Virus record (IMG/VR): IMGVR_UViG_3300007538_000080
Coordinates: 1 to 35,562 of that record
DNA from: a virus
Length of the DNA stretch: 35,562 bases
Reading direction: 5' to 3' (one strand)
The notes under the pieces were generated by a model that did not search any database, was not told where the DNA came from, and saw nothing but the letters and a program-made list of their open reading frames with translations. Made by a program: the position numbers and the translations under genes. This document shows positions 1 to 35,562 of this stretch, one piece after another. How positions within the stretch are numbered: the stretch's first letter is position 1; each line of letters opens with the position of its first letter.

Positions 1-62
1 CAGATTTCGTACTTGATGATAGGCTAAAGGGATGGACACTAAAAGTTTGGAGGAGCTACTAA
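1..62 (+). CDS. C-terminal end of an upstream gene (partial)
   Basis: An open frame enters from the left edge (first full codon at 3) and ends with TAA at 60-62; the last residues read DFVLDDRLKGWTLKVWRSY. The stop overlaps the next start as TAATG, the junction used repeatedly in this operon, which supports it as a real gene end. Nothing can be said about function from 19 residues. Confidence 0.5.
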   Translation, partial: DFVLDDRLKGWTLKVWRSY

Positions 63-319
63 TGACACAGACAACCATCCTGACCGATGACGTTTGGCAC
101 GACCAGTACGAGCCAGAAGAGCGTATGTACGAGACGTACGGCGAGGACATGAACTATATCAACTCAATGCCAGATAACTATGTATGGACTTTAGTAGACG
201 GCGATGAGGATTCAGTAGTGGTAAACGGCAAGGCATTCGTGAACCGCATTGCTTACTACATTACCAAGAAGCCACACAACACTAACGACCTGATTGTCGT
301 GGAGTTTGATGCCTCATGA
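62..319 (+). CDS. Small acidic hypothetical protein (85 aa)
   Basis: I do not recognise this protein. The frame is open from an ATG at 32, but I choose the ATG at 62: it has a strong GGAGGAG at 49-55 with a 6-nt spacer and overlaps the upstream stop as TAATG, whereas the ATG at 32 has AAAGG only one base away. The product is acidic (runs such as EPEERM and DGDEDS) with no membrane segment or cysteine pattern. It is the first full gene of the early operon and overlaps the next one by ATGA, so translation is probably coupled. Confidence 0.7.
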   Translation: MTQTTILTDDVWHDQYEPEERMYETYGEDMNYINSMPDNYVWTLVDGDEDSVVVNGKAFVNRIAYYITKKPHNTNDLIVVEFDAS

Positions 320-516
320 GAGACACGTGGATAGGCAGTGGCATCTTCAGCAAGAGTGTTGTCATGGAGTTCGAGTGCGATAGTTGCGGACACGTGCAAG
401 AACTTGATGCACAGACAGATGACACACAGAGTATTGCCTATGCGCAATGCCCAAAGTGTGATTACTTTTTAGACCAGTACATCCAAGAAGAGGAGCCAGA
501 TAGATGGGAAGAGTAG
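316..516 (+). CDS. Small zinc-ribbon-like protein (66 aa)
   Basis: Two CxxC knuckles are visible, CDSCGH near residues 21-26 and CPKCD near 45-49, spaced as in a rubredoxin-like zinc ribbon, followed by an acidic tail. Such ribbons usually bind DNA, RNA or protein partners; the target here is unknown. Its ATG overlaps the preceding stop by 4 bp (ATGA). An internal ATG at 364 would still keep both knuckles, so the exact start is uncertain. It is one of several small Cys-rich proteins in this operon. Confidence 0.65.
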   Translation: MRDTWIGSGIFSKSVVMEFECDSCGHVQELDAQTDDTQSIAYAQCPKCDYFLDQYIQEEEPDRWEE

Positions 517-989
517 CCAAGGAAGATACAGGCAGACTATCTGCTATCACCGAAGCCAGAGCTAAGCACAAGAGTGCAGTAGTGGAGGCACGCAAGAAGG
601 TGGAGGAGTTCATCCAGAAGGAGACCGAGCCTTACTACCTGGACTTGCTAGATGCAGTTAGGTTGGCACTACTGGACGGACACTCAGCTAGGCAGATTGG
701 TATGGCGTACGGTTCATCCGACCCGACTACCATCCGCAAGCTAGTGGATGATGCAGGTGTGCAGGACTCAGACGTTACACCGCAAGCCTCATGGCGTTCA
801 GCTTTGCATGGCGATGACCTAGTGGTCAGACTGATTGCATTCGGGCCAGACAAGCAGACAGGTGAGGCCACGTTCAAGATTGATGATGACGGACAGAACA
901 TAACCGTAACCGATGGTGACTTCTGGATGCAGTCACTACTATACAGAGAAGGAATTGTAGAGGAGGTAATAGCTAATGCGAGACGATAG
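504..989 (+). CDS. Hypothetical protein with helix-turn-helix-like segment (161 aa)
   Basis: The N-terminal half is helical and charged (RAKHKSAVVEARKKVEEF). Around residues 52-85 a segment including DGHSARQIGMAYGSSDPTTI resembles a helix-turn-helix of the resolvase/sigma type, with the SARQIG turn typical of such motifs. The C-terminal half (residues 95-161) looks like a beta-rich domain ending in LLYREGIVEEVIANARR. It overlaps the gene before it by 13 bp and the gene after it by 14 bp. DNA binding is inferred from the motif only; it could be an early regulator. Confidence 0.6.
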   Translation: MGRVAKEDTGRLSAITEARAKHKSAVVEARKKVEEFIQKETEPYYLDLLDAVRLALLDGHSARQIGMAYGSSDPTTIRKLVDDAGVQDSDVTPQASWRSALHGDDLVVRLIAFGPDKQTGEATFKIDDDGQNITVTDGDFWMQSLLYREGIVEEVIANARR

Positions 990-1221
990 ATACCTAGAGA
1001 TAAACGAGATGGCAACCAACCTGACTGAGTTCTATAGCGAGCAGACCGGCAAGGAAGTTGTCTTCGGATACGATGAGGACTTTGACCTATGGGTTACTGC
1101 ACCACGCACCAACGGCAAGGAGTACTTTGAGAACTACGGCACAGCAGAGGAGAGAATTCTGCAGTTGTACTCAGAGCTATTCCTTGACGATGATTACGAA
1201 GACCCATTAGCGAGCGTATGA
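976..1221 (+). CDS. Small acidic hypothetical protein (81 aa)
   Basis: I do not recognise a family. AGGAGGT at about 960-966 sits 9 nt before the ATG. The product is acidic, with an aromatic-rich middle (VVFGYDEDFDLWVTAP) and a terminal DDDYEDP stretch. It lies inside a run of overlapping early genes, sharing 14 bp with the gene before and 4 bp (ATGA) with the gene after, which supports its being expressed. Confidence 0.6.
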   Translation: MRDDRYLEINEMATNLTEFYSEQTGKEVVFGYDEDFDLWVTAPRTNGKEYFENYGTAEERILQLYSELFLDDDYEDPLASV

Positions 1222-1373
1222 TGAGCGACCTCAACGACCTGATTCACGTCAATGCAACTATCGCGTTCAACCAAGGTGTTGAGCGTGAGAAGGAACGCAT
1301 TGTAAAAATCATAAAGGAATATGGTAGCCAAGACTTTACCTCAGAGCTGATTGAAGTAATCACAGCTAAGTGA
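1218..1373 (+). CDS. Very small hypothetical protein (51 aa)
   Basis: This frame starts with ATGATG at 1218-1223; the first ATG overlaps the previous stop as ATGA, and the frame ends with TGA at 1371-1373. The product begins MMSDLNDLIHVNATIAF and contains EREKERIVKIIKEYG, a helical charged stretch also common in small phage proteins. There is no convincing independent ribosome site, so translational coupling is likely. Without this gene the interval to the helicase would be an unexplained gap in a tightly packed operon. Confidence 0.5.
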   Translation: MMSDLNDLIHVNATIAFNQGVEREKERIVKIIKEYGSQDFTSELIEVITAK

Positions 1374-1540
1374 AGCGTAAGGTAGAAGACCAACTCCCAC
1401 CCAAGCAATACGGAATGTTTGGGTGGTGTCTAACCAACAACCACAAGAACTGCCAGACCAATGCAGTCACCGTAGATTGCACTTGTGAGTGTCACAGGAA
1501 GGAGAGTGATGAGAGCCAAGCTACCAAGGCTAACGCCTGA
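1370..1540 (+). CDS. Small cysteine-rich, zinc-finger-like protein (56 aa)
   Basis: A GTG start at 1370 overlaps the previous stop as GTGA, and the frame runs to TGA at 1538-1540, overlapping the helicase start by about 32 bp. The product has the cysteine/histidine array WCLTNNHKNCQTN followed by DCTCECH, i.e. Cys20, Cys28, Cys37, Cys39, Cys41 and His42. The closing CTCxCH resembles small Zn-binding proteins seen in actinophages. The long overlap with the helicase lowers confidence, but the dense metal-ligand pattern is unlikely in a chance frame. Confidence 0.5.
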   Translation: MKRKVEDQLPPKQYGMFGWCLTNNHKNCQTNAVTVDCTCECHRKESDESQATKANA

Positions 1541-2879
1541 CGCCAACCAAGAGAAGGCGATTCAGAAGATGGTTGCCGAGCCAACTAAGGCCGCATTGAA
1601 TGCTAGCCTTATGGGCACAGGGAAGACCCTGATGGCAACCGAGGTAGCACTAAGGCTGAACGCGAAGAGCGTACTCATCATTGCTCCTTTGAACACTTAC
1701 TGGGGCTGGCACGACACCATCCAGAGGCAGACCGATTACACCGCAAACGGGTTGCACAAGATAGACAGTAGCACCAAGGGGCGCGAAGCCTTCAGGTCAC
1801 TATCCGAGTCTGCTTCTGGGTGGTACTTCGTTGGACGCGAGTACTTCAGGACTAAGGAGTGGCACAAGATTGTGCCTGACATCGTGCTGGTAGATGAGTG
1901 CCACTTCATGCAGAACAGAGCAAGCAAGGGATTCAAGGTAGCCAAGACTCTGAAGGCAGGGTTCAAGCTGTCTATGTCTGGCACGCCATTCGGCAACAGG
2001 TTCGAAGGATTCTGGGCAGTGACTAGATTCCTATGGCCGGAGGACAAGATTGTTCAGCGCTCATTCTGGAAGTGGGTAGAGAAGTGGGCACTTACTGCTT
2101 ACAACCCATTCAGCAACGTGGAGATTACAGGCGAGAAGATTCCAGGAGCATTCGCCAACAGCTTGCCATGCTACGTTAGGCTTGAGCCTGACTACAGCAT
2201 TGACGTGGTGCATGAGGTTAGATACGTTGACCTAGTGCCAGCTCAGCGCAAGATTTACCTGAAGTTCCAGAAGGACTTAGTAGTCTGGCTACAGGACAAC
2301 CCGTTGATTGCAGAGGTGCCCATCGCTGCTCGCATTCGCTTGCGACAGATGACCTTGGCTGTGCCTAGCCTTAATGAAGATGACCAAGTGTACTTCGAAG
2401 AGGGTGCAGTATCAACCAAGTACCAAGCGCTTGTCGAGATTATCGATGACAACCCTAATGACAAGATGCTCATCTTGACAGACAGCCAGAAGTATGCTAG
2501 GCTTGTGACCAACAGGCTTAACGCCAAGTACGGTGCCGATTGCGCATTCGAATGGAGCGGGCAGGCCAACCAGTCACAGCGTGAGGAAGCTAAGCAGGAG
2601 TTCATCAGCGGTGACCGTAGGTTTATTGTTGCTGTGATTCCAGCGATTGCCGAAGGCGTGGACGGATTGCAGGACGCCTGCCGTACTGTAGTATGGCTCA
2701 GCCACAGCGACAGCAACATCCTGAACCAGCAGGTGCTTGACCGCATCCGCAGGCGTGGACAGAAGGAAGTAGTGCAGGTGTTTGACATCGTGGCACGTGA
2801 CACTTACGATGAGGGACAACTAGACACCTTGCTACAGCGTGAGCTGGACTCAAGGGCAAGCTTGAAGGGAGACAAGTAA
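1509..2879 (+). CDS. SNF2-like DEAD/DEAH-box helicase (456 aa)
   Basis: This is a superfamily 2 helicase/translocase with two RecA-like domains that uses ATP to move on DNA. Motif I is GTGKT at residues 36-40, motif II is DECH at 129-132 and motif III is SGTP at 157-160. Motif VI near the C-terminus reads QQVLDRIRRRGQ, as in SNF2/Rad54-like proteins, and VVWLSHSDSN precedes it. I choose ATG 1509 because AGGAAGGAG ends 4 nt upstream; a longer form from GTG 1485 is possible. At 456 aa it is the compact phage form without large insertions. Its TAA overlaps the next ATG (TAATG). The likely role is DNA replication or recombination with the downstream nuclease, Sak4 and primase. Confidence 0.9.
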   Translation: MRAKLPRLTPDANQEKAIQKMVAEPTKAALNASLMGTGKTLMATEVALRLNAKSVLIIAPLNTYWGWHDTIQRQTDYTANGLHKIDSSTKGREAFRSLSESASGWYFVGREYFRTKEWHKIVPDIVLVDECHFMQNRASKGFKVAKTLKAGFKLSMSGTPFGNRFEGFWAVTRFLWPEDKIVQRSFWKWVEKWALTAYNPFSNVEITGEKIPGAFANSLPCYVRLEPDYSIDVVHEVRYVDLVPAQRKIYLKFQKDLVVWLQDNPLIAEVPIAARIRLRQMTLAVPSLNEDDQVYFEEGAVSTKYQALVEIIDDNPNDKMLILTDSQKYARLVTNRLNAKYGADCAFEWSGQANQSQREEAKQEFISGDRRFIVAVIPAIAEGVDGLQDACRTVVWLSHSDSNILNQQVLDRIRRRGQKEVVQVFDIVARDTYDEGQLDTLLQRELDSRASLKGDK

Positions 2880-3082
2880 TGGAAAGCTTCTGGGATTTAC
2901 TGCCAGGATTTATGTTCATCGCGCCACTGATTGGTGTGTTGTTATTTGCGATTTGGATAAAGGCAGTGTTCATAATGACAATGGTAAGGATTATGCTAAA
3001 CGGAGGTGTCGAGCGGGCAACTGACAACGGCATGGTATCGGTACGACTAAACAGCTACGACTACGATGAGGATGGTTACTAA
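2879..3082 (+). CDS. Small single-pass membrane protein (67 aa)
   Basis: Residues about 8-38 form a strongly hydrophobic segment (FMFIAPLIGVLLFAIWIKAV), so the protein is probably an inner-membrane protein with one transmembrane helix and a short acidic cytoplasmic tail (YDYDEDGY). The function is unknown. It is linked by TAATG overlaps to the helicase upstream and the WhiB fusion downstream. Early membrane proteins in phages may act in takeover or exclusion, but nothing here shows that. Confidence 0.65.
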   Translation: MESFWDLLPGFMFIAPLIGVLLFAIWIKAVFIMTMVRIMLNGGVERATDNGMVSVRLNSYDYDEDGY

Positions 3083-3630
3083 TGGCAGAGTATAAATGGG
3101 AACCAGCTGACAAGTCTAACCCTTGGGGACGCAAGAGGGCTAAGGGTACGCACTGCTCACAGGGACACGAGTTCACTGAGGAGAACACCTTCATCAGACC
3201 TTACGACAAGACTAGAGTTTGTCGCGAGTGTAGACGTAGGTATGCCCGCAAGAAGTACCAAGAGAACAAGCACTCCGGCAAGACCAAGACAAAGCACGAG
3301 CCAATTCGCATGGTGCCGATTCCAGACAGCGTGTTCCTAACTGACCTTGCTGGTGAGTACTACGCTGAACTGCAGGAAAAGCTTGCAGTGACCAAGGTGC
3401 CATGCAGAAACCAGATGGAGTTGTTCGACAACCCTGAGAAGGTGTCACAGAAACAAGCCAAAGCGGCGTGTCATGGTTGCCCTCTGATACAAGAGTGTGG
3501 TAACTTTGCAATAGCAAGCAAGCAAGAGTACGGCATATGGGGTGGCATCAACTACACAAGGAGGAGGTACAAGAATGGTAGTGAATGGTTCGACTTTAAA
3601 GAATCTAGCAGTATCTCTGCTGAGGACTGA
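3082..3630 (+). CDS. WhiB-family [4Fe-4S] protein with an N-terminal zinc-finger-like domain (182 aa)
   Basis: The C-terminal half is a WhiB-like domain: Cys108, Cys130, Cys133 and Cys139 give the family pattern C-X21-C-X2-C-X5-C, followed by GIWGG at 151-155 (the G[VI]WGG turn) and a basic tail (TRRRYKNG). WhiB proteins hold a 4Fe-4S cluster, bind the principal sigma factor and regulate transcription; they are essentially restricted to Actinobacteria and their phages. The N-terminal part is unusual for the family: Cys25, His29, Cys47 and Cys50 (CSQGHEF, CRECRRRYARK) look like the zinc knuckle found beside HNH nucleases, but no HNH catalytic residues are present. A basic linker joins the two. 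Its ATG overlaps the previous stop (TAATG), and its 3' end overlaps the next gene by 56 bp. A role as an early transcription switch is inferred. Confidence 0.85.
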   Translation: MAEYKWEPADKSNPWGRKRAKGTHCSQGHEFTEENTFIRPYDKTRVCRECRRRYARKKYQENKHSGKTKTKHEPIRMVPIPDSVFLTDLAGEYYAELQEKLAVTKVPCRNQMELFDNPEKVSQKQAKAACHGCPLIQECGNFAIASKQEYGIWGGINYTRRRYKNGSEWFDFKESSSISAED

Positions 3631-4282
3631 GACTGAACGCGACAAGCAGTACAAGGTAGGAGCATCTCAGATATCCAACCCTTGCACCAAGCACCTAGCT
3701 ATGGACCTAGCTGGCATCAAGCAACCGCCAAGCAAGTACTGGTTGGGTGCAGTGATTGGGACTGCTGTGCACGCTGCACTAGAGGATGGCATCTCAAAGG
3801 TAGCAACGCCACAGCTAGAGGGTGCACTTGTCGAGCAGAAGATTACGCTCGGTGAGATTCCTGGGTACGGTGTAATCTCAAGCAAGCCTGACCTTGTGCT
3901 ACCAGCAAGCAACCACTTGGTTGACTGGAAGACTTCGACTAGGGCAAAGACCAAGAAGATTCAGGCATGGGTAGATGGCACCAAGCAAGACGCATCTACC
4001 ACTTACACAATGCAAAAGTACATCGGGCAGACACAACTGTATGCTTGGGGTGTTACGCAGAGTGGGTTACAAATTGATAACATTTCGTTAGTATTCATCA
4101 ATAGGGATGGAACTAGCGAGGCGGATGTGCTAGAATACACATTCGAATACGATGAGTCTATTGCAGTTGCACTATGGGACAGACTTGTGGTATTGTGGGA
4201 GGAGCTGCAAGGCGGAGCTCATCCTGAGTCGTACAGCGGGCACCCAGAGTGCTTTAACTGTTCGGTAAATGGGTTAGTATAA
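3575..4282 (+). CDS. RecB/Cas4-like PD-(D/E)XK nuclease (235 aa)
   Basis: The catalytic set of the family is visible: His66 (IGTAVHAALE), Glu87, Asp106 in SSKPDLV, then Asp117-Trp-Lys119 in HLVDWKTS, and the QxxxY helix Gln152-Tyr156 in GQTQLYAWG. Cys37 near the N-terminus and Cys226/Cys229 at the C-terminus partly match the iron-sulfur ligands of Cas4/AddB nucleases, but only three of four cysteines are seen, so a cluster is doubtful. I choose ATG 3575 because AAGGAGGAGG lies 7 nt upstream; the frame is open from 3542. It sits just before Sak4 and the DUF669-like protein, which suggests an exonuclease plus annealing recombination module. Confidence 0.85.
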   Translation: MVVNGSTLKNLAVSLLRTETERDKQYKVGASQISNPCTKHLAMDLAGIKQPPSKYWLGAVIGTAVHAALEDGISKVATPQLEGALVEQKITLGEIPGYGVISSKPDLVLPASNHLVDWKTSTRAKTKKIQAWVDGTKQDASTTYTMQKYIGQTQLYAWGVTQSGLQIDNISLVFINRDGTSEADVLEYTFEYDESIAVALWDRLVVLWEELQGGAHPESYSGHPECFNCSVNGLV

Positions 4283-4283
4283 T
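4275..4283 (+). promoter_or_regulatory. Putative -10 promoter element upstream of the Sak4-like gene
   Basis: A perfect TATAAT (4278-4283) overlaps the stop codon of the nuclease gene and lies 18 nt before the Sak4-like ATG, with AAGGAGGAAAT in between. No clear -35 hexamer is seen. It would give a leader of roughly 11-12 nt carrying the ribosome site. Confidence 0.4.
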
Positions 4284-4301
4284 AAACAAGGAGGAAATAT
4301 A

Positions 4302-5033
4302 ATGGGCGCAACAACTGAATTCCCAGCGTTGTCTTTTGAGAAGTTCATTCACAAGGCAGAGGCGCTGAACACACCAAAGACTATTCTTATCTACGGCGAT
4401 GCTGGCCGAGGCAAGACTTGGCTGGCTGCATCTGCAGCAGAGATTGCTGAGCTGTCACCTGTGCTACTAATTGACATCGAGGGTGGCGCATCTGCCATTG
4501 CCCGCGACTTCAAGGACGTAGACGTTATCAACGTGGACGGACACGAGAAGCTAGACAAGGTTATGAATGACCTACTAACTGTCAAGCACAAGTACAAGAC
4601 TGTCATCATCGACACCCTTGGTGTCGCTATGGATAGGGCAGAGAAGTTCTTTGGTGAGAAGCCAGAGAATAAGGGCAACAAGTTTGGCAAGTGGGGTGAC
4701 CTGAAGATTTGGGTCAACGACTTGGTGCGTGCAATGCACGCTGCACCATTCGTTTCCATCATCTTGACTCACGCAGAAGACCAGAAAGATGAGTCTACTG
4801 GTGCTGTCAAGACTGTGCCTAACATCCCAGGTGGTGCTAAGAAGGACCTACCAGGCATCCCTGACATCATTGGATACATGACTGCACAGAAGCGGGAAGA
4901 CGGTACGCCTGAGCGTGTGCTAGTAGTTGCTTCTTCTGACAGGCTAGTAACCAAGAACCGCTTCAACTTGCCACCGGTGATTGCCGACCCAAGCTTGAAG
5001 AAGATATTCGCACTAATCAAAGGAGGTAAGTAA
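4302..5033 (+). CDS. Sak4-like RecA-fold ATPase (243 aa)
   Basis: This is an AAA_24/Sak4-type phage recombinase with a single RecA core and no long extensions. Walker A is GDAGRGKT at residues 32-39 and Walker B is TVIID at 100-104. LILTHA-type beta strand text (SIILTHAEDQ) and the terminal KNRFNLPP are typical of the group. Sak4 proteins promote single-strand annealing with their cognate SSB. The ribosome site AAGGAGGA is close to ideal. The stop overlaps the next start (TAATG), which ties it to the DUF669-like ssDNA-binding protein, a common phage pairing. Confidence 0.85.
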   Translation: MGATTEFPALSFEKFIHKAEALNTPKTILIYGDAGRGKTWLAASAAEIAELSPVLLIDIEGGASAIARDFKDVDVINVDGHEKLDKVMNDLLTVKHKYKTVIIDTLGVAMDRAEKFFGEKPENKGNKFGKWGDLKIWVNDLVRAMHAAPFVSIILTHAEDQKDESTGAVKTVPNIPGGAKKDLPGIPDIIGYMTAQKREDGTPERVLVVASSDRLVTKNRFNLPPVIADPSLKKIFALIKGGK

Positions 5034-5500
5034 TGAGTTACACACTGAAGTTCAGTGATGACGTACTGGAGTCCAAGGGCACCGGTACACTAGAGCCAGT
5101 ACCAGCAGGCTCCTACAACGCAACCGTCTTCGACATCAAGGAAGAGACAGTTCGCTCCGGCCCTAACGAGGGCAAGCCAAGGTTCAACGTACAGTTCCGC
5201 ATCTCTGAGGGGCAGTATGAGAACCGCAGAGTGTTCAGCTATGTTCCACTCTATGTAGCTAACGATGCTTGGAAGGCAGCCGCCTTCTTCAAGTCACTTG
5301 GTTATGACGTCAAGGCGGGCAACTTTAAGGTGCCTGAGACTGCCGACATTCTAGGCAAGTCAATTGGCGTACGAGTCAAGGTAGGCGCAGGCATTAACGG
5401 CGAGGCCCGTAATGAGGTGGGTGGCTTTGATAAGCCAACCGCAGGTACCGATGCGCTAGTCGCATCATTGGGCGCGGTACCAACAGAGGAAACTTGGTAA
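5033..5500 (+). CDS. DUF669-like ssDNA-binding protein (155 aa)
   Basis: The fold signature is EPVPAGSYNATVFDIKEE near residues 21-38, followed by KPRFNVQFRISEGQYENRRV and AWKAAAFFKSLGY, as in DUF669 proteins that stand in for SSB beside Sak4. The last residues are acidic-aromatic (PTEETW), which could be a protein-interaction tail like that of SSB. AAAGGAGGTAAGTAATG gives a good ribosome site and the start overlaps the Sak4 stop. It probably protects ssDNA and loads the recombinase. Confidence 0.7.
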   Translation: MSYTLKFSDDVLESKGTGTLEPVPAGSYNATVFDIKEETVRSGPNEGKPRFNVQFRISEGQYENRRVFSYVPLYVANDAWKAAAFFKSLGYDVKAGNFKVPETADILGKSIGVRVKVGAGINGEARNEVGGFDKPTAGTDALVASLGAVPTEETW

Positions 5501-5654
5501 TCCTTTAATCCAAGGCAGGGGTGCGTCTGCTCAACGCACACTAGCTCCGATTGGATTATCCGTCCTCCCTCCTCCTGTTTCATCTCTACGGATAGTTAAG
5601 TTCGATTCTTAACCGGAGCACCATCACTATCAGGAGGCTATCGAAAGGAGGAAT
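5501..5654 (+). ncRNA. Structured leader RNA with tRNA-like fold upstream of the primase gene
   Basis: This 154-nt gap has no ORF but is full of complementary arms. An upstream hairpin pairs GTGCGT (5521-5526) with ACGCAC (5534-5539). A tRNA-like unit spans 5544-5623: acceptor GCTCCG (5544-5549) with CGGAGC (5614-5619), discriminator A, then encoded CCA (5621-5623). The T-arm is GTTAAG-TTCGATT-CTTAAC (5595-5613), with the canonical TTCRA loop. A central stem pairs TATCCGT (5557-5563) with ACGGATA (5588-5594). There is no D-stem and no usable anticodon; the 24-nt central loop (5564-5587) is almost all pyrimidine and begins CCTCCCTCCTCC, complementary to Shine-Dalgarno sequences. TAATCCAA (5506-5513) can also pair with TTGGATTA (5551-5558), making a pseudoknot or an alternative fold. 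Two SD-like GGAGG sites (5633-5637 and 5648-5652) follow before the ATG. It could be a tRNA relic, a processed sRNA or a cis-regulator. Confidence 0.5.
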
Positions 5655-7853
5655 ATGAAGACAGCAGACTTTTTAACAGCAGTGCTTGGCAACGGCACCG
5701 GCATCGCTACACTTGTTATCCGTAACGCTACTTCAGGAGAGCTTACGGAGCAGAAGTTCTATGAGTACCCAGAGCAAAAGCATGAGATGGTGGCCTTTGC
5801 TACTGAGCACGCTATGCAGGATGTTTACTTCTCACCAATACTATTCAACGCTCAGCGTCGCATCAAGGAGAACGCCAAGACTGTTAGCGTAATCTATGCA
5901 GACGCAGACTCATGCGCTCCAGAGAACTTCCTGCTACAGCCATCCATATCTGTGCAAACATCCAAGGACCGCTGGCACACCTACTGGATTCTTGACCAAG
6001 AGGTCGAGCCACATGAAGCTGCACTGCTGTCAAAGAAGGTGGCCTACGCACACCAGCACCAGGGTTGTGACAAGTCAGGCTGGAACACTACTAAGCTGTT
6101 GCGCCTGCCAAACACTCGCAACATGAAGCACGAGAACCCTTGGAGCATTGAGGCAACCACCACTGGCGAAGTCTACAGCTTTGAGCAGGTTGAGTCTGTA
6201 TATGGTGACGTTACGGTAGAGCCTATTCGTGAGGCTGCTGACACACCAATGCCCGCTGGATTCCCTTCTATTCTTGAGGTGCTTGAGAAGCTGTCACACA
6301 ACCCGCAGATTGTTGGGCTGTACATGGAGCAGCCAGCACACAATGCAGACCTATCACGCCTGCTGTGGAAGCTTGAGATGGAACTGTTCCGCGAGGGATT
6401 GACTGCTGAAGAAGTATTCACAGTTGCTCGTCACGCCAAGTGCAACAAGTACCACAGCCCTGACAGGAGCAAGAGGCTTGATGCTGATGGTGACCTATGG
6501 CGTGAGGTCCAGCGTGCACAAGCCAGCTTCAAGCTAGAGCAAGATGAGTTTGTACCTGAGCCAATAACTAATGACGCACCGTTGGCTAGGTTCCAGAAGG
6601 TTGAGGTCTCGATGCTTACGCCAGAAGAGCGTGAGCTTGTCGAGATGACGCCAAGCTTTATCGACCGGTATGTTGCATGGGCTAGGTCTAAGACCGATGG
6701 TGCGCTTAGCTACCAGATTGCCAGCGCATTCACAGTGCTGTCTGCAGTGTTCTCTGACTGGGGTTACGCTGTGCCAAAGTATGGCAAGATGGGCCTGAAC
6801 CTGTGGTTCATGGTGCTTGGTGAGACCACGCTAACTCGTAAGTCAACCAGCCGTAACCTTATGTTGCGTGTTGTGCGTGCCTACGAGAAGTTTGGTGGCT
6901 ACCAGATTGACATTGGTTCGGATGCTACGCCTGAAGGTGTTACCAAGATTCTTGCAGACAGAGACAAGAAGACTAGCCTGTTGCACCGCGATGAGGTTCA
7001 GGGTATGTTCAAGGACTTTATGAACAAGACCTACATGGCCTCAGCTGCCGAGCGATACACCGAGCTTTACGATGGGCAGGTGCCTGTTGTAATCCGTTCA
7101 GCCAAGGATGCAGGCCAGACCCAGAGGGCTGAGACCAACTTCATCCTGTACTTGATGGGTATCACTAGCAAGGTGGCCGACGTCCTGACCACTGAGTACT
7201 TCCGCTCAGGATTCTTGGCACGATTCATTTACGTGACTGCTGACGCACCGGACAGGACTCGTGAGCTTGAGGACATCCAGCAGGCAGATGAGTATGAGGT
7301 TAACGTCAAGGACACCGGACTAGATGCCATGGTTCGCGGACTGTTTGAGTCTGTGACTTACTGGCAGAAGAAGGGCCAGCCCTCACCTCGCCCGCTAAGA
7401 CTAACCCAAGCTGCACTTGACAGGTTCAACCAGTACAAGTGGGAGATGGGTAACTTCGCTGAGTCACACAGAGAGAAGGAGTCAATTGAGCCATCGCGCC
7501 AGCGACTTGCCTTGTCTGTGTGGAAGTCGGCAACCCTGCTTGCTATGCACGACAAGTCGGATGAGGTAAAGCTCAGCCACTTGCTCACTGCAATCTACTA
7601 CTCAGAAGAGTGGTTCGAGAACCTAGTGAGGATGGCATCTGCTATCTCTGCATCTGAGTGGCAGCGTGATGTTGACTCACTTGAGGCTTACATCGTTGAC
7701 CGCGGTGGTCGTGTTCGATATGAAGAATGCTATCGCAAGTTCAGCAACAAGAAGAAGCGAGAGTTCGACGACATGGTTGAGGCCCTCAGGTCGCAAGCAA
7801 GAGTCGGAGCAATCGTTGATGGCAGAAAAACTTATTTGGAGGTAATAGCTTGA
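5655..7853 (+). CDS. Primase-helicase (prim-pol-like N-terminus plus DUF3987-like ATPase) (732 aa)
   Basis: The N-terminal ~170 residues look like a RepB/archaeo-eukaryotic primase-type domain: an acidic DADS near residues 82-85 and TSKDRWHTYWILD near 102-114, followed by LLRLPNTRNMKH. The C-terminal half resembles DUF3987-type phage helicases. Its P-loop is degenerate, GETTLTRKST near 389-398, with Arg where the second Gly is expected, then LLHRDEVQGMF as the likely Walker B region and GFLARFIYV further on. It would prime and unwind DNA for phage replication. The ATG follows AAAGGAGGAAT and is preceded by the structured leader, so translation may be regulated. The exact family split is inferred from motifs. 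Confidence 0.75.
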   Translation: MKTADFLTAVLGNGTGIATLVIRNATSGELTEQKFYEYPEQKHEMVAFATEHAMQDVYFSPILFNAQRRIKENAKTVSVIYADADSCAPENFLLQPSISVQTSKDRWHTYWILDQEVEPHEAALLSKKVAYAHQHQGCDKSGWNTTKLLRLPNTRNMKHENPWSIEATTTGEVYSFEQVESVYGDVTVEPIREAADTPMPAGFPSILEVLEKLSHNPQIVGLYMEQPAHNADLSRLLWKLEMELFREGLTAEEVFTVARHAKCNKYHSPDRSKRLDADGDLWREVQRAQASFKLEQDEFVPEPITNDAPLARFQKVEVSMLTPEERELVEMTPSFIDRYVAWARSKTDGALSYQIASAFTVLSAVFSDWGYAVPKYGKMGLNLWFMVLGETTLTRKSTSRNLMLRVVRAYEKFGGYQIDIGSDATPEGVTKILADRDKKTSLLHRDEVQGMFKDFMNKTYMASAAERYTELYDGQVPVVIRSAKDAGQTQRAETNFILYLMGITSKVADVLTTEYFRSGFLARFIYVTADAPDRTRELEDIQQADEYEVNVKDTGLDAMVRGLFESVTYWQKKGQPSPRPLRLTQAALDRFNQYKWEMGNFAESHREKESIEPSRQRLALSVWKSATLLAMHDKSDEVKLSHLLTAIYYSEEWFENLVRMASAISASEWQRDVDSLEAYIVDRGGRVRYEECYRKFSNKKKREFDDMVEALRSQARVGAIVDGRKTYLEVIA

Positions 7854-8035
7854 CAGACAACTACAGCAGAAAAGCAAAGTTCGACAACGTAAAGTATGAC
7901 GAAGATGCACTTAGATTCCATGCAGAGAAGTATGAGCTAGGTTTCAGGTACACACTATCCCTAGCTTGCTACCAATATTTACAGATTGCCAAGATGAAAG
8001 AGGAGGTACTACGTGAAAACAATGCTAAGCTTTGA
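7850..8035 (+). CDS. Small hypothetical protein (61 aa)
   Basis: I do not recognise this protein. It starts with TTG at 7850, chosen because GGAGGT lies 7 nt upstream and TTGA overlaps the primase stop. The sequence is helical and charged (YDEDALRFHAEKYELGFRY, ending KMKEEVLRENNAKL). It overlaps the resolvase-like gene by 23 bp. Confidence 0.55.
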   Translation: MTDNYSRKAKFDNVKYDEDALRFHAEKYELGFRYTLSLACYQYLQIAKMKEEVLRENNAKL

Positions 8036-8453
8036 CCCAGGGGGCACGACAGGTGTTGCACTTTTTGATTACAGCGACAACGCCTATGAGCTCCAATGGA
8101 AGAAGCAGATACCGAACGGCCTTCAAGGCTTCCTTGACTGGCACTGGGATGAGGGTGAAGACATAGCAGTTGACACCATTGTCTGTGAGTCATTTGATTT
8201 GCGGGCTGGCATCTACCCAGACCTCAGCCCTGTGTATATCATCGGCGCACTAGAGGCAGTGTGGCCAAATGCACTTACTCAAATTGTTTACCAGAAGCCA
8301 AGCATGAAGCACCTGTGCGAGGACCCTGTACTAAAGAAGATGAACCTGCACTCACCGGGCAAGCCCCACGCAAACGATGCGGTCCGTCACGGTATAATAT
8401 ATTTACGGAATAAAAAGAATAAACAAGTACTAACGGAAGGATGGGGTGATTAA
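8013..8453 (+). CDS. RuvC-like/RNase H-fold Holliday junction resolvase (146 aa)
   Basis: The protein opens with LSFDPGGTTGVALF, the first beta hairpin of the RuvC/RNase H fold, with Asp8 as the catalytic acid; the second acid is Glu59 in VCESFDL and the third Asp122 in HANDAVRHGIIYL. That is the expected D-E-D set. It would resolve branched DNA before packaging. I take GTG 8013 as the start because AGGAGG (8001-8006) is 6 nt upstream, whereas ATG 8022 is too far from it. The length fits phage RuvC-like proteins. Confidence 0.8.
   Translation: MKTMLSFDPGGTTGVALFDYSDNAYELQWKKQIPNGLQGFLDWHWDEGEDIAVDTIVCESFDLRAGIYPDLSPVYIIGALEAVWPNALTQIVYQKPSMKHLCEDPVLKKMNLHSPGKPHANDAVRHGIIYLRNKKNKQVLTEGWGD
8390..8398 (+). 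promoter_or_regulatory. Putative -10 promoter element (TATAAT) before 8456
   Basis: TATAAT at 8393-8398 lies in the 3' end of the resolvase gene. The surrounding 15-mer GGTATAATATATTTA (8391-8405) is identical to the core promoter of the candidate small RNA on the minus strand (32275 down to 32261), and in both cases it ends where transcription would start. The predicted leader to the ATG at 8456 is about 50 nt. No -35 is obvious. Confidence 0.45.
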
Positions 8454-8455
8454 TT

Positions 8456-9292
8456 ATGCCATATTACATAGCACAAAACCATCCCGACTGTTCAACTAAA
8501 TGGGCTGTTGTAAAAGAGTCTTATGAGCTAGTCGCGTGTCACCGCACTAAGACCGCTGCAGTTGCGCAGATGGTTGCAATCTCCACCGAAGAGGGCATCG
8601 AACCAGGTGGCACACACCCTCGCGACGAAAGGAAAGAGTCAGTGAAGAAGAGGGTTAAAGAAGTAACTCAAAGCTTATACTCACAGCTCGAAGGCGATGA
8701 GAAGGCACTCGTTGACTCTATGCTTGGAGTCGTTAATGAGTTTGGAAAGTTTGGTTCAGACACCAGCAGTGTCTTTGTCAACTACCTGCCACCAGCCGAG
8801 AACACAGACAGTGCAATTGGCGTTAAGTGTGGCAACTGTGTATTCCATGCGATGACCGAAGATGGCATCGAGTGTAGTGCCGTTGCTGTTGACATCGAGG
8901 AAGACGGTGCCTGCAGATTGGCAATGATTCCGCCAGGATTGGTGACTGTTAACGAGTCTGCTTTGCGCGAAGCAGAGAAGACCTACAAGGTGCCTGAGGG
9001 CGTCTCTAGTGCCGCCAAGAGGGCACAGAAGTGGATTAGCGAGGGCAAGGCTGGGTCAGGCTTTACCGACACCGGACGCAGGCGAGCAGCACAACTTGCA
9101 TCTGGTGGCTCTGTAAGCAGGGATGTCGTTGGAAGGATGAAGTCTTACTTTGCAAGACATGCTGGGGACAGCAAGGCTGAAGGATTTAACTCGGGCGAGA
9201 AGGGCTATCCAAGTCCGGGTCGTGTAGCTTGGGATGCTTGGGGCGGCGACGCTGGCAAGACCTGGGTTAGCGGCATTAAGTTGGACCGATGA
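8456..9292 (+). CDS. Hypothetical protein with Cys tetrad and a C-terminal phage-associated domain (278 aa)
   Basis: Three parts are visible. Residues 1-~60 are unrecognised. Around 123-160 there is a cysteine set CGNCVFH...IECSAV...GACRLAMIPP, a likely Zn or Fe-S site. The C-terminal ~95 residues (from YKVPEGVSSAAKRAQKW, through MKSYFARHAGD, to PSPGRVAWDAWGGDAGKTW) resemble a domain I associate with phage portal/protease-type virion proteins in actinophages, yet here it sits in the replication operon. The role is unknown. GGAAGG upstream is a plausible ribosome site, and the stop overlaps the exonuclease ATG by ATGA. Confidence 0.65.
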   Translation: MPYYIAQNHPDCSTKWAVVKESYELVACHRTKTAAVAQMVAISTEEGIEPGGTHPRDERKESVKKRVKEVTQSLYSQLEGDEKALVDSMLGVVNEFGKFGSDTSSVFVNYLPPAENTDSAIGVKCGNCVFHAMTEDGIECSAVAVDIEEDGACRLAMIPPGLVTVNESALREAEKTYKVPEGVSSAAKRAQKWISEGKAGSGFTDTGRRRAAQLASGGSVSRDVVGRMKSYFARHAGDSKAEGFNSGEKGYPSPGRVAWDAWGGDAGKTWVSGIKLDR

Positions 9293-10023
9293 AGATATTA
9301 TTCTTAGACATCGAGACAACACCTAACTTGGCTTACGTCTGGGGGCTGTTCAAGCAGAACGTCTCCATCAATCAGATTGAAAAGTCAACCGAGATGCTAT
9401 GTTTCGGCGCTCGCTGGTACGGAGAGAAGAAGGTAACCTTCAAGTCTGTGCACCACGATGGCAAGCAGGCAATGCTTGAGGAAGTTCACCGCCTGCTTGA
9501 TGAGGCTGATGTACTTGTCGGCTGGAACTCTAAAGGCTTTGACTCTAAGCACCTGAAGCGTGAGCTATTGCAGGCTGGTATGAAGCCACCGTCCCCTTAC
9601 AAGGAGATGGACCTAATGCTGGCTGTCAAGTCTCAGTTCAGGTTCCCAAGCAACAAGCTAGACTATGTAGCCCAGACACTTGGTGTTGGCGCTAAGGTTC
9701 AGCACAGTGGATTCGAGCTATGGACACGCTGCATGGCTGGCGAGAAGAAGGCTTGGACCGAGATGAAGAAGTACCAGATTCAGGATGTCAATCTTTTGAT
9801 AGACCTTTATGAGATACTGAAGCCTTGGATTCCTAACCACCCTAATACCGCACTACACGATGGGCTAGAAGAAGGCTGTGTAGTCTGTGCGTCTAACAAC
9901 CTACAGCGCAGAGGCGTGGCAAGAACTGTTTCTGGTACCTACCAAAGGTTCCAGTGCCAGAGTTGCGGCAAGTGGCAACGTGGTCCCATCTCAATTAACA
10001 AGACATTAACAAGGTCAATATGA
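9289..10023 (+). CDS. DEDD-type 3'-5' exonuclease with C-terminal zinc ribbon (244 aa)
   Basis: ExoI is FLDIETT with Asp7 and Glu9, ExoII lies in DVLVGWNSKGFDSKHL and ExoIII in MKKYQIQDVNLLIDLYE, as in RNase H-like DnaQ/RNase_H_2 exonucleases. After residue ~195 a zinc ribbon is added: CVVCASNN followed by FQCQSCGKW. The ribbon probably contacts nucleic acid. No polymerase domain is present, so the protein acts alone or as a proofreading partner in trans. It is coupled by ATGA overlaps on both sides. Confidence 0.8.
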   Translation: MKILFLDIETTPNLAYVWGLFKQNVSINQIEKSTEMLCFGARWYGEKKVTFKSVHHDGKQAMLEEVHRLLDEADVLVGWNSKGFDSKHLKRELLQAGMKPPSPYKEMDLMLAVKSQFRFPSNKLDYVAQTLGVGAKVQHSGFELWTRCMAGEKKAWTEMKKYQIQDVNLLIDLYEILKPWIPNHPNTALHDGLEEGCVVCASNNLQRRGVARTVSGTYQRFQCQSCGKWQRGPISINKTLTRSI

Positions 10024-10343
10024 TTAAGCGGTGGATTGCTAAGCTATTCGGCCTGCATGTGCCACCGCAAATAATCATTGAGCCAGAACCAGAGTATGAC
10101 TACATGGGCTACACCATGACCGATGAAGAAACGGGCATGACTCTATCTGTGCTCATGATTTGTGGTTGTGGTGGCCCAGTGGTTGTTGCAGGTGCCGATG
10201 AGAAGAACTTCTGGTGCGAGCATTGTGATAGAGAATGCACAGAGGATAAGCCCTGTGGCTTATGCGAGGCTCACTTTATATTCGATGCGGAAGCTGCTAA
10301 AGCAGAGGCCGCCGGATTCTATTACGACGACGAAGAAGAATAA
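10020..10343 (+). CDS. Cysteine-rich zinc-binding-like protein (107 aa)
   Basis: This is the last gene of the plus operon and starts inside the exonuclease stop (ATGA). Residues ~47-85 hold many metal ligands: CGCGG, then FWCEHCDRECTEDKPCGLCEAH, which could form one or two zinc sites. The N-terminus is basic-hydrophobic (MIKRWIAKLFGLHVPPQII) and the C-terminus very acidic (YYDDEEE). I do not recognise the family. Confidence 0.6.
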   Translation: MIKRWIAKLFGLHVPPQIIIEPEPEYDYMGYTMTDEETGMTLSVLMICGCGGPVVVAGADEKNFWCEHCDRECTEDKPCGLCEAHFIFDAEAAKAEAAGFYYDDEEE

Positions 10344-10348
10344 AACGA

Positions 10349-10381
10349 AGGGCCCTACTGTCACCTCTGCAGTAGGGCCCT
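10349..10381. terminator. Bidirectional terminator between converging operons
   Basis: A perfect 12-bp stem, AGGGCCCTACTG (10349-10360) with CAGTAGGGCCCT (10370-10381), closes a 9-nt loop. It lies exactly between the ends of the two converging operons. On the minus strand the stem is followed by a T-rich run (CTTCGTTTTATTC); on the plus side the tail is weak, so it may stop late transcripts better than early ones. Confidence 0.85.
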
Positions 10382-10397
10382 CGCTCGTCGGGTATTT

Positions 10398-10667
10398 CTA
10401 ACCGCCCCAGTTCCCCAGGACACTTGACAACGCAGCTACAACCGCAATCAGCGATGCAACTAGCGCTACATTCTCTTTGGTAGTGTTTCTCTGAGTCTTT
10501 AGCTGCTGAATTTCCAGCTGCATCTCATTAATAGTTTCGTCTTGAGCGTCAGATTTTCTGTCCAAGCGGTCAATTGATTCGCGCAATCCCTTAATGCCTT
10601 CCTCGATGCGCCCAATTGCTACTAGGACTTCCACCCAGTCCCTATTGTTTCCGTTTTCTAAGCTCAT
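10398..10667 (-). CDS. Small protein with coiled coil and C-terminal membrane segment, holin-like (89 aa)
   Basis: Residues 1-60 form a likely coiled coil (IGRIEEGIKGLRESIDRLDR, then INEMQLEIQQLKTQR). Residues ~66-86 are a transmembrane helix (VALVASLIAVVAALSSVLG). This layout matches XhlA/haemolysin-type phage proteins that cooperate with a holin. It is the last gene of the late operon, close to the endolysin, which supports a lysis role. The ribosome site is weak. Confidence 0.55.
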   Translation of the reverse strand: MSLENGNNRDWVEVLVAIGRIEEGIKGLRESIDRLDRKSDAQDETINEMQLEIQQLKTQRNTTKENVALVASLIAVVAALSSVLGNWGG

Positions 10668-10673
10668 TATTGA

Positions 10674-10913
10674 CTACTTAATACTTGGGTCTGAGTCGTC
10701 ATGCTTTACTCCCTTAGCGCCAAAATAGCCACCGATGATACCGATGACGCCACCAAGAGCGGTTTGAACAAGGGTCATAACGTCGGACGATACTTCAACA
10801 GCCTCGCGAGTTACGCTGGTCTCGATGCCTGCTACTACATAGTCTCCGATAATTGCGACAAGTATAGCAACCATCACACCTGCGGCTAGGATGAACATAA
10901 TTTTTTCTTTCAT
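10674..10913 (-). CDS. Putative holin-like two-helix membrane protein (79 aa)
   Basis: There are two hydrophobic segments: IMFILAAGVMVAILVAIIGD near residues 5-24 and ALGGVIGIIGGYFGAKG near 52-68, with a short polar loop and a charged tail (KHDDSDPSIK). Size, topology and position two genes after the endolysin fit a small holin, but the family is not recognisable from sequence alone. The start overlaps the previous stop as TAATG. Confidence 0.55.
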   Translation of the reverse strand: MKEKIMFILAAGVMVAILVAIIGDYVVAGIETSVTREAVEVSSDVMTLVQTALGGVIGIIGGYFGAKGVKHDDSDPSIK

Positions 10914-11170
10914 TACATTAGTTCTTCATCAGAGTCGTCGTGGTCAGCTGCGGCCTTGCCGAAGATTCTGTCTTCGTCCTCTGCGCTGATGTCGCCATCT
11001 TCAACGTATGCACGGGATAGCTCTTCGCTAATCTCCATGAAGCCGATGAAGGCTGCCATAGCAGCTGCTTGCCAGACCTCAACGCCAAATACAAATCCAC
11101 CACCCAAGGTTCCAGAAACCTTTAGAATCATGTATGCGAGAGTTCTTTTTGAAATTGACTTTAGGTTCAC
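10913..11170 (-). CDS. Small membrane-associated protein in the lysis cassette (85 aa)
   Basis: I choose GTG at 11170: it overlaps the endolysin stop as GTGA and has AAGGA 6 nt upstream. The open frame extends back to 11302, but that part lies wholly inside the endolysin gene in another frame. The N-terminus is basic (VNLKSISKRTLAYMILK), then residues ~18-45 are hydrophobic (GTLGGGFVFGVEVWQAAAMA, AAFIGFM), and the tail is acidic (DISAEDEDRIFG, DDSDEELM). Holin or lysis accessory function is inferred from context only. Confidence 0.55.
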   Translation of the reverse strand: MNLKSISKRTLAYMILKVSGTLGGGFVFGVEVWQAAAMAAFIGFMEISEELSRAYVEDGDISAEDEDRIFGKAAADHDDSDEELM

Positions 11171-11784
11171 TTGAGTTCCTTCTTGCAGTGCGGGCAGGCA
11201 TAAACTGTCCTGACCTGGGTTTTTACGGACTTGGCAGCAGCTGGTGCTGGTGCCTTTTTTGTTGCGCCCTTCACAGCAGGCTTCTGCTGTGTTTTTACCC
11301 ATTTAACAAAATCAAACTTTGCAGAAGTAACTCCGAACACACCCTTCAGCGTGTGCGAAATCGTGAGGTGCAAATGGACACCGGAGCTAGCTGACCCAGT
11401 GTTCCCCATTATTGCTAGGTCGGCACCTTCTTCGAGCTTATGCCCAACCTTTTTATCAATCGGCATGTGCTCGCCATGAACCTTTGGCCCCTTGCAGTTA
11501 ACGCCATGAGTCCCACAGCTGATGTGTGAGTAGCCGATATAAACGACCTTCTTTGTATTGACATCCCAAGCGGTCTGCACAATCACCCAGCCAAGCACAT
11601 TGCTCCACTGTATGAGCTTGATGGTACCCTTCGCTGATGCAGGAATCATTGTCTTGCCACGGCTTGAACCGGCTGGAGCAAAGTCCGTACCGCTGTGAGG
11701 CTGTAGTCCATGCTTACGCCTGTAATCAGACATGCTTCCATAGACGCCTGTAATTGTGTTCTCAGGAAAAGGCAAACGTGCCAT
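11167..11784 (-). CDS. M23-family peptidase endolysin (205 aa)
   Basis: This is a LytM/M23 zinc metallopeptidase that would cut peptide cross-links of peptidoglycan. Zinc ligands are His30 and Asp34 in QPHSGTDFAPAG and His139 in VHLHL (137-139); the GYSHIS strand near residue 84 completes the fold. Residues ~170-192 are an Ala/Pro/Lys linker (TKKAPAPAAAKSVK), and the protein ends in VYACPHCKKELK. That is one CxxC knuckle only, so either a zinc ribbon has been cut off or two chains share a zinc. There is no signal peptide, so export depends on a holin. It starts in TAATG overlap with the upstream gene. Confidence 0.85.
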   Translation of the reverse strand: MARLPFPENTITGVYGSMSDYRRKHGLQPHSGTDFAPAGSSRGKTMIPASAKGTIKLIQWSNVLGWVIVQTAWDVNTKKVVYIGYSHISCGTHGVNCKGPKVHGEHMPIDKKVGHKLEEGADLAIMGNTGSASSGVHLHLTISHTLKGVFGVTSAKFDFVKWVKTQQKPAVKGATKKAPAPAAAKSVKTQVRTVYACPHCKKELK

Positions 11785-12146
11785 TAGTTCATCACCGCCC
11801 AGACTAGGTTGATTGTTTGAGTTCCAGTTGAGCCACCAAGCCTGTAGATTAAGGCAGTAAAACTGGTGGTACTGCTGTTTGTAATTGTAGCAATGTATGC
11901 GCTGGAGCCAGATACTGGCCCCTTAACGGTTGCAATTATTTTATCCGGAGCAGACGACAGCGCAGTGTCAAACGTAACGGTAACAACTTGAGTGCTACCT
12001 GCAGCTGCGCTGAATGAGACAGATTCAGAACCCGACAAGGGTAGGGCTGCGTCAATGCTGCTAGCCATGGTCGAAAATACAGACTCAAGTGGCGTAATCT
12101 GGTCCGTAGACACAGGGTAAAAAATATTTTTTGAGGTAATAGCCAT
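11784..12146 (-). CDS. Putative tail tip/fibre receptor-type domain protein (120 aa)
   Basis: The C-terminal ~75 residues are a beta-rich domain with VTVTFDTALSSAPDKIIATV, then ATITNSSTTSF and TQTINLVWAVMN. This resembles the H-type lectin-like/fibre-tip repeats found at phage tail ends. The N-terminus (MAITSKNIFYPVSTDQITP) resembles short attachment segments. Its ATG has no good ribosome site and lies 7 nt after a TACAAT -10-like element, so the mRNA may be leaderless. Function in host recognition is inferred. Confidence 0.5.
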   Translation of the reverse strand: MAITSKNIFYPVSTDQITPLESVFSTMASSIDAALPLSGSESVSFSAAAGSTQVVTVTFDTALSSAPDKIIATVKGPVSGSSAYIATITNSSTTSFTALIYRLGGSTGTQTINLVWAVMN

Positions 12147-12153
12147 GTTATCT

Positions 12154-12162
12154 ATTGTATCC
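12154..12162 (-). promoter_or_regulatory. Putative -10 element GGA-TACAAT, leaderless start at 12146
   Basis: In the 15-nt gap between two late genes the minus strand reads GGATACAATAGATAAC and then ATG. TACAAT ends 7 nt before the ATG, so transcription would begin at or next to the start codon. It is the variant of the late promoter series that lacks the TGn extension. Confidence 0.4.
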
Positions 12163-13343
12163 TATTTAGTTTCTAGGGCTTCGATGCGGGCGGTCAGCGA
12201 TTCAATTAAAGCCTGCTGCTGTTTAAGTACAGGGATAATTGCCACTGCAATTCTGTCGTAGCTAATTGCCTCTGGCTGCCCCTCATCATTGTAAACAACT
12301 AATTCAGTAAAGCCAAGTTCATCGAGCTCTTCAGCAATGAATCCAGCAACCCTGCTCAAGCCCTCTGCCGAATTGCCGTTCTCTTCATATTGGCCCTTAT
12401 CAATCCAAGTTCTGGGCCTAAGGTCAAGCGCCTTCATGCCGTAGTCTATGTCTTGAACGTCAGTTTTATACCTTAAACTAGAGGTGCTTCTTGCAAGGTT
12501 ACCGTTTGATGCGATAAAAACGTTTGCAGCTGATGAGATTGTAGCGTTATAAGTTCCAACAGATGAGATTCTGCCAGATAGAGTAGAGTCACCTGTTATG
12601 CCAAGTGAACTACCGCTAATAGAGCTTCCACTAATAGAGCCAGATGAGCCGACTGAGCTGCAAGAGACTCCACCTGTGCTCACAGATGAGGAGCTCATTG
12701 AACCGGTGGCGACTAAGTTGCCGTCCGCTTCAATATTAGCTCCAATTGTGTAGAGCCTATTACCACCGACGCCAAATCCATTGTCGCTTAGTGCTGCAAA
12801 TGTACCACCAGCGCCATAGGATATAACCCCGCCATTCCAGATTTGTAGCTCACCTGATGCGCCGCTAGTAAGTTCAAGCGTTGAACCCCTAGCAGTACCA
12901 GCACCAAGTATCCGACCAGTAAAATTGCCATCTTCGTCATAATAAGAAGTATTGGTATTCTGAATTTCCACTCGCCTTCCAGAGCTGGCGGTAGTAAGCG
13001 TAGAACCAGTGATAACAGAACCATTAATATTAATTGCGTTTATAGTTCCAGCAGTTAAGTTAGAAGCATTAATCTTGTAGGTGCTTGTAGGCTCATCCAA
13101 GTTTCCAAGTCCAGTGATTGCAGTATTTGCAGCAGCCGCAGCAGCAGAAGCTTCATCCGCTGCCGCCTGTGCTTGACTGGCAGCAATCAACGCTTGATTG
13201 GCAGTTACCGTCAGCTGGCTGTCGCGTGTCGTGTTGTTAATGTCAGAACTTCTCAGGGTGTTCTCAAGGTTCGTGACCTTCTTCTCGACCTCTCTGGCCC
13301 AGAACTTAGACTGACTTGGCAGGTTGTTTAATGGGAATGTCAT
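12162..13343 (-). CDS. Tail fibre with C-terminal S74 intramolecular chaperone (393 aa)
   Basis: Residues 1-~55 are a helical attachment module (NLPSQSKFWAREVEKKVTNL). Residues ~55-85 are Ala-rich coiled coil (QAQAAADEASAAAAAAN). The middle is a beta-helix-like Ser/Gly repeat region (SSVGSSGSISGSSISGSSLG). From ~288 comes the endosialidase chaperone (Peptidase_S74): LRYKTDVQDI, ALDLRPRTW, VAGFIAEELDELG and ISYDRIAVAIIPVLKQQQ. The chaperone folds the trimer and then cleaves itself off; the cut is expected at the Ser just before LRYK. GGAG lies 5 nt before the ATG. The N-terminal module is shared with the collagen-like fibre at 31382-32155. Confidence 0.85.
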   Translation of the reverse strand: MTFPLNNLPSQSKFWAREVEKKVTNLENTLRSSDINNTTRDSQLTVTANQALIAASQAQAAADEASAAAAAANTAITGLGNLDEPTSTYKINASNLTAGTINAININGSVITGSTLTTASSGRRVEIQNTNTSYYDEDGNFTGRILGAGTARGSTLELTSGASGELQIWNGGVISYGAGGTFAALSDNGFGVGGNRLYTIGANIEADGNLVATGSMSSSSVSTGGVSCSSVGSSGSISGSSISGSSLGITGDSTLSGRISSVGTYNATISSAANVFIASNGNLARSTSSLRYKTDVQDIDYGMKALDLRPRTWIDKGQYEENGNSAEGLSRVAGFIAEELDELGFTELVVYNDEGQPEAISYDRIAVAIIPVLKQQQALIESLTARIEALETK

Positions 13344-13344
13344 G

Positions 13345-14841
13345 CTACTCCTTAGCTAACGCAATCACGCTGAACTCGTTAAAGCTTATCCCGCTCATCG
13401 AGGTGTTGAAATCTTCAATTGTTGAACCGCTCCATACGGAATCAAAGTCCGCAAAAGTTACATAGCTGCTTGCCTGGATATCTACACCAGACTGAGAGAA
13501 GCTAGTGCTATCAATCCTGAACTTAGAGTCGAAGGCAGAAACTATCGAGCCAGTAACATTGCCAAACTCTACTCCAACTGGGATGCTCTGGTTTAGTCTG
13601 AACGAAGGACCACATAGCTCCTGTGCAATGCGCACACCTTTGCTCCATAGTATTCTATCGTTAACTATGAATGGGTTATCAATTACCGTGGCATCTTGTA
13701 TCTCGCTGGCTGGGGCACCGGTGTAGATTGTATGCTCAGTCTTTTCAAAGAATACTCCAGTACCGCGAACATAAAATGCTGGGTAGTCATCTCCACCTGC
13801 AGACTCAACACCAATTTTAAATGGCTCAAGCTCTGGATAGTTCGCTCCGACTACTGTAATCTCAATTTCATTAGGATTTTCAGTTAGCTCTATGGTGACC
13901 GAGCCTCCCTGCCCATTCCATTGCGCTGGCGTGAGTGGGATTCCGTCCTTTGCGACAATTACATATTGGCTATATGTGACTGGGAAAGCTACGGTTTGTA
14001 CAGCTATCGGTTGCTCAACGCTTTCAAGCGATGCGTTTACCAAAACTCTTCTTGTAATCTTTTCGTTTGCACTTACCTGGAAAGAGTCTACAATTGACAC
14101 GAATTCTAGGTTTGCATAATTTAGCTCATCAATACCCTGCTGCTTAAGAAGTGAGTTTGCCCTATAGTCTGTGTTGTATTTGACCACGGATACGCTTTGC
14201 GCAGCATCGTAGGCATCTATCTCTACAGTCTCGTTTGAGATAATCTGAGAGGTATCTACCTGTGATTGTCCCCCTTCTCTAAACCATAGCTCATCATTAA
14301 GTATGTACATTTCGATGAATGAGCTGTCGTCTTCGTCTACATAGGATGCCGCACAGAGCATCTTGAGGTGCTCCCAAACATTACCCTGCCAGCCAACAAA
14401 GTCTACGTCAATTGCGTCAAGCTTGTCGTAAAGTCCCGCCTCAAACATTGGGGCGACATCAACCAGGGAGCAATAGTACTCAATCGCAGCTGCGAGAGTG
14501 TATCCTCCAGCATCGCTACCCTGTGGAAGTGCGGTGCGGTCAACGTCTAGCTTTGCCTGAACGGTTTCGCCTACGATGGAAACTAAGTCATCATTAAAGG
14601 AAAGCTTTTTAATTGTAAAAGTAACATCGCCGTACTCTTCGTCCGACAAAATGGCTTCATTATTAATTGCAACTCGGCTACCCCTGGTTGTCACATCAGA
14701 GACAAGCTGAGCGGTGACCTGTCCGGTACCGCCATCAAGATTAGCTGCACTTATCGGGGTCGCATCCTCAGAGTATGAGAAACTGATTAAGGTTGCATCC
14801 TTAAAGTCTCCGCTACCGCTTACCGTTTCTAGGGAAGTCAA
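13345..14841 (-). CDS. Minor tail protein, tail-hub-like (498 aa)
   Basis: Its size and place after the Dit-like protein fit the siphovirus tail-hub/baseplate slot. N-terminal ~100 residues (ATLISFSYSEDATPISAANL, then TTRGSRVAINNEAILSD) look like the beta-barrel of hub proteins; the rest is beta-rich without a visible enzyme motif. The start is TTG at 14841, with GGAG 5 nt upstream and no closer ATG. The 2-bp distance to the neighbours shows tight operon packing. The assignment rests on context and general character. Confidence 0.65.
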   Translation of the reverse strand: MTSLETVSGSGDFKDATLISFSYSEDATPISAANLDGGTGQVTAQLVSDVTTRGSRVAINNEAILSDEEYGDVTFTIKKLSFNDDLVSIVGETVQAKLDVDRTALPQGSDAGGYTLAAAIEYYCSLVDVAPMFEAGLYDKLDAIDVDFVGWQGNVWEHLKMLCAASYVDEDDSSFIEMYILNDELWFREGGQSQVDTSQIISNETVEIDAYDAAQSVSVVKYNTDYRANSLLKQQGIDELNYANLEFVSIVDSFQVSANEKITRRVLVNASLESVEQPIAVQTVAFPVTYSQYVIVAKDGIPLTPAQWNGQGGSVTIELTENPNEIEITVVGANYPELEPFKIGVESAGGDDYPAFYVRGTGVFFEKTEHTIYTGAPASEIQDATVIDNPFIVNDRILWSKGVRIAQELCGPSFRLNQSIPVGVEFGNVTGSIVSAFDSKFRIDSTSFSQSGVDIQASSYVTFADFDSVWSGSTIEDFNTSMSGISFNEFSVIALAKE

Positions 14842-14843
14842 GC

Positions 14844-15722
14844 TTACTCCTCAATAAAGTCTGTAGCTACCTCGACATAGCCATCGTTTATCTTTGCAGA
14901 TACATAAGTAATTGTAGGTGCAGAAGAGAACAATAATCCTCTTGTTCCGCGACCTGAGATGAAATCGCCTTGCTCTACAGTAGATAGTTCAGGCAGCACC
15001 TGTGCAATCATGCCTGCAATATCAATCACGCTTGTAGATGCGCTTGGGTTTTTAACAATTACATCTACCATAGAGTAATCGCGACCACGAACCTGCGAGT
15101 TTGTCCTGATTGCACTGGTAACTGATAGTGGCTCAGTTTCTACGTCGGTTGTAGTTCCGCTGTCTCTGTCGTAACAGCGCAAGATAACTGTAGCATCACC
15201 GGATTCTTGCTCTCCATGCCAACCGAAGTGTAGCCTGTAATCTTCAGGGATAATAATTCTAAAGTATTCGGTGCTCTCCTGCACAGATGCCCCGAAGCTC
15301 AGCCTTAGGGATTTGTAAGGATAGTTCCTAGTGTTTGTTGCTGTATCAACCAAGCTGGCAGTTCCAACTGAGCTGATAGATGACCAGCCGTTTTGAGTTA
15401 GCATTGGTGACGCCCAGTTAGGCGCAAGCAGGTTGCTGTCTACGGCAAATGGGTCAAGCCAGTAAAACGGACCGTCTCCATAGATGCCATCGAAGTAATC
15501 TTTTACGGTGTGCAAGCTGTCGTTAACTGATGAGGCGTTTAGCGGACCAATCCAGGCAGGAGAGAACCGCCTGTGGCTGGCCTTAGAACGCTTTATAAAA
15601 GCTCGACCACTGAGGAGTTGCGAATCGGTAAAATAACCCGCTGAGGAGGCGTTCAGGCCCGTCCTAGGTGCAGGTATCCAGAGCTGCTTAGTGGCGTTTC
15701 CGAAATATACCTTGCGTTCCAT
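14844..15722 (-). CDS. Minor tail protein, distal-tail-like (292 aa)
   Basis: Directly follows the tape measure gene, where Dit-type proteins are found. The early part carries MERKVYFGNATKQLWIPAPR and then GDGPFYWLDPFA followed by NLLAPNWASP, a pattern I associate with actinophage minor tail proteins. The C-terminal half is a beta sandwich that could bind carbohydrate (DYSMVDVIVKNPSAS). Its ATG overlaps the tape measure stop (TAATG). Confidence 0.7.
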   Translation of the reverse strand: MERKVYFGNATKQLWIPAPRTGLNASSAGYFTDSQLLSGRAFIKRSKASHRRFSPAWIGPLNASSVNDSLHTVKDYFDGIYGDGPFYWLDPFAVDSNLLAPNWASPMLTQNGWSSISSVGTASLVDTATNTRNYPYKSLRLSFGASVQESTEYFRIIIPEDYRLHFGWHGEQESGDATVILRCYDRDSGTTTDVETEPLSVTSAIRTNSQVRGRDYSMVDVIVKNPSASTSVIDIAGMIAQVLPELSTVEQGDFISGRGTRGLLFSSAPTITYVSAKINDGYVEVATDFIEE

Positions 15723-18700
15723 TATCTGATTCCTCTTTGAGCTAGAATTCTATTGCCTTCATTTGCTGATTGTGCAATTGTAGCATTATCTGTGTACAAC
15801 GCAACTGGTCTGTCAATTGCTTGGCGAAGAAGCTGCCTGTCCTCTGGAGATAGGTAAACAGTCTGGGATGAGCCAGCTGCAGAAGAGCTTGTGACCCTGC
15901 TTGCAGTTGAAGCCCTCATCTGGTTGATTGAGTTAAGGAAGTCTACACCGTATCTGCTGACTGCTGATGCTTTAACGACATACTCGCCGTTAGATAGCAG
16001 TGCAGGAATGCTGTCGCTTGTTGCGCTTCCTGGGCCGGTGACCAATCCACCAGCTGCCCTTCTAATTACGCTTCCACCAGTGCCTCCCGCTCCAGAAGAA
16101 GCAACTTGCACCTCTTTATAGGTAGTGGTAACTGTGATGTTCTTGTCCTTGATTGTCGCAAGTCTAGCGTTAGCATCCTTTGCAAACTGAGTTACCTTGC
16201 CAAGAGCCTCTGAGGTCTCCGCGTTTATATCAGTTGTAACATCTTCAGGGATTTTTTCAAGAGAAGCAAGTAGCTCGGTGCGCAAAACATCTGCTAGGTC
16301 CGATGCTTGAGTCTCTGTGTAGCCCATTTGAAGGGCGTTATTATAGAAGTCGGTTACCTGAGATTCAATAATCTCGTTCAGGTCTTCGCCTTCTCCAGCA
16401 GTCGCCAGCATCCAAGCTGCAGCATCAGAATATTTTGTCGCCATGTCCTGAAGGGCTCGGTTCTGTTCTACAATCTGACGTGTCGTGGAGCCGATGCCTA
16501 GCTCACCTTGTGCTGTTGCTATTTCCTGCTGAGATTTAGCCACAGCGGAGTTAGCATCTGCGATGTTGTCTTGCTCTGAAGCTATATCTGCATTCAGTTC
16601 AGCAAGCTCACCGCGAATTTCATCAGCCCTCAGAGTGTCGCCATATTTCAGTGCAATCTGGAGCTGGTACTCAAGGGTGTTACTCTGTGCTGAGAGGCTT
16701 TGAATTGACGCATTTGCCTCATCAATCGTGCGCCTTGCATCATCAATCGACTTCTCTGCGTCCTCAATCGAATCCCTAGCGGCATCTGAGGCATCTGCCA
16801 TGTCGAGCCAGCCAAGGGTAATGTCATCGATTGCATTCTGCTGAGCAAAATATGCAGAGATGCTGGCCCTTAGAGCGGACTGGATGTTTCCAACAGCAGA
16901 TGCTATCTCAGCAAGTGACTTCTTTGCATTGTCGTTATCAGCAAGCTCCCTGTAGAAGTTCTCAACTTCCTTCTTAGATACCTTAGCTGTTTTTCCAGTC
17001 TTCTTAAGGGCATCGTCAATAAGCTTTAGCGCACTTGCAGGTGCACCGGCACGCACAAGGGCTTGACGCATAGCGCCTAGCTGATTTGCAAAGACCTGCA
17101 GGTTGCCGTTTGACATCACTGCCATGTTGTCAATTACATCTAGCAAAGAGTTGACGTTGCTTCTTCCCTCTTTGCTCCAGATGCTAAATGTATTTCCGTT
17201 TTCCTCAAGCGAGTCGCCCAAAGAGTTGATGCTTTCCTGCAAAGCCATTCTCTTGTTAGTCCAGCTGAACAGTTTGCCAATCAATTCCTGCAGCTTCTCA
17301 AGCGCAGTTTGAGCCTTCTTGGATTCAGTCGAAACCGAACCAAGACTAACTTTAAAACGAGAAGTGTTTTCGCTGAGTGCCCTGATTGCAGTTTGCCACT
17401 CATTGTTAAGAGTAATCGACCAGCCCTCTGCTGCAATTCTTGCCGCGTAGAACGAGTTAATAATTGCACGCATACCAGCAAGGTCAGGAGCGGTTGCAAG
17501 CTGAGCTCTAAACTCCTCAAGCTTAGGATTAATTGAAATTAAAGCGTTGACAATAAAGACCTTGGCAACATCGAATGCTTCAGCAGCGTCTAGCCCAGCA
17601 TTCTCCATCTCGGTAAGTGCGTCAACAATTCTATCTACCGTTCCAAGCCCGCCTTCACCTGCGGCATCGGCAGCTGCTACTGCAGCCTCAATGAATGACG
17701 CAAAGTTTCCGAAGTTCTCTCTGGCCGACTTGGTTAGGCCAGCCATCTCACCAGCAGTATTCTGTGCGCCTTGAATTAGAGTGTCTAGTGCGTCTGCCAC
17801 CTTGTTCTCGGCAAGTTGTGCGCCAAACAGGTCTGTTAGAGCATCCTTTAGGTCGATAACCGCATCTTCAGCATCTTCTACATCTTCTGTAAGTCCAGCT
17901 GCACTATTGCGAACTCTCTCAATAGCATCTGCAGTTGCGAGGTTCTCAACTTCCTTGTTAACCGCATCAGCAGCAAGTGCCGCCTCATCAAAAGCATTAG
18001 GAATTACTCTTACTTGCTTAAAGAACTCTTGCATTGACAGGCCAGATTCGTCAAACATCTGCGTAAACGCAGCGCCCTGTTCTTCTGTTATTTCCTTAAA
18101 GTCAATAGCTTGAGCAATCCTGTCAGAGAATGTAGCGCCAGACTTAAATGCTACTGCGTCAATTGCATCAGTAAATTCCTTGTCAAAGGCATCAGCATAA
18201 GTCTGCGCACCGGCACCATCACCTGCAGCATCTTCTACTGCTGCAGTGTACATTTCCATGTAGTCAAAGCCAAGTGCACGCAGGCTGGCTTCAACGTTTG
18301 TACCAACACCGAAGTCAAGCATCTCAGCAAGCAGGTCGCCAGTTGAGCCATCTTCTTTGGCATATTTCCTAGCGCCGAGAGCAAGCCACTTGACGTACTC
18401 TTCTCCCTGCTCAACTGCTAACTGCTCATCAATTTCAACGCCACCGGATACTCCAGCTTGAGCGCTTTGATTGTCAAGCAATGCTGCAGTGTTATCTTCG
18501 ATTGCACCTGTGGTTGTGTCGAATGCACCTGGAAGCTCTTTTTGGCTTTCAGTCCTGGCCTCGTGTGCCTCAGCCATCTCTATATATGCTTTTTTGTTTG
18601 CTCTGGCTTGCTTTTCCTCATCTGACATCGTGATTTTTAGCGTGTTAATTGCCGCGTTGCCCAATTCGGCGTCTCTTGCCATTGCCTCCATCGCGGCACT

Positions 18701-20926
18701 TAGGCCACCGCCTGCCTCAACTCCTGCCTTGCCTAGCTTAGAGAAGTCTTCTGCACTCTTGCTGGCTCCAATTCCTGCGTCAATAAGCACAGCTGCTATA
18801 GTAGCAAGGGTGGCAACCAATCCCACAAATGGGAGAGTTTTAATACTAAGTCCAAGAACCTTGAAGCTTCCAGCCAAGCCGGTCACACCTGCGGAAGCCC
18901 CCGCACTTGCGCCGGTCATTGACTTAGCTAAAGCGATAAAGGTTCCAACGCTAATGTTAGCCTTTATCCCCTCACCAGCGAGGGCTTTAAATGCAAACTT
19001 AAGTGCAAGCAATCCTGCTATACCACCGGTTAGGGCGGCAAAGAACAAAGTGGCACCTGCTAGAAGGCCACCAAAGATTGCAATTACCGTCTTACCAACT
19101 GGCCCCATGTTCGATAGGAACTGTGCTGCACTGGCAACCATGTCAGCAAAGATTCCCGCTACGCCAGCAAGAGGCTCCCCTACGGCTGCAGCAAGCGCCT
19201 GAATGGAGTTTTGCATAATCTGAATTCTTGATGCAACATCATCTACTACCTGTCCGAATGCCTCGGTAGAGTAGGTGCCAAGTAGGTACTGCTCGCGGCT
19301 GTCTGCTAGTGCTTGTTCAAGCACACCCATGTTGCCGGCAAGTCTTGTGATTACGTTTAGCTCACGAGTGTTGACAATTCCCAGTTCCTTCATAGCAACG
19401 TTAAGCTCACCGGTTGCATTTGCGCCGTAGAGGAACTGTCTAAAGAAGTCGCTTGGGTTGGTCCTGTAAAGCGCTACAGCCTCCTCGGTTGTTCGCCCCA
19501 TCATGGCAGCAAACTTATCCATACGCTCGCTTGCTAGGGATGCCTCTAGGTCAAAAGTCCTGAACAAGCGGGTAAATACACCACGTGCCTCTTCTGGCCT
19601 AACCTTTAAGGAGGCAAGCGCTGAGCTGAAGCCTACAACTTCGTCTGCCGATAGACCGGCTTGGTAACCCGCAGCACCAATAGATTCTGACATCCTCAGG
19701 ATTTCACGGTCAGTCGCTACCGAGTTGATACCAGTATAGGTAATTGCGGAGGATAGGTTTTCAAACTTAGATACGGGTACATCCAGCAGCTGTGCTAGAC
19801 GACCAAAGCTCATACCTACTTCATCTACGCTGATGCCAGTAATGGTTGAGAACTTGATTACAGTCTCTGAGAAGGAGTCAACAGCATCAGCAGCGATACC
19901 TAGCTGCGCACCTAGAGTAGCAGCCTTTGTGATGTCCTCAAATGCCACTGGTATTTCAAGTGACATCTGGATTAGCGTCTTTCTAAGTTCTTCCGCCTGT
20001 CCCCTAACTTCAGGGATATTTGACTGTAGGCTTAGCTGAGTAGTTCTCTCAACCGAAGTAAATGCCGACTGGAACTTGATGGCTTCTCTGGCGGCTAGTC
20101 CGAAGGCTCCTGCAAGTGCGGTTCCAAACATGGCTGCCCTGCGAGAGATGTCGTAAAGAGCATACCTAGCGCCCGCCATCTGGCGTTCGAACTGCTTGGA
20201 GTTGAAGTAGTCAATCTTGTTGGACTGAGCATCCTGCTTCATCTTCTGTAGAGAAGCCTTGTGTGCTTGCTCCCTTTGCTTAAGGGCAGCCTTCCAGAAG
20301 TTTACATACTCCTTGGTCTCTGCTTTGTTTCTGTTTGCAAGCCACTTCTGCACAGCTGCAGTTTCTGACTTAGCTTTCCTCTCAGCAGCAGACTTCTCTT
20401 TTAAAGCCTGCTTCCAGAATGATACATACTCTTTGGTTGACTGCCTGTTAGAAGAACGTAGCCATTTGTTGTATCGCTTTTCATCTGACTCGTTGCGCTT
20501 GATAAACGCCTTAGAGTCTGCAGCCTTCTGCTTCTGAAGTGCTTTAAACTCTCTGGCTAGCTGACGCTCATACTGTGCCCGCTGCTTTGCTGACATCTGA
20601 GCGATGCGGGCAATCTTCTTCTCTTCGAGACCTAGGTTTCTTCCAACATTTGTTCCAGGCTTAATCCCGCCCCGGTTGCGGTACTTCTCCAGCTCAATCT
20701 GGGAGAGAATCTTTGCTTTTCTACGAGCAGACTCAATCTCCTGGGCTTCGGTGCGCTTTATTTGCGCTTTGCGCTTGTCGCTACTTGACTTTAGGTAGCC
20801 ATCGATTTTATCCGTGCTAATCTTAGCAGAGCTGGCAATAATCTTAAACGAAGCACCCGCAGCTTTTGCGTTTGCTTTGAATTTGCCTACTTCAAGATTT
20901 AATCTGGCACGAATGTTCAACGGCAC
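15722..20926 (-). CDS. Tail tape measure protein (1734 aa)
   Basis: By far the longest gene. The N-terminal ~250 residues are basic coiled coil (KALKQKAADSKAFIKRNE). A TIGR01760-type core follows near 270-520, including ITGISVDEVGMSFGRLAQLL, LSADEVVGFSSALASL and EARGVFTRLFRTFD. Hydrophobic stretches near 605-650 (KTVIAIFGGLLAGATLFFAA) and 700-720 may insert in the host membrane during DNA entry. Coiled coils dominate the C-terminal half. At about 1.5 angstrom per residue the tail would be roughly 260 nm. GTG at 20926 has AGGTGG only 1 nt away; TTG at 20920 gives the same site a 7-nt spacer and may be the true start. Confidence 0.92.
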   Translation of the reverse strand: MPLNIRARLNLEVGKFKANAKAAGASFKIIASSAKISTDKIDGYLKSSSDKRKAQIKRTEAQEIESARRKAKILSQIELEKYRNRGGIKPGTNVGRNLGLEEKKIARIAQMSAKQRAQYERQLAREFKALQKQKAADSKAFIKRNESDEKRYNKWLRSSNRQSTKEYVSFWKQALKEKSAAERKAKSETAAVQKWLANRNKAETKEYVNFWKAALKQREQAHKASLQKMKQDAQSNKIDYFNSKQFERQMAGARYALYDISRRAAMFGTALAGAFGLAAREAIKFQSAFTSVERTTQLSLQSNIPEVRGQAEELRKTLIQMSLEIPVAFEDITKAATLGAQLGIAADAVDSFSETVIKFSTITGISVDEVGMSFGRLAQLLDVPVSKFENLSSAITYTGINSVATDREILRMSESIGAAGYQAGLSADEVVGFSSALASLKVRPEEARGVFTRLFRTFDLEASLASERMDKFAAMMGRTTEEAVALYRTNPSDFFRQFLYGANATGELNVAMKELGIVNTRELNVITRLAGNMGVLEQALADSREQYLLGTYSTEAFGQVVDDVASRIQIMQNSIQALAAAVGEPLAGVAGIFADMVASAAQFLSNMGPVGKTVIAIFGGLLAGATLFFAALTGGIAGLLALKFAFKALAGEGIKANISVGTFIALAKSMTGASAGASAGVTGLAGSFKVLGLSIKTLPFVGLVATLATIAAVLIDAGIGASKSAEDFSKLGKAGVEAGGGLSAAMEAMARDAELGNAAINTLKITMSDEEKQARANKKAYIEMAEAHEARTESQKELPGAFDTTTGAIEDNTAALLDNQSAQAGVSGGVEIDEQLAVEQGEEYVKWLALGARKYAKEDGSTGDLLAEMLDFGVGTNVEASLRALGFDYMEMYTAAVEDAAGDGAGAQTYADAFDKEFTDAIDAVAFKSGATFSDRIAQAIDFKEITEEQGAAFTQMFDESGLSMQEFFKQVRVIPNAFDEAALAADAVNKEVENLATADAIERVRNSAAGLTEDVEDAEDAVIDLKDALTDLFGAQLAENKVADALDTLIQGAQNTAGEMAGLTKSARENFGNFASFIEAAVAAADAAGEGGLGTVDRIVDALTEMENAGLDAAEAFDVAKVFIVNALISINPKLEEFRAQLATAPDLAGMRAIINSFYAARIAAEGWSITLNNEWQTAIRALSENTSRFKVSLGSVSTESKKAQTALEKLQELIGKLFSWTNKRMALQESINSLGDSLEENGNTFSIWSKEGRSNVNSLLDVIDNMAVMSNGNLQVFANQLGAMRQALVRAGAPASALKLIDDALKKTGKTAKVSKKEVENFYRELADNDNAKKSLAEIASAVGNIQSALRASISAYFAQQNAIDDITLGWLDMADASDAARDSIEDAEKSIDDARRTIDEANASIQSLSAQSNTLEYQLQIALKYGDTLRADEIRGELAELNADIASEQDNIADANSAVAKSQQEIATAQGELGIGSTTRQIVEQNRALQDMATKYSDAAAWMLATAGEGEDLNEIIESQVTDFYNNALQMGYTETQASDLADVLRTELLASLEKIPEDVTTDINAETSEALGKVTQFAKDANARLATIKDKNITVTTTYKEVQVASSGAGGTGGSVIRRAAGGLVTGPGSATSDSIPALLSNGEYVVKASAVSRYGVDFLNSINQMRASTASRVTSSSAAGSSQTVYLSPEDRQLLRQAIDRPVALYTDNATIAQSANEGNRILAQRGIR

Positions 20927-20944
20927 ACCACCTATCGTCAGCTT

Positions 20945-21376
20945 CTATTCTATCGTATCCGCATCTATCATTGCCTGGTAGTAGGAGGCACGGGTGGGCA
21001 TGTCGCCTTCATCATAGGTGTAAGGCACGACATAAGGATACTCGCCATACGTTTTCTTGCTAGACTTTTTCTTCTGTTCCTTTTCGTGCCACTTGTCTAG
21101 CTCTGCTTTTGCGAAGCACTTAGCGGTTTTGACTTTAAACCCTACATTGTGTGCGTGTTCATTACGACAAATCCAGATTGGGTTACCGCATTCCTGACAT
21201 GTCTCCTCTTGAAGAATCTGGTACGCTTCTAGGAGTTTAAAGTCAAAGGGTGTCCACGGGTCTGTTGGCTGCTCATGGAACAGCATAGCCACTGGCCTTA
21301 CACCAGCGGCTATTGCTGCCTTGATTGCAGTTACGTAACCGCGGTTACCCTCCCATGTCAGGACTTCGGTAAAAAA
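20945..21376 (-). CDS. Tail assembly chaperone, -1 frameshift extension (gpT-like part)
   Basis: This frame is open from the slippery site at 21370-21376 to TAG at 20945, about 141 codons (first TEVLTWEGNRGYVTAIKAAI, then VAMLFHEQPTDPWTPFDF). It has no convincing start of its own: the nearest in-frame GTG (21292) lacks a ribosome site and would drop conserved-looking sequence. Cys-rich CQECGNPIWICRNEHAHN and a Lys-rich segment (EKEQKKKSSKKTYGEYPY) follow. The position between the major tail protein and the tape measure is the classical G/GT site. The fusion would be about 328 aa and would chaperone the tape measure during tail assembly. Confidence 0.85.
   Translation of the reverse strand, partial: FFTEVLTWEGNRGYVTAIKAAIAAGVRPVAMLFHEQPTDPWTPFDFKLLEAYQILQEETCQECGNPIWICRNEHAHNVGFKVKTAKCFAKAELDKWHEKEQKKKSSKKTYGEYPYVVPYTYDEGDMPTRASYYQAMIDADTIE
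21335..21376 (-). promoter_or_regulatory. Programmed -1 ribosomal frameshift site
   Basis: On the minus strand the heptamer T TTT TTA (21376-21370) is in the correct phase relative to the G frame (GGT TTT TTA), four codons before the G stop. After slipping, the new frame stays open to 20945. A perfect palindrome GTAACCGCGGTTAC (21348-21335) begins 21 nt after the heptamer and could act as the stimulatory hairpin, though the spacer is longer than usual. Confidence 0.85.
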
Positions 21377-21930
21377 CCTGCGTCCGTCGCTGACTCAAAA
21401 TAGCTAGAAGCTAGAGTAAGCTTCTGCATGGTGTCAATTAGGATTTCCCATGAGTCAACTGGGATGGCGTCACGCAGGTCCATAATGTCCTCAACGGTGA
21501 ACTTGCTCTCGTCCTCATTGCCCTCAGTGTCTGAGACCTTGACTACGTTCTCCGCAATCAACGCACAGAGGTAGTGCTTAATCCACTCTGGCTCGTTAAG
21601 CCCGCCGTCCTGTCCGAACTTCTCGTTTGCTTCCTTGGTAATCTTTTCGACTACTCCCTGGCCAACGCCACGCATGTGGAAAGTAAGCTTTGACTCAACG
21701 ATTTTCTTGCTTAGTAGCTCAGCTTCTTTGTTAAGCTCTTCGTACTCAGCAGAAGCTGGGTCGGTTTCCTTGAGTGCGGCTGTAATCGCATCTAGCTCAA
21801 ACGCTGATGCACCATCGATATAAATATCAACGGACTTCTCTGGGTAAGCCCTGCCCTTAATGGCATCGGCCAAAGAGAACTTGCCCTTTTTCTGGGCCTC
21901 TTCTGCAAGATTAATAATATTGTCGCTCAT
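21358..21930 (-). CDS. Tail assembly chaperone (gpG-like) (190 aa)
   Basis: An acidic helical protein (MSDNIINLAEEAQKKGKFSL; VEDIMDLRDAIPVDSWEILI) placed between the major tail protein and the tape measure, as gpG-type chaperones are. The GGAAGG ribosome site is 6 nt before the ATG. Its last codons read GGT TTT TTA CCG AAG TCC TGA, containing the slippery heptamer T TTT TTA. It is preceded by a strong terminator at 21965-22007, so its expression needs read-through or an unseen promoter. Confidence 0.85.
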   Translation of the reverse strand: MSDNIINLAEEAQKKGKFSLADAIKGRAYPEKSVDIYIDGASAFELDAITAALKETDPASAEYEELNKEAELLSKKIVESKLTFHMRGVGQGVVEKITKEANEKFGQDGGLNEPEWIKHYLCALIAENVVKVSDTEGNEDESKFTVEDIMDLRDAIPVDSWEILIDTMQKLTLASSYFESATDAGFLPKS

Positions 21931-21964
21931 TTTGCGCCTTCCGTTTATCGCCGTTTAGGAGGTG

Positions 21965-22007
21965 AAAAGGCTGGGTGGGGCAAACGGGCGCAAAACCCCA
22001 CCCAGCC
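21965..22007 (-). terminator. Rho-independent terminator after the major tail protein gene
   Basis: A perfect 12-bp stem, GGCTGGGTGGGG with CCCCACCCAGCC (arms 21996-22007 and 21969-21980), is followed on the minus strand by TTTT and CACCTCCT. It begins 14 nt after the major tail gene stop. It would raise major tail mRNA relative to the downstream chaperones and tape measure. Confidence 0.9.
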
Positions 22008-22020
22008 GGTTGTTCAGGTG

Positions 22021-23103
22021 TTAGGCTACAGTCGCAACGTTAACACCAAGCTTGCCCTGAGGGGCAAAGTTAACCATGAACTTAACGCTGTCTTCACCCT
22101 CGGTGTTGTCCATGAAAGCGTCTGCGATGAACTTGAATGCAGATACTTCCTGGTCAACGTCAAGTGCGGTAGACGCTGGGATACCAACGCGGGTAACCAA
22201 GAAGCCAACTGGGCGTGAGCCGTCGGTAGCTGCCTTGAATGCCTCGAATGCGTCGTAGTATGCACCAGAAGTCTCCGAGGTAATACCACGGAAGAAGGTT
22301 AGGTTGCCAGAGAATTGTGCGAATCCACGAGTCTGAACCTGGCCCTCGTCTAGGATACCGCGGTCGTCGATTGCGTTCGAGTCGGTTGAGCCTAGCTCGT
22401 ATCCGTCGAATGCAATAGCAGCAGTTAGGTCGATAGAACCTGAAGCCTCGATGTCAGCAACAGAAGGCTCTGCAACGAACTCGTCCTCGGTGCCAGAGAT
22501 GTTGGATACTGGAACCCAGTAAACCTTAATCTTAGCGTTTGAGGTGGACTTGGTTCCTACAAGAGACTTAAGCTCTGGACCTGCACCAGCAGTACCTGCG
22601 GCTACGGCTACGTTTACACGAACCTCACCGGTTACTAGGAAGCGTGCACCAGTGCGTAGCATTTCGCCATCGCCTAGTAGCTCTACTGGGAAGTCAGTCT
22701 TGACACCGTAGACGCTGATAAGGTCACCAGCAGCGAATGCTGCATCGTGGACCTTGCCAACGCGCTTGATTAGGTAGTACTTCACGTCTGGCTGTGAGAA
22801 CAGCGAACGGAACTTGTTGTACACAGAGTCAGCAGCTAGGTTCTCATCACGGAATCCGTCAAGTGAAGCCTCGTAGTTGCTGTAGGTTGGGGTCTGTACA
22901 GTGGCGTTGTCAACAATAGCTAGCGAGTCATCGCTGTCGCTGTCAGTCATGTTGAGAGTATAGTCATCTGTAACAGCCGGGGAGATGTTGAACACCTTGG
23001 TTGCGCTAGTAATCTCGGTCAGCGTTGGTGCTGTCCAGTCTGCAAACGCATCTGCGGTGGCAACGTAGAGGCCCACATTTGGGCGTAGCATCTTAGTAGC
23101 CAT
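22021..23103 (-). CDS. Major tail (tube) protein (360 aa)
   Basis: Position between the tail terminator and the chaperones, plus a following strong terminator, point to the highly expressed tail tube subunit. The sequence is beta-rich with few charged clusters (GLYVATADAFADWTAPTLTE; KVFNISPAVTDDYTLNM; VQTRGFAQFSGNLTFFRG), typical of actinophage tube proteins. The C-terminal domain after ~290 (VGFLVTRVGIPASTALDVDQ) may be a surface-exposed addition. Its ATG overlaps the previous stop (TAATG). Confidence 0.8.
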   Translation of the reverse strand: MATKMLRPNVGLYVATADAFADWTAPTLTEITSATKVFNISPAVTDDYTLNMTDSDSDDSLAIVDNATVQTPTYSNYEASLDGFRDENLAADSVYNKFRSLFSQPDVKYYLIKRVGKVHDAAFAAGDLISVYGVKTDFPVELLGDGEMLRTGARFLVTGEVRVNVAVAAGTAGAGPELKSLVGTKSTSNAKIKVYWVPVSNISGTEDEFVAEPSVADIEASGSIDLTAAIAFDGYELGSTDSNAIDDRGILDEGQVQTRGFAQFSGNLTFFRGITSETSGAYYDAFEAFKAATDGSRPVGFLVTRVGIPASTALDVDQEVSAFKFIADAFMDNTEGEDSVKFMVNFAPQGKLGVNVATVA

Positions 23104-23390
23104 TAGTTATTTTCCTCGTTACTTTCGATATCGATTTCGGGAGCAGGCTGCTCCTCAATTTCGGTACCAACTGGGCGCTCCCACTCAGTACCATCTTGAA
23201 CTAGCCCATCACCGTCTGCGTCTACTGCGTTAGGGACGTACTTAGCTTTTCTTTTTGTTTCTTTTTTTGGTGCAGCCTGAGCCTCAGCACCATCTAGCGC
23301 CTCAAGGTCTTTGCCCAAAACTTCGTGACCAATGTAGTGGTCTGGCACAGATACAATCTTGCCTGTGCGGGTATTCATAGCTAAAGCCAT
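23103..23390 (-). CDS. Small protein with EF-hand-like loop (95 aa)
   Basis: The centre carries NAVDADGDGLVQDGTEW; the DxDxDG core with a later Asp/Glu resembles a calcium-binding EF-hand or dockerin loop. It is flanked by a Lys-rich segment (PKKETKRKAKYVP) and an acidic tail (EIDIESNEENN). Role unknown; it sits between the tail terminator and tube genes and may be a structural accessory. GGAAGG is 8 nt before the ATG, and a TGG-TAAAAT promoter-like element lies 22 nt upstream. Confidence 0.6.
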   Translation of the reverse strand: MALAMNTRTGKIVSVPDHYIGHEVLGKDLEALDGAEAQAAPKKETKRKAKYVPNAVDADGDGLVQDGTEWERPVGTEIEEQPAPEIDIESNEENN

Positions 23391-23412
23391 TAGAATCCTT
23401 CCAATCTGTTCT

Positions 23413-23421
23413 ATTTTACCA
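23413..23421 (-). promoter_or_regulatory. Putative extended -10 promoter TGG-TAAAAT before 23390
   Basis: The element overlaps the stop codon of the tail terminator gene and leaves a leader of about 15 nt that contains GGAAGG. It would add transcription for the major tail protein gene. It belongs to the recurrent TGn-TAnAAT series. Confidence 0.5.
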
Positions 23422-23841
23422 TACGGTGTTAACTTGAAACAGGAATCCTATCTCAACTACGTATCTCTTTGCCTTGCCATCTGGGGCAGCGTAAGTAACG
23501 GAGCCGCCTTCGAACCTAATTTCACCAGCATCAGTCGCTTGGAAACCTACAATTTTATTCTTGACAGCATCTGCAACCTGCCTGGATGCCCTCTCGTTTT
23601 CTGAGATACAGCTTACAAGGGCGTAGCTTTGTGCGGCATCATACTTCGCTCCAGTAATACCGTTGCCGGTTCCCGTTGGGTACATGTCAGAATACTGCAC
23701 AACGATGTAGGGAAGCAGCCTGCCGTTAGCATCAAAGCGTAGTTTGGCATCGTCAGGAGCAGACGTCTCGTAGACATCCTGTGGCAGCTCATTCAGCTTT
23801 GCGGTTATCTGGTCGTGAATAGCAATAAGATTTAAGCTCAT
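23416..23841 (-). CDS. Tail terminator / tail completion protein (141 aa)
   Basis: Order and length fit the siphovirus tail terminator. Near the N-terminus LIAIHDQITAKLNELPQDVY is the usual leading helix; LPYIVVQYSDMYPT and AQSYALVSCISENERASRQV follow with the beta-strand and helix pattern of this fold, ending VEIGFLFQVNTVW. No enzyme motif. It is coupled to the neck protein upstream by a 1-bp overlap. Confidence 0.65.
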   Translation of the reverse strand: MSLNLIAIHDQITAKLNELPQDVYETSAPDDAKLRFDANGRLLPYIVVQYSDMYPTGTGNGITGAKYDAAQSYALVSCISENERASRQVADAVKNKIVGFQATDAGEIRFEGGSVTYAAPDGKAKRYVVEIGFLFQVNTVW

Positions 23842-24446
23842 TAGATATTACTCTTTCCTGCTTTAAGTAGGTAGTCCCTGTAGAACTTCCTAACTCTATC
23901 GTCAAACATCTTTTCACCACGTAGCCTAGTGTTAAATAGTGCCTTCATTGGCGGTATGTATTGTGTGCCATATTCCTGGTAGTCAAAGTATTTGTACCAC
24001 AAGCGAACCCAGCCAACACGAATGTTGAGTCTCTTTATCGAACCGTCAGACTCAATTCTGTAACGAACTTCTCTGTTCATTGTACCAGTATCTATACGGT
24101 TGACAAAGCCCTTCATCATCCTGGTAACGTCTCTGGCAAATGGCGTCATTGCTTTCTTTGCCTGAACCTGCATCTCTACGGTTCCAGCTGGCAGCACTCT
24201 TCTGGATACTTGGCTTGCGAACATATTTAAGTCGCCCTCCATAATCCTGAACTGTGCGGACTTACCACCCTTAGAATTAATAAACCTTGCTACTGAACGA
24301 ATTTCTTTAGATAGTCTTTGAGTATCTTGCCTAGCCTTGCGCAGGCTGCGGTCGTAGTCGGAATAGTCTAGCTGAAAGTTAAGCGAGCTTGGACCAGAGG
24401 CTTTGGACCTGTCCTTTGAATATCCGTACTCGGAACGCCTAGTCAT
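23841..24446 (-). CDS. HK97 gp10-like neck protein (201 aa)
   Basis: The motif YQEYGTQYIPPMKALFNTRL near residues 155-174 matches the FxExGT-xxxP-xP signature of HK97 gp10/minor tail completion proteins. The basic N-terminal part (RSLRKARQDTQRLSKEIRSV) is helical. It overlaps the preceding connector gene by 8 bp. It should sit at the head-tail interface. Confidence 0.75.
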   Translation of the reverse strand: MTRRSEYGYSKDRSKASGPSSLNFQLDYSDYDRSLRKARQDTQRLSKEIRSVARFINSKGGKSAQFRIMEGDLNMFASQVSRRVLPAGTVEMQVQAKKAMTPFARDVTRMMKGFVNRIDTGTMNREVRYRIESDGSIKRLNIRVGWVRLWYKYFDYQEYGTQYIPPMKALFNTRLRGEKMFDDRVRKFYRDYLLKAGKSNI

Positions 24447-24906
24447 TTGTCGGGTCTAGCTCCAGGTCAACTCTGCAGAGCAGGGTTCGCTCCCAAGCGT
24501 TGCTAGAGTTTAAGACGCCGATAACCATGTAAGAAAACTTCTCGAGCTGAGCGTTGTGTGGAGATGCTGTGACAATCATCTTGTCATTTGGCCTGATGTC
24601 TGGGACTACGCCGTCAGAGCCCTCAAGAGTGTTTTTGTTTAGCGGTAGAACTACACGCACACTCTGCAGAGCGGTAGGGTTATACTCTTCTGGGGTTTCT
24701 GTGACATTTGATACCGGCTGAATTCTGGCTGGACCTGTGTAAAGGTCGGTTGATGTACCAGAGAAGCTGTTAGTAGCAGGGTCGTAGGTCTGGTCACCCG
24801 ATGCTGGGTTGTAGATACGCACAGTTGCGAGCTGCAGAGCATAGCCCACGGGCTGATTGTGGGTCAGCCAGCGTGGGTCTACAGCTCCTCTAGTGTTTAG
24901 AGCCAT
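24439..24906 (-). CDS. Head-tail connector, stopper-like (155 aa)
   Basis: Beta-rich protein in the stopper slot. Segments such as TDLYTGPARIQPVSN, VRVVLPLNKNTLEGSDGVVP and RPNDKMIVTASPHN match the DUF6093-type head closure proteins common in actinophages; the tail is KFSYMVIGVLNSSN then RTLLCRVDLEL. It overlaps its upstream partner by 10 bp. Confidence 0.7.
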   Translation of the reverse strand: MALNTRGAVDPRWLTHNQPVGYALQLATVRIYNPASGDQTYDPATNSFSGTSTDLYTGPARIQPVSNVTETPEEYNPTALQSVRVVLPLNKNTLEGSDGVVPDIRPNDKMIVTASPHNAQLEKFSYMVIGVLNSSNAWERTLLCRVDLELDPTND

Positions 24907-25301
24907 GAGTTGTCCGGTTTGGTCGTAAACGAAACCAGAGCAATCTCTTCGTAGGAGTCTTCGGCTTCGTCTTTGTCAGCCTCTGCTTGTAGCAAAGTGG
25001 CCTGAGCTCTTAGCTCGGCTCCTAGCTTGGCTCCGTCGGTTGCGTAATCTGCAGTCTTGATTACCTTGTTGATAAGGGACTCTGAGGTAGCAAGCACAAG
25101 CTTAGCCTGAGCCGCTGCTCGCTTTACATTGTTTGAATACAGAGCAAGGAAAGCCTGCACCTGTGAGTCGTTAAAAATATAAGACGCTGCGGCACTTGGG
25201 TCTGCTAGGTTGTCTAGCTGCTCTACATCTGGGATAAGCAGGCGAACCTGCCCAACTGCTGTTGAGTAGTCTGGAGGAGTTAAATCTGGTGCGTCTGGCA
25301 T
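24897..25301 (-). CDS. Head-tail adaptor protein (134 aa)
   Basis: A mostly helical protein of the gp6/gp15 adaptor kind: YSTAVGQVRLLIPDVEQLDN, then IFNDSQVQAFLALYSNNVKR and AAQAKLVLATSESLINKVIK. This arrangement is the standard adaptor in the ring below the portal. The ATG has no ribosome site and lies 6 nt after TACAAT, so it is probably leaderless. It is separated from the capsid genes by the fibre block, which is unusual. Confidence 0.75.
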   Translation of the reverse strand: MPDAPDLTPPDYSTAVGQVRLLIPDVEQLDNLADPSAAASYIFNDSQVQAFLALYSNNVKRAAAQAKLVLATSESLINKVIKTADYATDGAKLGAELRAQATLLQAEADKDEAEDSYEEIALVSFTTKPDNSWL

Positions 25302-25307
25302 GACTCT

Positions 25308-25316
25308 ATTGTATCA
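25308..25316 (-). promoter_or_regulatory. Putative extended -10 promoter TGA-TACAAT, leaderless start at 25301
   Basis: Minus strand reads CCTGATACAATAGAGTC then ATG. TACAAT ends 6 nt before the start codon and no Shine-Dalgarno lies between. It would drive the connector and tail genes independently of the fibre block. Confidence 0.5.
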
Positions 25317-25336
25317 GGCTTATATGCCTTGAGCGA

Positions 25337-25666
25337 TTATCGCACCAACCCTGCAACTAGAGCGGAGACTTCTGCTTCTGTTAGACCTAAAGCAAGGAGC
25401 TTAGCCCTAGCACTGGCAGGTGCATCTCTGCGCTCTACCTCTTCGGCGGTTAGTTCACGAATTGTCCAGCCCTGCGACAGAACGCCGTCAATATCTATTG
25501 GGCCTGAGTCGTAAACCACTTGGTCTGTCCCTGCAACTGGTCGCTCAGTCTCAACAACTGCTTGCCAGCCATCTGGTAGCGCATCTCCTTCTTGCCATTC
25601 AGCTACGACCAGCTGAATATCTCCAATGTGGCGTGGATATTCGCCCTCTGCATTTATATATATCAT
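25337..25666 (-). CDS. Hypothetical appendage-associated protein (109 aa)
   Basis: The first half reads PRHIGDIQLVVAEWQEGDAL and PDGWQAVVETERP, a WxxGDxLPxGW pattern that I have seen in fibre-linked phage proteins but cannot name. The C-terminus is helical (LTAEEVERRDAPASARAKLL; LTEAEVSALVAGLVR). It is last in the fibre block, after the propeller gene. AGGA lies 8 nt before the ATG. Confidence 0.5.
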   Translation of the reverse strand: MIYINAEGEYPRHIGDIQLVVAEWQEGDALPDGWQAVVETERPVAGTDQVVYDSGPIDIDGVLSQGWTIRELTAEEVERRDAPASARAKLLALGLTEAEVSALVAGLVR

Positions 25667-25670
25667 TTGA

Positions 25671-26993
25671 TTATCCTATCTCTTTAAAGTCTTGCGGTAA
25701 AGCGGCGCTTGCGTCTATAAGCGCCGAGGTTCCTGCCGTTAGTGAACTGGTTGCTGCCGTTAGTGAACTGGCTGCTGCCGTTAGTGAAATGCTTCTTGAA
25801 GTTGAAGAACCTGCTATATAATTTATGGGGATTTGCATTTGATAAAATCCAGTTAGGCTGCCGTCATTAGGTAGCGCAGCAAGGAAGAATTTATCTTTAC
25901 CTACGACATCCATATAACCAGACACATAAACAGTACCACTTGAGTTAATTTTTATTGAATCGGCTAGGTGCTGATTGTTGCCATACAATATTCGCTGCCA
26001 CTGAAGAGTGCCGCTTGAGTCGTATTTAACAATGAAGAACCTGTTGTACGCAAAGCCTCCCGAGCTCCATTTGCCATTTATATAAACGTTACCACTTGAG
26101 TCAAAAGCTAGCCCCTCACCAGTTTGACTGCCGGAGCCCTCCAAAACTCTTTGCCACTGAATAGTGCCACTTGAGTTGTATTTAGCAAGGAAGAGTTCAA
26201 GGAGGCCCGTACCCGTTGACCTTGAATAACCAGTTATATAAACGTTGTCATTTGAGTCAACTCCTACTGCATTGCCATAGTCACTACCACTCCCACCCAC
26301 TGTTCGCTGCCACTGAATAGTGCCGCTTGAGTTGTATTTAGCAAGGAAGAGGTCGTCACTGCCAGCACCTGCCGAGCGTGTACGACCAGCTACATAAACG
26401 TTGCCACTTGAGTCAACTGCTATTCCATAGCCATATTCATCACTCCCCCCACCCAATGTTCGCTGCCACTGAAGAGTGCCGCTTGAGTTATATTTAGCAA
26501 GCAAGACGTCCCGACTGCCAGCACCTGCTGAGCGTGTTTCACCGGATACATAAATGTTGTCATTTGAGTCAATAGCTAGTTGCCAGCCATAGTCAACACC
26601 ACCCCCACCCAATGTTCGCTGCCACTGAATAGTGCCTGCTGAGTTGTATTTAGCAAGTAAGAGGTTTTGTGGGAACGGGTCTAGGTAACCAGTTATATAA
26701 GCGTTGGCACTTGAGTCAACTGCTATTCCATAGCCAAGGTCATTAGCACTTGCACCCAGTGTTCGCTGCCATTGAACAGTGCCACTTGAGTTTTGTTTTA
26801 CAAGCAAAAGGTCATAAGCACCTTGACCCGCCGAGCGGGTACTTCCAACCATATAAACGTTGTCACTTGAGTCAATATCTATCCCTGTGCCTTGGTCATC
26901 TTGGCTTGAGCCACCTATTAATGACATCCAATACTGAATCAGCTGAATACCAGCCGCTTGTGCACTCAGAATCCCTAAAAGTGTAAGCTTCAT
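25671..26993 (-). CDS. Beta-propeller virion protein with SBBP-type repeats (440 aa)
   Basis: Six full and one partial ~52-residue repeats fill residues ~30-370; each carries a version of LAKYNSSGTIQWQRTLGG then YGIAVDSSGNVYVAG. This is the SBBP repeat, expected to build a seven-bladed propeller; the short N-terminal DSSDNVYMVG strand probably closes the ring with the last partial blade. The N-terminus (MKLTLLGILSAQAAG) is mildly hydrophobic. The C-terminus has the heptad-like SLTAAASSLTAATSSLTAGT. Propellers of this kind are mainly known from bacterial surface proteins; here it sits among fibre genes, so a sugar- or protein-binding appendage is inferred. Its ATG overlaps the previous stop (TAATG). 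Confidence 0.75.
   Translation of the reverse strand: MKLTLLGILSAQAAGIQLIQYWMSLIGGSSQDDQGTGIDIDSSDNVYMVGSTRSAGQGAYDLLLVKQNSSGTVQWQRTLGASANDLGYGIAVDSSANAYITGYLDPFPQNLLLAKYNSAGTIQWQRTLGGGGVDYGWQLAIDSNDNIYVSGETRSAGAGSRDVLLAKYNSSGTLQWQRTLGGGSDEYGYGIAVDSSGNVYVAGRTRSAGAGSDDLFLAKYNSSGTIQWQRTVGGSGSDYGNAVGVDSNDNVYITGYSRSTGTGLLELFLAKYNSSGTIQWQRVLEGSGSQTGEGLAFDSSGNVYINGKWSSGGFAYNRFFIVKYDSSGTLQWQRILYGNNQHLADSIKINSSGTVYVSGYMDVVGKDKFFLAALPNDGSLTGFYQMQIPINYIAGSSTSRSISLTAAASSLTAATSSLTAGTSALIDASAALPQDFKEIG
25738..25800 (-). repeat. 21-bp tandem repeat (about 3 copies)
   Basis: Copies at 25738-25758 and 25759-25779 differ by one base (plus-strand unit starts GTTAGTGAACTGG); 25780-25800 is a diverged third. 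They encode the SLTAATS heptads at the C-terminus of the propeller protein. Confidence 0.85.
25930..26890 (-). repeat. ~156-bp coding repeats of the beta-propeller
   Basis: Each blade begins on the plus strand with a variant of CGCTGCCACTGAA(T/G)AGTGCC. Copies are close enough at DNA level to recombine, which could change blade number. Confidence 0.75.
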
Positions 26994-28591
26994 TACACCA
27001 CAGCCACATTTCCAATTAGTCGGTATTCATCAGTCGCTACACACAGCAAGGTTGCCGATGAATACTGTGCGCCCACTGTAAAACTACCTGATGTTGTTGA
27101 TGTTTCTGCTCCAGCTACAGTTGCGCCGCTAGCCGTAACCGTTAGTTCACCTGCGCCATCTGCAATAATGTCCACCCTTGCTCCAACCGTAAAGTCTGTG
27201 CTGGCATTTACTGTTACAACTGTAGGAGACCCGCTAGTAAACCTGATGGTCTTACCCATGTCTGATGATGTTAAGGTTCTTGCCGTAGTTGCATCAGTGA
27301 CGAAGCTGGCCAGTGGATTATCAATCTGGTCCTGAATTGATGATGTAACACCAGCAACGTAGTTCAATTCAGTTGCTGTAGCAGTCACATCTGTTACATC
27401 AGCAAGAAGATGCGTGTGAGTTGAAGCAGCTTTGCCATCAAGCTGAGTTTGGATTGCAGAGGTCACACCGTCAACGTAGTTAAGCTCAGTTGCCGTAGCA
27501 GTTACATCCGTAATGTCAGCAATAAGATGCGTGTGGCTAGAGCTTGCCTTGCCATCAATCTGACCTTGGATATCAGAAGTCACTCCATCAACGTAGTTCA
27601 ATTCAGTTGCTGTAGCAGTCACATCTGTTACATCAGCAAGAAGGTGCGTGTGTCCCGTATCTGACTTGCCAGAAAGAGACGCTGTAACAGTTGTGGCAAA
27701 GTTAGGGTCGTCGCCAAGCGCTGCAGCCAGCTCGTTCAGTGTGTCCAAAGTCGCAGGAGCTGAGTCAACGATTGCAGCAGTAACCTCTGTTACAACATCG
27801 CCCCAGCTTGCGGTTGTACCGTCAGTAGTCAAGTACTTGCCAGTCTCACCCGTCTGCGATGGTAGCCCATCTAGCTGAGCATTAACCCACTTGGAGCCAT
27901 CCCACTGAATCACCTCACCAGTAGCAACTGAAGTAATCAGCACGTCGTGTAGTTCACTTAGCTCATAGCCGTTCTGAACCTCGACAAAGATTTCACCGTT
28001 GTTTAGCTGGCTACGAATAACGTAACCAATAAAGACCATGTGGTTTGGCGTTACAGGCGGTGCGCCATAGATAAGGCCACCGGCAGTGGTTGGAGACAGC
28101 CACACGGCGCTTCCAGCTGCAATGCCATCTGTGTTTAGACCCGATAGCCTTCCAAAGGTTACAACGTAACCTTGACCGCCAATTGGGATTTCTTCATAGA
28201 CGAGACCAAAAGTTTTGGTAGAAGTTGCTTCCGTGTCTGCTTGAGCTAGGGATATTAGAGCGTTATCGCCATTTGCTCCAGAAATGTAAACAGCAGCACC
28301 TTTGGCTACTATACTTCCAGTGTCATTCTGCACAGCGGTTAGCTCTGGTGCCTCAAGCTTAGCTGCAGCAACTTCGTCAAAGCCAATCTCAGAGCCAGTA
28401 AGAGTTATTGGAGCAGCTACTGTGCTTGAGTCTCCGTAACCAAGTGCTGTCCAAGCCGTAGAGCCATCACCAAACTTCAATCTTCCAGTATCAGTCTCAA
28501 GACCGGGCTCACCCAATGCAAGAACTGGGTTTGCTGAAGTCCAGTTAGCAGCAGTGTCCCTACGGAGCTTAATAACAGTTTGTGCGGGCAT
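26993..28591 (-). CDS. Tail-fibre-like protein with Mtd-N-like head and triple internal repeat (532 aa)
   Basis: The first ~50 residues (IKLRRDTAANWTSANPVLAL, then GRLKFGDGSTAWTALGY) match the N-terminal attachment domain of major tropism determinant-type phage proteins. Residues ~85-200 are a beta domain common in fibres (GAAVYISGANGDNALISLAQ; GLVYEEIPIGGQGYVV). Residues ~285-305 contain LDTLNELAAALGDD, shared with the 30535-31119 protein. Three 39-residue repeats follow (HTHLLADVTDVTATATELNY). The C-terminal ~80 residues resemble a beta domain for surface contact. AAGGA lies upstream and a TGA-TAAAAT element 25 nt before the ATG. Confidence 0.75.
   Translation of the reverse strand: MPAQTVIKLRRDTAANWTSANPVLALGEPGLETDTGRLKFGDGSTAWTALGYGDSSTVAAPITLTGSEIGFDEVAAAKLEAPELTAVQNDTGSIVAKGAAVYISGANGDNALISLAQADTEATSTKTFGLVYEEIPIGGQGYVVTFGRLSGLNTDGIAAGSAVWLSPTTAGGLIYGAPPVTPNHMVFIGYVIRSQLNNGEIFVEVQNGYELSELHDVLITSVATGEVIQWDGSKWVNAQLDGLPSQTGETGKYLTTDGTTASWGDVVTEVTAAIVDSAPATLDTLNELAAALGDDPNFATTVTASLSGKSDTGHTHLLADVTDVTATATELNYVDGVTSDIQGQIDGKASSSHTHLIADITDVTATATELNYVDGVTSAIQTQLDGKAASTHTHLLADVTDVTATATELNYVAGVTSSIQDQIDNPLASFVTDATTARTLTSSDMGKTIRFTSGSPTVVTVNASTDFTVGARVDIIADGAGELTVTASGATVAGAETSTTSGSFTVGAQYSSATLLCVATDEYRLIGNVAVV
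27318..27655 (-). repeat. 117-bp tandem repeat, three copies
   Basis: The period is shown by TGCGTGTG recurring every 117 bp near 27413, 27530 and 27647 on the plus strand. Copies 1 and 3 (outer) are nearly identical over about 60 bp, the middle one is more diverged, suggesting gene conversion between the outer copies. Confidence 0.85.
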
Positions 28592-28616
28592 TAATCAATC
28601 CTTACAGTCTTAGTTA

Positions 28617-28625
28617 ATTTTATCA
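28617..28625 (-). promoter_or_regulatory. Putative extended -10 promoter TGA-TAAAAT before 28591
   Basis: The TGA stop codon of the collagen/repeat fibre gene doubles as the TGn of the promoter. The leader is about 18 nt and contains AAGGA. Confidence 0.5.
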
Positions 28626-30215
28626 TGCCGAGCCTCCATCAATTACGAGCGCATCGTAATCTAGGCCGATTGTGTTACTAGAGTATGTAATTGGAGAAGT
28701 AGCAGAAAGGTCCCCTAAGTCTCCTTGGTCACCTTTGGGAATAGTGAAGTCAAAAATAGCAGCTCCACTTGTTCCAACATTTGTAACAACTACAGGGTCT
28801 GCAGGAGCTCCAGTTGTTACTGTGCCGACTGTGATTGTAGCTGCATCACCCTGTGGCCCGGTGGCTCCGGTCTCACCCTGAATACCTTGCTCGCCCTGAA
28901 TGCCTTGGATACCCTGAATACCTTGAACGCCCTGAATACCCTGAGCGCCTTGAAGCGCAAGCGGATACCAGTGAGTAGCTAGCTCTGTAGGCTCTTCACC
29001 AACAGTTGGGTCGCCTGATGCAAACCAGCTGGCACTATTGTGGAAAACAGCATCATTGTTTACATAGTCAACTGTATTATCCCAGTCTCCCTGCCAAGTA
29101 ATACCGGTTGCACCAGTAGCCCCGATTGGGCCTTGAGGTCCTGTAGGTCCAGCAGGGATAGTGAAGTCAAAAACAGCATCTTCTGCAGTCCCGGAGTTGC
29201 TTACAGCAGCGGGATTGCCGTCCACAACAGTGCTGACCGTTCCAACAGCTAAAGTCGAAGCCCTGCCCTGTGGAATTTCAAAATCAAAAATTGCTGCTGC
29301 AGTGGTCCCGGAGTTTGTAACAGTAGCGTCATCGGCAGAGGTTACTGTCGCTACGGTTCCAACGTCAAGAGTCGCAGCAGTTCCCGTGGCACCAGTTGGG
29401 CCGGTTGGTCCTGCTGGAATAGTGAAGTCAAATACTGCATCAGCTGTTGTGCCAGAGTTGCTCACTGCTGCAGGGGTGCCGTTTACCACAGTTGTTGTTG
29501 TTCCAACATCAAGAGTGGCAGCAGCACCCTGTGGAATACTAAAGTCAAACACAGCGTCTGCTGTTGTTCCTGAGTTTGTAACCGCAGCAGAAGTTCCGGG
29601 AGCTGTTGTAGTTGTAGTCCCAGCATCGAGAGTAGCTGCGATGCCCTGCGGAATTCCAAAGTTTACAGTCTGAGCAGGGGCATCACCAGTAATCTCTACG
29701 GTCGCACTTGATTCAGGGGTGAGAGTGGTAGTTGTTCCCACTGTGAGCACAGTGGCAGGCCCTGTAGGTCCGACTATGTAATAAGTTCCATTTGCTGCAG
29801 CGACAGGTGCTACTACAGTTAGGTCAACTTCTGTGTCGGAGGGAAGTGCAATGCTAAAGCTTGGGAGCGAAACCGGAACGTCATTTTGGTCTGTAAGCCT
29901 AAACTCTACAGTCCATGTCCAGTCGACTGGGTTCATGTCAACATCGTCAGTTGCTACTAAGCGGACACCACGAGTTGTCCCGTAGCCGCACAGGTAGCCC
30001 TCAGTGTCAAGAGTTGTTTCTACGACTGCAGGGAGAATGGTAACTGGATTAGGCGAGGCTGTGCCGTCAAGAAGCCTTATTGGGCTTGGCCTAAAGTAAA
30101 TGCTTCCCTTTGCGGGTATGCCATCAGGGAATAGGTCGGCATCGTTGCTGTCAGAGTACGCCAGCAAGAACTGCCCGACGACAGTTCCATAGTTTACGTT
30201 AGTAGGTAAGGCCAT
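28623..30215 (-). CDS. Fibre protein with beta repeats, collagen-like segments and a chitin-binding-like domain (530 aa)
   Basis: Residues 1-~150 are an N-terminal beta domain (VNYGTVVGQFLLAYSDSNDA). About six ~40-residue repeats follow (VFDFTIPQGAAATLDVGTTT), with short collagen-like inserts ([28 protein letters not shown]). Near 375-410, ITWQGDWDNTVDYVNNDAVF and HNSASWFASG resemble a CBM5/12 carbohydrate-binding fold. [18 protein letters not shown] comes next, and the protein ends DALVIDGGSA. The ATG lies 9 nt after TAGAAT with no ribosome site. Confidence 0.75.
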   Translation of the reverse strand: MALPTNVNYGTVVGQFLLAYSDSNDADLFPDGIPAKGSIYFRPSPIRLLDGTASPNPVTILPAVVETTLDTEGYLCGYGTTRGVRLVATDDVDMNPVDWTWTVEFRLTDQNDVPVSLPSFSIALPSDTEVDLTVVAPVAAANGTYYIVGPTGPATVLTVGTTTTLTPESSATVEITGDAPAQTVNFGIPQGIAATLDAGTTTTTAPGTSAAVTNSGTTADAVFDFSIPQGAAATLDVGTTTTVVNGTPAAVSNSGTTADAVFDFTIPAGPTGPTGATGTAATLDVGTVATVTSADDATVTNSGTTAAAIFDFEIPQGRASTLAVGTVSTVVDGNPAAVSNSGTAEDAVFDFTIPAGPTGPQGPIGATGATGITWQGDWDNTVDYVNNDAVFHNSASWFASGDPTVGEEPTELATHWYPLALQGAQGIQGVQGIQGIQGIQGEQGIQGETGATGPQGDAATITVGTVTTGAPADPVVVTNVGTSGAAIFDFTIPKGDQGDLGDLSATSPITYSSNTIGLDYDALVIDGGSA

Positions 30216-30224
30216 TATAAATCC

Positions 30225-30233
30225 ATTCTACCA
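30225..30233 (-). promoter_or_regulatory. Putative extended -10 promoter TGG-TAGAAT, leaderless start at 30215
   Basis: Minus strand reads TGGTAGAATGGATTTATA then ATG; the spacing from -10 to ATG is 9 nt and there is no Shine-Dalgarno. Confidence 0.5.
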
Positions 30234-30236
30234 TTG

Positions 30237-30515
30237 TTAGGCGTCTCCGCCATCTACAACATCCGCAGATGACAGCTCGGCGTCGCCGCCGTCAATCAGC
30301 GATACAGGGGTCATTGCAATCCACTGCTCGCCGCCAAATATATAGGCGACCTGAGTGTCGGACATAAAAAACGTTTGCCCGACTGATGGATTGCTAGGGA
30401 AAGAAACGCCCGTTTCAAAGTTGCCCGCTGGAAGTGCTGCAATCTCAGAGCGCACAGAATTGAACTCTTGTGCGATTCTAGTCGCAAGAGCTGTTATCTG
30501 GGAGACAAGAGACAT
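30237..30515 (-). CDS. Small appendage protein with shared N-terminal module (92 aa)
   Basis: The N-terminus SQITALATRIAQEFNSVRSE matches the start of the 30535-31119 protein and looks like a trimeric coiled-coil docking helix. A small beta module follows (FPSNPSVGQTFFMSDTQVAY, IFGGEQWIAM), then two copies of a terminal motif, LIDGGDA and VVDGGDA, like the VIDGGSA end of the next fibre. The ribosome site is weak (AAGGG 12 nt upstream). Confidence 0.6.
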   Translation of the reverse strand: MSLVSQITALATRIAQEFNSVRSEIAALPAGNFETGVSFPSNPSVGQTFFMSDTQVAYIFGGEQWIAMTPVSLIDGGDAELSSADVVDGGDA

Positions 30516-30534
30516 TTTAAGTTTTAGCCCTTAA

Positions 30535-31119
30535 TTAAACTAGGCCAGCCTCAAACGTCGTTACATAGTTGGTGTCTGTTGCTCCAACGTCAACTGAGTT
30601 TGCCTTTGAGTCAAGTGCATCCTGTAGTCCGTTAACCTTAGCAATTACAAAGCTTGCATCTGGAACAACTGGAGCCGAGGAGAAGGTTTTAATTCCAGCA
30701 ATAGTCTCGTCGCCGGTTACGTGAACAACGTCAGCGTCGTCTGCCTTTGCGTTGATTAGGTCCGTGATAGTTGTGGCAAAGTTCTCATCGTCACCAAGTG
30801 CTGCTGCCAACTCGTTAAGGGTGTCAAGAACACCAGGAGCGCCATCAATTAGAGCGGATACAGCTGCATCAATAGATGAGCTAATCTTGGTGCTGGACCA
30901 TGTGGTGGTGGTAGCGGTAGTGGCATCGCTAATAATCTCAGTTAGGTCAATGGCTCCAATTGCAGCGTTAAGCTCGTTTAGTGCCGCAACTAGATTGGTC
31001 TTGTCGGTGGTGGTAAGGGATGAAAGGTCTGCGACATTGCCGTTAATAAGCGTGCGGACTGATTTTACTTCAGTCGCAATTCTTGTGGCTAGATTTGAAA
31101 CATTTGTTGATAGTGACAT
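30535..31119 (-). CDS. Fibre-like protein with shared coiled-coil modules (194 aa)
   Basis: N-terminal module VSNLATRIATEVKSVRTLIN is shared with the previous entry. The middle contains LDTLNELAAALGDDENFATT, shared with the 26993-28591 fibre, and a helical SSKISSSIDAAVSALI. The C-terminus ends VTTFEAGLV, similar to LLFENGLV in the neighbouring 87-aa protein. The whole reads like a trimeric shaft without a receptor tip. Its ATG overlaps the previous stop (TAATG). Confidence 0.65.
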   Translation of the reverse strand: MSLSTNVSNLATRIATEVKSVRTLINGNVADLSSLTTTDKTNLVAALNELNAAIGAIDLTEIISDATTATTTTWSSTKISSSIDAAVSALIDGAPGVLDTLNELAAALGDDENFATTITDLINAKADDADVVHVTGDETIAGIKTFSSAPVVPDASFVIAKVNGLQDALDSKANSVDVGATDTNYVTTFEAGLV

Positions 31120-31382
31120 TATACTAATCCGTTCTCGAATAATAGTGTTAACGACTGAATATCGTCATACGCTGGGTGTGGGGTTGAGCTGTTTACGTGA
31201 GTCTCAAGCTGTTGAGCTGAGTATCCGTCGGCATATGGTAAGTCGCTCCACTCATCAATGCCGTTTCCAATCTTTGTTCTATTGGTGTCAAGTTCAACAC
31301 CAACTTCTCCTTGCGCGAGAATTGGGTCTTCCGCCAGCCAGCTGGCGGCAGTGTCATTCCTTAACTGAATCTGAACTGCCAC
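31119..31382 (-). CDS. Small Mtd-N-like appendage protein (87 aa)
   Basis: Consists almost only of the attachment domain: IQLRNDTAASWLAEDPILAQ, then GVELDTNRTKIGNGIDEWSD, paralogous to the first 50 residues of the 532-aa fibre. It ends LTLLFENGLV. It starts with GTG at 31382 inside the previous stop (TAGTG). It may be an adaptor that plugs the fibre-binding site. Confidence 0.65.
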   Translation of the reverse strand: MAVQIQLRNDTAASWLAEDPILAQGEVGVELDTNRTKIGNGIDEWSDLPYADGYSAQQLETHVNSSTPHPAYDDIQSLTLLFENGLV

Positions 31383-32155
31383 TAGAAGCTCCCTGCATTT
31401 CCGCCCACAAGCGGGCTAATCCCGCCGTAAAAACTATTTGACTTTCCTCCATCAATATTACCATAAGCAGCACCCTTCAAGCTTTCCAGCCACTGAGATT
31501 CCGTCCCAGTGTAGCCATCAAGCTGTGCAACTTGGTAAGCGCTTAGGCCAGTTCGTCCGTCTGTACCCTGGGCTCCGGACTTTCCATCCTTGCCCTTGAG
31601 GGAGTCAAGCCACGCCCTCTCAGTCCCGGCAAAGCCATTAGCCAAAGCAAGCTCGTAAGCAGAGTTACCTTGAGGACCCACTTCGCCCTGAATACCCTGT
31701 GGCCCATCTGCACCGATAGGCCCAGTAGGACCGACTTCACCTTGAGGTCCCTGGGGTCCCATAGGACCCATAGGTCCCGTTTCACCCTGCGGACCCTGAG
31801 GCCCAGTTGGACCGGTAGGACCTTGCTCGCCCTGCGGACCTGCGGGGCCTGTCGCTCCATCAATTCCATCAACTCCAGCGTCGCCAGTGTCTCCCTTAGG
31901 TCCCTGTGGTCCCTCAGGACCGACAGGACCTTCTGGACCCTGCTCTCCCTGAATTCCTTGTTCACCTTGTAGACCTTGTTCACCTTGTTCACCTTTCGGA
32001 CCCTGAGGTCCTGGTTTACCGTCAGTGCCCGATGCGCCGTTTCGCCCGCGACCGCTAGAGCCAACCGCTTTGTCAATGCGGGTGACTTCTTTCTCAACCT
32101 TCTCTGCCCATTCCTGAGATTGTGGAGGAAGATTACTATCTGGCCAAATAATCAT
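31382..32155 (-). CDS. Collagen-like fibre protein (257 aa)
   Basis: Residues 1-35 are an attachment helix ([20 protein letters not shown]) very like that of the S74 fibre at 12162-13343. Residues ~40-165 are about 40 Gly-X-Y triplets ([19 protein letters not shown]). Two copies of a small motif follow, [19 protein letters not shown] and [19 protein letters not shown], each ending in SLKG, known from phage collagen fibres. The end ([20 protein letters not shown]) is Gly-rich. No ribosome site is seen; the ATG lies 8 nt after a TAGAAT element. Confidence 0.85.
31660..32040 (-). repeat. Collagen-like Gly-X-Y coding repeat
   Basis: Nine-base units coding G-P/E-x triplets. Such tracts vary in length by slippage. 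Confidence 0.7.
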
Positions 32156-32163
32156 TTCACACT

Positions 32164-32172
32164 ATTCTATCA
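32164..32172 (-). promoter_or_regulatory. Putative extended -10 promoter TGA-TAGAAT, leaderless start at 32155
   Basis: Minus strand reads AATGATAGAATAGTGTGAA then ATG (8-nt spacing). It lies just after the terminator of the small RNA, so the fibre block would have its own promoter. Confidence 0.5.
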
Positions 32173-32179
32173 TTAGGCT

Positions 32180-32217
32180 AAAGAAAACCCGCCCCGGAGA
32201 GGACTCAACAGGGCGGG
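32180..32217 (-). terminator. Rho-independent terminator of the small RNA/glutaredoxin unit
   Basis: Stem CCCGCCC (32217-32211 read on minus) with GGGCGGG (32194-32188), followed by TTTTCTTT. The 16-nt loop is itself CU-rich (TCCTCTCC). Confidence 0.85.
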
Positions 32218-32261
32218 CATCTAGTGCACTACTTACAGTTGCAGAAGGAGGAGCCGCAACT
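32180..32261 (-). ncRNA. Candidate phage small RNA with anti-Shine-Dalgarno loop
   Basis: From the predicted start at A32261 the RNA opens directly with a perfect 6-bp hairpin, AGTTGC (32261-32256) with GCAACT (32242-32237). Its 13-nt loop is GGCTCCTCCTTCT. CTCCTCCTT is complementary to AAGGAGGAG and mimics the 16S rRNA tail core CCTCCTTTCT. A palindrome TAGTGCACTA (32222-32231) follows, then the terminator. There is no ORF. A TGG-TATAAT promoter lies 7 nt before the start. C-rich loops that bind SD sites are known in bacterial sRNAs such as actinobacterial 6C RNA; the family here is not recognised. It could instead be only the 3' UTR of the glutaredoxin mRNA. Confidence 0.5.
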
Positions 32262-32267
32262 AAATAT

Positions 32268-32276
32268 ATTATACCA
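32268..32276 (-). promoter_or_regulatory. Extended -10 promoter TGG-TATAAT of the candidate small RNA
   Basis: A perfect TATAAT with TGG extension in the gap after the glutaredoxin stop; no gene follows before the terminator, so its product would be the small RNA. The 15-mer GGTATAATATATTTA is shared with 8391-8405 on the plus strand. Confidence 0.6.
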
Positions 32277-32286
32277 CGACATTAAA

Positions 32287-32517
32287 CTATGCAGCCTTGA
32301 GGGACTGGAGCATATCTAGCCTAAAACCGCTCCAGAGGCTCTCTCCGGCCTTTACGATTGGAGCTTGGGTAAATCCCTTAGCCCTGACCATTTCGTAAGC
32401 CTCAGGGTCATCCTGCAGGTTTACTTCTTCAAAATCGATAAACTCTCTTTTCAGGTACCTCTTAGTGGTGTCACACTGTGGGCAAGCTGGCAAAGTATAA
32501 ACAGTTACTTTAGACAT
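32287..32517 (-). CDS. Glutaredoxin / NrdH-like redoxin (76 aa)
   Basis: Thioredoxin fold with the redox motif CPQC at residues 12-15 (VYTLPACPQCDTTKRYL), the cis-Pro segment FTQAPIV near 50-55 and the tail SGFRLDML typical of NrdH. It would reduce ribonucleotide reductase or other disulfides in the cytoplasm. It has an excellent AGAGGAGGAAA site and its own TATAAT. It is bounded by terminators on both sides, so it behaves as an independent insert in the structural operon. Confidence 0.88.
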   Translation of the reverse strand: MSKVTVYTLPACPQCDTTKRYLKREFIDFEEVNLQDDPEAYEMVRAKGFTQAPIVKAGESLWSGFRLDMLQSLKAA

Positions 32518-32549
32518 TATTTCCTCCTCTTAAATTTTATTGGTTGATT

Positions 32550-32558
32550 ATTATAACC
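32550..32558 (-). promoter_or_regulatory. Putative -10 promoter TATAAT of the glutaredoxin gene
   Basis: Perfect TATAAT (GGT before it, so no TGn) just after the capsid terminator, with a leader of about 25 nt. No clear -35. Confidence 0.5.
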
Positions 32559-32563
32559 CTGAG

Positions 32564-32597
32564 CAGAAACAGAAACCCCCCACCCGAAGGTGAGGGG
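32564..32597 (-). terminator. Terminator after the major capsid gene, UUCG tetraloop
   Basis: Minus strand CCCCTCACC-TTCG-GGTGGGGGG forms a 9-bp stem (one G-T pair) closed by a very stable C(UUCG)G loop, followed by TTTCTGTTTCT. It starts 26 nt after the capsid stop. Confidence 0.9.
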
Positions 32598-32623
32598 CTC
32601 TGTAACCAAGAAAGAAGGTTAGA

Positions 32624-33724
32624 TTATTCGCCTGCTCCAGTGGAAGCCATGGTGCCAGCAGGCACAATGAAGCCACCAGTAGCGATGTGACGGATTCTCA
32701 TCTCCCAGTCATCGTTGTCGAATGAACCTTCGCGGGCTGGAACTTCTCCGCCGCCGATGTACATTCCACCGTTTGACTTGATACGTAGCTCAGGGCTCTC
32801 GTAACCGCGCAAGAAGCCTAGGGCCAATGCTGGGTTGAGGGACTGTCCTGGAACTGGAATCAAGAACCAGTAGTTGCCGGAACCAGAGTTAATCTTGGTT
32901 AGCCAGTCGTTAACTACGATGGTTACGCGTGAACCGATTGGGTTGGCAGAGATGGTGACGGTTGAGCCGTCTCCGGTGCCAGTCTGGGTGCGGACTTCCT
33001 GCACAGCAAGAATCTTGCGAGCAGTCATCTCTAGGCCACGAGGCACAACTAGTGCGAACTGAGTGATTGGGGTAATCAGCTTGCCGTTGAAGGTCTGCCT
33101 GTTGGCTGCATCGATTGCATCCTCAAGTGCCTCAAGGGTAAGTACTGGGTTACCTGAAATCAAGTTCTGGTTTCCGGACTTGAAGTTGGTGGTGTTTAGG
33201 CCAGAAGCTGAAACCAATTGCTTGGTAACTTCCTCGTCCTCTTTGCCAGCAGCCTTCTGTGCCATCTCTAGTGGTAGACGCTCTAGTAGACCAATCTGTC
33301 CGTCGTTAACGATGGACTCCCATGAGAAGCGGATTCTTTGTCCGGCCTTCTTCACGCGCATGGTCGACTCGGTTACGTTGAACCAACCAGCGGTTGGGTA
33401 CTCGTCGTACTCGCCAACGGTAGGCAGTGAGCCCTCGCGGAAAGTGTCACCCTGGTTGTCCTCACCAGCGTCGTCGTAACGAAGAGCCTGGAAGGTAACT
33501 GGGCGGAAGTCATCTACAACTAGGCGAGTTGCGAACTGGTCCCACACGCGTGGCTGAGCTGCATACTCGTCAAGTAGAATCTTGTTTAGGGTTGGGACTA
33601 GTAGCTCTGGTAGGTCGCTTGTGGCGATACCTTCCTGAAGCTTTAGCTTGTCCATTCTGTCGCCGCGTAGAGCGCCCTCAAGGAGCTTAGCTGCCTCTAG
33701 CTGGCGTGGGGTAATGTTAGTCAT
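32624..33724 (-). CDS. Major capsid protein, HK97 fold (366 aa)
   Basis: Order (after protease/scaffold and decoration protein), size and a strong terminator mark this as the major head subunit. The N-terminal arm (TNITPRQLEAAKLLEGALRG) is helical; FREGSLPTVGEYDEYPTAGW is the E-loop region, and ALVVPRGLEMTARKILAV is the P-domain spine pattern. No large protease-type N-terminal delta domain is seen, consistent with a separate scaffold. AAGGAAATAGAAA precedes the ATG. Confidence 0.85.
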   Translation of the reverse strand: MTNITPRQLEAAKLLEGALRGDRMDKLKLQEGIATSDLPELLVPTLNKILLDEYAAQPRVWDQFATRLVVDDFRPVTFQALRYDDAGEDNQGDTFREGSLPTVGEYDEYPTAGWFNVTESTMRVKKAGQRIRFSWESIVNDGQIGLLERLPLEMAQKAAGKEDEEVTKQLVSASGLNTTNFKSGNQNLISGNPVLTLEALEDAIDAANRQTFNGKLITPITQFALVVPRGLEMTARKILAVQEVRTQTGTGDGSTVTISANPIGSRVTIVVNDWLTKINSGSGNYWFLIPVPGQSLNPALALGFLRGYESPELRIKSNGGMYIGGGEVPAREGSFDNDDWEMRIRHIATGGFIVPAGTMASTGAGE

Positions 33725-33742
33725 TTTCTATTTCCTTCTCGA

Positions 33743-34102
33743 CTAGGCGCTCTGCACAAGGCGAACGTGGACCTGAGTGGTTCCAAGCTTGGTAACGTGA
33801 CCAATAACCTTGGCTCCGGTTGCAGCTGAGTCGTCGTCAACAGTAGCAACAATGCCTGAGGTTGCGTTTGCAACTCCGTAAGCTACATCGCCAACTGCAA
33901 GAGCGGACTCTGCGGTCTCGGTGAATGCGAATACGCCGTCTAGCTTTAGAGTAGCGTATGTTGCGCCATCCTCACCAGTAACGGCATCGTTCTGGGCTAC
34001 GCCAACTACTTCGCCAACCTTTACTAGGTCTCCTGAGGAAACGCTAGTGTGGACTGGGAAGACAAGCTCGCTGCCCTTGGTGTAAATCTCGTTAATTGAC
34101 AT
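33743..34102 (-). CDS. DUF2190-like capsid decoration protein (119 aa)
   Basis: The pattern SSGDLVKVGEVVGVAQND, then ATYATLKLDGVFAF and ALAVGDVAYGVA, matches DUF2190 head-cement proteins that cap the capsid surface. It is directly upstream of the capsid gene. AGGAAGAGT gives a ribosome site. Confidence 0.75.
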   Translation of the reverse strand: MSINEIYTKGSELVFPVHTSVSSGDLVKVGEVVGVAQNDAVTGEDGATYATLKLDGVFAFTETAESALAVGDVAYGVANATSGIVATVDDDSAATGAKVIGHVTKLGTTQVHVRLVQSA

Positions 34103-34113
34103 TTACTCTTCCT

Positions 34114-35097
34114 TTACTTTCTCTTGATGCGCGACACAACAGCGTCAAACTCATCAGTGGTTTTCATTGTGGTTGATTCCTGGATAACGCCATAGGTGTC
34201 AGCAGGAGCTGATGCAGACTCGGAAACTGCGACGACATAAGCTTTCTCGTCTGCAATTAACTCATCAACACTCTTTTGGTTTGACTCCGCCTTTAGTGCC
34301 TCAGCAATACGCTGTAGGGCAAGTGCAGGCAAGCCAGATTCGTTGAACTTCACAGCCACATCTACGGGGTTAACGGACTCTTCGACGACCTCTACGGTCT
34401 CCTCTGCAGTCTCTTCTTCACCCTCGGTAGGAGTGGCAGCCTCTACGAGAACCGATACCGATTCGCGTAGTGGAGTGATAGCGTCAACAAGGGTCTCTTT
34501 AAGGTCAGCAATTGCAGCCTCAAACTCTTCCTTTGTAATCATGCTTTCATTTCCTTCCGATTCAGACTCAGAAACCTCAAGGGCTCCGTCATCCTTCTTA
34601 GTGTAGCTTTCGAGTAGAGTCAAGAATTTGCCTCCAGCTCCGGCTACGGTTACGACATCTACACTCGTTAGTGGGTCAGCCACTAGAGATTCGATGATAG
34701 GACCAGTACGGCCCTCTGCCTCTCCTACGTTGGCTTCGCCAAACGCGTGGATAGACAAACCTACATCCTCAGCCATCTCCCGAATAATCGGAGCATAGTG
34801 GGAATAGAATTCTACATCTGCGAACAAACCGTTCTCTTGGAAGGTTGCGTCGGATGCTAGCTTTCCAGCAAGCTGGTGAACGTCACGCTCTGGGCGGTCA
34901 GAACTCTCTGACATGCTTGGGTGGTTCATGAATACTTTAGTGCCCTTTTTGAAAACAGATGGGCCATACTCTGAAAGCACAGATGCTGGGTAATAACCAG
35001 ATGAACCCCAGCCCGACTCAATAACTTTTACTCGCCACTTGTTGCCCTTGGTGTTTACCTGGGCAAAGTCAACAGACTCTTTTAGCTCTAGGGCCAT
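34114..35097 (-). CDS. Capsid maturation protease fused to scaffold (327 aa)
   Basis: Residues ~1-165 are the protease: VFMNHPSMSESSDRPERDV holds the candidate His, and VGLSIHAFGEA the candidate Ser, with SVDVVTVAGAGGKFL after it, as in actinophage prohead proteases. From ~185 on the chain is acidic coiled coil (ITKEEFEAAIADLKETLVDA; EEETAEETVEVVEES), i.e. an internal scaffold to be degraded. GGAG lies 5 nt before the ATG, and a TGT-TATAAT promoter upstream. Confidence 0.8.
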   Translation of the reverse strand: MALELKESVDFAQVNTKGNKWRVKVIESGWGSSGYYPASVLSEYGPSVFKKGTKVFMNHPSMSESSDRPERDVHQLAGKLASDATFQENGLFADVEFYSHYAPIIREMAEDVGLSIHAFGEANVGEAEGRTGPIIESLVADPLTSVDVVTVAGAGGKFLTLLESYTKKDDGALEVSESESEGNESMITKEEFEAAIADLKETLVDAITPLRESVSVLVEAATPTEGEEETAEETVEVVEESVNPVDVAVKFNESGLPALALQRIAEALKAESNQKSVDELIADEKAYVVAVSESASAPADTYGVIQESTTMKTTDEFDAVVSRIKRK

Positions 35098-35128
35098 AAA
35101 ATCTCCAATAGATTAATCACTGGAAATA

Positions 35129-35137
35129 ATTATAACA
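35129..35137 (-). promoter_or_regulatory. Extended -10 promoter TGT-TATAAT before the protease gene
   Basis: Perfect TATAAT with TGT extension in the 45-bp gap after the portal stop, giving a leader of about 24 nt with GGAG. It would drive the head genes. Confidence 0.55.
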
Positions 35138-35142
35138 GATGC

Positions 35143-35562
35143 TTAAGCTGTGGGGTTTGAATCAGCCTGTTCCAAATCGTTTGCATTGTCCTGCATCGAA
35201 CCTACTGCACCAGAGTTGCCCTGCGATGGAATTGCATCTTGGCTACCGTCGCCCATCTGTGGAGGTGGAGTTGCGTGCAACCTCGGAACATCTAGCGTCT
35301 CGATAACTGCCTCACGGTACTCGTCATCCCAGATTGCTCCGGTCTCGTGTGCCAGTGCTAGTGCCTGCATCAAACGCTGGCTTGGCTCAGATTCAATCTT
35401 TGGCCAGTTGATTGCAACATCTCGCACACCAATGAAGTCAAGGATTCTTCTATAGAACGAAGTCCAAATGTGCTGGCGTGCTTCCATCGCTTTCAGCGTT
35501 GGAACGTCCAATGTCTGTGCAGTGCCGTAGGCACCAGAAGTTCCTGGGTCCGATAGCAGGGC
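35143..35562 (-). CDS. Portal protein, C-terminal part (cut by window edge)
   Basis: The frame is open to the right edge; the visible part starts ALLSDPGTSGAYGTAQTLD and continues VPTLKAMEARQHIWTSFYRR, the crown/wing text of actinophage SPP1-type portals (usually LSNPGxSGSxxSA...). The end is Pro/Gln-rich (PPPQMGDGSQDAIPSQGNSG). About 140 residues are present, roughly the last quarter to third of a typical portal. Confidence 0.8.
   Translation of the reverse strand, partial: ALLSDPGTSGAYGTAQTLDVPTLKAMEARQHIWTSFYRRILDFIGVRDVAINWPKIESEPSQRLMQALALAHETGAIWDDEYREAVIETLDVPRLHATPPPQMGDGSQDAIPSQGNSGAVGSMQDNANDLEQADSNPTA

Follow-up and report, generated by a model that had tools for sequence, protein, structure and literature searches.

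A conserved phage small RNA gene with an anti-Shine-Dalgarno loop and its proposed role in an early-to-late translation switch

Organization of the locus

The DNA analyzed here comes from an IMG/VR virus record and is referred to as the window, a single stretch of 35,562 nt. Its plus strand carries replication and other early-type genes (helicase, WhiB, nuclease, AAA/Sak4-like, DUF669, and DUF3987 primase-like), while the structural genes lie on the minus strand. Because the window encodes a WhiB protein (PF02467) and its capsid protein finds its nearest matches in phages of Actinobacteria, plus one Stenotrophomonas phage, the host is likely an actinobacterium. Between the major capsid protein gene and a collagen-like tail gene, the minus strand holds a compact unit made of a promoter, a hairpin, and a terminator, with the following features:

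32624 to 33724, minus strand: major capsid protein gene (PF25209, phrog_133)
32573 to 32600, minus strand: terminator after the capsid gene, which splits the capsid gene from the RNA unit
32287 to 32517, minus strand: glutaredoxin-like gene (PF00462), upstream of the RNA, with the strong Shine-Dalgarno (SD) sequence AAGAGGAGG
32268 to 32276, minus strand: promoter P1, extended -10 element TGGTATAAT, predicted +1 at about 32261 (direct sequence reading)
32180 to 32261, minus strand: small RNA gene of about 82 nt, predicted ends (R1 covariance model and fold)
32237 to 32261, minus strand: 5' hairpin with the 8-bp stem AGUUGCGG/CUGCAACU (compensatory changes in relatives)
32261 to 32254, minus strand: 5' arm of the hairpin, AGTTGCGG (direct reading)
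32245 to 32253, minus strand: 9-nt anti-SD loop, DNA CTCCTCCTT, RNA CUCCUCCUU (unpaired; core constant while the stem varies)
32244 to 32237, minus strand: 3' arm of the hairpin, CTGCAACT (direct reading)
32231 to 32222, minus strand: palindrome TAGTGCACTA in the short linker between hairpin and terminator (direct reading)
32188 to 32217, minus strand: bulged intrinsic terminator with the GC-rich stem CCCGCCCTG..UU..GAG/CTCCGGGGCGGG, in RNA CCCGCCCUG-UU-GAG...CUCCGGGGCGGG (helix covariation)
32180 to 32187, minus strand: U tract of the terminator, TTTTCTTT (direct reading)
32164 to 32172, minus strand: promoter P2, TGATAGAAT, 8 nt upstream of the ATG of the tail gene (mRNA predicted to be near-leaderless)
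31382 to 32155, minus strand: collagen-like tail gene (PF01391), downstream, the constant neighbor of the RNA

The original prediction described this unit as a promoter followed by a perfect 6-bp hairpin with a 13-nt loop, a palindrome, and a strong terminator, with no open reading frame. Direct reading of the sequence bears out the extended -10 promoter with its predicted +1, as well as the palindrome; a good -35 element was looked for at P1 and none was seen. The hairpin is present, but its dimensions had to be revised: G.U and G-C pairs lengthen the stem to 8 bp, so the loop spans 9 nt and not 13. The strong terminator is there too, in the shape of a bulged hairpin with UU. Overall, the first observation is correct, and it was understated. 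An 84-nt RNA read from the unit folds with a minimum free energy of -32.7 kcal/mol (z -3.6 versus dinucleotide shuffles), its loop bases are unpaired with a probability of at least 0.99 in the predicted fold, and the R1 covariance model described below scores the unit at 71.7 bits (32180 to 32263).

Two other readings of the same letters were considered and rejected. The unit does not encode a small peptide: as had been claimed, the minus strand from 32156 to 32286 lacks any frame of at least 60 aa, frame 1 is closed, an 8-codon TTG frame alone spans the hairpin, and the stem changes among relatives are compensatory, not codon-wise. A plus-strand RNA, whose hairpin would show AAGGAGGAG, is at odds with the promoter, the terminator, and the covariance model, all of which are on the minus strand.

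Conservation of the unit and its occurrence in other phages

Viral loci were gathered via the capsid and glutaredoxin proteins, and blastn comparisons among them revealed identical loops on wildly different stems. The covariance model R1, trained on 22 sequences, recovers the unit in 65 viral loci besides the window, many of them outside the training set. The RNA is present in all 64 loci that reach the start of the collagen-like tail gene, which never occurs without it; the 65th unit sits at a contig end. Each of the 14 long relatives carries exactly one copy. The original prediction would have been refuted, among other outcomes, had relatives with the same neighboring genes shown no conserved stem and loop; the result came out strongly opposite.

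The structure is conserved by covariation. Across 44 distinct sequences, all six modeled hairpin pairs show compensatory changes, with 97% paired, and in the model that joins hairpin and terminator 98.4% of cells are paired, with double changes at 7 of 8 terminator pairs; the terminator helix is 99.5% paired, with double changes at 8 of 10 pairs. The covariation score is 0.645 versus 0.185 in shuffles (none of 500 as high), and sliding the pairing lowers it to at most 0.10. The loop measures 9–11 nt in relatives, where CUCCU near its 3' side is constant and the nucleotides 5' of it vary freely (CUC, GCC, UCU, or UUA). In the terminator, the bulge G-UU-GAG/CUC-C is nearly invariant and the outer pairs change. 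A -10 box is found in 58 of 59 distinct units, 12–18 nt before the loop core and mostly at 14–17 nt; its TG extension is conserved (T 0.83, G 0.91), whereas no conserved -35 element was found among the 59 units. By sequence and conservation, the unit is an independent transcription unit with its own promoter and terminator, and we regard it as almost certainly a real, conserved small RNA gene.

Many of the longer members (loci L029, L031, L056, L054, L041, L014, and others) have in common a linker, GUUGUGUGUG, between hairpin and terminator; the Stenotrophomonas phage Jojan60 has a similar CUUGUGUGUC after its hairpin. The bulged terminator, CCCCG-UY-GAG...CUCCGGGG, whose GAG/CUC is preceded by a two-base bulge that contains a pyrimidine, is seen in the window (32188 to 32217) and in loci L213, L225, L221, L282, and L104; it recurs in unrelated phages, often 3' of a CU-rich anti-SD stretch.

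The loop-plus-terminator pattern retrieves 75 stretches from IMG/VR, about 50 of which are clear members; the weak loci L213, L225, L221, L282, and L104 match mainly via the terminator. Bacterial and archaeal genomes totaling 257 Gb contain this pattern in 114 stretches, and the 80 loci checked gave no model match at E <0.1, so that a chromosomal origin was set aside; a capsid-protein search found no prophage relative. The looser pattern CTCCTTN{5,35}CCTGTTGAG was discarded, as among the matches listed most were due to chance.

No relative among cultured phages was detected by nucleotide BLAST; counterparts there came instead from a protein search (capsid identity 23–43%) combined with inspection of the gap that follows the capsid gene. 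This gap holds a CCUCC-loop hairpin in the Clavibacter phage CN1A (R1 24.8 bits, E 3.8e-4), in Jojan60 (TTGGCG-TTTCCTCCTTTC-CGCCAA, R1 11.8 bits), in the Pseudanabaena phage Pan2, and in the Microbacterium phage PhillyPhilly. In the Arthrobacter phages Anansi and Molivia, TTCCTCC forms the terminator loop and the stems differ, and in the Microbacterium phage Lyell, CTCTCCTCCTCTCCTCTC lies within a terminator-like hairpin; TripleJ, LuckyBarnes, BIM BV-113, and Commonplace have no unit in the capsid gap. The top R1 matches in Jojan60 and Anansi (18.8–19.7 bits) cover the terminator only and were left out of the counts. For CCTCC hairpins with a stem of at least seven pairs, the density in capsid gaps is 27 times that in the rest of these loci, a comparison whose outside part is mostly coding; the better control is the reverse strand of the capsid gaps, where none was found. 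These units of cultured phages may be either homologous or convergent.

A second, unrelated lineage of podovirus-like phages (terminase phrog_2, portal-like phrog_332/1216), met while testing the bulged terminator, has a promoter-hairpin-terminator unit between the terminase and the next genes (portal), as in loci L471, L501, L456, L221, L225, and L568-L647. Its loops, for example ACCUCCUUCA or UCUCCUUC, sit on different stems, and anti-SD words occur in the loops of 16 of 48 distinct units versus 3.1 in shuffles (maximum 8). Cultured relatives of this terminase infect mostly Proteobacteria.

Shine-Dalgarno targets and late-gene promoters

The loop had been proposed to match SD sequences of early genes. 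It is indeed an anti-SD sequence, and the SDs complementary to it cluster on early genes, three of which are the predicted targets:

3558 to 3567, plus strand: SD AAGGAGGAGG of the nuclease gene (ATG at 3575; sequence complementarity)
4288 to 4295, plus strand: SD AAGGAGGA of the Sak4-like AAA gene (PF13479; loop duplex -12.7 kcal/mol)
5645 to 5652, plus strand: SD AAGGAGGA of the DUF3987 primase-like gene (loop duplex -12.7 kcal/mol)

The SD of the nuclease gene is real, and AAGGAGG precedes both the Sak4-like and the primase-like genes, as well as the DUF669 gene. The window contains seven copies of AAGGAGG, a number not above chance; all seven are on the plus strand and four are early-gene SDs. 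In the window as a whole, SDs are strong on early genes and weak on late genes, with some strong-SD genes on the late strand as well, such as the glutaredoxin gene, whose SD forms a duplex of -13.1 kcal/mol with the RNA loop.

The same asymmetry is seen in 13 genomes that are related and so are not independent tests: with gene starts taken from a simple ORF method that chooses the best-SD start, 149 of 335 opposite-strand genes (44%) have a strong SD versus 53 of 447 same-strand genes (12%), an odds ratio of 6.0 (P 4.6e-25), compared with 1.9 for a control stretch shifted 30 nt upstream. The direction is the same in 13 of 13 genomes, weakly so in G006, G007, G009, and G012. In a swap test, the early SDs of a phage are matched slightly better by the loop of that phage than by foreign loops (P 0.02). 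Strong early SDs may have other causes, and since the loop is generic, specific targets cannot be named.

Late genes also differ in their promoters. In 47 of 55 related loci, a P2-type -10 box is separated from the tail-gene start by 6–9 nt, a spacing from which the tail-gene mRNA is predicted to be almost leaderless, and near-leaderless -10 boxes number 23 on the same strand versus one on the opposite strand in the 13 genomes. Late-strand genes of the window often have an extended -10 element 6–10 nt before the start (minus strand, 32164 to 32172, 25308 to 25316, and 30225 to 30233), a spacing that predicts near-leaderless mRNAs for them. The motif TGNTANAAT has 12 sites in the window versus 4.1 expected; given that 10 of the 12 are on the late strand, P1 resembles late-gene promoters. 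It resembles a host-type promoter too, and could fire early.

Known small RNAs, proposed mechanism, and alternatives

Rfam 15 gives no gathering-score match in the window, and in six relatives and five cultured-phage loci it finds two tRNAs and nothing else at that score; in Clavibacter phage CN1A (locus L400, 1911 to 1984), Rfam places a second tRNA by the annotated tRNA-Trp, absent from the feature table of the record. Weak matches were dismissed as similarity of layout: alpha-r14/cuckoo RNA (RF02344) at 17.6 bits versus a gathering score of 58.8, anti-hemB RNA (RF02837) at 20.1 versus 49.5, and the 23S-methyl motif (RF01065) at 26.7 versus 50. The likeness to the anti-hemB RNA of Burkholderia and the 23S-methyl motif is weak and concerns the full-length layout of 5' hairpin and terminator, to which anti-hemB adds a CU-rich loop in the 5' hairpin.

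Closer functional parallels exist. The B11/6C sRNA of mycobacteria and other Actinobacteria pairs C-rich loops with G-rich SD or UTR sequences and represses translation, as shown with compensatory mutants for B11 (PMC10470900; Mai et al. 2019 cited therein). Like the phage RNA, it is small, belongs to the same host phylum, and sets a C-rich hairpin loop against SDs; however, 6C/B11 is chromosomal and has two hairpins with C-run loops, whereas the phage RNA has a single CUCCUU loop, and for this family cmscan gave neither a gathering-score match in the window nor a match at E up to 5 in the element. NfeR1/alpha-r14 carries constant CCUCCUCCC anti-SD motifs that occlude the ribosome binding site of mRNAs (PMC10746234), and shares with the phage RNA an unpaired, constant anti-SD motif on variable stems, but it resides on alphaproteobacterial chromosomes and has three CCUCCUCCC hairpins, where the phage unit has one anti-SD hairpin and a terminator. 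Phages are known to encode small RNAs, including OOP, c4, PreS, and others (reviewed in PMC12197685); c4 loop sequences block a ribosome binding site, yet c4 is specific to ant mRNA, and a keyword search of the review text returned no C-rich loop, Actinobacteria, or capsid context. In T4, the endoribonuclease RegB cleaves early mRNAs at their GGAG SDs and so eliminates them (PMC3014915), a possible functional parallel in which early phage mRNAs are inactivated via the SD by a protein nuclease and not by an RNA. With its exposed, conserved anti-SD loop and covarying stems, the unit has the hallmarks of the anti-SD sRNA class; it is real, conserved, and not in Rfam, and would work like known anti-SD sRNAs while belonging to none of the named families.

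From the observed sequence, structure, conservation, and SD asymmetry of the unit, we infer its transcription and timing, pairing in the cell, and a switch, as follows. Host RNA polymerase would start at the extended -10 of P1, as sequence and conservation suggest, and stop at the bulged intrinsic terminator, releasing an RNA of about 60–90 nt whose 5' hairpin, by the evidence of covariation, would display the constant anti-SD loop CUCCU(U). The loop would then pair with SDs and block 30S binding, as complementarity and tested bacterial sRNAs of like design lead us to expect. Made from the late region, the RNA would silence the early genes of the phage together with host mRNAs that depend on an SD, and translation of the late structural genes would carry on from weak SDs or near-leaderless starts. 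Because the strong SDs sit on the early strand and late genes are weak-SD or near-leaderless, the main effect would be early shutoff, although host mRNAs are equally possible targets. That the RNA acts in trans by pairing with SDs we consider likely; a trans-acting anti-SD sRNA serving an early-to-late translation switch is, as an overall explanation, reasonably probable, and that this switch is its main role has somewhat better than even chances.

The principal competitor holds that the RNA mainly serves host takeover through a general drop in SD-led host translation, the SD difference within the phage having another cause. The loop matches a generic anti-SD and no single phage gene, units occur in phages of hosts as unlike as Clavibacter, Stenotrophomonas, and Pseudanabaena, and mycobacterial B11 acts on many mRNAs (PMC10470900); yet the weak SDs and near-leaderless starts of late genes suit an internal switch, and the fit between own loop and own early SDs, itself weak, points the same way. 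We judge host takeover as the main job rather unlikely. An action in cis, as an insulator or attenuator between the capsid gene and the tail operon, would explain why the unit always precedes the tail gene and ends in a strong terminator, but the unit has a promoter of its own in front and another one after it, an insulator has no need of an anti-SD loop kept constant while the stem covaries, and in several relatives a terminator is already present immediately upstream; this reading has very little probability.

Era and some MazF toxins recognize the 3'-end region of 16S rRNA, and the loop might mimic that end and titrate a protein that binds or cuts there (e.g., Era or a MazF-type RNase). The 16S sequence CACCUCCUU is reproduced exactly in some loops (locus L025), but the bases 5' of CUCCU vary more than one would expect of a protein site covering ACCUCC, and the rRNA helix is not copied; we find such mimicry improbable. 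A chance CU-rich hairpin between genes, which the single window could not exclude and with which the unremarkable AAGGAGG count agrees, has next to no probability because of the covariation far above shuffles, the conservation, and the association with one gene in 64 of 64 loci.

Anti-SD sRNAs are known from bacterial chromosomes, and we came across no description of such a family conserved in phages; the open-access literature searched contained no phage anti-SD sRNA, which is no proof that none has been described. If the translation switch is true, an RNA of 60–90 nt would do the job for which T4 has a dedicated nuclease, striking directly at the SD and sparing late mRNAs that are near-leaderless or have a weak SD, and it offers a possible cause for differences in SD strength within phage genomes. 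More tentatively, late-region anti-SD sRNAs may be a widespread early-to-late switch of tailed phages, occurring in two or more unrelated lineages, and late genes with weak SDs or near-leaderless starts would escape it. The unit provides a concrete RNA to probe in environmental actinophages and in cultured phages of Clavibacter, Microbacterium, Arthrobacter, and Stenotrophomonas.
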